Positions 1 to 57,112 of a stretch of 57,112 bases of DNA are shown here, piece after piece. The translations under genes and the position numbers were made by a program. The stretch is from a virus. A model generated the notes under the pieces. That model did no database searches, had not been told where the DNA came from, and saw nothing but the letters and a program-made list of their open reading frames with translations. Location: positions 1-57,112 of IMG/VR virus record IMGVR_UViG_3300005519_000204; one strand, 5' to 3'. Within the stretch, counting starts at the first letter, position 1; every line of letters begins with the position of its first letter.

Positions 1-36
1 CGGAATAAACCAAAACAGAAACATTGGAAAATTCAG

Positions 37-456
37 ATGGGAACAGCATTCTTTTCCTTTCTAGGCGTGATCTTAGGCGCAACTCTCCAGTACTATTTTT
101 CTCGCCACTTAGATGGGCTGCGCGTGCATCGAGAGGCTAGAACCAAGGCGTACACTGACTATTTACATTGCGTTAGCGAGCACGCCAATCCCGATCAAAT
201 GAGGTCGAGTGATGATCACGAACTTGGCGCACGGACGGCGGATGCAAAATGCAGAATTTGCCTGTATGGATCGCCTGAAGCAATCGCCGCATTTGCGCAT
301 TTTGAGCGACTCGGAGCAACGATGAGGAACCAAGGACAGCAAGCCGCTTTCACACAAATGGTTGCTGTAATGCGTAACGACTCCACAATCTCATCAAACG
401 TCGCAATAGTCGATTTACAGACGATTCTCCTCGGTGTTGATCGTAGCACTGCGTAA
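37..456 (+). CDS. Small membrane-anchored protein, unknown function
   Basis: A 139-residue protein with one N-terminal hydrophobic segment (about residues 3-20), then a basic stretch and a mostly helical soluble domain. It has the same layout as the frameshifted gene just downstream: membrane segment, a basic run with an aromatic 'Y-x-D/DFV' helix, a middle 'LYGSPEAI..F'-like element and a C-terminal 'MRND' element. The two are probably diverged paralogues. The pair lies outside portal gene Q and is transcribed towards it, which is a common place for lysogenic-conversion genes in P2-like prophages. I do not recognise the family and propose no function. The gene is clearly poorer in GC than the phage late genes. 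Confidence 0.6.
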   Translation: MGTAFFSFLGVILGATLQYYFSRHLDGLRVHREARTKAYTDYLHCVSEHANPDQMRSSDDHELGARTADAKCRICLYGSPEAIAAFAHFERLGATMRNQGQQAAFTQMVAVMRNDSTISSNVAIVDLQTILLGVDRSTA

Positions 457-509
457 CTCACCCGCCCAACCTAAATTCTTACTTCGAAAAACCCGAGGGA
501 GCAGCGACA

Positions 510-972
510 ATGGCAGCCGACATTGCGACGGCCGTAATTACGGCCTCTGGAGCAGTTGCACTGACAGCGGCAACCTACTTTTTTACAAAATTACGCGAGC
601 GCGAATCGGAACTTCGGAAAGAAAAGCTTGAACATTACAAGGATTTCGTCCGAAGTATCAGCGGCATCGTAGAAGGCGATGAGACTCCAACGGGACATCA
701 AACTTTTACCATAACAAGCAACAACCTAAATCTCATTGCCCCGCAACGTGTCATCAAAGCACTGCAAGCGTATCGGGAAGAGATAAGCATAAAAAAACAA
801 GCAGCGAAGTCCAGACCGCCATGATCAGCTGCTAACCACTTTATTCCTGGAAATCCGAAAGGACTTGAACATAAATCCCAAAGATAATGCAGCTACTTCA
901 CGATTTGTTCTATGGACCTCCGGACATCCTCGGCCAGCCGCTCCTCCTAGCGAAGAAAAAATATCAACTTAA
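510..972 (+). pseudogene. Frameshifted paralogue of the upstream small membrane protein
   Basis: The open frame from 510 runs to a stop at 822-824 (104 residues): an N-terminal membrane segment, then a charged helix. A run of seven A (791-797) precedes the stop. Reading on in the frame that would follow a six-A run gives about 58 further residues, to a TAA at 970-972. This tail contains 'HDQLL' and 'LEIRKDL', a natural C-terminal continuation that resembles the 'AVMRND' element of the upstream gene. The simplest reading is a one-base homopolymer expansion, whether a real mutation, slippage at the A-tract or an assembly error. I annotate the whole stretch as a disrupted gene. Its function is unknown. 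Confidence 0.55.
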
Positions 973-1000
973 ACCCAAGCTCACATTTACAAAGCCATAG

Positions 1001-1030
1001 AAAAATCAGCTATGCATGCGAGGCATAGCT
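1001..1030 (-). terminator. Rho-independent terminator of the P-Q operon
   Basis: On the minus strand an 8-bp stem (AGCTATGC / GCATAGCT, 1008-1030) is followed by GATTTTTC. The stop codon of Q (1006-1008) lies at the base of the stem. It ends the leftward P-Q transcript and faces the convergent small-gene pair. Confidence 0.7.
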
Positions 1031-2022
1031 CTAAATTTAAACGCATCGATACCAAGCGAAGCATTAAGCCCCATCATTTTCAGCTTAATTGGTTCAACCT
1101 CATTTTCCATAAATACTTGCTTGGCTTTCCCCACATCACCAAACCCACCAGCATTCACTGGGATCATGCCAAGCAGCTGCGGTGGCACGCGATGCGCTGC
1201 GAGGATATCGTCCCGACTGGTGTTCTTGATCGACGCAAAATCATCCTTCGCCGCCACTTCGCTGATCGGGATGAGCTGCAACCCGTCCTTCTTGCCGTTC
1301 GGCGCATACATAAACAGGTTCCGAAAATTCCCCGGCCCCTTCGAGGCTTTCAGCGCTTCGCGCAACGCATCGATATCGGCCGACTGCTGTGCCGTATCCG
1401 TCATGTACAAAATGAAGCCGGCATGTGATCCGTTGTCGTAGTACTTGCGACGAAACAACGTCGCTGACTTGTTGAGCTGCGCCGAATGCAACGCGCTCAG
1501 GTATTCCGGCACACCGTAGATTTCCTGGCTCACATCCGGCGCGAGAAGCTGACACACCGGATTCTCAAACTGGAACGCCTCGCCGCTGTACGGTACAAAC
1601 CAGCACCGCTCATCCTTCACCCCGACGCGTGTAAACAAGGCCGGCGAGCGCTTCAGTTGCAAGAGCCGCCCGGACATCGCCGTGATCCGTTCCAGGTACG
1701 CATGCGCAAACACCAGATAGTCCGTGGCGAAGGCCTCGAAGTCGGCCACCGACAGGTATTTCGTCGGCACGAACGACGACACCAGCAGGTTGCGCTTGAT
1801 GAAGATCGCCGACGAGTGATGCGGCGCCACGCGCATCATGTTGGCCAGGCCCAGCGGGCTGATGGGTGGCTCGTACCATCGACCGTTGTTCCACACCTGC
1901 ACGTAGTCGAGCAGTGAGGCACGGTCGATCGGCTCCGGTTCGCCAAAGGTGAAGGCGTGCGCCTTTGCTGTCGGTGACGTTGCTTGGCTGCCCTGTTGCC
2001 GTCTTTGTTTGCGCTTGCTCAT
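1006..2022 (-). CDS. Q: Portal protein (P2 gpQ-like)
   Basis: A 338-residue phage portal of the P2 gpQ/PBSX family, close to the P2 length. It forms the dodecameric ring at the capsid vertex through which DNA enters and leaves, and to which the head-completion protein and tail attach. Family features include the N-terminal 'EPIDRASLLDY' stretch, the 'YEPPISPLGLA' segment, the 'FRRKYYDNGSH' motif and the C-terminal 'LAAHRVPPQLLG' motif that is diagnostic of phage portals. It follows the terminase ATPase gene with a 4-base overlap (ATGA), so the two are probably translationally coupled. The operon ends in a terminator that overlaps the stop codon. Confidence 0.93.
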   Translation of the reverse strand: MSKRKQRRQQGSQATSPTAKAHAFTFGEPEPIDRASLLDYVQVWNNGRWYEPPISPLGLANMMRVAPHHSSAIFIKRNLLVSSFVPTKYLSVADFEAFATDYLVFAHAYLERITAMSGRLLQLKRSPALFTRVGVKDERCWFVPYSGEAFQFENPVCQLLAPDVSQEIYGVPEYLSALHSAQLNKSATLFRRKYYDNGSHAGFILYMTDTAQQSADIDALREALKASKGPGNFRNLFMYAPNGKKDGLQLIPISEVAAKDDFASIKNTSRDDILAAHRVPPQLLGMIPVNAGGFGDVGKAKQVFMENEVEPIKLKMMGLNASLGIDAFKFRAMPRMHS

Positions 2023-3788
2023 CCGTAGATCTCCATAAAGCTCTGGCTGTGGGCCGCACGCCCTTCCAGCGGTTCATAAATCAGGGAATGCATCACCGAC
2101 CAGGCAAGATCCGCGTGGCCAACGTCGGCCGAGCGGCTGGCGTCATAGGTGACGTGCCGCCCGCTGGGCGTGAGGGTTTTGCGGATGGCCATGAACGCGG
2201 CGGCGAGGTCGGTCCAGCCGGCGTCCCATTCCAGGCGTCCCTTGCCCATCACGTCCTGCGCCTTCATCACCATCAGCGCCTTGGATTCGGGTGAGTACTG
2301 GATCGCGCGCGCCATCGGGAAAAATTGCTTCACCAACTGATACACGCCGGTGCCCATCCCAGTGGTGTCGATGGCGATGTCGGCGACGTGGTAGAGATCG
2401 CACAGGCGTTTAATGTTGCCGGCCTGCGCATCGAAGTCTTGGCCTGGCCACTGGTGCTTCTCCACCACCCGAAACAGGTCGCGCTGCGCCGTGGGCAGCG
2501 CGTTCACCGTGCACCCCGAGGGATCGCCACCGCTGGTCCCCTTGGAGGGATCGAAGCCAATCGACACTGGCGTATCGCCGAGCGGGCGCGGCGCAAAGGG
2601 ACGCACGTCGTCCCACACCTCCCAGCTATCGACCATGCAGCGCCGCACCAGGGCAAACGGAAACACCGACGCCGAGTCGTCAATGAATTCGCACATCAGG
2701 AGCTGCTGGAATTCCTCGGCACTGTATTCCAGGCGTAATTGGTCGATGTCGAACAAGTTGCAGCCGCCGGCCATCGCATCCAGCACGGTGACGATCTGCC
2801 GCCACTGCCCGTCCGCACACGCCAGACCATTCACCAAACCCGCATGACTGATGTCGAGTTCGATGCGATCGGCTTTCGCCCTACCCTTGTTGAACAGCGC
2901 CCCCGACCAGAAGGGGTACGCGTCATGGCTCAACGCGGAGGGCGTGGAGAAATACGTCTGCCGCCACTTCTTGTGGATGGCCATGCCCGAAGCAACTTTG
3001 CGCAGCGTCTGGAAGCCGTACACCCAGAAGTATTCGTCGAAGTAGAGATTGCCGTGGTAGCTCTGCGCGGTGCGCGCGTTCGTGCCGAGGAAATACAGCG
3101 ACGCATCGTTGGGCAGGATGATCGGATCGCCCTTGAGCTCGATCTCGGCCGCCTCCTTCGCAAACTGCGTGAGGTACTGCCGGAATACATCGGCCTGCGC
3201 GCGGCTGGCCGACAGGAAAATCTGATTGCGATCTGTGACGATCGCATCGTCCAGCGCCTCGCGCGCGAAATACCAGGTCGCACCGATCTGGCGCGATTTC
3301 AGGATGTTGCGGATGCGCTGCGCAAGCCCGGCTTCGTGCCACTGGCGCTGATACGCGAACAACGAATCCATGAAGGCTTCATGTAGCCGCGTCGCCTGCT
3401 CGGGGCTGTAGTCGTTCTTGAGCGGCTTCTTTTTCGGACCGGCGTTGCGGTGGGCCACCTTTGGGTTGAGGTGGCCTTCATGACCGCCCGGCGCTTCGTA
3501 GCGATGCACGCGCGCGATCTGCGCGACCTGGCGCATCAAAAGATCGATCTCCTTGAAGTCGTGCGCGTCCTTGTGATCCTTCGCAATCAACTGGCAGAGG
3601 CGTGCTTCCAGCACCGCATCCACGCGATCGATCGGTTTCGCACCGGCCCAGCCGTCGCGCTGCTTCCAGGATTCCACCGTCGAGCGCGCCTGGCTGATGT
3701 ACTCGGCGATCGCCGTCACGCTCCAGCCTTGGAAATACAGGCTGCGGGCAACGGTGCGCGGATCGGTGGCGACGGCAGGCATGAGCAT
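2019..3788 (-). CDS. P: Terminase large subunit, ATPase (P2 gpP-like)
   Basis: A 589-residue packaging ATPase/nuclease. Residues about 20-46 form a helix-turn-helix ('GWSVTAIAEYISQARSTVES'). A Walker A-like 'LKSRQIGATWYFA' lies at about 163-175 and a Walker B 'LYFDEYF' at about 248-254. The C-terminal half carries acidic residues of an RNase-H-like nuclease ('GFDPSKGTSGGD', about 411-422; 'DIAIDTTGMG'). It works with small subunit M and portal Q to cut and package DNA into procapsids. It is transcribed away from O, and the shared intergenic region holds the late-promoter dyad. The length fits P2 P (about 590). Confidence 0.94.
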   Translation of the reverse strand: MLMPAVATDPRTVARSLYFQGWSVTAIAEYISQARSTVESWKQRDGWAGAKPIDRVDAVLEARLCQLIAKDHKDAHDFKEIDLLMRQVAQIARVHRYEAPGGHEGHLNPKVAHRNAGPKKKPLKNDYSPEQATRLHEAFMDSLFAYQRQWHEAGLAQRIRNILKSRQIGATWYFAREALDDAIVTDRNQIFLSASRAQADVFRQYLTQFAKEAAEIELKGDPIILPNDASLYFLGTNARTAQSYHGNLYFDEYFWVYGFQTLRKVASGMAIHKKWRQTYFSTPSALSHDAYPFWSGALFNKGRAKADRIELDISHAGLVNGLACADGQWRQIVTVLDAMAGGCNLFDIDQLRLEYSAEEFQQLLMCEFIDDSASVFPFALVRRCMVDSWEVWDDVRPFAPRPLGDTPVSIGFDPSKGTSGGDPSGCTVNALPTAQRDLFRVVEKHQWPGQDFDAQAGNIKRLCDLYHVADIAIDTTGMGTGVYQLVKQFFPMARAIQYSPESKALMVMKAQDVMGKGRLEWDAGWTDLAAAFMAIRKTLTPSGRHVTYDASRSADVGHADLAWSVMHSLIYEPLEGRAAHSQSFMEIYG

Positions 3789-3833
3789 GGCCGACAGCGT
3801 AGGGACGCCCGTGCGTGCACTGGGCCGCGCGTT

Positions 3834-3857
3834 GTTCTTATGCGTGAGGTACAGAAC
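3834..3857. promoter_or_regulatory. Candidate Ogr-type late activator site, P/O divergent promoters
   Basis: A perfect dyad, GTTCT-N14-AGAAC, lies in the 147-bp gap between P and O. Its centre is 57 bp upstream of the P start and about 90 bp upstream of the O start. An identical dyad precedes V. P2 late promoters are bound by Ogr at a TGT-N12-ACA dyad centred near -55. I infer that this symmetric site serves both divergent late operons in this phage. Confidence 0.55.
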
Positions 3858-3935
3858 CGCGCCGCGTTGCCGCTGCGTGCGGCGCTATCGATGCTGGCGA
3901 CCTATTCCCGCCCCCACGTCACCGAGGCTCGTTGC

Positions 3936-4751
3936 ATGGCCAAGAAATCCAAGAAGTTCCGCATTGCGACCGAAGGCGCCACGGTCGACGGCCGCACCAT
4001 TCAGCGCGAATGGATCGCGCAGATGGCCGAGCACTACGACCCGGCCAAGTACCGCGCCACGATCAACCTCGAACACATCCGTGGCGTGCTGCCCGATGGC
4101 CCGTTCCGCAACTACGGCTTTGTGGATGCGCTCTCTCAGTCGCAGAACGCCGAGGGCAAGCTGGAACTGTTCGCCGAAATCACCCCCACCGATGACCTGG
4201 TCGCGATGACCAAGCGCGGGCAGAAAGTCTTCAGTTCCATCGAAGTGAACCCGAAGTTCGCCGATACCGGCAAGGCATACCTGGTGGGCCTGGCCGTTAC
4301 CGACAACCCGGCCAGCCTCGGTACCGAGATGCTGCAGTTCGCCGCCTCCAACCCGGACGCCAATCCGTTCGCCGCACGCAAGCTGCATCCGGACAACCAT
4401 TTCTCCGCCGCCGTCGAAACGGTGATCGAGTTTGTGGACGAACCCGAAGCCAAGTCGGGCGTGCTCGCGAAGATCCGCGAGCTGTTCGCACGCAAGAGCG
4501 TGAGTGACGAGGCGCGTTTCTCGGACATCGAAGCCGCGCTGGAAGAAGTCGCCGAACACGGCGAAGCACAGAGCGCGCAGACCGCACGTCAGTTCGAGCA
4601 GGTGGATACCGAGATCAAGGCGCGTAGTCAGCAGCTCGCGGACATAACGACGCGCCTCGCGGCACTGGAGCAGGCGTTCAACACCACGCCCGCCTCGACG
4701 GCCACGCGCCCGCTCGCCACCGGCACCGACGACGCGCTCACCGACTTCTAA
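3936..4751 (+). CDS. O: Capsid scaffolding protein / prohead protease (P2 gpO-like)
   Basis: A 271-residue protein. The frame is open from further upstream, but homology starts at the ATG at 3936 ('MAKKSKKFRIATEGATVDG'). The N-terminal half is the serine-type maturation protease: Asp18, His47 and Ser100/Ser101 in 'VFSSIEVNP' line up with the catalytic residues reported for P2 gpO. The C-terminal half (about 170-271) is an extended, charged helix that serves as internal scaffold for capsid assembly. It is the first gene of the rightward head operon O-N-M-L and is transcribed divergently from P. Confidence 0.92.
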   Translation: MAKKSKKFRIATEGATVDGRTIQREWIAQMAEHYDPAKYRATINLEHIRGVLPDGPFRNYGFVDALSQSQNAEGKLELFAEITPTDDLVAMTKRGQKVFSSIEVNPKFADTGKAYLVGLAVTDNPASLGTEMLQFAASNPDANPFAARKLHPDNHFSAAVETVIEFVDEPEAKSGVLAKIRELFARKSVSDEARFSDIEAALEEVAEHGEAQSAQTARQFEQVDTEIKARSQQLADITTRLAALEQAFNTTPASTATRPLATGTDDALTDF

Positions 4752-4793
4752 GCCCCACGCGTCTCGCCTTCCCCGCTTCCCACAAGGACACCC

Positions 4794-5831
4794 ATGAAGA
4801 ACGACACCCGCGTCAAGTTCCATGCCCTCGCCACCCAGGTGGCCAAGCTCAATGGCGTGGCCAGCGCGTCGGAGAAATTCGACGTCCAGCCGTCCGTGCA
4901 GCAGACGATGGAAAACCGCATCCAGGAGTCGAGCGACTACCTGGCGATGGTCAACGTGCACCCCGTCACCGAAAAGAGTGGCGAGAAGCTGCATCTGGGC
5001 GTCTCCGGTCCGGTCGCGAGCCGCACCAAGACCTCCGACAACAAGAAGCGCACGCCGCGCTATCTGGGCGACATGGATGCACAGCCCTACACCTGTTACC
5101 AGACCAACTTCGACACCTCCTTCCCCTACGCCACGCTCGATGCGTGGGCAAAGTTCCCGGATTTTCAGACGCGCCTCTCCACCATGCTGGTCAAGCAGCA
5201 GGCGCTGGATCGCTTGATGATCGGCTGGAATGGCACCAGCGTGGCCGACGACACCGACATCGGCAAGAACCCGCTGCTGCAAGACGTCAACAAGGGCTGG
5301 CTGCAAATCCTGCGCGAGCAAGCTCCGGCGCAGGTGATGAGCGAGGCCAAGGCGGGCAGCAAGCAGGTGCGTGTCGGCCCCGGTGGCGACTACGAAAACC
5401 TCGACGCCCTGGTCTACGACGCGCTCCTCCTGTTGGCGCCGTGGTTCCAGGAAGACACGGGCCTTCGCGTCCACGTGGGCCGCAAGCTGATGCACGACAA
5501 GTACTTCCCGAAGATCAACCAGACGCAGCGCGCGACCGATGAGCTGGCCACGCAAATCCTGGTGAGCCAGAAGACCATGGGCGGCCTGCAGGGCTTGGGT
5601 CTTCCCTATTTTCCCGGCGACAAGCTCCTGATCACCCGCCCGGACAATCTCTCGATCTACTACCAGGCCGGTGCACGCCGCCGCCTGCTGCGTGATGAGC
5701 CCGACTACGACCGTGTGGCCGATTACCAGTCGAGCAACGACGCGTATGTGGTCGAACGCCTGCAGGGCGCGGTACTGATCGAGAACATCGTACTCGGCAA
5801 CTGGTCGACCACGCCTGGCGGTGCGCTGTAG
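4794..5831 (+). CDS. N: Major capsid protein (P2 gpN-like)
   Basis: A 345-residue major capsid protein of the P2 gpN family (HK97 fold), near the usual length of about 340-357. The N-terminal segment 'MKNDTRVKFHALATQVAKLN' is characteristic and is expected to be cleaved by the O protease during prohead maturation. The central 'YTCYQTNFDTSFPYATLDAW' and C-terminal 'NLSIYYQAGARRRLLRDEP' are family hallmarks. A Shine-Dalgarno-like AAGGA lies just upstream (about 4784-4788). The gene sits between scaffold O and terminase small subunit M, with a 2-base gap to M. Confidence 0.95.
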   Translation: MKNDTRVKFHALATQVAKLNGVASASEKFDVQPSVQQTMENRIQESSDYLAMVNVHPVTEKSGEKLHLGVSGPVASRTKTSDNKKRTPRYLGDMDAQPYTCYQTNFDTSFPYATLDAWAKFPDFQTRLSTMLVKQQALDRLMIGWNGTSVADDTDIGKNPLLQDVNKGWLQILREQAPAQVMSEAKAGSKQVRVGPGGDYENLDALVYDALLLLAPWFQEDTGLRVHVGRKLMHDKYFPKINQTQRATDELATQILVSQKTMGGLQGLGLPYFPGDKLLITRPDNLSIYYQAGARRRLLRDEPDYDRVADYQSSNDAYVVERLQGAVLIENIVLGNWSTTPGGAL

Positions 5832-5833
5832 CC

Positions 5834-6544
5834 ATGACGCTCTCTCCCGCCCAAGCGCACCTGATGCGTGTGGAAGCGGCCCGGGCGACCGCGCAGGCGG
5901 CGCCCGGTGCGGTGGTGGACGACGCCACCTCCCGCGCGCATCGCCTGATGCGTGCCAAGCTCGATGCCGACCGTCGCCGGTTGCACCAGGTGCAGTCGGT
6001 CGAACGCAAGATTGCGATCAAGCGCGAGATCCTCGATGACTACGCCGACTACGTCGCCGGCGTGCTCGCCAGCGGTCAGGGCGTGCAGGACGACGTGCTC
6101 GGCTATGTGCTGACCTGGCGCATCGACATCGGCGATTACGCCGGGGCACTTGATGTCGCGCGCTACGTGCTCGACCACAACCTCTCGCTCCCCGATCGCT
6201 TCGAGCGCACGCCGGCCACGCTCATTGCGGAAGAGCCGGCGGTGCAAGCGTTGAAGGCCTACGATGCCGGCAAGCCGTTTGACGTCGACGTGCTGGAAAC
6301 CATCCTGGCGCTCACCGCGGCGCGCGACATGCCCGACCAGGTACGCGCCAAGTTGCACTTTGCCATCGGGCGACACCAGGCCGAGCACGTCCCGCAACGC
6401 GCATTGGTCCACCTGCGCCGTGCGGTGGAGTTGCACGACAAGGTCGGTGCAAAAAAAGACATCGAGCAGGTGGAGCGCCGACTGCGTCAACTGGACTCCG
6501 GCCCGTCGGCCGGCCACCCCTCGCCGCGTTCGCGCGGCCCCTGA
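5834..6544 (+). CDS. M: Terminase small subunit / endonuclease (P2 gpM-like)
   Basis: A 236-residue protein that recognises and nicks the cos site in concert with ATPase P. The N-terminal 'MTLSPAQAHLMRVEAARATA' opening matches the P2 gpM family. The rest is helical, with 'YADYVAGVLASGQGVQDDVL' and a conserved 'RIDIGDYAGALDVARYVL' core. The C-terminus is a Ser/Pro/Arg-rich tail that may be disordered. It starts 2 bases after N, so translation is coupled. A strong terminator-like hairpin follows before L. Confidence 0.92.
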   Translation: MTLSPAQAHLMRVEAARATAQAAPGAVVDDATSRAHRLMRAKLDADRRRLHQVQSVERKIAIKREILDDYADYVAGVLASGQGVQDDVLGYVLTWRIDIGDYAGALDVARYVLDHNLSLPDRFERTPATLIAEEPAVQALKAYDAGKPFDVDVLETILALTAARDMPDQVRAKLHFAIGRHQAEHVPQRALVHLRRAVELHDKVGAKKDIEQVERRLRQLDSGPSAGHPSPRSRGP

Positions 6545-6560
6545 GCCTCCCCCCGGCGCC

Positions 6561-6628
6561 CCGGCGGCACGGGTGGTGAACTGCGCTTAGCGCTCCGTGA
6601 CCCACCCGTCCACCGCCGGATTTTTTTT
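6561..6628 (+). terminator. Strong terminator-like hairpin between M and L
   Basis: Two stacked stems, CCGGCGG / CCGCCGG and ACGGGTGG / CCACCCGT, enclose a third small hairpin (GCGC-TTA-GCGC) and are followed by eight T (6621-6628). The T-run merges directly into the ribosome binding site of L (GAAAGGACACCC). The position inside the head operon suggests attenuation, or a phage-carried terminator that late transcription must read through. Confidence 0.6.
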
Positions 6629-6640
6629 GAAAGGACACCC

Positions 6641-7117
6641 ATGGGCAGTGTGATCGCCAACGGCGGTACCGTTTCACCACCCTCGACCAGTGACGGCGTC
6701 ATCGCCAACGATGGCTTCTGGCCCGATGTGGATCTCGCCATGCTGCGCGCGTCCACCCGCCTGACCGGCAACGTCACCGCCGAGCGGCTGCGTGCGAGCA
6801 CGATCGAGGCGATCCTCGACGTCAATACGCAGCTCGCGACCTACAAGGCCGCGCGCATCGGCGAAGGTTGGGACAGCGCTGCGGATGTGGGCGACACGCT
6901 CGCCGGCGCGAGCGCCCTGGTGCATCGCTACCTGCGTGCCGTGGCCAGCACGGTGCAGGCCGATATCGCCGAGAAGTACCGCGACTGGGACAACACCCGT
7001 GCCGGCGACTATCGCGCCCAAGGTGAAGCCGACTCCGCCGACGATTTCCGGCGCAATGCGCGCTGGGCGGTGGCCGACATTCTCGGCCGGCCGCGCAACG
7101 TGGTGGAGCTGCTCTGA
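6641..7117 (+). CDS. L: Head completion/stabilisation protein (P2 gpL-like)
   Basis: A 158-residue protein of the P2 gpL family that binds the filled head at the portal and prepares it for tail joining. Its core, 'FWPDVDLAMLRASTRLTGNV' near the N-terminus and 'RDWDNTRAGDYRAQGEADSA' towards the C-terminus, is typical, and the length agrees (P2 L is 169). AAGGA lies 7 bases before the ATG. Its last base is shared with the X start (overlapping TGATG). Confidence 0.92.
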   Translation: MGSVIANGGTVSPPSTSDGVIANDGFWPDVDLAMLRASTRLTGNVTAERLRASTIEAILDVNTQLATYKAARIGEGWDSAADVGDTLAGASALVHRYLRAVASTVQADIAEKYRDWDNTRAGDYRAQGEADSADDFRRNARWAVADILGRPRNVVELL

Positions 7118-7332
7118 TGACGCAAACCGTCTACGCGCAGCAGAGCGACACGGTCGACGCGATCTGTTGGCGCGTGTTCGGCACCACCGCCGGTGTGGTC
7201 GAGACGGTCTACGACATGAACCGCGGCCTCGCCGCACTCGGTCCGGTGCTGCCGATGGGCACGCCGGTGGTGCTGCCCGACGCCCAGGACGTGGGCACGC
7301 GGGTGCTGTCCACGATCCAGCTATGGGATTGA
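7117..7332 (+). CDS. X: Tail protein X (P2 gpX-like, LysM-like)
   Basis: A 71-residue protein of the P2 tail X family, a LysM-like fold ('YAQQSDTVDAICWRVFG', then 'VETVYDMNRGLAALGPVLP' and 'GTPVVLPDAQ'). It is a small essential tail component, placed between head completion and lysis genes as in P2. The start overlaps the L stop by one base. Confidence 0.9.
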   Translation: MTQTVYAQQSDTVDAICWRVFGTTAGVVETVYDMNRGLAALGPVLPMGTPVVLPDAQDVGTRVLSTIQLWD

Positions 7333-7334
7333 CG

Positions 7335-7688
7335 ATGTCCGAACCCACGATTGCCACGCTGACCACGTCCACCGTGCTGGGCACCGCCACCGCCACCACC
7401 GCGCTTCTGCCCGGCGTCGATGGCAACGCGCTGGTCGGTGCGGTGGCGGGCGCCGCGCTCTTCGTCACCAGCTCACGCGACCTGCCCCTCGTTCGCCGCG
7501 TGATCTATCTCGTCATCAGCACGGTGGTCGGTTATCTCGCCGCACCGGAGGTGATCGCACACCTGCCGCTCACGAGCACGGCCATCGCCGCGTTCCTGGC
7601 CGGCGCGCTCGTGGTGACGCTCACCGTGCAACTGATCGAGCGCGCCAAGGCGTTCGACCTCGCCACCTTGTTTCGCAAAGGAGACTGA
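7335..7688 (+). CDS. Putative holin
   Basis: A 117-residue membrane protein beginning 2 bases after X, where P2 has holin Y. Three hydrophobic segments are visible: about residues 18-45 (Ala/Gly/Val-rich), 54-74 ('VIYLVISTVVGYLAAPEVIA') and 80-102 ('AIAAFLAGALVVTLTVQL'). The C-terminus is charged ('FRKGD'). This fits a class I-like phage holin that times lysis by permeabilising the inner membrane. The start ATG at 7335 is chosen over 7323, which lies inside X. Confidence 0.75.
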   Translation: MSEPTIATLTTSTVLGTATATTALLPGVDGNALVGAVAGAALFVTSSRDLPLVRRVIYLVISTVVGYLAAPEVIAHLPLTSTAIAAFLAGALVVTLTVQLIERAKAFDLATLFRKGD

Positions 7689-7690
7689 TC

Positions 7691-8017
7691 ATGTCGCTGC
7701 CGTTTGTTCCGGTCGGCCTCTGGCCGCTCGTGCAGTGCGTGGCCTGCACCGTCATCGTGGGGCGCTTGCTGACCTTTCGCCGCGGTGCTTCGCGCCATCG
7801 CCACGGGGTGGCGTGGATGGCCTGGCTCCTCATCGTGGCGTGCACCGCCACGGCGGTGAAGCTCGTGGTCGGTATTCGGCCACCCCCGGGACCACTGGAA
7901 GCCCTGCTCACTGCGGTGATCGCCATCCTCGTGCTGATCCATCGCGGCAACCTCGCGCATGTCGTGCGGGCGCCGCGGGCCTGGCTCGCACGGATTGGGC
8001 GGAGGGATACGCGATGA
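7691..8017 (+). CDS. Second holin-like small membrane protein
   Basis: A 108-residue protein with hydrophobic segments at about 8-28, 41-61 and 68-85 and a strongly basic C-terminus ('RAPRAWLARIGRRDTR'). It resembles the phage_holin_3-type proteins that often sit between the first holin and the endolysin in P2-like phages. It could be a second holin or an antiholin. It overlaps the endolysin start by 4 bases (ATGA), so the lysis genes are translationally coupled. Confidence 0.7.
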   Translation: MSLPFVPVGLWPLVQCVACTVIVGRLLTFRRGASRHRHGVAWMAWLLIVACTATAVKLVVGIRPPPGPLEALLTAVIAILVLIHRGNLAHVVRAPRAWLARIGRRDTR

Positions 8018-8580
8018 TCCCGTTTCCCGAGCAACGCATCGAGCAGCTCATCACCGCCGTGATGAAGGCCGAAGGCTGGGATGCGTATACCAACGATCCG
8101 ATGGATCCCGGCAAGGAAACCAAGTGGGGCATCACCCTCGCGGCCGCGCGCGCCTATGGCTACACGGGTGCGATGAAAGACCTGCCCGAGACGATCGCGC
8201 GTGCGATTTACCGCAAACGCTACGTGGACGAGCCGCGCTTCGCCGACGTGGTCGCGATCGAACCGAACATCGGCGCGGAGCTGATCGATACGGGCGTCAA
8301 CATGGGCACGGCCGTCGCCACGACCTTCCTGCAGCGCTGGCTCAATGGCTTCAACGACACCGGCAGCCGCTACGGCGACCTGCATGTGGATGGCCGCCTC
8401 GGCGCCGTCACGCTCGATGCGCTGCGCGCCTTCCTGCGCTGGCGGGGGCCGCAGGGCATTACCGCGCTGCTGCGTGGCCTCAACGGCGTGCAGGCGACGC
8501 GCTATCTGGAACTCACCGAAGCCCAACCGTCCCAGCGCAAATACCTCTTGGGCTGGGTGCTCAACCGTGTGGAGATGTAG
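8014..8580 (+). CDS. Endolysin, GH108-type N-acetylmuramidase
   Basis: A 188-residue peptidoglycan hydrolase. The motif 'AEGWDAYTNDPMDPGKETKW' followed by 'GIT' matches the glycoside hydrolase 108 signature, with Glu20 as the probable catalytic acid. The usual E-G-G is E-G-W here. The C-terminal part ('GVNMGTAVATTFLQRWLN', then 'DGRLGAVTLDALRAFL') is the GH108-associated peptidoglycan-binding domain. There is no signal peptide, so export depends on the holins. It takes the place of P2 endolysin K. The ATG at 8014 overlaps the preceding stop. Confidence 0.9.
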   Translation: MIPFPEQRIEQLITAVMKAEGWDAYTNDPMDPGKETKWGITLAAARAYGYTGAMKDLPETIARAIYRKRYVDEPRFADVVAIEPNIGAELIDTGVNMGTAVATTFLQRWLNGFNDTGSRYGDLHVDGRLGAVTLDALRAFLRWRGPQGITALLRGLNGVQATRYLELTEAQPSQRKYLLGWVLNRVEM

Positions 8581-8584
8581 AACC

Positions 8585-9325
8585 GTGTCCTTGTTTCAGT
8601 TGCACCAGGGTGAAGCGCTGAGTTTTCTTCGCACGCTTCCCGATGCGTCGGTCGACGCGATCATCACCGATCCACCCTACAGTTCCGGTGGCTTGCACAT
8701 GACGCAACGCCAACAGTCGCCGGTCAAGAAATACGTGCAGACCGGCACGCAGCGCCCGTACCACAGCTTCAGCGGCGACAACCGCGATCAGCGCAGCTGG
8801 ACGCTGTGGGTGACGTTGTGGCTTTCCGAGGCCTTGCGCGTGGCCAAGCCCGGTGCGCCGGTGGTGCTTTTCACCGACTGGCGGCAGCTGCCCAGCACCA
8901 CGGATGCACTGCAGACCGCCGGCGCGACCTGGCGCGGCATCGTGCCGTGGCTCAAACCCGCCGGCCGGCCGAGCGGGCCAGGCCGTTTCCGCAATGGCGC
9001 CGAATACGCGGTCTGGGGCAGCAAGGGCGACATGCCGCCGCGCGAAGCGGTCGGCTACCTGCCCGGCTACCACGTCGAATCGATCCGTCAGAAGGACAAG
9101 CACCACGTCACCGGCAAGCCCACGGACCTGATGCGCGCCATCGTGCGCGTGTGCCCACCGGGCGGCGTGATCCTGGACCCGTTCGCCGGCAGCGGCACCA
9201 CCGGCGTCGCCGCACTGATGGAAGGACGCCGCTTCCTTGGCGCGGAGCTCGACGGCGTCCATTGCGAGATCGCGCGCTGTCGCATGGAAGGCGTTCTCCA
9301 GCCAGCGGAGGCAGACGCTGCATGA
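8585..9325 (+). CDS. Orphan DNA methyltransferase, beta class (N6-adenine/N4-cytosine)
   Basis: A 246-residue methyltransferase. Catalytic motif IV DPPY lies at 29-32 and AdoMet-binding motif I 'DPFAGSGTT' at 198-206. This order (IV before I) defines the beta class. The middle section ('SFSGDNRDQRSW', 'WLKPAGRPSGPGRFRNGAEY') carries the target-recognition region. I chose the GTG at 8585, 4 bases after the endolysin stop, because it begins 'MSLFQLHQGEAL', as expected just before motif IV. The final ATGA overlaps Rz, so it is embedded in the lysis operon. There is no restriction enzyme beside it. It may protect phage DNA from host restriction or modify the host after induction. Confidence 0.88.
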   Translation: MSLFQLHQGEALSFLRTLPDASVDAIITDPPYSSGGLHMTQRQQSPVKKYVQTGTQRPYHSFSGDNRDQRSWTLWVTLWLSEALRVAKPGAPVVLFTDWRQLPSTTDALQTAGATWRGIVPWLKPAGRPSGPGRFRNGAEYAVWGSKGDMPPREAVGYLPGYHVESIRQKDKHHVTGKPTDLMRAIVRVCPPGGVILDPFAGSGTTGVAALMEGRRFLGAELDGVHCEIARCRMEGVLQPAEADAA

Positions 9326-9825
9326 ACCCGCTGCTGAAACCGCTCGCCAGTCTGCTTGGCATGCTGCTGCTCGCCGCGCTGGCCGTGATCGCCTCGCAGC
9401 GGCACCACACGGCGGCGTTGTCCTCACGGTTGGCCCGCGCGCAAGCCGACACCTGGGCCGCGCTGTTCGAGGCCTCCACCGCCCGCCTCGACGTCAAGAT
9501 CGTCACGAAGTACGTGGACCGCGTGCGCGTGATTCACGACACCACGCACACGCTGCACCAGGAGATCCCGACCTATGTTACGCCTGCGACCGATCGCGCT
9601 TTTCCTTTGCCTCGCGGCTTTGTCCGCGTGCACGACGCCGCCGCCACGAGTGACCTGCCCGGCCCTGCCGGAGCTACTGATGCGACGGCCTCCGACGTTA
9701 CGGCCTCTGAAGCCGCCGGCGTCGTCGCCGCCAACTACGGCACCTGCCTTCAAATCCGCGAGCAATTGAACGCGGTGCTCGATCGGCTGGAGGCGACGAC
9801 CCGTGCAAGCCGCACACCGCCATGA
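9322..9825 (+). CDS. Rz: Inner-membrane spanin (Rz-like)
   Basis: A 167-residue protein with an N-terminal membrane anchor (about 4-26, 'LLKPLASLLGMLLLAALAVI') and a periplasmic helical region. It overlaps the methyltransferase stop by 4 bases and contains the complete lipoprotein gene Rz1 in another frame. Together these make the i-spanin/o-spanin pair that fuses inner and outer membranes at the end of lysis. The C-terminal 'YGTCLQIREQLNAVLDRLEA' is typical of Rz/LysB-like proteins, and its last bases overlap R. Confidence 0.85.
   Translation: MNPLLKPLASLLGMLLLAALAVIASQRHHTAALSSRLARAQADTWAALFEASTARLDVKIVTKYVDRVRVIHDTTHTLHQEIPTYVTPATDRAFPLPRGFVRVHDAAATSDLPGPAGATDATASDVTASEAAGVVAANYGTCLQIREQLNAVLDRLEATTRASRTPP
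9575..9769 (+). CDS. Rz1: Outer-membrane spanin lipoprotein (Rz1-like), nested in Rz
   Basis: A 64-residue protein read in the +1 frame entirely inside Rz. It has a signal peptide ending in the lipobox 'LSAC' (Cys19), followed by a proline-rich mature part ('TTPPPRVTCPALPELL', 'PPTLRPLKPPASSPP'). Size, lipobox, proline content and nested position are all those of Rz1/LysC-type o-spanins. Confidence 0.87.
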   Translation: MLRLRPIALFLCLAALSACTTPPPRVTCPALPELLMRRPPTLRPLKPPASSPPTTAPAFKSASN

Positions 9826-10247
9826 ACAAGCCGGGACGCTTTCGTACCGCGCTGCTGGCCGCGTTGCCGGAGCTGGCCGGCGATCCGCAGCGTCTGTCGA
9901 TTTTCGTGGAGAAAGGCAAGCTCGTGGCAACAGCTACCGACGGCGCGGGCTGGCAGTACAGCTACCAGCTCACCGCGATCGTGCAGGACTTTGCCGGCGA
10001 CATGGATGCGCTCGCCAAGGCCGTGATTGCGTGGGTGGCGGTCGAGCAGCCGGACATGCTCAAGAACCCGGCGCAAGCGGAGCGCGGCATTCGTTTCGAA
10101 TGCGAATTGATGACGTCGGAGCTGGCCGACGTATCGATCGAAATCGATCTGACCGAAGCGGTGTACGCAGGCGACGGCGGTACGTTCGAGCACCCGGCCG
10201 AACCACCGGCCGATCCCACAAGCACGTGGCAGTGGTCGACGACCTGA
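9822..10247 (+). CDS. R: Tail completion protein (P2 gpR-like)
   Basis: A 141-residue protein of the P2 gpR family, which caps the tail and is needed for head-tail joining. The family core 'MNKPGRFRTALLAALPELAG' and 'IVQDFAGDMDALAKAVIAWV' is present. It overlaps Rz by 4 bases and the S gene by about 22 bases. Its C-terminus 'ADPTSTWQWSTT' is encoded across the start of S. Confidence 0.88.
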   Translation: MNKPGRFRTALLAALPELAGDPQRLSIFVEKGKLVATATDGAGWQYSYQLTAIVQDFAGDMDALAKAVIAWVAVEQPDMLKNPAQAERGIRFECELMTSELADVSIEIDLTEAVYAGDGGTFEHPAEPPADPTSTWQWSTT

Positions 10248-10711
10248 CCCAGCTCGAGCTGTGGGCGGCGCCATGGCTGGCCAAGCTTGCACCCGCACAG
10301 CGCCGACAGCTCGCGCGTACCATCGCGCTCGACCTTCGCCGCTCGCAGCAGCAACGCATCGCCGCGCAGATCGCGCCGGACGGCACGACGTATGTGGCAC
10401 GCAAACGACGCACGACCTCACTGCGTAACAAGCGTGGCGCCCACCGTCGGAAGAAAGATGCCATGTTCGTCAAACTGCGCACGGCGCGATGGCTAAAAAT
10501 CAATGTGACGAACGACGGTGCCGAGGTCGGCTTCTTCGGACGCGTCGCGCGCCTGGCGCGTGTGCATCAGGAAGGCGGCATGGATCGCGTCACATCCGGT
10601 GGACCGACAGTGAGATATCCCGCGCGACCGCTGCTGGGGTTCACGTCAAACGAGCGTCAAAAAATCCTCCATCGTCTCCTCGACTACTTGAACGACAAAA
10701 GCGTCGAATAA
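10226..10711 (+). CDS. S: Tail completion / virion morphogenesis protein (P2 gpS-like)
   Basis: A 161-residue protein of the P2 gpS (virion morphogenesis) family. Visible elements are 'LWAAPWLAKLAPAQRRQLAR', a long basic segment, 'AMFVKLRTARWLKIN' and 'GFFGRVARLARVHQEGG'. The likely start is GTG at 10226 (or the GTG at 10232) within the end of R. No ATG lies at the expected place. The C-terminal third exists again as a decayed copy at about 12226-12345. The five-paralogue array follows it and separates S from V. Confidence 0.87.
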   Translation: MAVVDDLTQLELWAAPWLAKLAPAQRRQLARTIALDLRRSQQQRIAAQIAPDGTTYVARKRRTTSLRNKRGAHRRKKDAMFVKLRTARWLKINVTNDGAEVGFFGRVARLARVHQEGGMDRVTSGGPTVRYPARPLLGFTSNERQKILHRLLDYLNDKSVE

Positions 10712-10757
10712 AACAAATACGGGGCCAGTTAAGGCCATGGCCTCATACTCACCGGCC

Positions 10758-11012
10758 ATGGACCCGAAACTACACCTTCGTATCGTTGCCTATTTCATCG
10801 AAGCGAACGCGACCTATTCGGACAGCCAGAAGGCGTGCACGATTTCCTTAACCCATCTCTCGGCGGTTTACGATCGTATCGTACGCGGTGAACCGGGCGA
10901 CCTGTCACACCAATTGGACCTGGATGACGCCCTTCAAATGGGTGCCCGCGATGGCCTGTGGACCATGCAGTACGACAAGGACAGCGATGAAGTTATGGTT
11001 GTCCTTTGCTAG
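10758..11012 (+). CDS. Tandem small-protein family, copy 1 (unknown function)
   Basis: An 84-residue protein starting 'MDPKLHLRIV'. The frame is open from an ATG at 10737, but the second ATG (10758) aligns with the starts of the four other copies. Shared positions are Tyr20-Ser21, Ile29-Ser30 and 'GARDGLW' (62-68), with a hydrophobic C-terminal strand ('EVMVVLC'). A 3-residue insertion precedes 'LDDALQMGAR'. No signal peptide, membrane segment or known domain is seen. It is soluble, acidic and predicted alpha/beta. It sits 46 bases after S in the late operon, so expression late in the lytic cycle is likely unless it has its own promoter. Confidence 0.75.
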   Translation: MDPKLHLRIVAYFIEANATYSDSQKACTISLTHLSAVYDRIVRGEPGDLSHQLDLDDALQMGARDGLWTMQYDKDSDEVMVVLC

Positions 11013-11098
11013 GTTTTCACACGCATAACACGCTACTACCACGTGAAGAGACCCATGCTCCCCCACCGGTTTGCTTGGTGGTTGACTTTGGTACGGCA

Positions 11099-11392
11099 AT
11101 GGATCGGAAAACCTTCCGTGGCCTCATCGCACGACTGGCGGTGATGAACGCCACATATTCGAGATGGCACGATGCCTGGACGATTTCTGTCACCGAACTC
11201 ATGGCTGTCTACAGGCGATACATCAAGCTCGCTCCCCACGATCTGCCGTTGATCCATGACGCCATTGCGGATGGGGCGCGCGAGGGACTGTGGCAGTTGG
11301 ATCGGTCCATGGATGCCACCGATGTTCTCCTCCTCCTTGCAAAGCCGCAGCACGCGCAACTTCCGCAGCGCATCATGCCAGCGAGGGTCTAG
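11099..11392 (+). CDS. Tandem small-protein family, copy 2 (unknown function)
   Basis: A 97-residue member of the array, starting 'MDRKTFRGLI' at 11099. The frame is open from 11006 without homology. It keeps Y20-S21, 'AWTIS' (26-30), and 'GAREGLW' (59-65), then 'DVLLLLA'. It has a C-terminal extension of about 15 residues, rich in Gln, Arg and Pro, absent from the others. It is the closest to copies 1 and 4 at the N-terminus ('NATYS', 'DAWTIS'). The gap to copy 1 is 86 bases. Confidence 0.75.
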   Translation: MDRKTFRGLIARLAVMNATYSRWHDAWTISVTELMAVYRRYIKLAPHDLPLIHDAIADGAREGLWQLDRSMDATDVLLLLAKPQHAQLPQRIMPARV

Positions 11393-11560
11393 GCGGCCTC
11401 CCCTGGCGCCCTTCACGTCACTCCTCATTGATCTGGATCAATGCGTCACTGGCGCTGTGGCGATATATCCCTCAACATGGGAGCGAGAGATAAGTCAGAA
11501 CCCTTGATCCTTGCACAAGAAACAGTCACCACGCCACGGCTATTTGCGAGCGACGATGCC

Positions 11561-11806
11561 ATGACCTTGGATGACTATTTTCGTTTCATCGTGCAGGCGC
11601 TCCGAGCGCGTTGCACCTATTCGGTCGCTCGCAAGGCTTGGGAAATCTCCGGTCTGGAAGCGGAAATCCTATTCCTTGAATACTCGAATCGGTGGCCCTC
11701 CGAACTGGCTTCGCCCGAAGATGCCTTTCAAGAGGGGGAGCGCCGCGGATTTTGGACAAGAGATATTGGCGACCATTTCAAAACCGACACTCTCGTAATG
11801 AAGTAA
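11561..11806 (+). CDS. Tandem small-protein family, copy 3 (unknown function)
   Basis: An 81-residue member starting 'MTLDDYFRFI'. Y20-S21, 'AWEIS' (26-30), 'EDAFQEGERRGFW' (53-65) and 'TLVMK' at the end align without gaps to copies 4 and 5. In the G-x-R-x-G-x-W motif the second position is Glu and the sixth Phe, so this copy has diverged more. The open frame begins at 11441, but the upstream part has no match in the other copies. The gap to copy 2 is 168 bases. Confidence 0.72.
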   Translation: MTLDDYFRFIVQALRARCTYSVARKAWEISGLEAEILFLEYSNRWPSELASPEDAFQEGERRGFWTRDIGDHFKTDTLVMK

Positions 11807-11908
11807 CAGTCATGGCAGATAAATCGGCGCCAGGCTGTTTCCTCTAGTAGCACTCTTGCCACGGTCATCCTGCGCCTGTGACGGCGCGATTTTCAGCAGG
11901 TCGGCGGC

Positions 11909-12154
11909 ATGGATAGGCAGGATTATTTACACCTGATCGAGCGGACTATACGGAATTTCTCGATGTACTCGCATGCCAAGGACGCCTGGACGATCTCCGT
12001 AGCGCATCTCAAACTGTCCTTGCAACTTTACGCAGAAGAACTCCCACCGGGCCTTCCCTCCGTGGAGGAAATGCTCGACGAAGGCGCTCGCAAAGGTCTC
12101 TGGGCGCTGGTCGTCGATCACGAAAGTGGTCTCGCCATTGTCGTTTTTAAATAG
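11909..12154 (+). CDS. Tandem small-protein family, copy 4 (unknown function)
   Basis: An 81-residue member, 'MDRQDYLHLIERTIRN'. Y20-S21, 'AWTIS' (26-30), 'P..LPSVEEMLDEGARKGLW' (46-65) and a final 'AIVVFK' strand are present. The start is unambiguous: it is the first ATG of the frame, preceded by CAGGTCGGCGGC. A 320-base stretch follows, holding a relic of the S gene, before copy 5. Confidence 0.75.
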   Translation: MDRQDYLHLIERTIRNFSMYSHAKDAWTISVAHLKLSLQLYAEELPPGLPSVEEMLDEGARKGLWALVVDHESGLAIVVFK

Positions 12155-12225
12155 TCGCCAAGACTCATCTGCTCGGTGAAAGTATGGTTTAAGCAGGCAC
12201 CGGTGGAACCCCACACGACTAGCAG

Positions 12226-12345
12226 TGCGATCCGCCGAAAAGGGCCATGTTCATTAAGTTGCGCACCGAACGGAAATTGAGTGACGGTCACACCGAGGCG
12301 GTGGGGCTGAGCTTTCCCTGCGCGCATCCGTTCGGTGCGCATGAC
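12226..12345 (+). pseudogene. Decayed second copy of the S-gene 3' end
   Basis: The stretch reads 'AMFIKLRTERKL' from 12244, matching 'AMFVKLRTARWL' of the intact S at about 10459-10494. The match continues weakly in shifted frames on both sides ('IRRK' before, 'ARIRSV' after). It has no start and several frame changes. It is best explained as the remains of an S gene whose 3' end once lay directly upstream of copy 5. Confidence 0.5.
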
Positions 12346-12474
12346 CGGAAAGCGGGTCCATCACGCCAGATTCACAACTAACTTACATCAGGCAACGCAG
12401 GATCACGCCCCGAAACACGTGCATGACCAACGTCTCCACCCTTGCGATGGAGACCCACGACGGAAGAGGTCATT

Positions 12475-12720
12475 ATGGAAACAGACACGTTTTTTCATGT
12501 GGTCGAAGACCTGGTGAAAAGCAACGCGGATTACTCCGAAACCACCGGTCATCGCATCATCTCCCTCCACCGCCTTCGCGTGATCTACAAGGAAAGGACG
12601 GGCACCTGGCCGTTGAAGTTGCTATCGCTGCAAGAGGCGGTGGAAGAAGGCGTGCGCAAAGGCTGCTGGGAAATGGACTACGACGAGGAATCCGACATGG
12701 ACATCATCGTCCTCTGTTGA
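12475..12720 (+). CDS. Tandem small-protein family, copy 5 (unknown function)
   Basis: An 81-residue member, 'METDTFFHVVEDLVKS'. It keeps Y20-S21, I29-S30, 'LQEAVEEGVRKGCW' (52-65) and the acidic 'DYDEESDMDIIVLC' end, which closely resembles the end of copy 1 ('YDKDSDEVMVVLC'). GAAGAGG precedes the ATG, a good ribosome binding site. It is the copy next to V, and the V late-promoter dyad starts 38 bases after its stop. Confidence 0.75.
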   Translation: METDTFFHVVEDLVKSNADYSETTGHRIISLHRLRVIYKERTGTWPLKLLSLQEAVEEGVRKGCWEMDYDEESDMDIIVLC

Positions 12721-12757
12721 CGGAGCGGTGGCGCCGGTCGCCCCGGCATCCTGGTGT

Positions 12758-12781
12758 GTTCTGGGCGGCATGATCCAGAAC
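12758..12781 (+). promoter_or_regulatory. Candidate Ogr-type late activator site upstream of V
   Basis: This is the second instance of the perfect dyad GTTCT-N14-AGAAC, identical in half-sites and spacing to that at 3834-3857. Its centre is about 48 bp before the V start at 12818 and 57 bp before the alternative V start at 12827. P2 has a late promoter at this place (P_V). The site therefore probably drives V-W-J-I-fibre and the tail genes. Confidence 0.55.
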
Positions 12782-12817
12782 GCACCGTAGCTGCGCGCGT
12801 TCACGCATGCCCGCAGC

Positions 12818-13411
12818 ATGATGGGCATGTCCGATGACATCCCGCGCCAACTCGCCAACCTGATCCGCTTCGGCACGGTACACGCCGTTGCCGGCAAGCG
12901 CGTGCAGGTCAAACTCGGCGGCTTGCTCACGCGCCCGCTTCCGTGGCTCGCCACGCGCGCCGGCACCACCAAGACGTGGGCGCCGCCCGATATCGGTGAG
13001 CAAGTGATGGTGCTCTCGCCCAATGGCGACGTCGGCGCTGGCGTCGCCATCGGCGGCATCTTCTGCGATGCCTTCGATGTACCCAGTGAGGCACATGCCG
13101 ACACCGTCGTAATGGCCTTCGGCGATGGCGCGGTGGTGCTGTATGACCAGGCGACCCATGTGTTCAGGGCCACGCTACCCGCCGAAGGCCGCGTGGCGGT
13201 GACGGCGCCGGGTGGTATCACCCTCACCGGCCACGTGACCATCGACGGCGAACTCAGTGTCTCGCAAGCGGCGACCTTCGCGCAAACCGTGCATGCGAGC
13301 CAGGCCATCACCAGCGATGCCGACGTCAAGGCCGGCGCCATCAGCCTGACGAACCACCCGCACGCCAACGTGCAGCCCGGCGGCGGGATCAGCGGAAAGC
13401 CCCTGCCATGA
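12818..13411 (+). CDS. V: Baseplate spike protein (P2 gpV-like)
   Basis: A 197-residue protein of the P2 gpV family, the trimeric membrane-piercing spike. The N-terminal OB-fold region ('IRFGTVHAVAGKRVQVKLG', 'PDIGEQVMVLSPNGD') is followed by repetitive beta-helix-like sequence ('VTAPGGITLTGHVTIDGELS'). It ends 'LTNHPHANVQPGGGISGKP', the His-containing apex that binds iron in P2 V. Two in-frame starts are possible (12818, 12827). The later one gives 'MSDDIPRQLANLIRFG' and a better distance from the late-promoter dyad. Confidence 0.92.
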   Translation: MMGMSDDIPRQLANLIRFGTVHAVAGKRVQVKLGGLLTRPLPWLATRAGTTKTWAPPDIGEQVMVLSPNGDVGAGVAIGGIFCDAFDVPSEAHADTVVMAFGDGAVVLYDQATHVFRATLPAEGRVAVTAPGGITLTGHVTIDGELSVSQAATFAQTVHASQAITSDADVKAGAISLTNHPHANVQPGGGISGKPLP

Positions 13412-13764
13412 TGGGCATGGACGCACGCACCGGCCGCGCGCTGAGCGGCGATGCGCACCTGGCGCAATCGATCGCCGACATCCTTGCCACGCCCGTGGGC
13501 ACGCGCGTGATGCGGCGCGACTACGGCAGCCGCCTGCCGGACCTGATCGATGCGCCCGGCAACGCCGCCACCCGCGTGCAGCTTTACGCCGCGACCGCCA
13601 CCGCGCTGATGCGCTGGGAACCGCGCCTGACGCTGACACGCGTCGCGCTGTCTGCCGTCGATGCGTTGCGTGGCCGCTGGGTGCTGGATCTTACCGGCAC
13701 GCGTACCGATACCGGCAAGCCGCTCGATCTATCGGTCCCGCTCACGTTCGCGGTGCGCGCATGA
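13408..13764 (+). CDS. W: Baseplate wedge protein (P2 gpW / T4 gp25-like)
   Basis: A 118-residue protein of the GPW/gp25 family, the baseplate wedge subunit that starts sheath assembly. The signature 'SIADILATPVGTRVMRRDYG' is followed by 'LPDLIDAPGN'. The length matches P2 W (115). It overlaps both V (4 bases) and J (4 bases). Confidence 0.93.
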   Translation: MMGMDARTGRALSGDAHLAQSIADILATPVGTRVMRRDYGSRLPDLIDAPGNAATRVQLYAATATALMRWEPRLTLTRVALSAVDALRGRWVLDLTGTRTDTGKPLDLSVPLTFAVRA

Positions 13765-14645
13765 CCGACACGATCCAGCTCAACCAGCTGCCGCTGCCGG
13801 ATGTCGTCGAACGCCTCGACTACGAGACGCTGCTCGCGATGGCCGAACGCCGCATGCGCGAACTGTGGCCTGCCTACACCGCCACCGTCGAATCCGACCC
13901 GATCCGCAAAGCCCTGCAGGTGCTCGCCTACCTCGTGCTGCAGGAACGGCAGAAGAAGAACGACGATGCGCGCGCGTGCTTTCTTCCCACCGCACGCGGC
14001 AAAGACCTCGACAACTGGGCGGCGAGTCTCGGCGTGCAGCGCTTGCTCATCCGCCCAGCGATTCCCGACCAAGGTATCGACGCGGTGTACGAGAGCGACG
14101 ACGATCTTCTCTATCGCTGCCAGCTCGCCCCGTCGGGCTACTCCACCGCCGGCCCGGCGGATGCCTATGAGTTTCTAGCGCGCAGTGCCTCCGGTCAGGT
14201 GCTCGATGCCAAAGTCACCAGCCCGGAACCGGGCACGGTGGTGGTGTCCGTCATGGCGCGCGACGGCGATGGCACGCCCTCGCCCGAACTGCTGCACACC
14301 GTCACCGAGTACCTCACCGTCAAAACGCGCCGCTTGCTCACCGACAAGGTGATCGTGCAGCCGGTGGCGATTCGACCGTTCCGTGTAGCGGCGCGCCTCG
14401 CGTTCTTTGCCGGCCCGGACTCCGACGTGGTGCTCAGCACTGCCAAAGCGAGCCTCGCGACGTACCTCGCCGAGTCGCGCCGCATCGGCCGCAACATCAC
14501 GTTGTCGGGGTTGTACGCCGCGCTCAAGGTACCGGGCGTCGAAGACGTGCTCGACCTTTCCCCGGCCACGACGCTCGTCGTGAGCGACACCGAGGCCGGC
14601 TACTGCACGGCGGTGGATATCCAATCCGGAGGCGTCGGTGACTGA
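13761..14645 (+). CDS. J: Baseplate assembly protein (P2 gpJ-like)
   Basis: A 294-residue baseplate protein (P2 J is 302). Family features include 'IQLNQLPLPDVVERLDYETL', 'ARGKDLDNWAASLGVQR' and 'SGQVLDAKVTSPEPGTVVV'. It forms the wedge rim connecting to the fibres. Overlapping ATGA at its start and an 8-base overlap with I at its end indicate coupled translation. Confidence 0.93.
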   Translation: MTDTIQLNQLPLPDVVERLDYETLLAMAERRMRELWPAYTATVESDPIRKALQVLAYLVLQERQKKNDDARACFLPTARGKDLDNWAASLGVQRLLIRPAIPDQGIDAVYESDDDLLYRCQLAPSGYSTAGPADAYEFLARSASGQVLDAKVTSPEPGTVVVSVMARDGDGTPSPELLHTVTEYLTVKTRRLLTDKVIVQPVAIRPFRVAARLAFFAGPDSDVVLSTAKASLATYLAESRRIGRNITLSGLYAALKVPGVEDVLDLSPATTLVVSDTEAGYCTAVDIQSGGVGD

Positions 14646-15183
14646 GCTCGTGCCGCCCAACGCCACGCCGATGGAGCGCGCCTTCGTGCAGGTGAGCCGC
14701 GAGTTGCTCGGCTTCGCCACGCCGCTGGCGACGCTCGCTAACCCCGACACGATCCCCGCGGCCTTTCTGCCCTGGCTTGCCTGGTCCTTGGGCGTGCGCA
14801 GTTGGAAGCCGTACTGGTCCGAAGCCGTGAAGCGCATGCGTGTGCGTCACGCGATCGCCATCGCCCGGCAGCAAGGCACCGCGCAATCAGTCGAAGACGT
14901 CGTCGCCTCCTTCGGCGGTCATGTGGTGGTGCGTCCCTGGTTCGAACAGGAACCGCCGGGCGAGCCCTTTACGTTTCAGCTCACGCTGACGCTGACCGAC
15001 AGCGTGGAACAAGACACCTCCGCCGCATTCGTCGACGACGTCATCGCCGAAGTCACGCGCACCAAATCCGCGCGCGACCACTTCACCTTTACCCAAGGGC
15101 TCAACGCCCGCGCAACCGTGGGCGTTCTCGCCGCCGGCCGCGCGGTCGCGTATGCGCACCTCCAAGTCGCAGGAGCCGTCTGA
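14638..15183 (+). CDS. I: Tail/baseplate protein (P2 gpI-like)
   Basis: A 181-residue protein of the P2 gpI family. It starts at GTG 14638 inside the end of J ('MTELVPPNATPMERAF'). The core 'FLPWLAWSLGVRSWKPYWSE' and 'QQGTAQSVEDVVASFGGHVV' is diagnostic. It probably joins the tail fibre to the baseplate edge. Confidence 0.92.
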   Translation: MTELVPPNATPMERAFVQVSRELLGFATPLATLANPDTIPAAFLPWLAWSLGVRSWKPYWSEAVKRMRVRHAIAIARQQGTAQSVEDVVASFGGHVVVRPWFEQEPPGEPFTFQLTLTLTDSVEQDTSAAFVDDVIAEVTRTKSARDHFTFTQGLNARATVGVLAAGRAVAYAHLQVAGAV

Positions 15184-15184
15184 C

Positions 15185-16654
15185 GTGGCCGCTTTGCTGT
15201 TCGCCATCACCGATGCCGGCCGCGCCGCCTTGCGCAATGCCGCCGGCGATGGCACCAACGCCGTGCGCATCGCTTATGCCACGGTGACCGCCACCGCATT
15301 CACGTCCGGCCAGCCCGTCCCGGACGAAATCAAACGCATCGCCGCGATCGCCGGCGGCGCGACCGCAGCCGACACGATCCACGTCACGCTCAGCGACGCA
15401 AGCAAGGACGTCTACAGCGTGCGCGGCTTCGGCTTTTACCTGGCCGACGGCACGCTGTTCGCCTCCTACGGCCAGGCCGAGGTGATCGTGGAGAAATCCG
15501 CCGGCGCGGTGATGCTGCTTGCCTGCGATGTGCAGTTCGCCTCGCTCTCGGCCGGCCAGATCACGTTCGGCGACACCAGCTTCGTCAATCCGGCGGCGAC
15601 ACCCGACACGCTTGGCGTGGTGAAGCTCGCCAGCGACGAGGAGGCCAAGGTCGGGCGCGACACGCAGAAGGCGCTGACCTCGGCCAACCTGCTCGCTGCG
15701 TTGAATGCGCGCCTGGGCGTCAATGCCCCTTCCGATTACACCAAGCGCTTGCTGGCCCTCGCCACCGGCAGCGAGTTCCTCGCCGCCATCGGCCCGACCT
15801 TTCCGCCGGCCAAGCACACGCACGCGATGGACGAGGTGACGGGCCTGGTCGCGCTGCTCGCCGCCAAGCTCGATGCGCGCGCACGGTATGTGCCCGGCCA
15901 GATCATCGTCACGGCCGGTCAGCAGGCGCCGCCCTACACCTTGCTCTGCAACGGCGCGGCGATCTCGCGCACGCAGTACGCGGACCTCTTCGCCGCCATC
16001 GGTACCATCTACGGCGCCGGGGACGGCGTCACCACCTTCAACGTGCCGCGCCTGGGCGAAGGCACGGTGATCAAGGCGACCGTGGATGCGAGCAAGATCG
16101 GCACCTACAGCGCGGGCGCCCTGCTCACGCATACGCACGGCGCGAGCAGCGTGGCGGCCGGCGATCACGGCCACAGCGTCACCCTGACCGCCGGCGGCGG
16201 CCACAGCCACGGTGCGAGCGCGAGCGGCGTGGGCGATCACGCGCATGCGGCGTGGACCGATGGCCAGGGCAATCACGCACACAGCGGTTCCACCGATGCG
16301 CAAGGCCAGCACTCGCACGTGACGCTCAACAGCCTGTTCGGCGACGGCACGGGCTCCAACTATGTGGGTGGCGGCGGTCCCGCGTTCCGTAACATGCAGC
16401 GCCAAACCAACGATGCGGGCAACCACGCGCACAACTTCGGTACCGACTGGCAGGGCAACCACGGCCACGCCATTGGCATGAACGGCGCCGGCAACCACAC
16501 GCACACCATCTCGATTGCGGCCGTGGGCGATCACACCCACGGCCTGACGCTGGCCAACGGCGGCAGCCACAGCCACACGATCACCGTCGCCGCGGCCGGT
16601 GGCAACGACAACCTCGCCGCCGGCACGCACATGTTCCATTTCATCGCTTACTGA
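15185..16654 (+). CDS. H: Tail fibre protein with His-rich HxH repeat tip
   Basis: A 489-residue receptor-binding fibre. The start is GTG 15185, preceded by AGGAG with 9-base spacing; the in-frame ATG at 15152 lacks a ribosome binding site. The N-terminal part ('MAALLFAITDAGRAALRNAA') is the P2-type fibre attachment domain. Next comes a tail-fibre repeat ('TPDTLGVVKLASDEEAKVGR'), then a collar-like domain ('LLCNGAAISRTQYADLFAAI', 'GDGVTTFNVP'). The last 180 residues contain eleven H-x-H motifs ('DHGH', 'GHSH', 'NHAH', 'DHTH') and end 'FHFIAY'. Similar HxH repeats in T4 gp37 bind a row of iron ions in an intertwined needle. The fibre assembly gene follows. Confidence 0.88.
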   Translation: MAALLFAITDAGRAALRNAAGDGTNAVRIAYATVTATAFTSGQPVPDEIKRIAAIAGGATAADTIHVTLSDASKDVYSVRGFGFYLADGTLFASYGQAEVIVEKSAGAVMLLACDVQFASLSAGQITFGDTSFVNPAATPDTLGVVKLASDEEAKVGRDTQKALTSANLLAALNARLGVNAPSDYTKRLLALATGSEFLAAIGPTFPPAKHTHAMDEVTGLVALLAAKLDARARYVPGQIIVTAGQQAPPYTLLCNGAAISRTQYADLFAAIGTIYGAGDGVTTFNVPRLGEGTVIKATVDASKIGTYSAGALLTHTHGASSVAAGDHGHSVTLTAGGGHSHGASASGVGDHAHAAWTDGQGNHAHSGSTDAQGQHSHVTLNSLFGDGTGSNYVGGGGPAFRNMQRQTNDAGNHAHNFGTDWQGNHGHAIGMNGAGNHTHTISIAAVGDHTHGLTLANGGSHSHTITVAAAGGNDNLAAGTHMFHFIAY

Positions 16655-16667
16655 GCAGGCCTCCACG

Positions 16668-17351
16668 ATGTCCGAGACCGACACCGCATCACTACCCGCG
16701 TCGAAAGACGCCTACAGCTTCGATGAGACCACGCGCGAATACCTAGGTCGCGTGGAGGTGTTTCTCTCGCCCCTGGAAGCGACCTACTTCCTGCCGCGCA
16801 ACGTCGTGGCTATCGCGCCGCCCGAGCCCCTTGGCGCGAACGAACGCGCGCGGCTCAACGCCGACGGCAGCGCGTGGGAGGTCGTCCCGGATTTTCGCCG
16901 CGTCATGCTGTGGGAGACGGCCACCTGTACGCCGATCACCAACACCCTTGCCCTCGGCGAGCGTGTGCCCGAGGGCGCCACCGCGGAAGCGCCGCCGGTG
17001 CACCGTCACGACACCCCGCTGACGAACGTGTGGGACAGCGACGCACGCGCGTGGCGTCCGCTTCCCGACTACAGCCGCACACCGGTGTGGACGAAAGCGA
17101 CCGGCCAGCGCGCGGCGAGTCCGGCACCGCGCGAACCGCTGCCCGACACGCTGACGACGATCGCACCGCCCTCCGTCAGTACGCACCAGGCGCCGCAGTG
17201 GAACGCGCAGCACGACGGCTGGGACATCGTTCCCGACTACCGCGGCGTGTCGTACTGGACCGCCGATGGCGCGCACCACGTCATCACCGACCTCGGCGTG
17301 GTCCCGCCCGCCGAGGCGCTCACCGCTCCCCCTACTCCCGACGAGGTTTAA
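16668..17351 (+). CDS. Tail fibre assembly protein with three internal repeats
   Basis: A 227-residue protein starting at ATG 16668 ('MSETDTASLPASKDAYSFDE'), 13 bases after the fibre gene. The N-terminal 'AYSFDETTREYLGRVEVFLS' resembles fibre assembly proteins. The body is three imperfect repeats of 'W..VPDYR...W' ('WEVVPDFRRVMLW', 'WRPLPDYSRTPVW', 'WDIVPDYRGVSYW'), each followed by a Pro-rich loop such as 'LGERVPEGAT'. The single-repeat version is common, so triplication is notable. It is likely a chaperone for fibre trimerisation. It could also decorate the fibre. Confidence 0.75.
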   Translation: MSETDTASLPASKDAYSFDETTREYLGRVEVFLSPLEATYFLPRNVVAIAPPEPLGANERARLNADGSAWEVVPDFRRVMLWETATCTPITNTLALGERVPEGATAEAPPVHRHDTPLTNVWDSDARAWRPLPDYSRTPVWTKATGQRAASPAPREPLPDTLTTIAPPSVSTHQAPQWNAQHDGWDIVPDYRGVSYWTADGAHHVITDLGVVPPAEALTAPPTPDEV

Positions 17352-17354
17352 CGC

Positions 17355-18536
17355 ATGTCCACGGCTTACCACCACGGTGCGCGGATCGAGGAAACCACCG
17401 ATGCGCCGCTTACCCTCAAGACCGTCTCCGCCGCCGTCATCGGCCTGGTCGTCACCGCGACCGATGCCGACGCCAATGTGTTTCCGCTCGATACGCCGGT
17501 GCTCTTGACGCAGGCCAAGGACGGTATCGCCAAGGCCGGCATCAAGGGCACGCTCGCCAAAGCCTTGCAGGACATCGACAACCAGGTGCGCTGCCCGGTG
17601 ATCGTGGTGCGCGTGGCCGACGGCACCGATGACAGCACGACCAGCGCCAACGTGATCGGCACCACGACGGCGCAAGGGCGTTACACGGGCTTGAAGGCCC
17701 TGCTCACCGCCGAGGCGCGCTTAGGTCTACGTCCGCGCCTGATCGGTGCGCCCGGCCTGGACACGCCGGAGGTGGCGCAGGAGATCGCCATCACCGCCAA
17801 GCGGCTGGGTGCCTTCGCCTACGTGGCCTGCCACGGCTGCGCCACGCTTACGGATGCGGTGGCCTATCGCAAGCAATTCAGTGCACGCGAGCTGATGCTG
17901 GTCTGGCCGGACTTCCAACGCTTCGACACCGCCACCAAGGCGACCATGACGGCGCAGACCATCGCCATCGCGTTGGGCCTGCGCGCATCGATCGACCAGA
18001 CCACCGGCTGGCACAAGGTGCTGTCCAACGTGCCGGTGAATGGCGTGACCGGCATCAGCGCCGACGTGTACTTCGACTACCTCACCGAAGGCACCGATGC
18101 CGATCTCTTGAACGAAGCGGGCATCACCACCCTCATCAACCGCAACGGGTTCCGCTTCTGGGGCTCGCGCACCTGCGACGACGGCGAGTATCTCTTCGAG
18201 AACTACACGCGCAGCGCACAGATCGTCGCCGCCACGATCGGCGAGGGCGTGTTCGAGTACAGCGACAAGCCGATGCATGCGAGCCTGGTGCGCGATCTGG
18301 TCGAAGCGATCAACGCCAAGCTGCGCGACCTGACACGCCAAGGGTTCCTGCTCGGTGCGCACTGCTGGTTCGACCCGTCGCTCAACGACACCAGCAACGT
18401 GAAGGTGGGCAAGTTGAAACTCTCCTACGACTTCACGCCGGTGCCGCCGATGGAAGACCTCACGCTGCGGCAGACCTTCACCGACACGTACATCGCGGAC
18501 CTGATGACCGCGATCACCGCCACCAATAACGCCTAA
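17355..18536 (+). CDS. FI: Contractile tail sheath protein (P2 gpFI-like)
   Basis: A 393-residue sheath protein (P2 FI is 396). Family hallmarks are 'YHHGARIEETTDAPLTLKTV', 'LRPRLIGAPGLDTPEVAQEI', 'GFRFWGSRTCDDGEYLFENY' and 'GFLLGAHCWFDPSLND'. It polymerises around the FII tube and contracts on infection. It starts 3 bases after the fibre assembly gene, so it shares the transcript. The separate late promoter that P2 has before FI is not evident here. Confidence 0.95.
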   Translation: MSTAYHHGARIEETTDAPLTLKTVSAAVIGLVVTATDADANVFPLDTPVLLTQAKDGIAKAGIKGTLAKALQDIDNQVRCPVIVVRVADGTDDSTTSANVIGTTTAQGRYTGLKALLTAEARLGLRPRLIGAPGLDTPEVAQEIAITAKRLGAFAYVACHGCATLTDAVAYRKQFSARELMLVWPDFQRFDTATKATMTAQTIAIALGLRASIDQTTGWHKVLSNVPVNGVTGISADVYFDYLTEGTDADLLNEAGITTLINRNGFRFWGSRTCDDGEYLFENYTRSAQIVAATIGEGVFEYSDKPMHASLVRDLVEAINAKLRDLTRQGFLLGAHCWFDPSLNDTSNVKVGKLKLSYDFTPVPPMEDLTLRQTFTDTYIADLMTAITATNNA

Positions 18537-18540
18537 ACAC

Positions 18541-18566
18541 ATGCCGGCGGCCACCGCCGCCGGCAT
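18541..18566 (+). repeat. Perfect inverted repeat between FI and FII
   Basis: ATGCCGGCGGC - CACC - GCCGCCGGCAT is a perfect 11-bp stem with a 4-base loop, 4 bases after the FI stop. No T-run follows, so it is probably not a terminator. It may stabilise or mark processing of the abundant FI/FII message. Confidence 0.6.
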
Positions 18567-18603
18567 GCCCCGGCTTCCCCGTTACGCCTTCGAGGATACC
18601 ACC

Positions 18604-19116
18604 ATGGGTTTGCCCAGAAAGCTCAAGAACTTCGACACCTTCCAGAACGGCGAATCGTTCATCGGCCAGGTCAACAGCCTGACGCTCCCCAAGCTCGCAC
18701 GCAAAATGGAAGAGATCCGCCCCGGCGGCTTGGATGCGTCCATCAAGGTGGACATGGGCGGCGAAGCGTTGGAGCTGTCCTTCGCCGCCGCCGGTTATCT
18801 GCGCAGCGCCCTGCGCCAATTCGGCGCGACGTCCGTGGGCGCCGTGCAGCTGCGCTGGGCCGGCGCCTACCAGGCCGAGGACACCGGCTTCTATCAGGCG
18901 GTGGAAATCGTCGCCCGCGGGCGCTACAGCGAGATCGACCGCGGCGAGGCCAAGGCCGGTGAATCGTCCGAAACCAAGTTCACCATGCCGCTGGTCTACT
19001 ACAAGGAAAGCGTCGATGGCCGCGTGCTGTTCGAGATCGACGTGATCAACCATCTCTTCCTCGTCGATGGCGTCGACATGCTCGCCGCGCAGCGCGCGGC
19101 CATGGGTCACTGGTAA
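18604..19116 (+). CDS. FII: Tail tube protein (P2 gpFII-like)
   Basis: A 170-residue tail tube protein (P2 FII is 172). It starts at ATG 18604 ('MGLPRKLKNFDTFQNGESFI') with GAGGATACC upstream; the earlier in-frame ATG (18541) lies in the hairpin. Typical stretches are 'LTLPKLARKMEEIRPGG' and 'KESVDGRVLFEIDVINHLFL'. Its 3' end overlaps by 10 bases the convergent unknown gene. Confidence 0.94.
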   Translation: MGLPRKLKNFDTFQNGESFIGQVNSLTLPKLARKMEEIRPGGLDASIKVDMGGEALELSFAAAGYLRSALRQFGATSVGAVQLRWAGAYQAEDTGFYQAVEIVARGRYSEIDRGEAKAGESSETKFTMPLVYYKESVDGRVLFEIDVINHLFLVDGVDMLAAQRAAMGHW

Positions 19117-19376
19117 GCATAGATATCGGACAAAGCTCCACGAACAGCCACCAGGGCGGCAAAGACGATGATCTTCAGCTCAGAAATCGACAACCCCATT
19201 TGCGTGGCTCCAAAACACCAATCGCTCTCGGGAGCCGCAAACGCTTGCCGCAACTTGTGCGTGACACTCCAATACAGCTCTTCCGTTTCCTGCCGCGTGT
19301 GATGTGGGCTACTCAAATATGAGCAAATCGGCATGAAATATGGGTCGCTTTCAAGATTGATCGCTAAAAATTTCAT
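19107..19376 (-). CDS. Reverse-strand cargo gene between FII and E, unknown
   Basis: An 89-residue protein on the opposite strand to the whole late operon. A near-ideal ribosome binding site, AAGAGGAG, ends 2-3 bases before the ATG, so the start is firm ('MKFLAINLESDPYFMPIC'). The sequence is AT-richer than FII and E. The C-terminal half has a hydrophobic stretch ('ELKIIVFAALVAVRGAL') that may be a membrane helix. Insertion of a self-standing gene between late genes is the classic moron arrangement, as for P2 Z/fun near this place. I do not recognise the family. Exclusion of other phages is a reasonable but untested guess. Confidence 0.65.
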   Translation of the reverse strand: MKFLAINLESDPYFMPICSYLSSPHHTRQETEELYWSVTHKLRQAFAAPESDWCFGATQMGLSISELKIIVFAALVAVRGALSDIYAYQ

Positions 19377-19520
19377 AACTCCTCTTGGTTTTAAGTGAGC
19401 GGGAATCTGCCCACCAAAAACTGAAATCACGACCAGAAAATTGCAATCCCTTTCGCAATCACGACCCTCATTTAGCCCCCGCCACCACTCTGTGGGCAAG
19501 CCATCGCAAAGGAATCCATC

Positions 19521-19823
19521 ATGACCGAACGCAAGACCGCCGCCACCATCATGCTCGAAGAACCCATCGAGCGCGGCACGCAAACCATCACCCAGGTCAC
19601 CGTGCGCAAACCCAAGTCCGGCGAACTGCGCGGCACGCAGTTGGTGAACCTGCTGCACATGGACGTCGCCGCGCTGGAAATCGTCCTGCCGCGCATCACG
19701 CAGCCCACGCTGACCAAGATGGAGGTGGCGAACCTGGATCCGGCGGATCTGACCCAGTTCGGAGTGGAGGTGTCCGGTTTTTTGTTGACGCGAGCGAGCC
19801 GCGAGGGCTTCCCGCCCGCGTAG
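19521..19823 (+). CDS. E: Tail assembly chaperone (P2 gpE-like)
   Basis: A 100-residue protein of the P2 gpE-type tail chaperones that bind the tape measure during tube assembly. 'TERKTAATIMLEEPIERGTQ' and 'LRGTQLVNLLHMDVAALEIV' are typical. GGAATCC precedes the start. Near its 3' end is the slippery heptamer T-TTT-TTG (19778-19784), at which some ribosomes shift -1 to make E+E'. Confidence 0.88.
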   Translation: MTERKTAATIMLEEPIERGTQTITQVTVRKPKSGELRGTQLVNLLHMDVAALEIVLPRITQPTLTKMEVANLDPADLTQFGVEVSGFLLTRASREGFPPA

Positions 19824-19948
19824 AGGACGCGATGGCCGACATCGCGGTGGTGTTCCATTGGGCGCCGCCGGTGATGGATGCCATGGAGGTGACCGAACTG
19901 ATGGACTGGCGCGAGCAGGCGCGCCTTCGCAACGGTGTGGAGGAGTGA
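19521..19948 (+). CDS. E+E': E+E' fusion by -1 ribosomal frameshift
   Basis: After T-TTT-TTG (19778-19784, in phase with the E frame) a -1 shift continues as 'VDASEPRGLPARVEDAMADI' and on to 'VVFHWAPPVMDAMEVTELMD', stopping at 19946-19948. The C-terminal part is the conserved P2 GpE extension. The predicted product is 142 residues. P2 uses the same heptamer. The stop overlaps the T start by one base. Confidence 0.85.
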
Positions 19949-22698
19949 TGGATCTCAAACTAAGCGTGCTGTTGAGTGCCATCGATCGGGCCACCGCACC
20001 GCTACGGGCCATCGCCGGCAGTTCGTCGGCGACCTCCAAGGCGCTGCGCGACACCCGCCAGCGCCTGAAGGAACTGGAGAAGGCGCAAGCGGATCTCAAA
20101 GGTTTTCGTGAGCTGAAGGCCGGCACGCAGCAGTTGGCCGCGCAGATGCACGCGGCGCGTACGCGCGCCACGGAGCTCGGTAAAGCCATCGCGGCCACGA
20201 CAGCGCCGACCCGTGCGCAGCGGCGTGAGTTCGACGCGGCCAAACGTCAGGCCGATACGCTCGGCCGGCAGTACCAGGCGCAGACGCGCCGCTTGCAGCA
20301 GATGCGCGAAGGGTTGGCCGCGGCCGGCATGCACACGCGCAACCTGGCGCAGCACGAGCGCCAGTTGCGCGACGCCGTTGCCGCGACCACCAAACAAATG
20401 GACGCGCAGCAGCGGCAGTTGCAGACGCTCACGCAACAACAGCAGCGCATGGGCGCCGCACGCGCCGCGTTGTCGCGCACGCAGGCCACGGGCACGCATC
20501 TGGCTGTGGGCGGCGCAGCCGCGATGGCCACCGGACAGCATGTGCTGGGCGCGCTCAGTCCAGCGATGGAGGAGGCCAAGGCGTTTCAGACCCAGGTGGC
20601 ACAGTTGCGGGCCATGGGCGTCGGCGAGGCCACCGTGAGCGATGCGATGACCTTCGCCCGCGGCATGGACATCATGGGCACCAGCGCCACGGAGAACCTG
20701 AAGCTCTTGAAGGAGAGCTACAGCGTGCTGCGCGACATGCACGAATCCGAACAGGTCGCGCCGTATCTGGCGCGCATGAAGTTCGGCATTGAAACGGTGA
20801 TGGCCAACGGCGGCCATGGCGAGGGCCACGGTGCCAACGCCGAAGCGATGTTCCTGGACCTCTTGAAGGTGGCCGAACTGCGCGGCGCCGCGAAGGATCC
20901 GACGCGGCTGAAGCAGGTGCTGGATTTCGCCACGCAGGCCTACGTCGCCTCCGGTGGCCTGGTGAAGCCCGAAGACCTGCTCAACATGATCAAGACCGGC
21001 GGCATCGCGGCGAAACAGCTCGATGACACGCCGTTTTTCTTCGGCATGCTGCACACCATGCAGGAGATGGGCGGTCACCGCGCCGGCACGGGACTGGCCA
21101 CCGCCTACCAGAACTGGGCGGCGGGCCGCAGCACCCAGCAAGCCGCCGAAGAACTCGCGCAACTTGGCCTGCTCAATCCCGGCGCAGTGAGGTACGGCAA
21201 GACCGGCCACATCACCAAGATGCTGCCCGATGCGCTGAAAGACGGTGAGCTGTATCGCACCAACCCGTTCGACTACCTGATGACACGCGTCGTGCCGCGG
21301 CTCAATCCGAACGGCACGCTCAGCGACAATCAGGTCATCAGCAAGATCAATGCGCTGTTCTCGGGGCGCAAGGGCGGCGACTTGTTTGCCTCGCTCTACC
21401 TGGAGCGCGCGAACATCGCCAAACACCTGGCCGCGGCACCGAAAGCCTACGGCGTCAACGCACTCTACGACGAAGCCCGGCAGACTGCCGCCGGCCAGGA
21501 GGCAGAGCTGCTCGCGCGCAAGTCCGATCTCTACCGCGAGCTGGGCACGCAATTATTGCCGGTGTATGTCGCCGGACTGCAGAAGCTCACCCACGCCGTA
21601 CGCGGCCTCACGAGCTGGAACCAAAGCCACCCGAGGCTGGCCAAGGGCATCGTGCTGGTCGCCGGCAGCCTGGGTGTGCTCGCCACCGTCATCGGCGGCC
21701 TGATGGTCGGATTGGGTGGCCTGATCGGCCAGTTCGCGTTGCTGCGTTTTCTGTTGCGCATGGGCGGCCTCACGCTCGGCGGCGGGGGCGGTGTGGGACT
21801 GGCGCGGCTGTTTCCGCTGCTGATCGGTGGCGCCCGCGCCGCGGCGATCGCAGTGATGGGAGTGAGCGCACCAATGCTTGCCCTGGTTGCCCTGATCACC
21901 ACCGCCGCGCTTGTTGTTTACCGCTACTGGGGACCGATCCGCGCGTGGTTCGAAGGACTGGGTCAGGGCATCGCGCACACGGTGGGGCCGGCGTTTCAGC
22001 GCTTCGGTGCAGCGCTGCACGACGTGGTCGCGCCGCTGGGAGCGATGCTCGCGACGGTATGGAGCTGGGTGTCGCACCTGTGGCAACCGTTCCAAGCGAC
22101 GAGTGAGCAGCTCGACGCCGCCCGCCAGAACGGTGTTGCGTTCGGCACGCTGGTCGGCGGCGCCATCGCCGGGGTCATCGACGCCATCACGATGGCCGTG
22201 AGGGCGTTCGTGGGGCTCGGCGAAGCGATCGGCACCGCCGCCGGCTGGGTCGTCACGCAGTGGGAGCCGGTCAAGGCGTGGTTCGTGACCATGTGGCAGA
22301 CCGTCGAGGACGCCGCGCGCAAAACACTGGAGTGGATCGCGGACAAGCTGCAGGGCGTACGCGACCTGATCGCGCGCATGCGCAGTTTTGGAAACAGTCC
22401 AGCGCCCGCCGGCGGCGTGCCGATCGAATGGATCATGCCGAACGACCGCGAGCGGGCGCGCCAGGTCGCCGACGCCATCGGCCGCACGCCCGGCCATCCC
22501 GGCGCCACGGGTCAGGGTGCCATCCAGGCAACCGATCCGATGGGCGCGCGTACTGCAGCGGGCAACACGTACCAGGTGCACATCGATGCGCGCGGCGCGG
22601 AGCCTTCGCAGGTCAAGCGCGCCGTGCAGGATGCGCTCAACGATCACGCACGAGCACAGCGGGCGCGGGCGAACTCCGCGTATGCGGACGAGGGCTGA
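19948..22698 (+). CDS. T: Tape measure protein (P2 gpT-like)
   Basis: A 916-residue tail length determinant. AGGAG lies just before the ATG at 19948 ('MDLKLSVLLSAIDRATAPLR'). Residues about 20-190 are Gln/Arg/Ala-rich coiled coil. The middle ('MTFARGMDIMGTSATENLKL', 'FSGRKGGDLFASLYLERANI') is the phage tape-measure domain. At about 560-660 there are Gly/Val/Leu-rich hydrophobic segments typical of the part that inserts in the host membrane. The C-terminus is Ala/Arg-rich. The length is close to P2 T (815) plus an extension. Confidence 0.93.
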   Translation: MDLKLSVLLSAIDRATAPLRAIAGSSSATSKALRDTRQRLKELEKAQADLKGFRELKAGTQQLAAQMHAARTRATELGKAIAATTAPTRAQRREFDAAKRQADTLGRQYQAQTRRLQQMREGLAAAGMHTRNLAQHERQLRDAVAATTKQMDAQQRQLQTLTQQQQRMGAARAALSRTQATGTHLAVGGAAAMATGQHVLGALSPAMEEAKAFQTQVAQLRAMGVGEATVSDAMTFARGMDIMGTSATENLKLLKESYSVLRDMHESEQVAPYLARMKFGIETVMANGGHGEGHGANAEAMFLDLLKVAELRGAAKDPTRLKQVLDFATQAYVASGGLVKPEDLLNMIKTGGIAAKQLDDTPFFFGMLHTMQEMGGHRAGTGLATAYQNWAAGRSTQQAAEELAQLGLLNPGAVRYGKTGHITKMLPDALKDGELYRTNPFDYLMTRVVPRLNPNGTLSDNQVISKINALFSGRKGGDLFASLYLERANIAKHLAAAPKAYGVNALYDEARQTAAGQEAELLARKSDLYRELGTQLLPVYVAGLQKLTHAVRGLTSWNQSHPRLAKGIVLVAGSLGVLATVIGGLMVGLGGLIGQFALLRFLLRMGGLTLGGGGGVGLARLFPLLIGGARAAAIAVMGVSAPMLALVALITTAALVVYRYWGPIRAWFEGLGQGIAHTVGPAFQRFGAALHDVVAPLGAMLATVWSWVSHLWQPFQATSEQLDAARQNGVAFGTLVGGAIAGVIDAITMAVRAFVGLGEAIGTAAGWVVTQWEPVKAWFVTMWQTVEDAARKTLEWIADKLQGVRDLIARMRSFGNSPAPAGGVPIEWIMPNDRERARQVADAIGRTPGHPGATGQGAIQATDPMGARTAAGNTYQVHIDARGAEPSQVKRAVQDALNDHARAQRARANSAYADEG

Positions 22699-22699
22699 G

Positions 22700-23125
22700 A
22701 TGGCCGGTTACACCCTGATGGCGTTTGGGCCGTTTGCGTTTGGCCTACAAACGGCCGCCTACGACGAACTGCGCCGGCAGATGCAATTCAAGCACGGCGC
22801 CGCGGTGCGCGTGGGCGAGCGCGACAACTACCAGTACCTCGGCCCGGGCGAGGAGATCATCACCCTGAGCGGCACCGTGGCGCCGGGCGTCACCGGCACG
22901 CTCGCCTCCATCACACAACTGGAAACCATGGGACGTGGCGGCCAGGCGTATGTGCTGGTCGATGGCGCAGGCTACGTGTACGGGGTGTATTTCATTCAGA
23001 GCCTGGAGACCACGCAGCGCTATCTCTTTGACGACGGCACGCCGCGGCGGGTGGATTTTGCGCTGACGCTGTGCCGGTCGGACAACCTGCCCGCCGATGA
23101 GCCGGCCATTACGGGAACGCGGTGA
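22700..23125 (+). CDS. U: Tail terminator-type protein (P2 gpU-like)
   Basis: A 141-residue protein of the P2 gpU family. 'MAFGPFAFGLQTAAYDELRR' and 'GPGEEIITLSGTVAPGVTGT' are diagnostic, as is the C-terminal 'RRVDFALTLCR'. It lies between T and D as in P2 and begins one base after the T stop. It overlaps the D start (TGATG). Confidence 0.92.
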   Translation: MAGYTLMAFGPFAFGLQTAAYDELRRQMQFKHGAAVRVGERDNYQYLGPGEEIITLSGTVAPGVTGTLASITQLETMGRGGQAYVLVDGAGYVYGVYFIQSLETTQRYLFDDGTPRRVDFALTLCRSDNLPADEPAITGTR

Positions 23126-24183
23126 TGGCCAGTGAACGCAGCGCGATCGTGCGCCCGGTATTCAAGGTGGTGGTGGACGGTACCGACGTCACGCGCCGCC
23201 TGGAATCGCACTTGAGCAGCATGACGTTGGTGGCATGCCGCGAAGATCATGCCGACCAGTTGGAGCTGGAATTTGAAGACACCACCGGTCGCATCGTGAT
23301 GCCACGCAAGGGCGTCAGCATCGAAGTGTCGTTGGGTTTCGACACGTCGGGCATGTGCCTGCAGGGCTCCTATATCGTGGATGAAGTCGAGCACCGCGGT
23401 GCTCCCGATACCATCACGGTGCGGGCACGCAGTGCGCGTATGGCCGGACCCTTGGCTACACGCAGGGAACGCAGCTGGAGCGATACCACCGTGGGCCACA
23501 TCGTTAGCGTGATCGCCGGCGAGCATGGGCTTACGCCGCACGTATCCAGCAAGCTGGCGAGCGCGCCCATCGCGCAGCTCGACCAAACCGAAAGCGACAT
23601 GGCGCTGCTTCGCCGCATAGGCAAGCACTTCGATGCGGTGGCCACGGTCAAGCATGGGCACCTAATTTTCGCGCCGATCGGCGAGGCGAAAACAGCGGGC
23701 GGCACGGACATTCCTTCGCTGATAATCCGGCGCGCGAGCGGCGATCGCCATCATTTCCAGGAAATCGACCGCAGCGCCTATACAGGTGTGCAAGCTCGCT
23801 GGCATGACATGAACGGTGCGCGCGGACGTCTAGCACTTGCCGGCAAGCACGGGCACATAAAGATCCTGCGCGGAGATTTCCCCACCGAAGCCGACGCTAG
23901 CCGTGCCGCCGAAACCGAACTGGCGCGTGTAAAGCGTGGCGCAGCGACGTTCACGCTGGATCTGGCCATCGGTCGGCCGGACATCTTTCCCGAGGTGCCG
24001 GTGAAGCTCGTGGACTGGCCGGATGTTATCACCGCCTACCAATGGATTGTCGCCAAGGCCACGCACAAGCTCGACGGCAGCGGTGGCTATCTCACGTCGC
24101 TTGAATTGGAAAATAGAGCAGCAATCAGTGACCACACAGCAGTAGACGATGGGAATGACACCGACAGTACAAACGTCGGCTAA
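23125..24183 (+). CDS. D: Baseplate hub / late control protein (P2 gpD-like)
   Basis: A 352-residue hub protein that connects the tube to the spike. The start is ATG 23125 overlapping the U stop; a GTG 3 bases earlier is also possible. Characteristic parts are 'VDGTDVTRRLESHLSSMTLV', 'YIVDEVEHRGAPDTITVRAR' and 'TESDMALLRRIGKHFDAVAT'. It ends the late tail operon. No clear terminator follows, and the next genes are convergent. The C-terminal 20 residues are polar and less conserved. Confidence 0.92.
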   Translation: MASERSAIVRPVFKVVVDGTDVTRRLESHLSSMTLVACREDHADQLELEFEDTTGRIVMPRKGVSIEVSLGFDTSGMCLQGSYIVDEVEHRGAPDTITVRARSARMAGPLATRRERSWSDTTVGHIVSVIAGEHGLTPHVSSKLASAPIAQLDQTESDMALLRRIGKHFDAVATVKHGHLIFAPIGEAKTAGGTDIPSLIIRRASGDRHHFQEIDRSAYTGVQARWHDMNGARGRLALAGKHGHIKILRGDFPTEADASRAAETELARVKRGAATFTLDLAIGRPDIFPEVPVKLVDWPDVITAYQWIVAKATHKLDGSGGYLTSLELENRAAISDHTAVDDGNDTDSTNVG

Positions 24184-24262
24184 GCAACCAACAACACGTT
24201 CTGTGATGCTTTGGGATTGTACGGCGCGCTCGAACTTCAACAGCAGCAACCCAATCGCTCTA

Positions 24263-24662
24263 TCACTTACTGCTTCGGATGCGCTCTATTGCCGGCCGAT
24301 AACCCTGGCTTGCCGCCTTATGCAGCCAGAATTGAGCGCGCCTCCTGTCCTCGGCAGAAAATCCTGCTATCAAGGAATGCATATGCCGTGTACTGGCAGT
24401 TAGCATCACCATTTTCCGCGCCAATAATCGCCCACCTCAACGCCTCATCAAGATTTGTCGTCACGTTCGAATAAAATCTCGAGAGACGTAACGCAGCACG
24501 ACCGGAACCATCCAGCGCTTCATTCGTCAGCGTTATCACTTGTTGCGGAGTTAACACATAGCCCTGCTCTCCGAATTGATATCCCTGACTTTCCGAAGCC
24601 AGAACTGGGAACATGCACGGCGATGTTATTAACGCGAACAATAGGCACCTAACGAAGAACAT
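24263..24662 (-). pseudogene. Secreted Sel1-like repeat protein, frameshifted
   Basis: The frame from ATG 24662 gives 114 residues: a signal peptide ('FFVRCLLFALITSPCMFPVL'), then 'GRAALRLSRFYSNVTTNLDE' and 'ALRWAIIGAENGDANCQY', a Sel1/TPR-like helix pair, stopping at 24318-24320. Skipping one base near 24340 restores 'ARAQFWLHKAASQGYRPAIE', the expected next Sel1 helix, with a stop at 24263-24265. This indicates a single-base frameshift (or sequence error) near the C-terminus. It is the last of the genes downstream of RHS and may be an accessory or immunity-type protein of that locus. Confidence 0.6.
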
Positions 24663-24669
24663 GTTTGAT

Positions 24670-25209
24670 TCACTCGTGAGTCAACCCTAAGGGAATCACC
24701 GCGACGTTCGACTTCAACTTACCTCCCAACATATTGCCTCCGGCAAGGGCGAAGCAGAGCGATCCCTGATCGGCATTCGCAGCCAACCTTTCCACGTATG
24801 CTTGGTACGCAAACGGAGGCCCTTTGGCCATCGCTGCCGCGTATTCAGGGGGCGCTTTCGTGCTGTCATTGATCAGCAGCTTGCCCCAATAAATCTTACC
24901 GTAGTGTCGAATGCTGTCCTGCACTCCGGCTTTGGTACATGGTCCAACCGCGAAGGTCACGTTGTAGTCCTTCGATGCAGACAGCGCTAGTAGGTCCGTG
25001 CTGGTTGTGAAATCGATACGGGAAATGATTTTTGACGGATGTGGGGGATGATCCACAAAGTCGATTTGCGTCTGGCCTTTGTAGTCCACATCGCTCACCG
25101 ACGTCACTCGAATATCTCTCGGACTGCCGCCGAATGGTAAAGAGCACGCGGTGAGCGAGACCAAGCATATGGCAATAACGGCTGTTGACAATCGGCTATG
25201 CGAAGCCAT
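24670..25209 (-). CDS. Lipoprotein of the RHS cargo block, unknown
   Basis: A 179-residue lipoprotein with AGGAGG nine bases before ATG 25209. The signal peptide ends in the lipobox 'LTAC' (about Cys22), so it is anchored in a membrane facing the periplasm. The mature part is a soluble domain without recognised motif ('GQTQIDFVDHPPHPSKIISR', 'CTKAGVQDSIRHYGKIYWGK'). Two Cys could form a disulfide. It is followed 7 bases later by the Sel1-like gene. Because toxin tips of secreted RHS proteins act outside or on neighbours, a periplasmic immunity lipoprotein is plausible, but this is only inference. Confidence 0.7.
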   Translation of the reverse strand: MASHSRLSTAVIAICLVSLTACSLPFGGSPRDIRVTSVSDVDYKGQTQIDFVDHPPHPSKIISRIDFTTSTDLLALSASKDYNVTFAVGPCTKAGVQDSIRHYGKIYWGKLLINDSTKAPPEYAAAMAKGPPFAYQAYVERLAANADQGSLCFALAGGNMLGGKLKSNVAVIPLGLTHE

Positions 25210-25429
25210 AGTCAATTGCCTCCTCGCCCAGAGATAAAAGGTGAAGTCACCGTGAGCTGACCAGCGAGGACTTGTTCTCGACTACTTATGCCGGGACCGG
25301 GGGCACTCATCAGACTCCTAAGAATGGTGGAGCTCTATCCATGCAGAAGCACCAACAACAACCCAATGCAAGACAGGTCCACCATGTCGCAAATACTAGA
25401 AGTAGTTGAACGCTGAACCGAGGCAACAG

Positions 25430-25813
25430 CTAGGAAAACATTTTGTAAAAAACTCTGTTTCCCCAGTCGTCTTCGTACGCCGCAAGGATCTTTTCCAGGG
25501 GCCTGCCATCGACCCTCGGTCGGTCTAGCTTATGCAATTCCTTTTCCACCCAAACCCGAAATTCCGGCCAGCGCAATTTATGAACTAGAACGGCAACGGG
25601 CTCATCACTTATCGATTTTGAAGAAAACAGTGATCCGATAAGAGCAACAATGTCAGATCGGCTTATGGCTTGCCTGCCAATAATTTCCAAGCAACGATCA
25701 TAATGTGGTTCCGCAAGATCGAAGGAATATTCCGTATCCAAGACTTCTTCGGCAGCAAGCAACTCCGACTTAAGTTCCATGAGATCTGCATCACTGCTAT
25801 GGCTACCGCTCAT
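25430..25813 (-). CDS. Small acidic cytosolic protein downstream of RHS, candidate immunity
   Basis: A 127-residue protein. The start 'MSGSHSSDADLMELKSELLA' is chosen because GGAG stands 7 bases upstream; the frame is open to 25984 but would then overlap the previous gene by over 120 bases. It appears all-helical ('DRCLEIIGRQAISRSDIVAL', 'KLRWPEFRVWVEKELHKLD') with no signal peptide. Position directly after the RHS gene pair, low GC, acidity and size are those of polymorphic-toxin immunity proteins, though I do not recognise a named family. It ends 'WGNRVFYKMFS'. Confidence 0.62.
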   Translation of the reverse strand: MSGSHSSDADLMELKSELLAAEEVLDTEYSFDLAEPHYDRCLEIIGRQAISRSDIVALIGSLFSSKSISDEPVAVLVHKLRWPEFRVWVEKELHKLDRPRVDGRPLEKILAAYEDDWGNRVFYKMFS

Positions 25814-25859
25814 CACCAGCTCCGATACATGACTAAGCCCAGTGGCCATTTGGCCATCG

Positions 25860-26255
25860 CTATTGAGCTGTAAACTCGACAGACCCTCCTGATCCCGGAG
25901 TAAGACCAACCGCCAAGTAATGAACATCTCGCTCCAGCGGCTTTGCCTTCGTTGTCTCCGCGAATCCAACAGGTACTTCGCCATACGTCACATTGGATAG
26001 CGGCTTAGCATTACCAGGAGAAAGCTCAAATGCCCACATGGGATTTTTGTAGTCCCAGTGCCCTGAGTCATCACGCTTTACTACAAGAAAGGTATTAACT
26101 TCCACGCCACCAGCCTTAGGCGCACCACTTCCTTCAAAGTGAAACGAGATCAAGGATGCACCGTCATGTACAACTTTGATGGTGTATCTAGATGACATTC
26201 CACAGAGATTGAATGCAAGTAGGAAAAGAGCAAGTGACATTAAGACGCTTTTCAT
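25860..26255 (-). CDS. Secreted protein coupled to the RHS gene
   Basis: A 131-residue protein starting immediately after the RHS stop (TAA-ATG). Its ribosome binding site (AGGAG) lies inside the last RHS codons, so translation is tightly coupled. A signal peptide (residues about 1-19) precedes a beta-rich mature domain with 'DGASLISFHFEGSGAPKAGG', 'LSNVTYGEVPVGFAET' and 'ERDVHYLAVGLTPGSGG'. Proteins of this look often accompany RHS genes. Being exported, it could be the cognate immunity protein of a periplasm-acting tip, or a chaperone. The family is not identified. Confidence 0.7.
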   Translation of the reverse strand: MKSVLMSLALFLLAFNLCGMSSRYTIKVVHDGASLISFHFEGSGAPKAGGVEVNTFLVVKRDDSGHWDYKNPMWAFELSPGNAKPLSNVTYGEVPVGFAETTKAKPLERDVHYLAVGLTPGSGGSVEFTAQ

Positions 26256-29200
26256 TTATCGATCTCCTATAAACCAGATTGGCGGAGCACCACGATTCAT
26301 GCCAAGACCTACCTGGTTTAGTAGAGATTCATAGTCAGGAAGAGCTGGCGACCATGGCCGCTGCAGGGCAGCATAATAATCCGCAACTATCGCTGCCTGT
26401 TGTTCATATCGATAATCGTTGAAGCAACCGTGTTCGCTCAAGCTATATTTGTATGTGTCACTTCTTGTTCCCTCCATAGCTGCCTTGCGCCAGCTGTAGT
26501 TGGGATTGTTCTGGTACTGATAAACATGAGTCATCTCGTGCGCCAGCCAAGCTTGGTCAGTCAAATTAGCCTTGGAGAAGTCCGATTGGTAGCCCGACGA
26601 AGGAAAATGGATAGTATTTTCAAGAGTGACAGCATTGTCAGTGGCTATAGGCGCCCAGGCACGCGGATCCAAGCCAGCACCCGATACAATGTTCACTTTC
26701 GAGAAATCCACGGTGTTATTGAATACTTGATTGAGCATCGATATTTCTCCGGACGTCGGCGGACGAAGCCCTAGTGGATCGACATAGTCCAGCGGGCTCC
26801 CATTCACATAGTTATATGTGTTGATTCCCCCTTGCAGACCTGCAGGATCGCTCTGAAGGTAACGCCCAGCGGGCGCTTCATAGTAGCGATTCACGTTATA
26901 GATCAATCCTGTTTCCTGGTCGTAGTACTGACCGGGGAAACGCAAATTGAGCACATAGCCACCTACTGACATGGGTGCCACCTCGCCCCATGGATTGCCT
27001 TGGTAAGCCCACTGCCAGATTACTGTACCCGTACTGCTAGCTACCGCACGCGGCGTGCCGAGCCCGTCGGCGTAAACGTAGTTGACAGTGGTCGTCATGG
27101 TTCCGCTCAAACTTGAAGTACCCGTGCCTGGCGAAGGCGCTTTGATTGGGCCACCGTGAATCGGACACGACGAGAAAGACGTGCAAGAAGATGTGCTTGT
27201 GGGATTGCTTGTGGCGCTGACATCGACGGTCGCCACTGGAATGTCGCCCATCCACACATAATCACGCGTGGATGCACCATACTCGCCCACCAAATGCTTG
27301 GCTTCATCGTAGCCGTACCGCACTGTACCGCTTCCAGTTTTGCTAATCCGCTGGCGCAGCGCGTTGTAGGTATAAGTGCCAACAGTGGCCCCCGCGAATT
27401 GGGCAACCGTCAATACATTGCGGCTACTGTAGCCAAACCCGTAGGTGCCACTTGCTTGCGTAATCGCTGTCGTGTTGCCATCGGCGTCCACAGTCCGTGC
27501 CTGATTTCCGATCGCCGTCAGCTGGTGAGTGCCAGAGCCGTACGTGTAGGAGCCGGTATCCAAGTCAGATGCGGCTTTGGTCAAACGATCGCCCGTCTGG
27601 TTGTACGTTACGCTTTCGAGCGTAGAGCCATCGGCCTCAGTTACCGCCGTCAAGCGATATAGCGGATCATAGCTGTAAGTTTCGGTGGCCGGATTAGCCC
27701 CGCTGGCGTTGCCGATCGCCGTGATGTCGCCCATCATATCGCGAGCCAGATGTAACGAAAACGCAGCGCTAGTGATATCCGTCAGGCGGTAGTTGGCATC
27801 GTAGGCGCGTGCAACGGCCTGACCGTTACCCAAGGTGTAGCCACTGACCGGACCGAATGGTTGATAGGTAACGTTACTTACTACCGTGGTGGCCGTCGTG
27901 CTACCCGAGGGTATCACGCTCACCGACTGGATACGTCCATCGGCATCCCTGGTGTAACTCACTTGGGTCCCACTTGGATACACAATGCTGGTTACCCTCC
28001 CAGCAGCGCTAACCGCATAGCCGGTTGTATCCGTTGTCCCATTGATGGTTTGCTGCTTCTCAATGACGTTGCCACGCGCATCGTAGCAATACACCGTGGT
28101 TACGCTGTTCTCAATAATGCGCGTCAGTCGCCCGACTGGATAGCTGCTGCTGCAGCCCGTGACGCTGTTTGCTTCGTCGTAGGCATAGGTAACGTTCTGG
28201 GTGCCATCCGGGTAGCTGGTGCTGATTAGACGATTCAGAACATCGTACGTATTGATAGCCGTGATGCCCTTTGCGTCGGTACTTGTCAGTACATTGCCTG
28301 CGGCATCGAAGGTGCGGCTGGTGGTTCCCGTATCCGGACTAACCTGGCCGGTTGTATCGCTCAGCCCGTCGTAGCTGTAAGTAGTGTTGAGGTTACCAGG
28401 ATCGGTGACTTGAGTGAGCCGATCTAGGCTGTCATAGCCGTATTGAATGGTCGTGTTCTTGGTTGCACCATCGTTGCCGTTGTAGTTGTCGATAGTTTGC
28501 ACTAGACGATTCAAGGCGTCATAGCTCTGTTTGCGCAGAATGCCCAGGCCATCTGCGTCCTGCACGAGATTGCCGTTGGCGTCGTAGTTACCGCTAGCGC
28601 TGGCGTCGAACGTCGTGTGGTTGAGGCCGTCCATGACCTTGGTGAGCTGGCCAAGAGTATTGAAATTGCGACTCAAGCTTTTATGGAGCGTCCCGCTGCT
28701 GTCGTAGGTCTTTTCGGCCGTTTTGTTGCCCGCCGCATCCAGTGTGTATTGCACATAATTGCCCTGTGCATCAGTGATCTTCACCAAGCGATGAGCTGCA
28801 TCGTAACCATACGTCGTGACAACCCCATCAGGATCCGTGACAGTTTGCACGGCCCCATAGGGCGTATAAGTGAAGCTCGTAGTAGCACCCCCTACTATGC
28901 TGGACGCAAGCCAACCGCGCGCCGTATAGGACATATCCGTATTGATCCCATTCGCGTCCGTAGTGCGCGTGACGCGGCCATCGGCGTCATAGGAGGCGAT
29001 GGTCGTAACGTGACCCGCCGCATCGGTAATAGTGTGAATGTCACCGACTTGATAGCAGGCCGCGCCCGGCGTGCCACAGTTCGTCGCGCTACTCGTCAGG
29101 TAATAGGTATACGTGGTCGTTTGCGTAACGTCGGTTCGTGGCCCAGTGATAGTCAGCGTCAATCCGACGAAAGGACACTGCGTGGTGTCGACGACGGTGC

Positions 29201-31529
29201 AGTAGGTATAGGTGGAGCGACGTACTCCGCTCGGCACGCTACCGCTGGTGCTGCACGCATATCTCGAGGCTGCGCTGTTGCCTGGGTCGATATCGCAACG
29301 AGCCAAAACCTGTCCGATGCCATTGTAGATCCATTGCGTGGAACCAACAGTGTTGCCAGACGCGTCCACGATAGTACGTGTCAAAGGTACACGTAGCGTG
29401 GTGTTCCAAGTGAAGTTAGTGGCTCGTTGATTCCGTGTACCGGAAGCCTCGACCTGCTGATCGAGCAAACCATTCGTATCATAGGTGGTGACAGTAACGT
29501 TGCCATTGAAGTCCGTGGCCGAGGCGAGGTAACCATTAGCGTCGTAGGTGCTCGACGCATACGGCTGATCGCATTGCACGCCGCACGGTGCACTCGCGGT
29601 AGCGCGCTGGAAGGAGCCGAATTGCTGGTTGAAGGTCAGTGTTGACTGCGAACCGGTCGGATAGGTCACCGTAGATGTACCATCCGCGTTGTAAGCCACC
29701 TGGGTCTCTGCGATGTTGGATGCCAGCATGGACATCGTAGCCTTGCCTTGAGTGTTGTAGCTGATGCTAGTGAAGCGGATGCTGGTCTCGTCAATGTCGC
29801 CTGTCAGTGCAGCAGGAAGGTTGGCACCACTGGTCAGTGTGCTTTCGTTGTACACATACTGGCGTGATGACTTGTCTGGATACGTGACAGAGGTCAAATT
29901 CCTGTTTCCGTCGTAGCCATAGGTCACCGAACCTCCATCGGGTTCCGAGATGGCGGCCACCGTTGCATTGCTGTTGTAGGTGAAATTCAGCGCCCGGCCT
30001 CGAGGATCGGTCACCGTAAGCAGCAAACCCGCCGCAGGCGCAACGCTACTAGGTGTGGAGCTGGTGCTATACGCCAGTGTGGTGACCAAACCGTCCGTGT
30101 CGGTGATGGAAAGTAGATTTCCATTTTTATCGTAACTTTCCTGGTAACGCGTAGTGGAATCGAAATACGTCCACCCTGTGAGCGCGCCGGAAGTATCTGT
30201 CTGAGGGGTAAGACGATCGGCAACATCGGGATCCGCAACCCACTGGCCTGAGGTCAACGTAAAGTTGAGTTCTCGCCCGTCCGGCCGAAATGCCGTGGCG
30301 ACGGTCAGCCCAATACTTGGTACGTACTCAATGCTCCGATCGAAGGTGTGACGCCAATTTGTACCCATGTGCGCCGGGGCGACAGACGTCTGGCTGTTGT
30401 AATAGCGATGGAAGCTTAAAGCGCCCAGCGAGATGTCTTCGTCATCCTTGTACTCGTTCCCTGTTGCGGAATTGATGGGATCGCCAATGCAGTTGCACGA
30501 CTTGCCAAGCTCCTTTCCGTTTGGATTGCCCGGGACAACTGCCAAATAGCCGATGCTTTCCGCGGTGGTTGAAGTGTGCCCGGGGTCATACGCGCTGAAG
30601 GACGACACGATGGCCCCGGTTTGCATATTGACGCGAAAAACATTACCGCTGTTCGAATCGGCCATCCAAAGGGTATGGTTGTCTGGATCGGGGTAGACGG
30701 AACCGAGTGATGCATAGTACGGACCATCGTTAAATTCATATTGATTAAGAACACCGCCCGAGCTACTCAATAGAAAAACGTAATCCCAGCTAGCCACCAG
30801 CAGATTGTCGTTGGGGAGCTGACGAACATCATATAAAACCTCTGTACCGCCGAAAGGGTCAGAGAGCGATGACACGAAATCGGATAATTGCGTATTGGTG
30901 CAGATGTTGAACTGGTGAATGCTGTCGCCCCCGGTGGTGTAGCGCATCGTGCAGTGATCGTTGGCTAACGCCATGTGGTCGATCGCATCACCCGTACTTG
31001 GGTCGACAGGTATGGAATAACTAGTAAGAAGATTGCCGTTGCCGTCAAACTTTAGAATCGCACCCGGACTGTTGTTCGAGGAAGGGTTTTGTCCGACATA
31101 GACATTGCCGTTGTTATCAAATGCCACCGACGTGGGAAAGGCGTATCCACCGCCAAATAGGCCCATGACACCGCTGTTACTGATGGTATGGATGGCCTCG
31201 TCGTATGTGCCATCAGTCGGAATGTAGAGATTGTTGGATGCATCTACGCTCAGAGATCCAAAATAGGCGTTATTGGTGCCAAAGTTGAAGTTGTCCAGCA
31301 ACACGCCGTTGGGGCTGAAGTGCTTGACGTGATGACCCCAGGTAGAGCCCGCACCTGTGAACGTGGTGACAAAAACTTCTCCGGGCCGGAGAGGGACTCC
31401 GTCTGCGAACGCAGGTTGGAGGCACAAGCTAACTGCTAGCGCCGCAAGCAGGCGTGCGATTGAAAAGCTGTATTTATGCGGGCGGTACGTACTAGAAGTA
31501 TTTACCTGCTTCCAAACAAAACCATTCAT
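26256..31529 (-). CDS. Secreted RHS/YD-repeat polymorphic toxin with HExxH metallopeptidase-like tip
   Basis: A 1,757-residue protein. The start at 31529 is preferred over 31541 because GGAG lies 6 bases upstream. A basic N-terminus and hydrophobic segment ending 'CLQPAFADG' form a Sec-type signal. Residues about 45-340 contain NHL-like propeller repeats ('SLSVDASNNLYIPTDG', 'TSVAFDNNGNVYVGQN'). The RHS entry motif 'CIGDPINSATGNEYKDDEDI' and dozens of YD repeats follow, closing with 'LIYNVNRYYEAPAGRYLQSD' and 'DPLGL' near 1583. The remaining 170 residues are the variable tip: 'HEMTHVYQY' (H1664-E-x-x-H1668) and 'YRYEQQAAIVADYY' suggest a zincin. It differs from the phage genes in GC and lies between D and cI as cargo. 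Confidence 0.85.
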   Translation of the reverse strand: MNGFVWKQVNTSSTYRPHKYSFSIARLLAALAVSLCLQPAFADGVPLRPGEVFVTTFTGAGSTWGHHVKHFSPNGVLLDNFNFGTNNAYFGSLSVDASNNLYIPTDGTYDEAIHTISNSGVMGLFGGGYAFPTSVAFDNNGNVYVGQNPSSNNSPGAILKFDGNGNLLTSYSIPVDPSTGDAIDHMALANDHCTMRYTTGGDSIHQFNICTNTQLSDFVSSLSDPFGGTEVLYDVRQLPNDNLLVASWDYVFLLSSSGGVLNQYEFNDGPYYASLGSVYPDPDNHTLWMADSNSGNVFRVNMQTGAIVSSFSAYDPGHTSTTAESIGYLAVVPGNPNGKELGKSCNCIGDPINSATGNEYKDDEDISLGALSFHRYYNSQTSVAPAHMGTNWRHTFDRSIEYVPSIGLTVATAFRPDGRELNFTLTSGQWVADPDVADRLTPQTDTSGALTGWTYFDSTTRYQESYDKNGNLLSITDTDGLVTTLAYSTSSTPSSVAPAAGLLLTVTDPRGRALNFTYNSNATVAAISEPDGGSVTYGYDGNRNLTSVTYPDKSSRQYVYNESTLTSGANLPAALTGDIDETSIRFTSISYNTQGKATMSMLASNIAETQVAYNADGTSTVTYPTGSQSTLTFNQQFGSFQRATASAPCGVQCDQPYASSTYDANGYLASATDFNGNVTVTTYDTNGLLDQQVEASGTRNQRATNFTWNTTLRVPLTRTIVDASGNTVGSTQWIYNGIGQVLARCDIDPGNSAASRYACSTSGSVPSGVRRSTYTYCTVVDTTQCPFVGLTLTITGPRTDVTQTTTYTYYLTSSATNCGTPGAACYQVGDIHTITDAAGHVTTIASYDADGRVTRTTDANGINTDMSYTARGWLASSIVGGATTSFTYTPYGAVQTVTDPDGVVTTYGYDAAHRLVKITDAQGNYVQYTLDAAGNKTAEKTYDSSGTLHKSLSRNFNTLGQLTKVMDGLNHTTFDASASGNYDANGNLVQDADGLGILRKQSYDALNRLVQTIDNYNGNDGATKNTTIQYGYDSLDRLTQVTDPGNLNTTYSYDGLSDTTGQVSPDTGTTSRTFDAAGNVLTSTDAKGITAINTYDVLNRLISTSYPDGTQNVTYAYDEANSVTGCSSSYPVGRLTRIIENSVTTVYCYDARGNVIEKQQTINGTTDTTGYAVSAAGRVTSIVYPSGTQVSYTRDADGRIQSVSVIPSGSTTATTVVSNVTYQPFGPVSGYTLGNGQAVARAYDANYRLTDITSAAFSLHLARDMMGDITAIGNASGANPATETYSYDPLYRLTAVTEADGSTLESVTYNQTGDRLTKAASDLDTGSYTYGSGTHQLTAIGNQARTVDADGNTTAITQASGTYGFGYSSRNVLTVAQFAGATVGTYTYNALRQRISKTGSGTVRYGYDEAKHLVGEYGASTRDYVWMGDIPVATVDVSATSNPTSTSSCTSFSSCPIHGGPIKAPSPGTGTSSLSGTMTTTVNYVYADGLGTPRAVASSTGTVIWQWAYQGNPWGEVAPMSVGGYVLNLRFPGQYYDQETGLIYNVNRYYEAPAGRYLQSDPAGLQGGINTYNYVNGSPLDYVDPLGLRPPTSGEISMLNQVFNNTVDFSKVNIVSGAGLDPRAWAPIATDNAVTLENTIHFPSSGYQSDFSKANLTDQAWLAHEMTHVYQYQNNPNYSWRKAAMEGTRSDTYKYSLSEHGCFNDYRYEQQAAIVADYYAALQRPWSPALPDYESLLNQVGLGMNRGAPPIWFIGDR

Positions 31530-32069
31530 AGCTCGCTCCATGGGCTGAGGTAGTAGTGGACCGCTCGACTACAGTGGTTTATCCAAACAAACAGAACTTG
31601 ATAGGCGTACTACGCGGACTGCACAGGCGGCGTGCCGGATCGGCATAAATGCGCAGGCCGTGAGGTCTCACCAACTTCAGATGGAAACGAAGGCGCACGC
31701 GCAAAGCGTCGACACGAAGCGCCGCATCACCGTCGGATATCCCCTGTTTTAAGACGAGCACGTGCTGAACATGCACCCGTACAACCTGCATGTACTGCTT
31801 ATGCGTGAGCGTTGCTCGTGCACAGCAATTTCGCCAAATAGGGTGCGCAGCAGTTCGTGACGATTTCGTGATAATGCGAATGCTCTGCTCGTAGGCAGGT
31901 TCTCTTTTTCACGTCGGCGTTTTCTTACACGCCCTTCCGATGCTGCGTCATAGCTGCATGGGCTGATCACGACAGCTTTCGTAAAATCTTATCTGGGAGC
32001 AGGCCTGGGGCAGATAGCCATAATCAAAAGGCGCTGGCCTTGCAGCTCAATCGGTGCCGCGCCGCGAGC
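31530..32069. other. Intergenic region upstream of the RHS gene
   Basis: About 540 bases between the RHS start and the CI repressor stop. Short open frames on both strands lack ribosome binding sites and homology. No strong hairpin-T terminator or clear -35/-10 pair is obvious. It presumably holds the RHS promoter and the junction between phage core and cargo. Confidence 0.4.
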
Positions 32070-32489
32070 TCAATTCGATGTCACAGGTGTCAAAGTCGTC
32101 AACCATTCGCCGTACTCCGGTATAGCCCGTTTGAACTGCTGCTCCAGCCAGATCATCTCATCCTGTGAACGGCTGACGTGCCACCAATACACGAATTGCG
32201 AGAGACGGTCGGCGGCCGGGCTCCCGGCACGCGGGGTTTCTGTGGGGGCGGGATCGTGTGGTGCTTGCGTCCTTCTCCCTAGCCACATGTCGCCGATCCC
32301 AAAAATCAGCCAATCGAGCGAAACCCCTTTTTCCATGGCGATGCCCGCACAAATCCCAAACGGCGGGCTATTGCGCTGACGCCAGTTGCTCGGTGCACTG
32401 ACGGCCAGATTCAAGGCTGCGGCCAGCGCCGAATCGTTCTTGGCCCCGTAGACCTGGCGCATGCGCTGGATGATGTCGTTGACATCCAT
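32070..32489 (-). CDS. cI: CI-type phage repressor
   Basis: A 139-residue regulator of the phage CI repressor family (as in 186/P2-related phages). The start 'MDVNDIIQRMRQVYGAKNDS' is chosen because GGGGAG lies upstream; the frame is open to 32603. The helix-turn-helix 'DSALAAALNLAVSAPSNWRQ' is followed by 'GVSLDWLIFGIG', a hallmark of the family. The C-terminal part is short ('DRLSQFVYWWHVSRSQDEMI') and lacks the LexA-type Ser/Lys protease of lambda CI, so induction probably needs an antirepressor rather than self-cleavage. It is transcribed divergently from the RHH gene over paired operators. Confidence 0.82.
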   Translation of the reverse strand: MDVNDIIQRMRQVYGAKNDSALAAALNLAVSAPSNWRQRNSPPFGICAGIAMEKGVSLDWLIFGIGDMWLGRRTQAPHDPAPTETPRAGSPAADRLSQFVYWWHVSRSQDEMIWLEQQFKRAIPEYGEWLTTLTPVTSN

Positions 32490-32503
32490 GAGTCGCTCCC
32501 CGA

Positions 32504-32554
32504 CACAAAATGTGGAATCCCCGACCGCAATTACTTGCGTTTTCACATTTTGTG
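32504..32554. promoter_or_regulatory. Paired operators in the cI/RHH divergent promoter region
   Basis: CACAAAATGTG (32504-32514) and its exact reverse complement CACATTTTGTG (32544-32554) are separated by 40 bp start to start, about four helical turns. They lie in the 112-bp gap between cI and the divergent RHH gene. A looser TTGTG half-site follows at about 32570. These are the likely binding sites of CI and/or the RHH protein that set the lysis-lysogeny switch. Confidence 0.6.
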
Positions 32555-32601
32555 CAATATCGTTCGAATTGTGTAACGGATCGGCATCGTACCCCATCGC
32601 C

Positions 32602-32826
32602 ATGAAGAACTCTCCTGGTTACCGCCCGCGGATGTATGCGCCGCGTGGCACGACAAAACGAAAGCGCATTCCGATCGGTCTCGATCCCGAACACCTGGCG
32701 CGCTGCAAGGTGCTGGATGCCGCCGAGAACCAGACCGACGCGGCCTACGTCCTTCAGGTGTATCTCGAAGGCCAGGCGCATCGCCATCAATGCAGGACCG
32801 CCCTCGGTGGTCTTGACGCTAGGTAA
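32602..32826 (+). CDS. Small ribbon-helix-helix-like regulator (Cox/Apl position)
   Basis: A 74-residue basic protein ('MKNSPGYRPRMYAPRGTTKR'). 'KRIPIGLDPEHLARCKVLDA' has the strand-helix pattern of ribbon-helix-helix DNA-binding proteins, followed by a second helix ('TDAAYVLQVYLEG'). It is the first rightward early gene opposite cI, where P2-like phages encode Cox or Apl. It probably acts as the lytic-side repressor of cI and perhaps as a recombination directionality factor. Confidence 0.62.
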   Translation: MKNSPGYRPRMYAPRGTTKRKRIPIGLDPEHLARCKVLDAAENQTDAAYVLQVYLEGQAHRHQCRTALGGLDAR

Positions 32827-32858
32827 GCGTAGAAGCGGTGTATGAGGACTAAACGGAT

Positions 32859-33188
32859 ATGACAGCCCCGCGCAACACCATCGCCTGCCCGCACTGCCAC
32901 GCGCGCATGCGCACGATCACCTCCCGGCAACTGAGCACCCTGGTGCGTGAAATCTACTTCGACTGCATGAATGTCGATTGCAGTCACCGCTGCGTGGCGC
33001 AGCTGGGGATCGTTCGCACCCTGGTGCCGAGCTTGATCCCGGATGCCCTAGTGTCCTTGCCTATCGTGGCGCGCCGCGCCAACGACATCGTCGTGGCACC
33101 GGCGACGCAGCCAACCACCGACCCAACCCCTGCGCCACCGTGTTCCGGTGCGGCAGGTTCCCACTACGCACCGATGGCGCTCAACTGA
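32859..33188 (+). CDS. ogr: Ogr/Delta-type zinc-finger late transcription activator
   Basis: A 109-residue protein with the Ogr/Delta zinc-binding pattern C10-x2-C13 ... C36-x4-C41 ('CPHCHARM', 'FDCMNVDCSHRC'), which in P2, P4 and 186 activators contacts DNA and the RNA polymerase alpha subunit. The N-terminal 75 residues are the activator domain; the C-terminal tail is Pro/Thr/Ala-rich and probably disordered. It lies in the early operon rather than next to D. Its likely targets are the two GTTCT-N14-AGAAC dyads. Confidence 0.85.
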   Translation: MTAPRNTIACPHCHARMRTITSRQLSTLVREIYFDCMNVDCSHRCVAQLGIVRTLVPSLIPDALVSLPIVARRANDIVVAPATQPTTDPTPAPPCSGAAGSHYAPMALN

Positions 33189-33202
33189 CTGCAGGGGTTC
33201 TT

Positions 33203-33592
33203 ATGGCGTTCTCTCACGCGCACGACCACACCCACACGGGGATGCTGATCCACAGCGCCACGCGCTTCATCGTCGCGCACCAGGCCGAGCATCTGGACAG
33301 CGAACAGCTCATCAAACGGTGCTGCGCGCACCTGATGGTCACCGCCGGCATCACCGAAAGAGCCGCGCAGCACTACGCCATGCATGCCCTGGCCGAGCTG
33401 CAAGCCAAACACGTTCCCGCCTACTTCGACATCAGCCGCAGCACCTCCTACGTGGTGCGGGTGGTCGATCCGACCACCGGGCACGCGTATGCCTTGACGG
33501 CGAGCGACGTGTTGCAGGTGGTCAGGATGCAGCACGAACCCGGCCACGACGCGGCTCGCATCACCCAGCAATGCGGACGGCGTGCCGGCTGA
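33203..33592 (+). CDS. Hypothetical early phage protein
   Basis: A 129-residue protein starting at ATG 33203 ('MAFSHAHDHTHTGMLIHSAT'), with GGGG upstream. It begins with a His-rich stretch and continues as helices ('EQLIKRCCAHLMVTAGITER', 'AQHYAMHALAELQA') and a beta region ('RSTSYVVRVVDPTTGHAYAL'). I recognise no domain. It sits between ogr and the antisense-RNA immunity element in the early operon. Confidence 0.65.
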   Translation: MAFSHAHDHTHTGMLIHSATRFIVAHQAEHLDSEQLIKRCCAHLMVTAGITERAAQHYAMHALAELQAKHVPAYFDISRSTSYVVRVVDPTTGHAYALTASDVLQVVRMQHEPGHDAARITQQCGRRAG

Positions 33593-33764
33593 TCTAGCCG
33601 CAACGTCCTAACCCCTTTCCCCTTTCTTTTTCCTTCGCCGGCGGCCGGGTGCAGCCGGCACGGACACGGCTTGCCTGATGATGACGACACCACCCGAACA
33701 AGCGTTGACACCTCGCCTCCCACGGAGGGATGCTTCGGCCGTCGCCGCCCAATCGGTGACCGGG

Positions 33765-33788
33765 TTTAGCAGCCCGAACGGATACAGG
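33765..33788 (+). promoter_or_regulatory. seqA-like antisense target, upstream
   Basis: TTTAGCAG ... GATACAGG is a direct repeat of the downstream target at 33954-33993. It is complementary to two exposed segments of the intervening structured RNA (GATACAGG pairs with 33911-33918; TTAGCAG pairs with 33925-33931). Confidence 0.55.
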
Positions 33789-33874
33789 CGCACACGCGCC
33801 CATCGGCTGATGTCGGCGCTTTTTTATCGCCCGCAGTCGGCGCACGCTTGCGCGCAGCGCGGTTCGCTTTATGG

Positions 33875-33944
33875 CGGGCGGCGCGGGGAGGCCTTCGGGC
33901 CTGCCGGGTTCCTGTATCTCCGGTCTGCTAACCCCGCGCCGTCC
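33875..33944 (+). ncRNA. P4 CI / C4-like antisense immunity RNA
   Basis: A closing stem CGGGCGGCGCGGGG (33875-33888) / CCCCGCGCCGTCCG (33932-33945) has one mismatch. Inside are an AGGC-CUUCGG-GCCU tetraloop hairpin (33889-33902) and a hairpin CCGG...CCGG whose loop shows GGTTCCTGTATC (33907-33918). An unpaired TCTGCTAA (33924-33931) follows. The first is a perfect 12-base complement of 33982-33993, the second of TTAGCAG at 33955-33961. P4 CI and P1/P7 C4 RNAs work this way: they pair with flanking seqA/seqC on nascent leader RNA and force early termination. Confidence 0.6.
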
Positions 33945-33953
33945 GTCACCCTG

Positions 33954-33993
33954 TTTAGCAGCGGGGTGACGGGCTCAACCCGATACAGGAACC
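33954..33993 (+). promoter_or_regulatory. seqC-like antisense target, downstream
   Basis: TTTAGCAG (33954-33961) and GATACAGGAACC (33982-33993) are complementary to the two displayed segments of the upstream structured RNA. The second ends 5 bases before the ATG at 33999, so pairing would also cover its ribosome binding site. Confidence 0.55.
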
Positions 33994-33998
33994 GCCCA

Positions 33999-34262
33999 AT
34001 GTCTGCACCCTACCGTGCCGCATGCGCTTGCCTGCGCGTCACACCTGCCCCGCACGGGCCGCGCCTCGAAGCCGTCTTCGCCGATCTACACGCCGCCACC
34101 GGAGCGCTGCTCGCCGCCGCGGCCGGCCTGTCCGCCGCCCTTGCGCACGGCATGATCGATCACGGCGACGTATACGAACTGCTCCGCACCGTGCATGCAC
34201 GCCTGAGCCAGGCCGCCACCGCCGCCGAGCGCGTCGCCCTGCGACAGGAGCGCGCGGCATGA
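33999..34262 (+). CDS. Small early protein behind the antisense target
   Basis: An 87-residue protein, 'MSAPYRAACACLRVTPAPHG'. The frame is open from 33678 through the antisense RNA region, but homology-free sequence and the RNA structure there favour ATG 33999. It is helical and Ala-rich ('EAVFADLHAATGALLAAAAG', 'ARLSQAATAAERVALRQE'). The start lies in the seqC target, so translation is probably controlled by the antisense RNA. It overlaps the next gene (ATGA). The function is unknown. Confidence 0.6.
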   Translation: MSAPYRAACACLRVTPAPHGPRLEAVFADLHAATGALLAAAAGLSAALAHGMIDHGDVYELLRTVHARLSQAATAAERVALRQERAA

Positions 34263-34534
34263 CGCCCGCCGAACGCTCGTGCCTCACCTGTGTCTTCCAC
34301 ACCCAGCCGGCGGAACTGGGCGGTGACATCCACCTGTGCCGGCTGCCGCCGGATTGCGCACCGCCCGCGGCGTGCGACGAGGACGATCACGGGGACGGCG
34401 ACGCCGCCGACCGCACCTACCTGGGCACCGGTTGTGACGTGATGCGCCGCATGGGCGCGGCCTGCGGGCCGCATGCGGCCTTCTGGCTGGCAGCCCCGCA
34501 CGTCGATGCAGTGCCCGGCGAGGACGGCGCATGA
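34259..34534 (+). CDS. Small Cys-rich early protein upstream of the primase
   Basis: A 91-residue protein with 'CLTCVFHTQPA' near the N-terminus and further Cys ('LCRLPPDCAPPAACDE', 'GTGCDVMRR', 'AACGPHAAF'), a pattern suited to zinc binding. It is acidic in the middle. It overlaps neighbours by 4 bases on both sides, so it is translated with the primase and may be a replication accessory factor. The family is not recognised. Confidence 0.65.
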   Translation: MTPAERSCLTCVFHTQPAELGGDIHLCRLPPDCAPPAACDEDDHGDGDAADRTYLGTGCDVMRRMGAACGPHAAFWLAAPHVDAVPGEDGA

Positions 34535-37245
34535 GTGCACCGCGCTACGCCATGAGCACTGAGCTGCTCGCCGATATCACGCGCGAGCTGATTCACCAAT
34601 TCGGCTTCAAGGCCAAGAAGGAGTATTTGCGCGGCGGCAAGTGCCCCGATTGCGGCAAGCCGGAGCTGTACGCCAACGCCGGCGCGCCGTGGGTGATTCG
34701 CTGCGGTCGCTTGAAGAACTGCGGTTACGAAGCCTCAGCGAAAGACCTGTTTCCCGATCTCTTCGAGGACTGGTCCGAACGCTACAGCAAGACCGACGAC
34801 CACCCGCACGCCGCGGCCGATGCCTATCTGAAGAATGCGCGCGGCTTCAACCTGGCGCGCGTGCAAGGCACGTACACGCAAGAATGGTTCAAGGACCTGG
34901 ACAGCGGCGCGACCTCGGCCACCGTGCGCTTCGCGCTGCCCGGCGGCGGCTACTGGGAACGCCTGATCGATCGCGCGCACCGCTTCGGCAAGATGAAAGC
35001 GCGCTTTGCACCAGGCAAGCGCTACGCGGGCGAGGTGTGGATATCGCCGACCGTCCCGGCCGAGAAGCTGGCCACCCTCGACACGCTCTGGATCGTGGAA
35101 GGCATCTTCGATGCGGTCGCGCTCGGTCATCACGGCATCGATGCCGTGTCGGCCATGAGCTGCAACAACTACCCGGACGCGTTCCTGGCCAGGTTGCGTG
35201 CGCAGCGCGCAGGCGCCCTGCCGACCCTGGTGTGGGCCTTGGACGGCGACGCCGCCGGTCGTGACTACACGCAGCGCTGGGTCAAGCGCGCCCGCAAGGA
35301 CGGCTGGAAGTGCGAGGCCGCCACGATCCCGCAGACCGCCAAGGCCAAGCAAGACTGGAACGACCTGCATCTGGCCGACAAGCTGACGCCGAACGATATC
35401 GACGAATACCGGTACCAGGGGTCGCTGCTGATCGCGCGCAACCATGCCGACAAGGCCCGGCTGATCTACCGCCGTACCGGCATGGCGACGTTCTTCTACG
35501 ACTTCGCCGATCGCCTGTACTGGTTCGACCTGGACATCCGGGCGCTGGACAAAGCAATGCAGCAGCTGGAGGAGAAAGACCCCGACCAGGACGAGCAGGA
35601 ACGCCGCGACCAGGCGCTGGTGGAAGCCTGCGAGAACGTGGAGATCGCCAACTGCAACCCTCAGCCGCTGTACTACCAGGCCAACACCGTCACCGACGAG
35701 TCCTGGTACTACTACCGCGTCACCTTCCCGCATGGCGGCGGCGCGGTGAAGAACACCTTCGCCGGCAGCAGCCTGGCCAGCGCGAGCGAGTTCAAGAAGC
35801 GCCTCTTGAGCATCGCGCCCGGTGCCGTGTTCACCGGCACCAGCCAGCAGCTCGATCGCATCATCCAGCGCCAATTGTTCAACATCAAAACGGTCGAGAC
35901 GATCGACTTCGTGGGGTACAGCAAGGAGCACAGCGTCTATGTCATGGGCGACATCGCCATCAAGGACGGCGTGGTGCACACGCTCAACGACGAGGACTAC
36001 TTCGAGCTGGGCAAGCTCAACCTCAAGACGCTGAGCCAGTCGCCGCAGCTCTCGATCAACCGCGACCGACGCGAATACCGCGCGGAGTGGCTCGATCTGG
36101 TGTGGCAGTGCTTTGGCGCCAAGGGCCTGGTCGCCCTCGCTTTCTGGTTCGGGAGCGTGTTTGCCGAGCAAATCCGCCAGGCGCAAAAGAGCTACCCCTT
36201 CCTGGAACTGGTGGGCGAGGCCGGCGCCGGCAAGTCCACGCTGATCGAATTCATGTGGAAGCTGTTCGGGCGGCGCGACTACGAAGGCTTTGACCCATCC
36301 AAGTCCACGCATGCGGCTCGCGCGCGCAACTTCGCGCAGGTCTCGAACCTGCCGGTGGTGCTGATCGAGAGCGATCGCGACGACGACGCCAAGAAGCGCT
36401 TTGACTGGGACGAGCTGAAGACCGCCTACAACGGCCGCAGCGTGCGCGCGACGGGCGTGAAGAACTCCGGCAATGAGACGCGCGAGCCGCCCTTCCGCGC
36501 CACGGTGGTGATTTCGCAGAACGCCAAGGTGGAGGCCAGCGAGGCGATCATGCAGCGCATCTGCCATATCACGGTGGATCGCTCGGCGCATACCGCGCAG
36601 ACGCGTGCGGCGGCGCTCAAGCTGGAACAGACGCCGGTGGATGCGGTGAGCCACTTCTTGCTGCTGGCCACCCGCGCGGAAGCCAAGGTGATGGAGACCA
36701 TCCTGGCCAATGCGCCCCAGCACGAGCACGCGCTGTTGGAACATCCGGAGATCAAGACCACACGTATCGCCAAGAACCACGGCCAGTTGCTCGCAGTGTT
36801 CGATGCGCTGTCGCACGTCGTCACGCTTACGGACGAACAAAAGGACGCAGTACTGCGCGAAGTGCGGGGCATGGCCGTCGAGCGCCAGGCCTCCATCAGC
36901 AGCGACCACAAAGTAGTGCAGAACTTCTGGGAGCGCTTCGACTATCTCGATACGTGGAACGGCGCGATGGCGACGCTCAACCACAGCCGCAACCCGCACG
37001 AGATCGCGGTCAACCTCAATCACTTCGAGCAAACCGCGGCGCAGCATCGCCTGGAAGTACCCTCGCTGGCCGATCTCAAAAAGCACTTGCGCTCGTCGCG
37101 CTTGCGCAAATTCGTAGACATGAAGGCCGTCAACAGCGCCATCTGGCTTCACGACAACACCGACCTCACCAAGGGCCGCACCGTCAAATGCTGGGTGTTT
37201 CAGCGCGGCCCGAATGAACAGCTGACTTCATCGGCAAAAAACTAA
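34531..37245 (+). CDS. Toprim primase-helicase, replication protein (P4 alpha-like)
   Basis: A 904-residue replication protein. An N-terminal zinc finger has Cys38, Cys41, Cys58 and Cys64 ('KCPDCGKP', 'IRCGRLKNCGYEA'). A Toprim domain has Glu190 ('LWIVEGIFDAVAL') and Asp238-x-Asp240 ('ALDGDAAGRDYTQRW'). A helicase-type ATPase has Walker A 'GEAGAGKST' at 562-570 and an acidic Walker B-like 'VVLIESDRDD'. This is the toprim-domain type common in P2-like phages of xanthomonads and replaces the P2 A nickase. It probably primes phage DNA synthesis and unwinds the origin. It overlaps the gene upstream by 4 bases. The late 3' part is rich in charged helices. Confidence 0.88.
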   Translation: MSAPRYAMSTELLADITRELIHQFGFKAKKEYLRGGKCPDCGKPELYANAGAPWVIRCGRLKNCGYEASAKDLFPDLFEDWSERYSKTDDHPHAAADAYLKNARGFNLARVQGTYTQEWFKDLDSGATSATVRFALPGGGYWERLIDRAHRFGKMKARFAPGKRYAGEVWISPTVPAEKLATLDTLWIVEGIFDAVALGHHGIDAVSAMSCNNYPDAFLARLRAQRAGALPTLVWALDGDAAGRDYTQRWVKRARKDGWKCEAATIPQTAKAKQDWNDLHLADKLTPNDIDEYRYQGSLLIARNHADKARLIYRRTGMATFFYDFADRLYWFDLDIRALDKAMQQLEEKDPDQDEQERRDQALVEACENVEIANCNPQPLYYQANTVTDESWYYYRVTFPHGGGAVKNTFAGSSLASASEFKKRLLSIAPGAVFTGTSQQLDRIIQRQLFNIKTVETIDFVGYSKEHSVYVMGDIAIKDGVVHTLNDEDYFELGKLNLKTLSQSPQLSINRDRREYRAEWLDLVWQCFGAKGLVALAFWFGSVFAEQIRQAQKSYPFLELVGEAGAGKSTLIEFMWKLFGRRDYEGFDPSKSTHAARARNFAQVSNLPVVLIESDRDDDAKKRFDWDELKTAYNGRSVRATGVKNSGNETREPPFRATVVISQNAKVEASEAIMQRICHITVDRSAHTAQTRAAALKLEQTPVDAVSHFLLLATRAEAKVMETILANAPQHEHALLEHPEIKTTRIAKNHGQLLAVFDALSHVVTLTDEQKDAVLREVRGMAVERQASISSDHKVVQNFWERFDYLDTWNGAMATLNHSRNPHEIAVNLNHFEQTAAQHRLEVPSLADLKKHLRSSRLRKFVDMKAVNSAIWLHDNTDLTKGRTVKCWVFQRGPNEQLTSSAKN

Positions 37246-37272
37246 AAAGCAAAACAGGGAGAAAAGAGCCTC

Positions 37273-37485
37273 ATGAACAAGAACCATCATATCGTTGATG
37301 CTGAGCTACTTCGTACGCTTTCGGGCAAACGCACGGAAGCCGCAGTGCGTAGATGGGCACGTCGACAGGGTATCGCTCTCAAGGATGGAGCCAATGGTCC
37401 ATGGACGACGATTCAAGCGGTAAACGCTTCGCTGGGAATTGCGGAAGCACGCAATGATGTAGCGTACAGCCCGGACATCCTATGA
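37273..37485 (+). CDS. Excisionase-like small protein (DUF4224 type)
   Basis: A 70-residue protein with AGGGAGAA upstream. 'HHIVDAELLRTLSGKRTEAA' followed by 'RWARRQGIALKDGANG' matches the DUF4224-type domain usually encoded just before phage integrases. It is the likely recombination directionality factor. It overlaps the integrase by 4 bases (ATGA). It is AT-richer than the primase. Confidence 0.75.
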   Translation: MNKNHHIVDAELLRTLSGKRTEAAVRRWARRQGIALKDGANGPWTTIQAVNASLGIAEARNDVAYSPDIL

Positions 37486-38666
37486 CTCGCGGCAGGAAGC
37501 GTAAATACGACCCTACTATTCCACGACATATTGATCAGGCGAAGATCCCTAACGGCGTCTATTGGCACCGTCAACGGCATTTTTGGTACACGATTTATGT
37601 CGACGGCAAGTCCCGGAGCAAAAAAATTGCCGACAAGACAGCACTTCTGTCGGACTTGTTCCGCATCGCTGACGAATTGTCGGGATTGGACGAGCAAATG
37701 CTCGATTACATGCTCGAGCAATTTGAACAGTCCGATAAGTTCAAAGCCTTGAAGGAAGCAACCCGGGATGATTATCGATATTGCCGACGCGTGGTTCAGA
37801 CTTTCCAGACAAAGCTAGGTGTGCCCTTTGCAAAGCTCAATCGCAAGCGCATCACTCGGCCCATAGTGCAAAAGCTCATTGACGAGCTAGCAAAGGGCGA
37901 ACGGGCACGTGACGGTAGTTATCCGAAGCCAACACCATCTAAGGCAAATCACGTCTTGCGCTACCTGTCACGCGCATTCGAGTGGGGAATCAACCGCGGC
38001 TTTAGCAATGAGAATCCGGCATCGGGGGTAGAAGCCGCCACCGAACGAGCGGATCCCCGCATGCCAGAGCTCGTCACCATGCGTGCAGTCATCGCGCTTT
38101 GGCGGCGTCGTGGAACCCTTCCCAGTCGACGTAAAGGGTCGCTGTCGCCCTACTTATGGGCGGTCGCGGAAATTGCTTACCGCTGCCGCATGCGTAACGT
38201 CGAAGTACGTAAGTTGTCGGATGCTGATGCATTGCAGGAGGGCATCTATGTCGATCGCGTAAAGGGGAGTCGCGACAACGTCACCCGCTGGATTCCTGCA
38301 TTACGCGAGGCATGGGACTTTTTAGTGCAAAGGCGGAATGCAATATGGGCGAAAAGGCGAAGACCCGTACCACTTCGCGCTGAAGATCGGCCGTTGATCA
38401 TCGCCGAAGATGGTGCACGTGTTTCGAAGGAAGCACTCAAGAGCGCATGGGCACGCGGCATTGAAATCGCGATGGAAGCCAAACTTATCACAGATGCAGA
38501 GCGCTTCGGTCTACATGGGCTCAAGCACCGCGGAATCACGGATACAGAAGGCACGCCTGACAAGAAGCAGCAAGCTAGTGGTCACGTAGAACGACGCATG
38601 GTCCATCGCTACGACCATGAAGTCCCCCTGGTCGAACCCGCCGGAGAAGTGACTGATATCGGTTAA
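37482..38666 (+). CDS. int: Tyrosine-recombinase integrase
   Basis: A 394-residue integrase. The N-terminal arm-binding part carries 'GVYWHRQRHFWYTIYVDGKS'. A SAM-like core-binding region follows ('SDKFKALKEATRDDYRYCRR'). The catalytic domain has Arg238 ('CRMRNVEVRKL'), 'LHGLKHRGITDT' as box II with Lys where many family members have Arg, 'ASGHVERRMVHRYDH' and nucleophile Tyr377. The HGLK version is common in a subfamily of xanthomonad and pseudomonad phage integrases. It stops 69 bases before the tRNA-Asn-derived core, as expected for a phage using that tRNA as attB. Confidence 0.92.
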   Translation: MTRGRKRKYDPTIPRHIDQAKIPNGVYWHRQRHFWYTIYVDGKSRSKKIADKTALLSDLFRIADELSGLDEQMLDYMLEQFEQSDKFKALKEATRDDYRYCRRVVQTFQTKLGVPFAKLNRKRITRPIVQKLIDELAKGERARDGSYPKPTPSKANHVLRYLSRAFEWGINRGFSNENPASGVEAATERADPRMPELVTMRAVIALWRRRGTLPSRRKGSLSPYLWAVAEIAYRCRMRNVEVRKLSDADALQEGIYVDRVKGSRDNVTRWIPALREAWDFLVQRRNAIWAKRRRPVPLRAEDRPLIIAEDGARVSKEALKSAWARGIEIAMEAKLITDAERFGLHGLKHRGITDTEGTPDKKQQASGHVERRMVHRYDHEVPLVEPAGEVTDIG

Positions 38667-38691
38667 TTTTATACGTGTTTTTATACGCGCC

Positions 38692-38726
38692 CAAATAAAA
38701 AGGGCCTGCGAAGCTCGCAAGCCCTT
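38692..38726 (-). terminator. Terminator of the (interrupted) tRNA-Asn unit
   Basis: On the minus strand AGGGCTTGCGA-GCT-TCGCAGGCCCT is followed by TTTTTATTTGG. It lies directly downstream of the tRNA-Asn 3' end and probably terminates the tRNA transcript. It also faces the end of the integrase gene. Confidence 0.7.
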
Positions 38727-38734
38727 GATATATC

Positions 38735-38783
38735 TGGCGCCCGAAGTTGGACTCGAACCAACGACCCCCTGATTAACAGTCAA
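38735..38783 (-). other. Attachment core: 3' half of tRNA-Asn (anticodon GTT) without the 5' half
   Basis: On the minus strand TGACTGTTAATCAGGGGGTC continues through the variable and T arms (TTCGAGTCCAA) to an encoded GCGCCA end. Anticodon GTT lies at 38775-38777. Sequence beyond 38783 does not form the anticodon stem, D arm or acceptor 5' strand, so this is not a working tRNA. It is the crossover core left by integration. Its orientation (3' end towards the integrase, broken side to the right) means that DNA to its right has been inserted in the tRNA. Confidence 0.8.
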
Positions 38784-39249
38784 TCCCGATTTTTTTACTT
38801 TTCAGATAGTTGGCGCACATCGATTTACGCAAAAAGGGGTAATTTGCTACGTATCAATGCGGCATCGATGGCAGGTTTTACGCGCAAAGCAGTCAACGCG
38901 ATCGCCGGAGTGATGTGCGAGAGCATGTGTCACTCCCGCGTCGGAGTGTCGGCGCGGGAGTGAGGCTTCTTCAATTAACAACGCACCAAAAAGGCCCAGG
39001 CGGTGTAGCCGTAGTCCCACGCGTCAAGCACCTTTTTCGAGTTGCGTACGCGACGGAAGCGACAGAATACCCACTTGAACCCTTTAGGGGCTGCCTTCAC
39101 ATTAATCGGACGGATACATAACACCTCCTCCAGGAAGATGATTTTTCTTGCTTCTAGGAGGCATGCGACCGTACACTCGGGGCCGCACCTGACAGTGCTC
39201 CAGAAACAAGTTCGACGCCTTCCAATCGTCGAAACCTAGGGCCACGTGG
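38784..39249. other. Gene-poor boundary region with strong hairpins
   Basis: No supported gene. CACTCCCGCG (38931-38940) and CGCGGGAGTG (38953-38962) form a perfect 10-bp stem with a 12-base loop. CCTCCT / AGGAGG (39124-39129 / 39156-39161) encloses a further partly paired stem. A palindromic GCCACGTGG pair flanks the ImmA stop. Open frames here lack ribosome binding sites. Confidence 0.45.
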
Positions 39250-39804
39250 TTACCAGCCACGTGGCTTTACCATTTTTAGAACCTTCAACCGGTTTACTGC
39301 TGCAGTCTGCGAGACGCCGCAGCGCTCCATAATGTCCCGGACTGACCCGCAAGCCTTGACGACTTCTTCGGGCATCAGTAGGGACGCTGCAAATTCGTTT
39401 GCTTGCCACTCTGAACATTCATAGGGGGCAATCGTCTGCGACTGGTGCGTCTCTCGAAAAAAGGGCACCCCCTGATGGAGAAGGAGATGCCCCAACTCGT
39501 GGCTAACCGTAAATCGTGCGCGGCCGTCATTTGCCGCAGCCCTCTCGTAGACGGACCGCGGCAATTTCATATGCAGCTTGTCTGGCCAGGTTGCCCCTTC
39601 CATTCCCGGCATTTCATGGTCGTCGACGATCTCCAGCACGAAGTCGTCCATCACCTGCGGCAACACAAACTCTACGTACTCGACGACCGGGAAGGCGTCG
39701 GGACTGTCACCTGCAATAAGTGAAAAATGATTGCGGAGCAGGTTCGCGTGCGTGCTGATATCAGCACGCCTACGACCTGGCACGCGCCGGCGAAAGCCTG
39801 TCAT
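39250..39804 (-). CDS. ImmA/IrrE-family metallopeptidase
   Basis: A 184-residue protein with the zinc-protease motif 'SHELGHLLLH' (His102, Glu103, His106) and the family element 'EWQANEFAASLLMPEEVVKA'. The C-terminus has a helix-turn-helix-like 'VRDIMERCGVSQTAAVNRLK'. ImmA-type peptidases cleave partner repressors after DNA damage or other signals. It overlaps the XRE gene upstream by 4 bases, so they form one unit. The stop codon lies in the loop of a 9-bp hairpin (GCCACGTGG / CCACGTGGC) that is not followed by a T-run. Confidence 0.85.
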   Translation of the reverse strand: MTGFRRRVPGRRRADISTHANLLRNHFSLIAGDSPDAFPVVEYVEFVLPQVMDDFVLEIVDDHEMPGMEGATWPDKLHMKLPRSVYERAAANDGRARFTVSHELGHLLLHQGVPFFRETHQSQTIAPYECSEWQANEFAASLLMPEEVVKACGSVRDIMERCGVSQTAAVNRLKVLKMVKPRGW

Positions 39805-40190
39805 CGTTTTTGCCCTTTCTGGTTATTTGGCCAAGTTAACGTTTCAAGTAGCTTTGCTGCCTTCTCGCTATCGATCGTGGGAAATGCGCGCGCAAAAGCT
39901 ACCGCCAATTCTCGTGATCTATCGCTGGTGCCCTCCGTTAAGTCGATTCGAACAGCTGTAGTCGATAGCGCGGCCAAATTTCGTAACCGCGCCTCTGCTG
40001 CAGCATCCAAGTTGTAGTGATGAACGATGCCTTGCAAGAAGTCTTCAGGAGGGGAGCGCTTCCCCAGTTCTACTGCACTGATAAATGACGCCGTGCAACG
40101 CAGTGCCCGAGCCAGGTCGGCAATACGCTCCAGCGCGTCAATACGCAGCTTCCTGAGCTCTTTGCCTAATGGAGTGAGAGCGTTACTCAT
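39801..40190 (-). CDS. XRE-family repressor paired with ImmA-like peptidase
   Basis: A 129-residue helix-turn-helix protein starting at 40190 ('MSNALTPLGKELRKLRIDAL') with AAAGGGG upstream. The HTH 'RIADLARALRCTASFISAVE' followed by 'LGKRSPPEDFLQGIVHHYNL' is of the XRE type. With the overlapping ImmA gene it forms an ImmR/ImmA-like switch, or a toxin-antitoxin-like pair. A CACGTG palindrome lies about 55 bp upstream and is a good operator candidate. Confidence 0.8.
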   Translation of the reverse strand: MSNALTPLGKELRKLRIDALERIADLARALRCTASFISAVELGKRSPPEDFLQGIVHHYNLDAAAEARLRNLAALSTTAVRIDLTEGTSDRSRELAVAFARAFPTIDSEKAAKLLETLTWPNNQKGQKR

Positions 40191-40243
40191 GCTTGCCCCT
40201 TTGGGTCTCGAAGTGATTTGCCTAGTGTCCGAATTGTAGGTCG

Positions 40244-40260
40244 CCACCCACGTGGTGGCA
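40244..40260 (-). promoter_or_regulatory. Candidate operator of the XRE/ImmA unit
   Basis: GCCACCCACGTGGTGGC is a near-perfect palindrome around CACGTG. CCACGTGG recurs twice around the ImmA stop (39241-39249, 39256-39265), and a partial copy GCCACGTTG lies at 40301-40309. The rest of 40191-40455 contains no gene and no other signal that I can support. Confidence 0.45.
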
Positions 40261-40455
40261 GGATGAATCCTACTCCAGTCGCGGAACAGAAATCAACTAG
40301 CCACGTTGAATTAAAACATCACAAGGCACTGGAAATCGTCTAGCTAGCTCGATGTAGTTCTACGAAAGCCGAAACGATGAAAGACTTTTAACCTGTTAAT
40401 CAGTGACTTAGCGCGATAGGACCATGAGCAATTGCCCGGATCGCTTTGCTAATGC

Positions 40456-41460
40456 TTACAGGTCACGCCCCTCAGACTCGTTGGTTACCAACTCATGTTG
40501 ATAGTAGGCGTCGACGGGGTCGTCCAAGATCGCGCAGGAAGCAGCCAGATTGCTGGGATCGGGATCAAGCCACGTGTTCAGGTTCTCGGGCCGGATAGCA
40601 ATCACGCACCTATCGTGTCCGGCAGCCTGAACCTCCGGCGGCGGGTCCCTGGTGACAATGGCGAAGGAATAGAAGCCCTCCCCTTCATCATCCTCGGCCG
40701 GCTCGACGTAGCGCCAGAGGCACGCTAGCAACAGGTCTTGCTTGGGCTCTGGCTCAAACTGAATCTCAACACTGATGTCTTTCTCGCCTGGCGCCAGCTC
40801 GCGCTGCTGTAGGCGGTGCAGGCTGACCGACTCATAGAAGCGGCTGGCCACGACGATGCCGTGGTTGTAGCCGAAGAGCTTTTTCCAGACCGTCGACAGC
40901 TTGTCGCGCCTGGCATTGTAAGTCCCCGGCTTCAGCGCCTCTTCCTTGGCCGTCCAGCCGTAGAGCCGGCAGCGGTAGCGCATCGGCACGATCAGGCGCT
41001 CGCCCGTGGCATGGTCGCGGATCAGGACCGGGCAATATGACCCTGGCCAGATGCGGCCGAGGCCGTCGGCATTCGCAGCGCGGCCCAGCTCGGTCAGCTT
41101 CGCCTTGGCGGCGGCGATCTTGTTCGTGGCGACACGCTGGTCGGTTTCAGCTTTCTTGGTGGGTTTGGGTGAAGCCAGGATGGCCTGGGCCTTGGCCAGG
41201 CGCTCGGTCTGCTCGGCGATCTCTTTCTCGAGGGCCACGGCCGCGGCGCGGTCGGCCTCGATCGCTATGGCGTTGAGCTCGGCCTCGCCGGCGTTGCGCG
41301 GATTGGCGAAGGAATCCCGCATCGCCTTGGGCACCTTGCGCACCCAGTCCCCGCTCTTCTTGCGCTCCCAGAACATCTTCACGAAGGCACCAAGGTCGAG
41401 CATGCCGCCCAACCGTTCGTACTTCCTGAAGTCCGCGTAGATTTGGGCCGAGTAGCACAT
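40456..41460 (-). CDS. SRAP-domain DNA-protein crosslink protein (HMCES/YedK-like)
   Basis: A 334-residue protein. The start at 41460 places the catalytic Cys at position 2 ('MCYSAQIYADFRKYERLGGM'), essential in SRAP proteins, where Cys2 is exposed by Met removal and bonds covalently to abasic sites in single-stranded DNA. 'VVASRFYESVSL' carries the conserved Glu and 'AAGHDRCVIAIRPENLNTWL' the conserved His. It is longer than YedK (222) because of a coiled-coil insert at about 60-130 rich in Lys, Glu and Ala. SRAP genes are frequent in prophages and defence regions. It is transcribed divergently from the unknown gene at 41542. Confidence 0.87.
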   Translation of the reverse strand: MCYSAQIYADFRKYERLGGMLDLGAFVKMFWERKKSGDWVRKVPKAMRDSFANPRNAGEAELNAIAIEADRAAAVALEKEIAEQTERLAKAQAILASPKPTKKAETDQRVATNKIAAAKAKLTELGRAANADGLGRIWPGSYCPVLIRDHATGERLIVPMRYRCRLYGWTAKEEALKPGTYNARRDKLSTVWKKLFGYNHGIVVASRFYESVSLHRLQQRELAPGEKDISVEIQFEPEPKQDLLLACLWRYVEPAEDDEGEGFYSFAIVTRDPPPEVQAAGHDRCVIAIRPENLNTWLDPDPSNLAASCAILDDPVDAYYQHELVTNESEGRDL

Positions 41461-41541
41461 GGCCTGGCTCCGTGGGCCGGGACGGACATCATGGCACGGC
41501 CGCTCCCGCGGCGTGAGACGGGCTCGGCCTACCCTGCCGGC

Positions 41542-41994
41542 ATGGATTTCGAACAGCGCACCACCATCCGACGCATCCTTGAGCCCGGCGCCCGCGGCGG
41601 CCATCCGACGGCTGCAGTCACCATCGAATGGGAACGCCTCTGGATCGAAGGCAACTTCTTCATGGACACCTGGCATGCGCGCCTGAGCTCACCAACCCTG
41701 AGCGTGACTTTTGGGAAAGTGTCCAAGCGACCGACCGGGCAGTGGGCGGTGTCGATCTTTCCGCGCGGGCGGGACGGCACGCCGAACTTCGATGCGACGT
41801 ACGGCAGTCGGTATCGCGCAATCCAACAGCTAGAACGCTGGACGTGCTTCAACTGGCGGCGCATCTCGGTCCAGCCAATGGGCTATAGCTGGGGCACGGC
41901 CAAAGAGCGGCCACCACGGGAAAAACCGCTTGTTCGTCCAGGCTGGGATGCTTCGATCGACGAATTGGGGTGGTGGATCGCTCGAAACGGCTGA
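41542..41994 (+). CDS. Hypothetical protein divergent from SRAP gene
   Basis: A 150-residue protein starting at ATG 41542 ('MDFEQRTTIRRILEPGARGG'); the frame is open further upstream through the SRAP promoter. It is rich in Trp and Arg ('QLERWTCFNWRRISVQPMGY', 'DASIDELGWWIARNG') with a beta-strand-like centre. No domain is recognised. The 81-bp gap to the SRAP gene suggests shared regulation, perhaps damage-inducible. It is the only plus-strand gene of the second prophage in the window. Confidence 0.65.
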   Translation: MDFEQRTTIRRILEPGARGGHPTAAVTIEWERLWIEGNFFMDTWHARLSSPTLSVTFGKVSKRPTGQWAVSIFPRGRDGTPNFDATYGSRYRAIQQLERWTCFNWRRISVQPMGYSWGTAKERPPREKPLVRPGWDASIDELGWWIARNG

Positions 41995-42000
41995 GGTCGA

Positions 42001-42510
42001 TCAGGCGGTAGCCGGCGAGGCGGCGGGGGCTGACGTTGCGGCCGCGGAAGCAGCCGGCGTGGCATGCACGACCCAACCATAATCCGAAGCCTTTGGCGCC
42101 TGCGCGATGATCTGGTCAACTGTGATTGCCGCAAGCTGCTCGGGCGTCATTGCATCGAGCGTCACTTGCTGCGCGTATGCCCATGTCCAGAGTGCGGCAC
42201 GATAGGCCTTCATGGCCGCAGCATCAGCCGCCCATTGCGCCACCGTGCAGTCGAGGTACGAAATGCAGGACAACGAGCTGTCATAGCCGTTCTGCTTTGC
42301 AACACCATCGAGCCAGGCCTGAAGCTGAGGCAGGAACTCGCCTATGATGTCGTTAACGGTAACAAGTGGCGCAGGGACGGGAATACCGCCGGCCGCGCAC
42401 CAATCGAGATAGGCTTCATAATCGCGATTGCTTTCGTCTGCGGGGATGCATGCACCGTCGGACAAACGAATGATACAACCGGGACTATTGAGTAATTGGT
42501 AATCGCTCAT
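42001..42510 (-). CDS. Tail fibre assembly-like protein
   Basis: A 169-residue protein starting at ATG 42510 (a TTG at 42516 is in frame). 'IIRLSDGACIPADESNRDYE' and 'AYLDWCAAGGIPVPAP' form the N-terminal domain seen in many fibre assembly proteins. The rest is helical, with an Ala/Ser/Pro-rich C-terminus. It is the last gene of the leftward tail operon and follows the fibre gene by 2 bases, so it is probably the fibre chaperone. Confidence 0.7.
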   Translation of the reverse strand: MSDYQLLNSPGCIIRLSDGACIPADESNRDYEAYLDWCAAGGIPVPAPLVTVNDIIGEFLPQLQAWLDGVAKQNGYDSSLSCISYLDCTVAQWAADAAAMKAYRAALWTWAYAQQVTLDAMTPEQLAAITVDQIIAQAPKASDYGWVVHATPAASAAATSAPAASPATA

Positions 42511-42512
42511 GC

Positions 42513-43685
42513 TCAAAGTTCCGCATCGAGAATAATAACAGCACCACCAGTCTTCGCAGACGCATATCCTGCGCGCCCAACTGTCGCACCACTAATCGTA
42601 AACACCAAGGCAAACTGATTAAATGTGGCGTTGCTGGTGTTTATTACAGGATTGCTCGCATTGGTGGTGCCATCGCCAGTCCACCCTATTCCTCCACCAG
42701 TTATAGTCATAGATGGAGATGCACGCATATCCGTTATAACGTTCAGCATTATAAATGAATTTGTAGAGCTATATTGAACGCCAACGGCAAATGCAACACC
42801 CGCGCTCATGTTAAATACGTTGCAATACCTCGAACACAAGAGCCACTCGATACCGATTGGCCTGATGTCGAACGTTGTAGCAAAGGCACCTTCTTCCACC
42901 TGCACCTGAGCGATATCGAACGTACCTGATTGCTGTCCGAGATTATTCGTCAATGCGTTTTGGTTCGATCCTGCATCAAACCAGAATTGAATAACAAACG
43001 CATCATTATTGTTTGTGCCTAGCGTCTTACCAAGAATGCTAGGCACAACTACGGTTACGGAAAATTTTTGCCAAGCAGTAGTAAGTGCGCATGTCGTTCC
43101 GACGATTTCATTATTTGCCGATGGAGACCCTCCTGTTCCGAACGACTGCGTTGTTTGAAGGCACATGTTACGGTTTGCATCAGCCTTACCCCAGAAAGAA
43201 ACCGTAATGGTTTTACCAGATAATCTAGCAACCCCTTCGATCTTTTGCTGCATGCGATATCCGTTCGCAGCGCCTGCCACACTGGTAACGACATGGCGAA
43301 TAAAAAACTGCGGGTTATTTGGAACGGCTGTCTGCCCAGGCAGAAAGGCTTGCTGCGAAACGTTAGCCGAAGTTCCACCAAAGCTTTGATTGTTAAAACG
43401 ATCGGCAATGTATCCGATGCCACCCGCAGCAATAACTAACGTCGTGCCGCGCTTCCAAATATCGAAGTTTCCGTTGATGGCTTTATTCTTGAAGCCGTAT
43501 AAAACGCCAAGCGCGGTCGCATTGGCGCCTATCGACGATGTATTTGCAGAGATCGCTGCCACGTTTGAAGCAACGTTTGCATAAAGCTCAGTGGTGTTCG
43601 ATTCGACTTTCCCGAGCGCAGTCCGCAGGGTGTCGCCATCGGTACCGGCTGGGGCCGTACCGAAGTTGAGATGTTGCTGTGCCAT
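42513..43685 (-). CDS. Tail fibre / receptor-binding protein
   Basis: A 390-residue protein. The N-terminal 60 residues ('MAQQHLNFGTAPAGTDGDTL', then Asn/Ala-rich coiled-coil) resemble the virion-attachment part of side fibres. From 'INGNFDIWKRGTT' onward it resembles a carbohydrate-binding-module-like jelly roll frequent in phage fibres ('TVSFWGKADANRNMCLQTT', 'FDIAQVQVEEGAFATTFDIR'). The C-terminus may be a small trimerisation unit. It is a strong candidate for host range determination. GC is lower than in J. Confidence 0.75.
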   Translation of the reverse strand: MAQQHLNFGTAPAGTDGDTLRTALGKVESNTTELYANVASNVAAISANTSSIGANATALGVLYGFKNKAINGNFDIWKRGTTLVIAAGGIGYIADRFNNQSFGGTSANVSQQAFLPGQTAVPNNPQFFIRHVVTSVAGAANGYRMQQKIEGVARLSGKTITVSFWGKADANRNMCLQTTQSFGTGGSPSANNEIVGTTCALTTAWQKFSVTVVVPSILGKTLGTNNNDAFVIQFWFDAGSNQNALTNNLGQQSGTFDIAQVQVEEGAFATTFDIRPIGIEWLLCSRYCNVFNMSAGVAFAVGVQYSSTNSFIMLNVITDMRASPSMTITGGGIGWTGDGTTNASNPVINTSNATFNQFALVFTISGATVGRAGYASAKTGGAVIILDAEL

Positions 43686-43692
43686 GAATGCC

Positions 43693-44691
43693 TCAGTAGT
43701 TGGTTACGTCAACGAGGATCGTTTGCCCCGTTTGCGAGTTGCCCGGAATGACAGGGGACTCACTGCCTACGGAAACAGAGCCCTCAGTTAGCGTGGTGCC
43801 ATTGACGCCAGCTCCAACGAAATAGGGGCTGTACACGTCGGTGAAGATCGGGTTTCCGTTCTGGTCCTCGCTTTCGCGCGTGGTCTCATTGAACCAAAGA
43901 CCCGGATCTACAATTGCTGCTAGGCCGTCGCGATTGAGCGCAGTGGTGTATAGGTTCGCCGGTACGCCTCCATCGGCTGCGTTATCACCAATCTGGACAA
44001 CGCGCATGTATTTCATGCGGCTGTCGAAGACCACGGCGTTGTTCGCCGGGTTGCGAATACGCAAACCAACGGGCGTGGCAAACATCTGAGATGATGCGGA
44101 CACCACGTCAAATATGTAATACGTTCCAACGGCACCATATGGTCCCGCACCGATGGTTAGCGTCCAAGTTCCGTTCCCGTTCTTTACTTGCTGAAGCACC
44201 GTAACTAGGTACGTGCCCCGATACGCAACGAGTGGCGAAGTTGCCGCTATGGTGATGGCGAAACTGCCGTTAGCGGGGATGTTGAGTGCGCCAGACGTGA
44301 GCACACAATGGTTCACGTAAAAGCTATCTATCTGCGTCGCGAAATTTTGGTTGTAGAACCGCACAGCCGCGGCCCCTGCCCCCGTTTTGCCAGAGGTATT
44401 ACCCGCGTACACGCCATAAACAATTGTCGTAGGCAACGGCGCACTGTTCCAGCTAAGACGTGTGCCGCTGATGCTGTGCACTGGGTAGGTCTGGCTTGAA
44501 CCAATATTCGGCACGCCGCCCGCGTACCCTACTGCAAATGGTGTTCCGCTTGAGAAAGCCGGAACGTCGAGGAATCCTGCGCTGTTTGCGGACACATACA
44601 CGGAGCCAACCACCCGAGTCAAACCAGTAGTGGGATCGCTCAGTACGGCACCGGTAACTGGGTGCCTAGTTCTCAGGCCATACATGGCCAT
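43693..44691 (-). CDS. Tail tip accessory / fibre protein
   Basis: A 332-residue protein starting at 44691 ('MAMYGLRTRHPVTGAVLSDP'), overlapping the J stop by one base (TAATG). It is beta-rich, with 'GVYAGNTSGKTGAGAAAVRF', 'FAITIAATSPLVAYRGTYLV' and 'LRIRNPANNAVVFDSRMKYM'. The layout of a small beta protein directly after J is common in Burkholderia and xanthomonad siphophages. It probably decorates the tail tip. The family name is not certain. Confidence 0.65.
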   Translation of the reverse strand: MAMYGLRTRHPVTGAVLSDPTTGLTRVVGSVYVSANSAGFLDVPAFSSGTPFAVGYAGGVPNIGSSQTYPVHSISGTRLSWNSAPLPTTIVYGVYAGNTSGKTGAGAAAVRFYNQNFATQIDSFYVNHCVLTSGALNIPANGSFAITIAATSPLVAYRGTYLVTVLQQVKNGNGTWTLTIGAGPYGAVGTYYIFDVVSASSQMFATPVGLRIRNPANNAVVFDSRMKYMRVVQIGDNAADGGVPANLYTTALNRDGLAAIVDPGLWFNETTRESEDQNGNPIFTDVYSPYFVGAGVNGTTLTEGSVSVGSESPVIPGNSQTGQTILVDVTNY

Positions 44692-47600
44692 TAGCTGAGT
44701 ACGCCCATTTCGATGACTACCACGCCTCCCGAGTTGGTCATGCGCCAACCGTTCGAGTCTTCGGTGATCGTGAATTGATCACCGCGCACATAGCGAGTGC
44801 CGGTCTTGTTGATTTCCCAAGTTGGCAACCCAGCAGCGTTCACAGACGTAGATTCGATCTGGTTCCCGATCATCGCATTGGTAATCCAGCCGCTACCGAT
44901 GAAGGCTTGGTTTATGAACGTCTGGCCATTCTGGATTACGAAGGGGCTTGCGATGTTCCCATTTGCGGTGCCGATGAGCGCGAAGCGATCGGCCTGAAAC
45001 AAAATCTGCGACTGAGCAATGCCCGTGGAGTTGTCGACGCCAATAGCCATGCCCGCGGCATAGTATTTACCAGTGCCTGGGTCGATTTGGACTTTGATCT
45101 GGTAGGAGGCAGACACGCTACCGTTGACGTTCGCGGCCGTTGTCGCGGCGGTTTGTGCAAGCGCTTGCGCGTTGCCCGCGGTCGCCTGCACCGTGGTTAC
45201 TTGGGACGCGAGCGCGCTGTCTCCATCGATGCGTGCCTGCGTTTCGGTTTGCACCAGCGCGCCAAATCCGGCGGTTGACGCTGCAACCGTGTCGATTTGC
45301 TTGGCCAGCGCGTTGTCGCCGTCTTGCTGGGCGTACAGTTGGCTCCAGACGCCTGCGTATTTCGTGGTGTCGCCGGCGAAGATGGAAGGATCGCCGGCCA
45401 TGTCAGGCGTGATTGCCTTGATCGGCCCAAGCAGGTCCTGCGCGAGCTGCGTTTCGCCGATCTGGCCGCCGAGGTAACTCAGAATGGTAGTTGCGTCGCT
45501 GCTCGCCTGGCCGTTGACGCCGGCGCCGGTGGGATACCAAGGGCCAATGTTGCCCGTCTTATCGACGATGCGCCCCCAGAAGAAGAACGAGACGCCAGCA
45601 GCCAGGCCAAGCATCTGGTTGCTGTTCTGTGGGTAGGCAAAGTCCCCGAGCTTTGAGGCAGTCGCGATGTCTGGCGACTGCGAATACCAGATTTCGGTGC
45701 GCTGCGAATCTTCCGCCACCGGCGGAAATCCCCACTGCAGAGCAATTCCAAACACGAGCGACTTGGCCGTCAAGAAGGTGAGTGAAGGCGGCGCGCCCGT
45801 CTTGCCTTGGATTGGCGTTACGGCCGAGAGCGTGGGCACAGAAACCACGTTTCCCGGGCTGATGGCGCAAACGCGCGCTTGGTAATTACCGGTGTAAATC
45901 CCCTGCACATCGCAAGACGTGCTTGCAACTGTGCCGGCGTTTACCCAGTCGCCATTGTCCTTTCTCCATTTCACCTGATATTGCGCGGCGCCAGTGGCTG
46001 CTGGCCACGCTATCGTCAGAACATTGTTCGCTATGCCCTGCGCTACGACGACGTTGCCGCTCAACGTGACGCTTGCGACTGGTCCTTGGATGCTCGACGG
46101 CAGCGAGCTGATGGGCGGAATCTGGATGATCGTTCCGTTATCGATCGCGTCGAACTTGCTTGTGTTGTGCTCCACTGCCGTGATGGTGAAGCTGATATCC
46201 GTGTCAGACTTGTCCTCAGATACGGATATCACGCGGAAAGTCTGCGCTTCAAGCGTTGCGCTTTCCGATACCCACACCGATTGCACGGCAGGCAATGTTG
46301 AGAAAGGTGCGCACGTAATCGCGTTCCCGTTGATGGCTTTCACGGTCTGCGTTTCAGACACGCCCGTGGGCAGTACCACCGTTAGGCTGTCGCCGATTGC
46401 GATCGCATCCGGCGCACGGTCAACCGTAATGATGGTCGTGCCCGCCCCGGCGACAACCGCCGATATGCGGCCGCCTTGGCGCTTCCCTGCGCGGCTCGGG
46501 TCCTGTACGCGAATGATCTGGCCGGGCGCCGCAATGATGCCGTCAAGGCCAACCTTAAACACTACCGTGTCCGTCTCAAGCTGAGACGTCAGCAGCACCC
46601 ATTGCCCGGCTCGCTGCGCCTGTCCTTGCGATGTGCATCCAAACGCGGTGATAGACACCGGCTGGATGCCGTAGCGCGCGAGCGCGGCATCGTTCTGCAC
46701 GTACTCGACTGTAGGCAGGTAGAAATTGCGCGGGTCGTTCCATGTGACCTGCGCAGTCGTGTAGCGAGTCTTGCGGGCGCTGTCCGAATAGGTAAACAGC
46801 CCCTCGATGACGTTGGCAGCGGTATAGACGTACACCGGGTCCTGTGGCATGTCGGCGGACGTATTGATCGCGCCGGCGCCCCAGTACGAGATACCGCGAA
46901 ACACGCTGGCGATATCGCTCAGCACCTTGTAGGCGTCGGCTGTCGTCTGCAGGAAGATGTTGCAGGTAAAGCGTGGCTCCATCCCGCCCATCCCATCCGG
47001 GACCATCTCATCGCAGTATTGCGCAATGCTGTAAAGCCACCACTTGTTTATCTGTGCTGCGGTGATCAGGTTGCCAAGGCCATAGCGCAGGTGCAGCGCA
47101 AGGTCATAGAACGCCCACGCCGGATTGTCTGTCCATGCCAGCTTGAAGGTTCCGTCCCACACCCCTGCGTACGTGCGCGCGAGCGGATCGTAGTTGCTCG
47201 GAACCTGGACAATGCGGCCCCACATGTCGTACGCGCGCGCCGGGACGTTGGTGAACTGCGACGCATCGCCAGAAATTGCCACAAGCGCGCTGTTCGGGTA
47301 CGCGAGCTTTGCGTCAATGATTTCCGTGTAACTGCTGACGGTGGTCGTATCATTGATGTAGGAGCTGTGTGCGTTGGCGGTAAGTCGCGTAACGCGAACA
47401 TTCCAGCCAATTTGCGCGGCCGGCAAATCAATGCGATGCGAGCGCTGATAGGTTGTGGTGGTTTTTCCTGTAAACGAGCCGGTGTAGGCCGTTTGGTACG
47501 CGCCGCCATCCGTTTGAACTTCGATGATGTACGCAATGGTGTAACCGGTGATATCGCCATTGCTTGTATTTGTCTGCGAGAGGCCGTTGACCTCCAGCAT

Positions 47601-47966
47601 GATGCCCACCGCGGATAGCTGCAGGTTCGTCAGCGAATGCACCCACGGCGCGTCCGACCGCAATTCGACGTTGACTGTCGTTTGGTTCTCGACCGCTGGA
47701 TAGCCTGGAATGTACGTCTGGTCTTGCGTGCCGTTGCGCGTGACAACCTGCACGTTTTTGAAATTGAGTGAGCCGTCATTGTTGGCGAGCGGCGTTTTGT
47801 CGAGGTATATCGACTGCAGACCATTAACCAGGCCGCCTATTTCTCCCTCGCTAATCAGGTCGAGGATGCGAAAATATGCGATGGAGCGCAGACTGTCCGC
47901 CGACTCTACGGGCGCTCGCGTACTTGAATCGCCGCCCTTTGCGCCTTGAATCAGTGCCTGCTGCAT
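44691..47966 (-). CDS. J: Tail tip host-specificity protein (lambda gpJ-like)
   Basis: A 1,091-residue protein, near lambda J (1,132). The N-terminal 'RSIAYFRILDLISEGEIGGL' and 'VNGLQSIYLDKTPLANNDGS' are J hallmarks. The central part contains the hub-like tail-tip domains and fibronectin-III-like stretches ('PPSLTFLTAKSLVFGIALQW'). Towards the C-terminus a helical DUF1983-like region ('ALVQTETQARIDGDSALASQ', 'VQATAGNAQALAQTAA') precedes the receptor-binding tip 'WITNAMIGNQIESTSVNAAG'. It binds the host receptor and starts DNA ejection. Confidence 0.92.
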   Translation of the reverse strand: MQQALIQGAKGGDSSTRAPVESADSLRSIAYFRILDLISEGEIGGLVNGLQSIYLDKTPLANNDGSLNFKNVQVVTRNGTQDQTYIPGYPAVENQTTVNVELRSDAPWVHSLTNLQLSAVGIMLEVNGLSQTNTSNGDITGYTIAYIIEVQTDGGAYQTAYTGSFTGKTTTTYQRSHRIDLPAAQIGWNVRVTRLTANAHSSYINDTTTVSSYTEIIDAKLAYPNSALVAISGDASQFTNVPARAYDMWGRIVQVPSNYDPLARTYAGVWDGTFKLAWTDNPAWAFYDLALHLRYGLGNLITAAQINKWWLYSIAQYCDEMVPDGMGGMEPRFTCNIFLQTTADAYKVLSDIASVFRGISYWGAGAINTSADMPQDPVYVYTAANVIEGLFTYSDSARKTRYTTAQVTWNDPRNFYLPTVEYVQNDAALARYGIQPVSITAFGCTSQGQAQRAGQWVLLTSQLETDTVVFKVGLDGIIAAPGQIIRVQDPSRAGKRQGGRISAVVAGAGTTIITVDRAPDAIAIGDSLTVVLPTGVSETQTVKAINGNAITCAPFSTLPAVQSVWVSESATLEAQTFRVISVSEDKSDTDISFTITAVEHNTSKFDAIDNGTIIQIPPISSLPSSIQGPVASVTLSGNVVVAQGIANNVLTIAWPAATGAAQYQVKWRKDNGDWVNAGTVASTSCDVQGIYTGNYQARVCAISPGNVVSVPTLSAVTPIQGKTGAPPSLTFLTAKSLVFGIALQWGFPPVAEDSQRTEIWYSQSPDIATASKLGDFAYPQNSNQMLGLAAGVSFFFWGRIVDKTGNIGPWYPTGAGVNGQASSDATTILSYLGGQIGETQLAQDLLGPIKAITPDMAGDPSIFAGDTTKYAGVWSQLYAQQDGDNALAKQIDTVAASTAGFGALVQTETQARIDGDSALASQVTTVQATAGNAQALAQTAATTAANVNGSVSASYQIKVQIDPGTGKYYAAGMAIGVDNSTGIAQSQILFQADRFALIGTANGNIASPFVIQNGQTFINQAFIGSGWITNAMIGNQIESTSVNAAGLPTWEINKTGTRYVRGDQFTITEDSNGWRMTNSGGVVVIEMGVLS

Positions 47967-47971
47967 GCTGC

Positions 47972-48610
47972 TTATGCCTGTTGATAGAAGTTTTTGACTG
48001 TGCTGCCATTCGCAACACCAGGCCCGACACCAGGCGTTGCGGGCGCGTAGTCTTCGGCGTGAATGCCGGCCGATGCGACCGCGCTTCCGACGATCATTCG
48101 GCCGAATAGGTAGGGAACCGGGTTGCCTTGCGCCTGGGTGTTCACTGCGCCGTTGAACACATAACTGGGCTGGTTGGTCGCGCTGCCGCCTTTCACGCCC
48201 TTGGGCTGCGGCGACAGCAACTGCGCCACGCCGCCGGCCATGAGCGAGATGCCTACACTGACCAGTGGCGTGATGTGAAAGTACGCGCCTACGACAACCA
48301 AGACAGCGCCGAGAATCGTTTGAAAGATGCCGCCGTTCTTGCTGCCGATCAGTACAGGCGCTATGCGAATGTCATCGCTCCCGCTCGGCTCGCTAAGCTG
48401 CTCTGCGGTGAGGTTGCGCTTGCCGGCGAACACCGCGAACGTTACGCCGTGGTTTTTTGCGTTCGCGAGATAGGCCGTTAATCCAGGCACCTGGGCGCGC
48501 AGCGCGGCCATTGCTTCGGCGGGCGTATTGGAGTCGAGCGCGAAGCGATAGACACGGCCGAACTTTGCGCCAAGCTGCCCATACAGCCTGATCGTGCGGA
48601 GTTGCGTCAT
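47972..48610 (-). CDS. I: Tail assembly protein (lambda gpI-like)
   Basis: A 212-residue protein starting 'MTQLRTIRLYGQLGAKFGRV' at 48610. An earlier ATG (48643) lies in the terminator hairpin. The N-terminal half is a ubiquitin-like fold ('VYRFALDSNTPAEAMAALRA', 'GLTAYLANAKNHGVTFAVFA'). The C-terminal half has two hydrophobic helices ('FQTILGAVLVVVGAYFHI', 'SVGISLMAGGVAQLLSPQ'). Lambda I is needed for tail tip assembly and is not found in the finished virion. The preceding terminator implies read-through or separate expression. Confidence 0.88.
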   Translation of the reverse strand: MTQLRTIRLYGQLGAKFGRVYRFALDSNTPAEAMAALRAQVPGLTAYLANAKNHGVTFAVFAGKRNLTAEQLSEPSGSDDIRIAPVLIGSKNGGIFQTILGAVLVVVGAYFHITPLVSVGISLMAGGVAQLLSPQPKGVKGGSATNQPSYVFNGAVNTQAQGNPVPYLFGRMIVGSAVASAGIHAEDYAPATPGVGPGVANGSTVKNFYQQA

Positions 48611-48621
48611 GGTCGAATCCG

Positions 48622-48652
48622 GGAAATAAAAAAGCCCGCACATGGCGGGCTT
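48622..48652 (-). terminator. Rho-independent terminator downstream of the lipoprotein gene
   Basis: On the minus strand AAGCCCGC - CATGT - GCGGGCTT is followed by TTTTATTT. It lies after the lipoprotein gene and before I within the tail operon, as expected for a moron that brings its own terminator. Confidence 0.75.
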
Positions 48653-48675
48653 ACTGGATCAGCAATACGGTTCTT

Positions 48676-49095
48676 TTAATCGGTTGCGACGATGCTCAAA
48701 TCGTCTTGCGTCGTGGCCAGACGGTAGTGCAGATGGTCGCCGGCTTCGACGGCGACTTGCACCGCGCGCCGGCTGCTCGCGCCGCCGCAGATCGCCGAAG
48801 TGTAGCCGGCACCAAGGTTCCAGCGACCGGGCGCGAGTTGCAGTGTCACTTTTTCGGACGTGCCGAGCTTCGCTGCCTCCGTGCCATTCACGAACACCGA
48901 CAGAAGGCAGCCCGCACCCATCATTCCGGAGTCGCGCGTGATGGTGACGTCGCCGTGCGCGCCATTCGCGGTCTGGTACGCAAACACGTGGTCAGGCTGC
49001 GCCTGCCGCGCCTTCGATTCAGACACCGGCGACGTGGAGCAAGCGGCAAGCAGTGCGGCGGCAAGCGCCGGCGCGAAGCACAGTCCCTTTCGCAT
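48676..49095 (-). CDS. Lipoprotein moron in the tail operon
   Basis: A 139-residue lipoprotein with GGGGG before the ATG. The signal peptide ends in lipobox 'LAAC' (about Cys19). The mature domain ('VFAYQTANGAHGDVTITRDS', 'LGTSEKVTLQLAPGRWNLGA', 'VAVEAGDHLHYRLATTQDD') is an all-beta fold like small periplasmic DUF2846-type proteins. It lies between K and I and is followed by its own terminator, which marks it as cargo expressed in the lysogen or late. Outer-membrane lipoproteins of this kind can block receptors against superinfection, but this is not shown here. Confidence 0.8.
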   Translation of the reverse strand: MRKGLCFAPALAAALLAACSTSPVSESKARQAQPDHVFAYQTANGAHGDVTITRDSGMMGAGCLLSVFVNGTEAAKLGTSEKVTLQLAPGRWNLGAGYTSAICGGASSRRAVQVAVEAGDHLHYRLATTQDDLSIVATD

Positions 49096-49103
49096 GAATC
49101 CCC

Positions 49104-49847
49104 CTACTTCTCTGTCACCCCAGTGTATCGCATGACTGCACGCGTGTTTTCAAGCCAATAGCCGCCGAAGACGTCGCGGCTTGACAACCTTCCGTGCATA
49201 TGGTGCAGCATCAATCCACCGCCTAGATAGATGCCGGCATGATTCGGAACGAGGTTGCGGCTTCGAATCTGCATCAAGATCAGGTCGCCCCGCTGAATGT
49301 CCGCGAGCAACACCGGCGTGAATCCAGCAGCTTGAAACGCGTCAGCGCTATACAGGTCCGAGCGTCCGTCGTCCCACCAGTTGTCCGGCCGTGCTGGGTT
49401 GGGTAGCTGCACGCCCATTTCCTGCGCGTACCAGTCCCGGCACAGCGACCAGCAATCGAGAATGCCATGGTGGAAGCTTCGCCCAACCAGCGGCGCCTGG
49501 TAGCCACTGGGAGCGATCTGCGTTTGCTCGGCGATGACCGGCCCCGGCATCACAGAGACGATCAGCCAGGGCAAGCCAGAGGCTTCGCACGCTACGCGAT
49601 CGCCCTCGCTCGGCCGCGACGGCACATCGGGGTGGCTGTGGACGATCGCGACAATCTCACCAGCATCCTCGGCTGCTGCGTAATCTCCCGGATCAAGCAC
49701 GAAATGATCGCTCGGCGTTGCCGCGTTATTGCGGCATCGCAAATACCGTTCGCGCCCCTTGACGATTACCACCAGTCCGCACGCCTCGCGCGGGTAATCG
49801 GCCAGCGCATGCGCGTGAACCGCGGCGAGAGTCTCAGGCGCTGTCAT
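49104..49847 (-). CDS. K: Tail assembly peptidase with JAMM and NlpC/P60 domains (lambda gpK-like)
   Basis: A 247-residue protein starting at 49847 (ATGA overlap with L). The N-terminal JAMM/MPN domain has His70, His72 and Asp83 in 'HSHPDVPSRPSEGD', with a Glu in 'PREACGL'. The C-terminal NlpC/P60 domain has nucleophile Cys132 ('LDCWSLCRDWY') and His203 ('PNHAGIYLGGG'). Lambda K has the same two-domain layout and helps in tail tip assembly and local peptidoglycan digestion on entry. Confidence 0.92.
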   Translation of the reverse strand: MTAPETLAAVHAHALADYPREACGLVVIVKGRERYLRCRNNAATPSDHFVLDPGDYAAAEDAGEIVAIVHSHPDVPSRPSEGDRVACEASGLPWLIVSVMPGPVIAEQTQIAPSGYQAPLVGRSFHHGILDCWSLCRDWYAQEMGVQLPNPARPDNWWDDGRSDLYSADAFQAAGFTPVLLADIQRGDLILMQIRSRNLVPNHAGIYLGGGLMLHHMHGRLSSRDVFGGYWLENTRAVMRYTGVTEK

Positions 49848-50551
49848 GCGAGCAAGTTCGCCGCCGGAAAGCCGCCATAAGGCAGCTGGTTGTTCTCCCC
49901 GAACCGCAGCTTGCACGACGACAGGCGGCCGCCGCACGCATCCAGCGCCGGGTCAGTCGTGGGCGTGTCGTCGGCTTTGGCGACAGGGCCGCCGGTGTAT
50001 CCGCAATATGGCCCGCGGTAGCCGCCGCGCGAAAGCCACCGGCAAGAATTGGCGACGATCAGCCCGGCCGGCAACTGCTGCTGGCCAAAGTCGAGCGCCG
50101 ACGACAGTTCGAACTGCACCACCTCTTTCGTTTCGCTCGCCTTGCGCTCGATAAACCAGACGTCCGGGGGAAATTCCTGAGTGGGGTCTGCGGTGGGATT
50201 ACCGTCCGGGAAGTTGGCCGCGTCCAAATATCGGCCGAAGGTTCGATGCCGCTTGACGATGGCACCGGCCAAGCCCTGGTAGGCAAGGCACAAGGCGGTG
50301 ATGGAGCCGTCCACGTTGCCGAAGCTCAACTTGGGCACGGGCGGCTGGTCAGTTGAAAGCACGAAGCCTTCTGCATCAATCGGCCACGGCTTGTACTCCG
50401 TGCCCTGCCACCATATCGAGCCAACTTGCGTGTATCCGTGGTAGTGAAGCACGTCACCGGCGCCGCCTCCGGTGATCGGCCGCATATCAGTGTCGAACAG
50501 CTCGACCATTGCGCCAGGTTCAAGTTTTTGAATATCTGCGTAAACAGTCAC
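49844..50551 (-). CDS. L: Minor tail protein (lambda gpL-like)
   Basis: A 235-residue protein starting at GTG 50551 in a GTGA overlap with M ('MTVYADIQKLEPGAMVELF' is the exact family opening). The frame is open to 50665, but the upstream part is not conserved. The C-terminal Cys cluster ('CRWLSRGGYRGPYCGYTGG', 'DACGGRLSSCKLRFGENNQL') is the iron-sulfur-binding region known for lambda L. It belongs to the tail tip complex. Confidence 0.92.
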   Translation of the reverse strand: MTVYADIQKLEPGAMVELFDTDMRPITGGGAGDVLHYHGYTQVGSIWWQGTEYKPWPIDAEGFVLSTDQPPVPKLSFGNVDGSITALCLAYQGLAGAIVKRHRTFGRYLDAANFPDGNPTADPTQEFPPDVWFIERKASETKEVVQFELSSALDFGQQQLPAGLIVANSCRWLSRGGYRGPYCGYTGGPVAKADDTPTTDPALDACGGRLSSCKLRFGENNQLPYGGFPAANLLA

Positions 50552-50883
50552 GGCGAAAACGCCTGCTTTAAAGTTGCTGTGAGGATGTATGCATCGCCAC
50601 CCATCGGCTGCAGCGACCATTGCAAGGCGCGATACCTTCCCTGCACATCCTTGGGAGGCGTCCATAGGAAAGAAGCGCCAGCTTGCGCACGAAGAAAGTC
50701 GCGCGCGGCGATAACGATTGACGACGGGCCGCTTACCGTGATGGGCCAGATGTTCGACAGATTGTTGATGCCGTCTTGTGCGACCTGCTCATAGTTGTCG
50801 CCGAACTGGGCGCTTTTAACGGCCGCCGTTTCGGTTCCTGTGGGCTGCGTCGCGATCGGCCACGTGAACTCATCAGCCGCCAT
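50548..50883 (-). CDS. M: Minor tail protein (lambda gpM-like)
   Basis: A 111-residue protein of the phage minor tail M family. 'AVKSAQFGDNYEQVAQDGIN' and 'DFLRAQAGASFLWTPP' are diagnostic. It joins the tape measure end to the tip. It overlaps both neighbours on the same strand (11 bases with H, 4 with L). Confidence 0.92.
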   Translation of the reverse strand: MAADEFTWPIATQPTGTETAAVKSAQFGDNYEQVAQDGINNLSNIWPITVSGPSSIVIAARDFLRAQAGASFLWTPPKDVQGRYRALQWSLQPMGGDAYILTATLKQAFSP

Positions 50884-53731
50884 TCTGCATCCTCCAAATC
50901 AAGCCACCCGGCCGCATTTCGGCAACGATTGCGTTGCGGGAAATCTCTTTCATCTTGTCGCCTAGCTGGCGCGCCGTGTCTGCGTTGCTGCCGTTCGATG
51001 TGGTGTTGCCGGCGCCGTTCCCGTTGGAGTCGAAAGAGAACGACTGCGAAATACTGATGCCGCCGCCACCGCCACCTGCGCGAACGCCAAGCCGACCATC
51101 GCCACCACGCGACAGGGGGAGGATTGCTTCGGGGCCAGCCTCGCCCATTAGGCCAGCGCCGTTGGCGAACGCGAACATCGTAGGTTTATCCACGATCTGG
51201 CCGGAGAACGCGGACAAGCTAGGCGAGTCGTAGACGCCGCCCTTTGCATTAACCGTTGTTGTGAGCGTGCCACTCGATCCGAAGCCGCTAAACGAGCCGG
51301 TGCCAGTCGCCGCGCCGGAGCCGCCGCCATAGCTGACGCCGCCGCCGAATGCACTCAAGATGCTCGATAGAATTTGCGATTCGGCGACGCGCGCCTCCAT
51401 TTGCGCCAGGTCACCCAAGATCGACGAAAACAAGCTCTTGAAGTTGAGCTTACCTGTTGTGGCGAAATTGCTTATCGCGTTCGTCATACTGTTGAACGCG
51501 CTCGTGAAAAAGTTTTCCGTGAGACCAGCAACGTTCTGGCCTTGGTCAATGAAATTTGCAAAAGCCTTCTTGGCGCCGTTCTCCCACTCGCCTTGCACCG
51601 CGTCGATCTGCGCATATCCGTTCTTCACGATGGCGACTTGTTTCGCCATGTTTGCCTGCTGCGCAGCGATCTGCTGGTCGATGAGGTTGGTGTCCGCACC
51701 GGGCGCGCTACGCTGCGCCTGCAGCTTCGTCACCGCATCGGCGTTCTGAAGGTAGATTTGATTGATCTGTTGCTGACGCTGATACTCTTTGTCGCCGAGG
51801 CTCACCTGCATGACTTGAGCATCGACGTTTCGTTGTAGCGCATCGTTTTGCTTGTCGAGCGCAGCCTGGTAGGCGGCCATGGCAGCGATATCCTTTTGCT
51901 GCAGAATGTCAGCTTGCTTGCTGTAGTAGTCATTCGTTGCGGCTACGCCCGTAGCCACCTCACCCTGTACTTGAGCTAGGCTCGCGCCCTTTTCGATAGC
52001 CTTGGCGCCGGCGTCCGCGATCGCCTGCAGCTTCTTGACCTGCTCATCGAGCAACTTGTTTTGCGCCGAACTTGCATCGTTCGGCATCAAGTCCTGCGTA
52101 ATAGCCTTGTCGGTCAGGCCGGTGAGCTGGGCCATGGGATCGGCCTTGCGGCCCTTCTTGGCCCAAGACGCGCGCGCCTCCGCGTCCGCGGTGGCTTCCT
52201 GCTGCATGATCTGGTCGGCCAACGCTTGGTCGCCCTTGGCCAGCGCGGCGGCAATGGCCTTGTTCGCCGCGTTGTGGATCGCGACGATCTGATCCTGCCG
52301 CTGCTGTTCTGTGCTTTCGTACTTCTTGAGGTAGCCATTGAGAGCGGCTTGGCCAGCGATGCCGGCATCCTGCACTTGCTGCGACTGCGCAGCGGCATCC
52401 GCATCTTGCATCTTCTTTGAAAGCTGCGCCTGCAGGTCCTGCAGCTTTCTCTCGTCGTCAGGCGACCACTGCGCAAACGAACTATCGAATCGATCGACAA
52501 GCGACGATCCGAAAAACATGTTGCGAATCTTGCCTACCGTGCTGTAGTCGTGATTTTGCGCCGCGTCCTTCTGTCCCTGAAGGGAGTAAATCTGGCTCTG
52601 CAAGTCGGCCGTGCCGCTGATGAGCGAAGCGCCCGTCTTGAACTGCTCCCAGAAACCACTAAACGCCGCCTTGACCTTGTCCCACGACGCGGCGATGCCA
52701 GTCACCTGGCTGTTCATCTGATCGAGTCGCGGCGATATTGCGTCATGGAACGCGGTAGCCGCTACCTCGACAGCCTTTTGCGTGTCACCCTGCTTTTCAA
52801 GCGCAGCGATCTGGTCGTAAATCTCAATCGTGAGAAAATGATATTGCTCGTTCGCCTTTTCCGCGCTCTTCGCTGTGCCGTCGAACATTTGCGCAACAGA
52901 TGCCGCGGCCTTGTCGGCGTTCTCGCCGGTCAGCTGCGCCATATCGAAGGCCGCCTGGCCAAGCGCAAGCAGCGACGTGCTTGTCACCTTTCCGTTCGCC
53001 GCCAGCGCGGTCAATACCTCGTTTGCGAGCGTCAGGTTGCCGCTTGCGCCGGCGACCTGCGAAGCAAGCTTTGAAATCCCCTGCGTCGATACACCGGCGT
53101 AGTCTCCGGTCTTCGCGAGTGCCTGATTGAATTTGTTCTGCGCGCTCGCCGCATCATTTGCGGCAGTGGCGAATATCAGGCCCTCGGCCACCAGGCCGGC
53201 GATAGCGACACCTGTCGCGCTGAACGCAACTTGCAGCAAGCCGCTGCGGGTAACGAGCGTCGCCAGGCTCTGGTCGAAGCGGCCCCACTGGCCAGTCGCC
53301 ATATCCTTGACGAGATAGCCCAGCTCCCGGCGCGCAGCAGCGTTGTTCAGGGTGAACTTTTCGACTGCCGCGGCGGCGCTACCAACCGACGCGCGCGCCG
53401 TGTCGATCGCCACACTGTACGCCTTGAAATCGTCGGCGCTGATCGCACCGGCCACCCTGAATGCAGCAAGCTTCGCCTGTTGCTGGTCGAGCTTGGCGAA
53501 GGCCGCTACTGTGGGGTCGATCTGGCCAATAAGCTTGGAGAGTGCGTCCTGTTGAGCTTTGAGCGCCGACGTATCCCGAAGCGTTTGCGCCGACTTCTGC
53601 GATGACTCCCGCAGCTTGTCCGTTGATGCCGCGGCCTTGTCTCCGGTTGCCGCAAGTTTGTCGAGGTCGGATTGCGCCTGCTGCACGCCGTCCGTTGTAA
53701 CTTGTATGCCAAGCGACGCGATATCAGCCAT
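50873..53731 (-). CDS. H: Tape measure protein (lambda gpH-like)
   Basis: A 952-residue tail length determinant. The start 'MADIASLGIQVTTDGVQQAQ' (53731) is preferred over 53764. Residues about 15-60 and 430-680 are coiled-coil rich in Gln, Ala, Asp and Lys. A hydrophobic stretch ('LLQVAFSATGVAIAGLVAEG') lies near 170-190, within the prophage tail-length domain ('ELGYLVKDMATGQWGRFDQS'). The C-terminus is the conserved lambda H end ('GGVYDSPSLSAFSGQIVDKP', 'LMGEAGPEAILPLSR'). The 3' end overlaps M by 11 bases. Confidence 0.93.
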   Translation of the reverse strand: MADIASLGIQVTTDGVQQAQSDLDKLAATGDKAAASTDKLRESSQKSAQTLRDTSALKAQQDALSKLIGQIDPTVAAFAKLDQQQAKLAAFRVAGAISADDFKAYSVAIDTARASVGSAAAAVEKFTLNNAAARRELGYLVKDMATGQWGRFDQSLATLVTRSGLLQVAFSATGVAIAGLVAEGLIFATAANDAASAQNKFNQALAKTGDYAGVSTQGISKLASQVAGASGNLTLANEVLTALAANGKVTSTSLLALGQAAFDMAQLTGENADKAAASVAQMFDGTAKSAEKANEQYHFLTIEIYDQIAALEKQGDTQKAVEVAATAFHDAISPRLDQMNSQVTGIAASWDKVKAAFSGFWEQFKTGASLISGTADLQSQIYSLQGQKDAAQNHDYSTVGKIRNMFFGSSLVDRFDSSFAQWSPDDERKLQDLQAQLSKKMQDADAAAQSQQVQDAGIAGQAALNGYLKKYESTEQQRQDQIVAIHNAANKAIAAALAKGDQALADQIMQQEATADAEARASWAKKGRKADPMAQLTGLTDKAITQDLMPNDASSAQNKLLDEQVKKLQAIADAGAKAIEKGASLAQVQGEVATGVAATNDYYSKQADILQQKDIAAMAAYQAALDKQNDALQRNVDAQVMQVSLGDKEYQRQQQINQIYLQNADAVTKLQAQRSAPGADTNLIDQQIAAQQANMAKQVAIVKNGYAQIDAVQGEWENGAKKAFANFIDQGQNVAGLTENFFTSAFNSMTNAISNFATTGKLNFKSLFSSILGDLAQMEARVAESQILSSILSAFGGGVSYGGGSGAATGTGSFSGFGSSGTLTTTVNAKGGVYDSPSLSAFSGQIVDKPTMFAFANGAGLMGEAGPEAILPLSRGGDGRLGVRAGGGGGGISISQSFSFDSNGNGAGNTTSNGSNADTARQLGDKMKEISRNAIVAEMRPGGLIWRMQNGG

Positions 53732-54349
53732 TGCTCTGTTCACCCATGACCTTGAGGGCCTCACCTTCCATCACGCGAATGCACTCAAATGTGTCTGACC
53801 ACTGCGCACGCGGCACGCCGATAAGGCGAAAAACCGATGGCAACACGTTGTAATCCAGCCCTACCGCGCCGCCAAAGCCGACGCGCCATTGCGTCGCCAT
53901 TGCTATGAACACGTTGGCGGCCTGCAGGTTGTCAGGCCACACATCTACCGCGTTCACAAAATCTTCGGGCCGGAAGCCGAGAGCGGACAATTCCGCCTCG
54001 GTGGGTCCGCGCTCATAGATCGCCCTGGCGACGCTGATTAGTTTTTTTCCCGCTCTCCGCGCAGCTCGGCCAGGTACTTCTCGATGATCGCGCGTCCGGC
54101 GCCGGCATAGTTCGAGCACAACAGCTCCACATTGTCGCGATTGAACTCGTCGTCCAGATCCCAACCCACAACCATGTCCATCACGGTATCGGTATCGCTG
54201 CGCTGCCGGGCTTCCTGCAGCCACGTGAGCACGTCTTCGCGCGATCGATGCTTGAACGTGAACATCACCTCGGCGGGCTCTTTGCCCGCAACAGGAATCT
54301 TCACCTTTCCATTGAAGGTCGGGTCGGGTTTCAGGTTCAGCTTTGCCAT
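53724..54349 (-). CDS. GT: GT fusion chaperone by -1 ribosomal frameshift
   Basis: At A-AAA-AAC (54047-54041, in phase with G) a -1 shift continues as 'LISVARAIYERGPTEAELSA' to a stop at 53724-53726, giving about 208 residues. The T part ('PDNLQAANVFIAMATQWRVG', 'LDYNVLPSVFRLIGV') has no start of its own in a suitable place. The G/GT pair is conserved in siphophages; the fusion recruits tube protein to the tape measure. It overlaps the H start by 8 bases. Confidence 0.87.
54038..54349 (-). CDS. G: Tail assembly chaperone (lambda gpG-like)
   Basis: A 103-residue chaperone ('MAKLNLKPDPTFNGKVKIPV') that binds the tape measure. It ends '...GEREKN' at TAA 54038-54040, just after slippery heptamer A-AAA-AAC (54047-54041 on the minus strand), the site at which the GT product is made. 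Confidence 0.87.
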   Translation of the reverse strand: MAKLNLKPDPTFNGKVKIPVAGKEPAEVMFTFKHRSREDVLTWLQEARQRSDTDTVMDMVVGWDLDDEFNRDNVELLCSNYAGAGRAIIEKYLAELRGEREKN

Positions 54350-54360
54350 CGGGTTATCCC

Positions 54361-54398
54361 AAAATCAAAAAAAGAAAGGCCCGGAGCGACCGGGCCTT
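54361..54398 (-). terminator. Rho-independent terminator between V and G
   Basis: On the minus strand AAGGCCCGG - TCGCT - CCGGGCCTT is followed by TCTTTTTTTGATTTT. It lies between the major tail protein and the G chaperone. It probably lowers expression of the downstream genes relative to the abundant tube protein. Confidence 0.8.
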
Positions 54399-54424
54399 GA
54401 GGGGAAAGTCAGCTACCGCGCCGA

Positions 54425-55072
54425 TTACGACGCGTAGCGCACCGGCTCGTTCAAGAACGACAGCGTGACCTGCAGCGCCATCAGCTGGTTGATGGTCAGC
54501 GTGGGCGTCTTGTTCAGGGACACATAGGTGTCGTACAGAATGTGCGCGCCGCTCGGCAGGTCGATCTTGATCGCACGCGGCAGGCGGTCGGAATCGGCCG
54601 TATCGCAAAGCGCATAGCCCGCTTGCGTGGTGTCATCGGCGATGTTCAGCGCCAGGCCCGCGGCGTTCTTGATCGTTGGGATGCGCGATTCACTCGACGA
54701 CTCCAGGAACTGGTAGTTCAGGAACTGCTGATCGCCACCGCTCGACGTGGTGTTGATGATCTGCGAAATGGGCGTCCAGCCCGAAATGCTGCGCGCGGAG
54801 CCGCCACCATTGCCCGCCGGGTACTTCGTCAGCAGCGTGGTGTCGTAGTCTTCAAGCTCGAAAGTGTTTGCCGTGACAGCGCCGACTCGCACGATCTTGT
54901 TGCTCAGGGCGGCCCACCCCGACGTGATCTCGACGAACTGGCCTTCAGTGAAGGTATGGCCGGCGGCGGTGGCCACCGCCGGCTTGGCATTCGAGATGGC
55001 TGTGACGTTGACGGAAGCGCTGTAGCCGTTTGCGATGGATACAGTCGCGCCATTGGGTACGGAAACGCCCAT
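54425..55072 (-). CDS. V: Major tail tube protein (lambda gpV-like)
   Basis: A 215-residue tail tube protein. 'MGVSVPNGATVSIANGYSAS' opens it; 'AAGHTFTEGQFVEITSGWAA' and 'NTFELEDYDTTLLTKYPAGN' fit the phage tail tube family, as does 'WTPISQIINTTSSGGDQQFL'. The C-terminal part contains 'AHILYDTYVSLNKTPTLTIN'. A strong terminator follows at 54361-54398, which fits the need for a high ratio of tube subunit to downstream tail proteins. Confidence 0.87.
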   Translation of the reverse strand: MGVSVPNGATVSIANGYSASVNVTAISNAKPAVATAAGHTFTEGQFVEITSGWAALSNKIVRVGAVTANTFELEDYDTTLLTKYPAGNGGGSARSISGWTPISQIINTTSSGGDQQFLNYQFLESSSESRIPTIKNAAGLALNIADDTTQAGYALCDTADSDRLPRAIKIDLPSGAHILYDTYVSLNKTPTLTINQLMALQVTLSFLNEPVRYAS

Positions 55073-55106
55073 GTTGACTTACCTCTGTTGTGCCCGTGTG
55101 GGCGGT

Positions 55107-55526
55107 TTAAGTGATCGAATCGGCGCGGTACTGAAACGACACCGGCACGGTGTAACCGTTCGCGTCCTGTACGCCCCTGGCGGCGGCAGCTGGCGACGTA
55201 ACCTGCAGCACGACGTCGCCACCCACCAATCGAAGGAAAGCGGGAAACAAGGCCGCAAGGTGGTCGGCGATGGCGTCGGCTGCACCGGGGCCGGCGTTGA
55301 TGGGTGTGACGACATCCACCTGGTACACGCCGCGCCAGGTGCTGAGTACACCGGAGAGGTCGGCCGCGGCCGTGCGCGCAGGAAGGAGGAATGGACGCAG
55401 GTACGCGGCGCCAGGGGTGGGGGTGAATGGGACGTTCTCCCACGCACCCGCCAGCGCCGGCTGCTGAGCTTGCGCCCACGCCTGCAAGCGCGAGTCCAGC
55501 AATTGCCGGATGGCTTGATTACTCAT
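55107..55526 (-). CDS. U: Tail terminator-like protein (lambda gpU-like)
   Basis: A 139-residue protein starting 'MSNQAIRQLLDSRLQAWAQA' at 55526. 'VPFTPTPGAAYLRPFLLPAR' and 'WRGVYQVDVVTPINAGPGAA' are typical of the U-like tail terminator family (DUF4128 type). It caps the tail and joins it to the head. It overlaps the Z-like gene by 8 bases. Confidence 0.8.
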   Translation of the reverse strand: MSNQAIRQLLDSRLQAWAQAQQPALAGAWENVPFTPTPGAAYLRPFLLPARTAAADLSGVLSTWRGVYQVDVVTPINAGPGAADAIADHLAALFPAFLRLVGGDVVLQVTSPAAAARGVQDANGYTVPVSFQYRADSIT

Positions 55527-56103
55527 TGCGCGATGCAACCGCGTCTTGTACGTACTGCTGAAATTCGGCCACGGTCACGCGCACCATCCCTTCCGGCGCC
55601 TGCACGCCGCTGTGCCCATACTCGATAGGGATCGCGTACGGGAGGCTGTTTGTGATGAAGATGTCGCCGTCGTTTCCGCCCTGGCCTATCACTTCCACTC
55701 CGTTCGCAATGGTCTGCGAGCCGTTTGCGTCGGTGATGTCGGTCGTTATCTCGGTGGGGGCTATCAGCGACACGAACCAGTTGGCACGCAGTCGGCCGCC
55801 CACGTACCCCTTCGGCGCTACGATGTCCATGCCATCGTTCAACTTGCGTCCGGGCTTCAGTCGGCCGTCTTTGGTCAGGTTGGCCGGGTCGAGCCGCAGA
55901 TTTGCGTTGTGGTCTGCAACCTGCGCGTTGTAGTTGCGCGCGATGCGATTCACTGCCCACAGCTCAGGATTGCCCACTGGCGTTCGAAGGACTGTCGCTG
56001 ACAGCAGGTCAATGGATACTTTGCGCACGACGTTCCGCGCTTGCTCGGGCGCTTTCTTTGCGAAGGCATGCAACGACAGCGAGAATGACTCGCCGTTGCT
56101 AGC
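55519..56103 (-). CDS. Minor tail / head-tail joining protein (lambda gpZ / HK97 gp10-like)
   Basis: A 194-residue protein. GTG at 56103 is the likely start because it overlaps the previous stop; the longer frame begins at 56121. 'NVVRKVSIDLLSATVLRTPV' and 'NSLPYAIPIEYGHSGVQAPE' are typical of the HK97 gp10/lambda Z group. It lies between the connector genes and U, as in lambda. Lambda Z allows the tail to attach in a productive way. Confidence 0.8.
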   Translation of the reverse strand, partial: ASNGESFSLSLHAFAKKAPEQARNVVRKVSIDLLSATVLRTPVGNPELWAVNRIARNYNAQVADHNANLRLDPANLTKDGRLKPGRKLNDGMDIVAPKGYVGGRLRANWFVSLIAPTEITTDITDANGSQTIANGVEVIGQGGNDGDIFITNSLPYAIPIEYGHSGVQAPEGMVRVTVAEFQQYVQDAVASRNE

Positions 56104-56479
56104 CACGAATGTGCGCCACAAACAGCACGGGCACGCCGGCGGGGCTCACGGGCTTCACGTCGATGACTTGAAAGTCCCGGTACTCGCCCGTGAATGAGTC
56201 GCGACAATTGAGCGTGTCGCCCTGCCGGATGACCGCGCCGGCCGCGCAATACGCTTGCTGGTCGCCCTGCAGGACAAGGGTGCCGTTGATGTACTTTTGC
56301 GGCATCGCAAATACGGCGCAGTAGCTTTGCGTGTTGGTAACGTTGGATGCGGCTGTGCCGCTCGCTGGATCGTATGCGCCCAGGTTCGTGTGCTTGATCG
56401 TGCACGGTGCGCCGTAGCGCTGCAGCATGCGCGTCGCTGAAGTGGCTGTCCGCGCGTAGGAGAATGTAAGCTCACTCAT
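56099..56479 (-). CDS. Head-tail connector protein (FII position)
   Basis: A 126-residue beta-rich protein ('[20 protein letters not shown]' from 56479). 'CAVFAMPQKYINGTLVLQGD' and 'CRDSFTGEYRDFQVIDVKPV' resemble small head-tail joining proteins. It overlaps both neighbours by 4-5 bases. The assignment is by position and size. Confidence 0.65.
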   Translation of the reverse strand: MSELTFSYARTATSATRMLQRYGAPCTIKHTNLGAYDPASGTAASNVTNTQSYCAVFAMPQKYINGTLVLQGDQQAYCAAGAVIRQGDTLNCRDSFTGEYRDFQVIDVKPVSPAGVPVLFVAHIRG

Positions 56480-57009
56480 GCGCGAATCACCGCGCAACCG
56501 CTGCCGCCTACCGTGTATGGCGCAAGCATCGCTTCAACCTGCGCGAAGAATGGCGCCTGGCGGTGGCCAGGCTGGTATTCCGTCGTGATCGGGCCGATGG
56601 TCTCGCGCAAGACCTGCGCCGTTTCGTCCGGCGCAAGCTCACCCGTTGATGCGCGCAACGCCAGCTCAGCATTCGCGCGTACGATCGCCAGGGGAACAGC
56701 GGTGTACGGCAATAGAACGCCATCGATAATGACGCGCTTCCGTGGCCAGGAAAGCGCCTGCGGCGTGGTTGAGGTCGTGGGCTCCCAGAATGAGCCGCAT
56801 GTTACTGTCGTGGCGCGAACGCCCTGCCAGCGGTAACGCGCCTCCATCCACTCGCACCCCTGGCGCAAATACGCCTCTTTGGTCGCCTGGTCAGGGATGG
56901 CGGCCCACGTCGAATTGTTTCGGGCAGCGAAGTACGCGTCAGCATCGGCCGCGCTGATGTATGCCTCAGCGTTCGGGAGGCCGCTGCCATCCTCGACCAC
57001 CAGCGCCAC
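56476..57009 (-). CDS. DnaT-like head-tail connector protein
   Basis: A 177-residue protein. GTG 57009 gives '[20 protein letters not shown]', the usual opening of the family often labelled DnaT-like ssDNA-binding protein in siphophages. '[20 protein letters not shown]', '[13 protein letters not shown]' and '[13 protein letters not shown]' are diagnostic. By position it is the gp6-type adaptor that binds the portal. The upstream gene ends 1 base before it. Confidence 0.82.
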
Positions 57010-57010
57010 G

Positions 57011-57112
57011 TTACGCGCCCTTCTTGCTGAGCGGCCGCGTGCAAGGCGCATCGCATATGGATTTCGTGCGGCTCGGCGGGCTCGGCATCGGCACCATCGC
57101 GTTCGGCGACGC
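57011..57112 (-). CDS. C-terminal end of an upstream head-region gene (partial)
   Basis: An open frame enters from the right edge and stops at 57011-57013. It encodes 33 residues (ending '[10 protein letters not shown]'), directly before the DnaT-like connector. It is too short for assignment. By position it is a head or connector gene of the lambda-like prophage. Confidence 0.5.

Follow-up and report, generated by a model that had tools for sequence, protein, structure and literature searches.

The junction between the tail completion gene S and the baseplate spike gene V is an already known slot for accessory genes in P2-like phages. P2 itself carries the minus-strand gene orf30 there, annotated as nonessential, and the original prediction of an empty junction in P2 is therefore incorrect. 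In Burkholderia P2-like phages the S-V interval is one of three regions rich in genes foreign to P2; KS5 carries an Old-type exonuclease in it and KL3 a DNA methylase (PMC3091744). The well-known defence hotspot of P2 lies elsewhere, between gpA and gpQ (PMC9122126).

The window analysed here, a 57,112-nucleotide virus record from IMG/VR, comprises a P2-like prophage and, after it, a portion of a lambda-like prophage. The lambda-like tail genes (tape measure, L, J-type tip and tube; minus strand, 40-57 kb) adjoin the P2-like prophage, and an N6/N4 DNA methylase gene (8345-9325, +) is found among the lysis genes of the latter. Its S-V junction holds an array of five small genes. This array has in common with the P2 orf30 locus the slot itself, located between S and the activator site of the V promoter, and variable, presumably non-essential cargo. 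However, its contents are unrelated to those of the orf30 locus, including the KS5 and KL3 cargo, and it consists of tandem paralogues on the late-operon strand accompanied by relics of S. The P2/P4 antiviral hotspots (gpA-gpQ and cos-proximal; PMC9122126) are likewise small high-turnover loci between two conserved phage genes, but the array occupies another position and none of its five copies belongs to a known defence family. The slot is therefore not new, whereas the protein family and its stacking at this site appear to be.

Gene S (10232..10711, +), the last before the array, has an orthologue in all relatives with a full junction, and gene V (Phage_base_V; 12827..13411, +), the first after it, has a further in-frame ATG at 12818. 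An inverted repeat, TGTTCT-N14-AGAACG, is located 70 bp upstream of V (12757..12782), and a second copy (3833..3858) lies between the divergent genes for terminase P and the capsid scaffold O. These are the two repeats with at most one mismatch in the P2-like part of the window, compared to none in 20 shuffles. A repeat of the form TGTTCT-N14-AGAACA is found at -70 or -71 from V in 10 relatives of the same clade and at -61 in two more distant phages, while P2's own activator motif, TGT-N12-ACA, shows no enrichment in the window. Because the annotated activator site of the P2 V promoter is at -69 and the prophage possesses an Ogr/Delta-type late activator gene (32859..33188, +; PF04606, E 7e-18), which is the likely reader of both sites, the repeat upstream of V is likely a late-activator site, as judged from sequence. 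The cargo of all relatives is confined to the interval between the S stop and this putative site, and hence leaves both late operons intact. In the cassette-free L024 this site starts two bases past the S stop.

All five open reading frames of the original prediction are present on the plus strand. Copy 1 (84 residues; 10758..11012) and copy 2 (97 residues, with a C-terminal tail of 16 residues; 11099..11392) constitute subfamily D and are 41% identical; copy 1 may instead start at the in-frame ATG at 10737, which is preceded by a better Shine-Dalgarno sequence and would extend the protein to 91 residues. Copy 3 (81 residues; 11561..11806) belongs to subfamily B, which is common to L065, L025, L012 and L022, and copy 4 (81 residues; 11909..12154) to subfamily C, with 52% identity to the first copy in L065. 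Copy 5 (81 residues; 12475..12720), of subfamily A, has an orthologue in six other phages, and its leader (12360..12474, +) is conserved as DNA with L013, L017 and L018. Copy 5 alone has a strong Shine-Dalgarno sequence (GGAAGAGG); those of copies 2-4 are weak. All frames are open with intact motifs, and they encode small, mostly acidic, non-membrane proteins. The GC content of the copies is 52-59%, compared to 63-67% in S, V and J.

The proposed end-to-end relatedness of these proteins is confirmed by leave-one-out profiles, in which any four copies recover the fifth (E 4e-13 to 1.7e-19; best of 9,999 shuffles, E 0.05), and by z-scores of 7.9-13.6 between pairs of copies. A MAFFT alignment of the five copies has 11 invariant columns (M1, Y20, S21, I29, S30, P46, L49, G59, R61, G63 and W65); in copy 1, those beyond an insertion are displaced by three positions. 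The columns include the predicted motif of Tyr20-Ser21, Ile29-Ser30 and G-x-R-x-G-x-W at 59-65. In the wider family the invariant positions are reduced to M1, G59 and W65; S21 and G63 come close to invariance, and R61 varies.

We found no described family to which these proteins could be assigned, in agreement with the original prediction: copies 1-5 gave no match above cut-off against the Pfam, PHROGs, NCBIfam and PADLOC profiles or the sequences of the PDB, and Rfam gave none either. Weak Pfam, PHROG, NCBIfam and PADLOC matches (E 0.025-0.3) and a PDB sequence match to Taq polymerase (E 0.7) were discarded as noise. A match in L009 proved to be a CsgG-like protein sharing merely the stretch EEGARKGLW, and was attributed to chance. 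No homologue was found in plasmids or isolated phages, and a viral scan with copies 1 and 2 as queries returned a sister contig as its sole match. Two short-peptide-pattern scans of bacterial genome contigs, sensitive to close relatives only, detected no relative; since bacterial contigs were scanned in this way alone, the occurrence of the family is stated here for this phage clade.

Among the relatives gathered by scanning with J and with members of the family, the family was found only in a clade with J identity of at least 83%, where it always lies between S and V on the plus strand; about 60 more distant P2-like loci yielded no member. Copy number varies among related prophages, as had been suggested: five in the window and the sister contig, at least three in L022, two in L012, L025 and L065, and one in L013, L016, L017, L018 and L032. 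L014 has a decayed remnant of the family. L020 and L024 possess no copy, and their late genes and activator site are as in the carriers. The slot of close relatives thus holds from 0 to 5 copies, and in several of them other genes: SLFN_AlbA_2 in L013, an ADP-ribosylglycohydrolase in L032, RraB, DUF6968 and DUF6714 proteins in L018, and a weak DUF4145 match in L011. Two further slot genes lie on the minus strand. One, in L014 (125-1291), encodes a ricin-type lectin domain protein with an apparent signal peptide, and the other, in L016 (4200-4811), a 204-residue protein without a Pfam match but with the motifs GHASIRL and NNCTGCVAEAL. Judging from its absence in relatives, the slot cargo would be dispensable for phage growth.

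The phylogenetic tree groups copy 5 with its six orthologues and copy 3 with members of L065, L025, L012 and L022, and joins copies 1 and 2 (support 93/90), while several forks are weakly supported; the nearest relative of copy 4, by identity, is one of the L065 members. These subfamilies recur across phages in differing order, indicating that the array was built from old subfamilies rather than by one recent amplification, and the predicted old age of the copies is borne out by long-separated subfamilies common to several phages. Traces of turnover are also seen. For instance, L012 and L022 differ by one extra cassette of ~415 bp with flanks ~87% identical on both sides. Moreover, relics of S are found between cassettes or before copy 5 in three phages (257 bp in L065, 84 bp in L032 and 36-55 bp in the window; best E 1e-42). 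The relic of the window (12222..12272, +) is short, with 75-86% nucleotide identity to the S genes of relatives and an E of about 1e-5. These relics suggest that cassettes may be gained by recombination anchored in S. The copy-5 genes of the window, L013, L017 and L018 have dS values of 0.08-0.29, below the 0.55-0.90 of the neighbouring V, which points to a recent exchange of the copy-5 block. Their dN/dS does not agree with the diversifying selection considered in the original prediction: it is 0.06-0.33 among copy-5 orthologues, the one well-testable group, and 0.29 for one subfamily-B pair, indicating purifying selection in both, whereas pairs of different copies are too diverged for this measure.

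AlphaFold models of copy 5 and copy 1 (pLDDT 83.0 and 83.5) agree in a topology of helix, hairpin, two helices and a two-strand wing, and the family members are therefore predicted to fold as winged helices. Winged-helix domains, some of them DNA-binding and others protein-binding, make up most of the best PDB fold matches, none of which falls below E 0.009. The same helix-hairpin-helix-helix-wing topology is known from FurB/Zur, MarR/PadR, the T138 eWH, the Sir3 wH, LOTUS and the C-terminal domain of ScpA, but the copies have no sequence match to these proteins and differ from them in an acidic reading helix and wing. The third helix (H3) and the wing are the best-conserved long elements, H3 being the most conserved helix across paralogues, and H3 and the first wing strand each have a mean net charge of -1.69. 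No basic, DNA-contacting third helix or wing, as in DNA-binding regulators, is found.

We consider the array most likely to be a new accessory-cargo family of predicted winged helices in the orf30 slot, probably acting as protein-binding conflict factors (probability about 0.5). Cassettes of several long-separated subfamilies would circulate among related P2-like phages, and would be acquired, stacked or lost through recombination anchored in S, so that S relics stay between them. No sigma-70 promoter was found for the array. Its genes lie on the S strand with no recognisable promoter, and it is hence probably transcribed by read-through from the late operon ending in S. As the conserved helix and wing are acidic, protein binding or DNA mimicry seems the most likely activity, and in this way each protein may inhibit some part of a host defence or of a rival element; an array of diverged copies would then widen the range of targets. 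The specific form of this proposal, in which acidic winged-helix inhibitors with one defence or competitor target per copy form an exchangeable repertoire stacked by recombination anchored in S, is put forward tentatively. The locus would accommodate an anti-defence or exclusion role, given that the slot contains an Old-type exonuclease or a DNA methylase in other P2-like phages, although some of the other cargo points partly to toxin-immunity or secreted functions instead. Anti-CRISPR loci, too, are typically clusters of small and divergent phage proteins at variable sites, and the array resembles them in this respect; it differs from them in being composed of paralogues of one family and in the lack of a visible separate aca-type regulator. 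Of the original interpretation, the old paralogues, variable copy number, absence of a described family and accessory nature of the cargo are thus retained, while the empty P2 junction is abandoned, as is diversifying selection for the copy-5 orthologues.

The immunity-like part of the slot cargo (ADP-ribosylglycohydrolase, RraB, DUF6968 and DUF6714 proteins) raises another, rather unlikely explanation, namely that the lysogen is protected because every copy counteracts an interbacterial toxin. Tandem diverged immunity paralogues are a known pattern, to which small, mostly acidic, non-membrane proteins in a diverged tandem array conform, and the same prophage encodes a 1761-residue RHS-repeat protein (26259-31541, -) with DUF6531 and an eCIS_core match near the C-terminus. 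The two ORFs after the RHS gene (25433-25984 and 24673-25215, both -) could be immunity proteins. However, the RHS gene is ~14 kb from the array and has these downstream ORFs of its own, no recognisable toxin gene adjoins any copy in the loci read, the Pfam immunity families give no match, and the late-operon strand and spacing disfavour constant expression. It is also doubtful that the copies are small transcription regulators of phage or host promoters. The predicted fold is frequent among DNA-binding regulators, but the would-be recognition helix is at once the best conserved and acidic (mean net charge -1.7) and the wing is acidic too, which argues against a classical DNA-binding regulator; L020 and L024, moreover, keep the same late genes and activator site without any copy.

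The position and strand of the array inside the late tail region, between S and V, would suit accessory components of the virion or of tail assembly, which might form a hetero-oligomer. We regard this as improbable, since relatives sharing the same S and V lack the copies, the copy number ranges from 0 to 5, the GC content of the copies is below that of virion genes, and other phages place unrelated enzymes in the slot, some on the opposite strand; phages with a single copy further speak against an obligate five-part complex. Least plausible of all is that these are decaying selfish cassettes, kept by recombination and mostly functionless. The weak Shine-Dalgarno sequences of copies 2-4, the decayed remnant in L014 and the turnover recorded by the S relics would fit such a process, but the five frames of the window are all open with intact motifs, and purifying selection acts on the copy-5 orthologues.

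The preferred reading, accessory cargo that probably binds proteins, suggests how a P2-like phage gains cargo with its late operons unbroken, by recombination anchored in S. The slot is bounded by the S stop and the activator site of the V promoter, and natural relatives exist with 0, 1, 2, at least 3 or 5 cassettes. Comparison of phages that differ mainly at the slot could therefore show how a repertoire of small proteins is gained and lost and what it does.

Follow-up and report, generated by a model that had tools for sequence, protein, structure and literature searches.

A P4-type RNA immunity cassette predicted in front of the primase gene of a P2-like prophage

The window, as we call the whole 57,112-base virus record IMGVR_UViG_3300005519_000204 (one strand), appears to contain a P2-like prophage equipped with a P4-type RNA immunity cassette; we put the probability of this reading, with the mechanism set out below, at roughly 0.8. 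The cassette looks complete, with a promoter, seqA, a terminator and a competing antiterminator, the C4 antisense RNA, and a seqC that lies over the Shine-Dalgarno (SD) sequence of a small gene, orf87. The RNA switch probably shuts off the downstream DNA-copying genes. The argument is built from sequence, namely the RNA family, the co-varying boxes, the terminator/antiterminator, the SD overlap, an open nested frame, and the presence or absence of the cassette in relatives. By sequence, the element joins those already described in phages P1 and P4, and a first-pass annotation had proposed one here. If the prediction is right, a complete satellite-type RNA immunity switch resides inside a P2-like phage that is self-sufficient and encodes a protein repressor as well, and close relatives with and without the cassette offer a natural comparison for what RNA immunity adds. 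The presence or absence of the cassette as a unit and the multicopy C4 loci of Pseudomonas, both of which go beyond the first-pass annotation, carry most of the interest.

Judged by its structural genes, the host element is a P2-like phage (Peduoviridae): the left part of the record holds P2-type genes for the portal, the terminase subunits, the major head protein, the sheath and GPD. The early genes follow rightward in the order CI-type repressor, Ogr-like gene, orf129, cassette, orf87, orf91, primase, excisionase-like gene and integrase (Table 1). A protein repressor (cI) had been claimed to coexist with the RNA, and a CI-type gene was indeed found on the minus strand; it is presumed to form the second immunity layer. 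Two stacked layers, one of protein and one of RNA, are plausible and are known for P1, which is reported to combine the C1 repressor and the C4 RNA (PMC8201110). The operator search near the CI-type repressor gave weak repeats and nothing more, and a generic scan with stricter rules found no promoter upstream of the genes divergent from it. The description of the downstream genes as a P2-like primase operon stood in part: the structural genes mark the phage as P2-like, and its primase is of the family found in the Peduoviridae phages Dobby and Smp131, which also have a similar early-to-integrase order, but P4 alpha is unrelated overall and gave only a weak Toprim-like match (E 0.063, N-terminal 490 alpha residues). 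No C4 was detected at E ≤ 0.001 in the primase flanks of Dobby and Smp131 (best score 18.2 bits, E 0.063, in Smp131). A gene for a 1761-aa RHS/YD-repeat-like protein, judged by translation alone (26256-31541, minus strand), and small neighbours (24318-25984) sit between tail gene D and the repressor. From ~39 kb on, the genes lie on the other strand; a lambda-type tail protein J is encoded among them, as is a tape measure protein, and this region is probably a second prophage. At its edge, a metallo-protease-like protein and a helix-turn-helix protein are encoded in tandem (39250-40247, minus strand), probably a repressor/protease or toxin-antitoxin-like pair.

Table 1. Features of the cassette and of the neighbouring early genes (window coordinates).
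Feature	Position	Strand	Evidence
CI-type protein repressor gene (177 aa)	32070-32603	-	PF07022 Phage_CI_repr, E 2.4e-13; PHROG transcriptional repressors
Ogr/Delta-like zinc-finger gene, first rightward of the repressor	32859-33188	+	PF04606, E 7.4e-18
orf129, early gene directly before the cassette	33203-33592	+	phrog_3461, E 3.3e-18
Eta-like long frame (194 aa) spanning seqA, terminator, C4 and seqC; shares the frame of orf87	33678-34262	+	ORF
Candidate -35 element (TTGACA) of the internal, P4 P_LE-like promoter	33705-33710	+	conserved TTGACA-N18-GATGCT
Candidate -10 element (GATGCT); ends 31 nt before box b'	33729-33734	+	conserved TTGACA-N18-GATGCT
Leader hairpin I (GTCGCCG/CGGTGAC), probable RNA 5' end	33741-33760	+	fold; within c4-a1b1 match
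Leader hairpin II, presents box b' (TTTAGCAG, 33765-33772)	33761-33776	+	fold
seqA box a' (GATACAGG)	33781-33788	+	complement of C4 box a
Antiterminator hairpin (GGCGC/GCGCC), shares two bases with box a'	33787-33800	+	free fold
Intrinsic terminator (GCGCC...GGCGC + TTTTTT), between seqA and C4	33796-33825	+	fold with boxes blocked
C4 antisense RNA; box a 33907-33918, box b 33924-33931	33867-33953	+	RF01695, 89.6 bits; covariation
seqC box b'' (TTTAGCAG)	33954-33961	+	complement of C4 box b
seqC box a'' (GATACAGGAACC), covers Shine-Dalgarno AGGA 33987-33990	33982-33993	+	complement of C4 box a
orf87, small gene at the kil position, comes and goes with the cassette	33999-34262	+	no Pfam match at cut-off
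orf91, early gene, 5' end apparently interrupted by the cassette	34259-34534	+	comparison with cassette-free relatives
DNA primase gene (904 aa), main predicted downstream target	34531-37245	+	phrog_1139, 1171 bits
Excisionase-like gene	37273-37485	+	phrog_1266, E 9.5e-8
Integrase gene	37482-38666	+	phrog_1 integrase, E 1.4e-25

The first-pass annotation had described a structured RNA with a stem (33875-33888 with 33932-33945), a UUCG hairpin and a second hairpin, and had named the Rfam C4 model as a check. The Rfam C4 antisense RNA (RF01695) matched over its full length with an E of 1.7e-16 (cut-off 45 bits; score in Table 1), and this was the sole gathering-level RNA match in the whole window. 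Both hairpins were found, and the long stem is three pairs longer than proposed (33872-33888 paired with 33932-33948). The fold energy is -53.5 kcal/mol, compared with -36.5 ± 3.3 for shuffles. When 21 loci were aligned, the 27-pair structure had 99.1% of its cells paired, 18 of the 27 pairs were altered on both sides, and the covariation score was 0.665 vs 0.210 for shuffled alignments. A covariance model built here from these 21 loci (R1) scored the window C4 at 97.7 bits, with no other match in the window up to E 10. The CI RNA of phage P4 fits the same model at 67 bits, which supports the P4 CI/P1 C4 logic (seqA, antisense RNA, seqC) suggested for this region. That logic held in nearly all of the sequence tests applied here.

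The RNA exposes two boxes, and the claimed complementarity to its flanks (33765-33788 and 33954-33993) was borne out, including the 12-base match in seqC. Box a (GGTTCCTGTATC) is complementary to GATACAGGAACC in seqC over 12 bases and to GATACAGG in seqA over 8 bases. Box b (TCTGCTAA) faces TTTAGCAG on both sides, with 7 perfect pairs, or 8 with wobble. The boxes of each RNA were compared with its own 150 bases upstream and 75 bases downstream, and with those of other loci. The C4 set comprised 138 matches, of which nine were removed by hand (eight duplicates from overlapping loci and one 29-bit match); the remaining 129 were reduced to 112 by dropping identical ones and to 104 by dropping eight with unparseable loops. 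For these 104 distinct loci, the mean longest own match of box a was 6.87 upstream and 7.40 downstream (4.84 and 4.82 when swapped), and that of box b was 7.03 upstream and 6.94 downstream (4.94 and 4.50 when swapped). Since the own matches exceeded the swapped ones in all four tests, and none of 10,000 permutations reached the observed mean in any of them, the complementarity between boxes and targets is beyond chance. The preference for the own target was also seen among the 19 C4 copies of one Pseudomonas genome (0 to 2 of 10,000 permutations). Box a is mostly distinct among ten cassettes; the window shares its box a with locus L013, and L004, L014 and L011 share another. In these last three, a' is perfectly complementary to C4 box a and a'' carries two central mismatches, so the pairing at the ribosome binding site is weaker, which suggests that the seqA and seqC targets are able to drift apart. 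Box a' is weak in many chromosomal C4 copies.

Upstream of C4, the leader contains a conserved candidate promoter. A leader promoter score of at least 8 was obtained for 48 of 99 loci (5 of 99 when shuffled), and a generic scan with stricter rules returned no leader promoter. The c4-a1b1 model (RF03163) matched at 33728-33780 with 46.2 bits (E 1.3e-10), just under its cut-off of 46.7. The interval between seqA and C4 holds the arrangement GGCGC-ACAC-GCGCC-N14-GGCGC-TTTTTT. In the free fold the first and second segments pair; with the seqA boxes blocked, the second pairs with the third and the terminator is predicted to form. A generic terminator scan placed the stem at 33803-33816, with a T run identical to that of the terminator in Table 1. 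Terminator parsing retained 52 of 66 loci, and an antiterminator stem of at least four pairs was found in 45 of these (shuffles of segment 1: mean 15.5, maximum 24), a count that is approximate, the parser having mis-called the hairpin in some rows (e.g., L013, L016, L204 and L266) and the loci being related. The mean pairing of the terminator arm rose from 0.68 to 0.93 when a' was blocked (43 loci), a treatment that trivially breaks any stem overlapping a'. Owing to the parser mis-calls and the relatedness of the loci, the statistics for a terminator/antiterminator switch across loci are only suggestive. The ATG after seqA (33803-33840, MSALFYRP) resembles the orf87 start after seqC (33999-34015, MSAPYRA), as though seqA with the gene start behind it had arisen by an ancient duplication of seqC with its own.

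Replication-gene control had been ascribed to premature termination. The terminator between seqA and C4 agrees with this, but termination would probably account for just one half of the mechanism: since the orf87 SD lies within seqC, a block of translation would be the other. The first ORF starts 38-58 nt after C4 in 91 of 103 loci; 62 of 72 have an SD-like triplet overlapped by a'', and the gap to the start codon has a median of 8 nt. This overlap is also an argument for a P1-type mode alone, in which C4 would cover the orf87 ribosome binding site with polarity downstream, and the seqA terminator would be a mere transcript end rather than a switch. Many chromosomal copies fit that mode in having seqC but having lost the seqA T run, which is kept in 68 of 104 loci. 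However, the window and its phage relatives retain seqA, the T run and the competing antiterminator, and box b' upstream gives matches as strong as the downstream ones, so that we regard the P1-type mode alone as unlikely. With the terminator switch and the SD overlap by a'', both termination at seqA and a translation block at seqC seem to be built into the P4-type cassette.

Followed back from orf87, its frame meets no stop in seqC, C4, the terminator or seqA as far as the ATG at 33678. The frame test covered the 98 of 113 rows that have an ORF starting 38-60 nt after C4. All ten members of the window family had the eta-like frame open across the leader, and each of the other two frames was open in one of the ten, although, the members being related, these are not ten independent events. 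An open eta-like frame as a general trait of C4 loci was rejected: the other 88 rows (P4 included) were open in 14, 14 and 14 cases by frame, and the excess is therefore confined to the window family. The orf87 product gave no Pfam match at cut-off and no BLASTP alignment with P4 Kil, and for want of that similarity we file the cassette as P4-type by its layout and its RNA, not as a kil carrier. A remote relationship of orf87 to DUF3077/DUF6124 was also considered and found no support (probability 1.8% in a profile comparison with unassigned small Pseudomonas proteins).

From these parts we infer how the RNA would be expressed and processed, how termination and immunity would come about, how eta translation would bypass the switch, and what part the protein repressor would play. 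The promoter inside the eta-like frame (33705-33734) would give a leader with seqA and then C4, and RNA that reads through the terminator would be processed to the C4 RNA. Free C4 would pair in trans with the seqA of new transcripts, either from the prophage or from an incoming phage whose specificity matches; this pairing would occupy the start of the antiterminator, the terminator would form, and transcription would end before C4 and the replication genes. Because C4-seqA pairing would stop transcription before C4, the RNA would limit its own synthesis. On longer transcripts, C4 would pair with seqC, the orf87 SD would be covered and its translation blocked, and the untranslated orf87 RNA would be further exposed to termination. 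In lytic growth, an upstream promoter, presumably controlled by the CI-type repressor, would give transcripts on which the eta-like frame is translated from its start at 33678; by moving across seqA, the terminator and C4, the ribosomes would hold the structures open, and the primase, excisionase and integrase genes would be expressed.

This scheme follows that of P4, for which a constitutive promoter within eta is reported, its transcript being terminated via CI and seqA; Kil is a truncated form, and full-length Eta, translated from an upstream promoter, prevents termination (PMC10111431). The same source reports CI and seqA homologues in satellites. The window holds a sequence counterpart of each part of the P4 scheme, the upstream promoter excepted. 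The P4 record (X51522) resembles the window in its R1 match, in its seqA and seqC boxes (box a has an 8-base match in seqA and a 9-base match in seqC), in an intrinsic terminator between seqA and CI, in the position of seqC at the nested gene's SD (kil lies 54 nt after CI), in a long frame open through the RNA, for which the eta starts give 197-199 aa, and in a replication gene downstream. In contrast to P4, the host element here is a complete P2-like phage that encodes a CI-type repressor of its own; orf87 is unlike Kil, and the box specificity differs. The likeness to P1/P7 c4 lies in the full-length RF01695 match, the near-cut-off match to the seqA-target model RF03163, and, for P1, the coexistence of C4 RNA with a protein repressor; c4 acts on icd/ant (P7 record annotation; reported in PMC8201110), unlike the window, where orf87 and the primase operon lie downstream.

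A further relative is the IsrK/STnc1160-orf45-anrP system of Salmonella Gifsy-1 (RF01394), in which IsrK is described as a structural homologue of the P4 seqA RNA that ends at a Rho-independent terminator, with read-through and a second stable RNA (PMC4825925). By analogy, a short seqA leader RNA could act in trans to turn on orf87 translation, and the isrK model does match at 33741-33824 (41.7 bits, E 1e-7). The match falls under the cut-off of 50, however, the Gifsy-1 system is reported to control an antirepressor by activation through the leader RNA, whereas the operon here encodes a primase, and the window has the P4-like nested frame; we consider such activation very improbable. C4 and its target are listed in Rfam and in a 2010 survey (PMC2864571), and C4/isrK pairs are annotated in Xylella (PMC12189769). 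Among openly licensed papers we recognised none on a C4 cassette in a P2-like primase operon or on its presence and absence, and none on multicopy Pseudomonas C4 loci, which is weak evidence of novelty in both cases.

Close primase relatives are ~88-93% identical, and their loci are colinear with the window on both sides, with ~72-79% DNA identity in the left flank and 70-77% in the right. Cassette-free relatives lack everything from ~33,690-33,710 to ~34,250-34,330. A conserved gene-start anchor could be located in 16 of 24 loci; its distance to the primase was 860-878 nt in the five loci with C4 (the window, L004, L011, L013 and L014) and 270-386 nt in the eleven without. In cassette-free loci, the ATG equivalent to 33678 starts a gene whose later part is the orf91 of the window, a correspondence by which the cassette interrupts the start of that early gene and the eta-like frame begins at the old start codon. 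In this sequence comparison, the cassette is present or absent as one unit, at one site, in close relatives. Its absence from 11 of the 16 anchored relatives shows that it is dispensable, and together with the coexisting protein repressor this would suit a decayed relic, inherited in structure and out of use, which we nevertheless find hard to credit given that the boxes co-vary across seqA, C4 and seqC, the nested frame is stop-free in 10 of 10 members and the promoter sequence is retained.

The start of the interrupted gene seemingly occurs at both ends of the cassette (33678-33704 and 34249-34330), like a degenerate direct repeat, most clearly in L013, and L012 and L032, both without C4, have a longer gene start that resembles the left copy.

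A single gain of the cassette fits the primase tree poorly. On a primase tree of 23 rows, nine changes are required, gain and loss counted alike, of which at least seven are forced by well-supported branches, and shuffled labels need as many; L010 was omitted from this tree (internal stop), L042 and L033 form long branches, and L033 was scored as minus despite two C4s downstream of its primase. A primase tree of 15 rows requires six changes (at least four forced). The left-flank tree (13 rows) needs only three, at least one of them forced, so recombination between flank and primase could explain much of the changes on the primase tree.

Beyond these relatives, C4 was detected in 16 of the 50 primase-bearing virus records and in 22 of the 42 genomes scanned. 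Among 99 Pseudomonas genomes, 92 had at least one copy and several had at least 39; a separate genome scan gave 43 and 42 copies in two genomes. The ORFs adjoining the C4 copies examined (Pfam on 11) encode DUF6124, DUF3077, a Rha- or Bro-type antirepressor, or an unassigned small protein. If functional, these multicopy families would be an unusual set of parallel antisense switches beyond phage immunity. A tentative extension, which we think possible but would not favour, is that the cassette is a mobile plug-in: a unit of ~560 bp (promoter to orf87) would have been inserted into, or excised from, the beginning of a single early gene in P2-like phages, with the ATG of the gene kept as the eta-like start, with repeated gain and loss and with changing box specificity. 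In Pseudomonas chromosomes, multiplication of the same C4 unit would have produced dozens of RNA-target pairs, each with its private specificity, that control small genes of the DUF6124/DUF3077 type, an RNA network derived from phage immunity. C4 is also multicopy in Chromobacterium (35) and Ralstonia (16), and in L100, L190, L222 and L033, which come from different organisms, C4 copies stand in tandem within one locus at spacings from a few hundred bases up to 1.3 kb.
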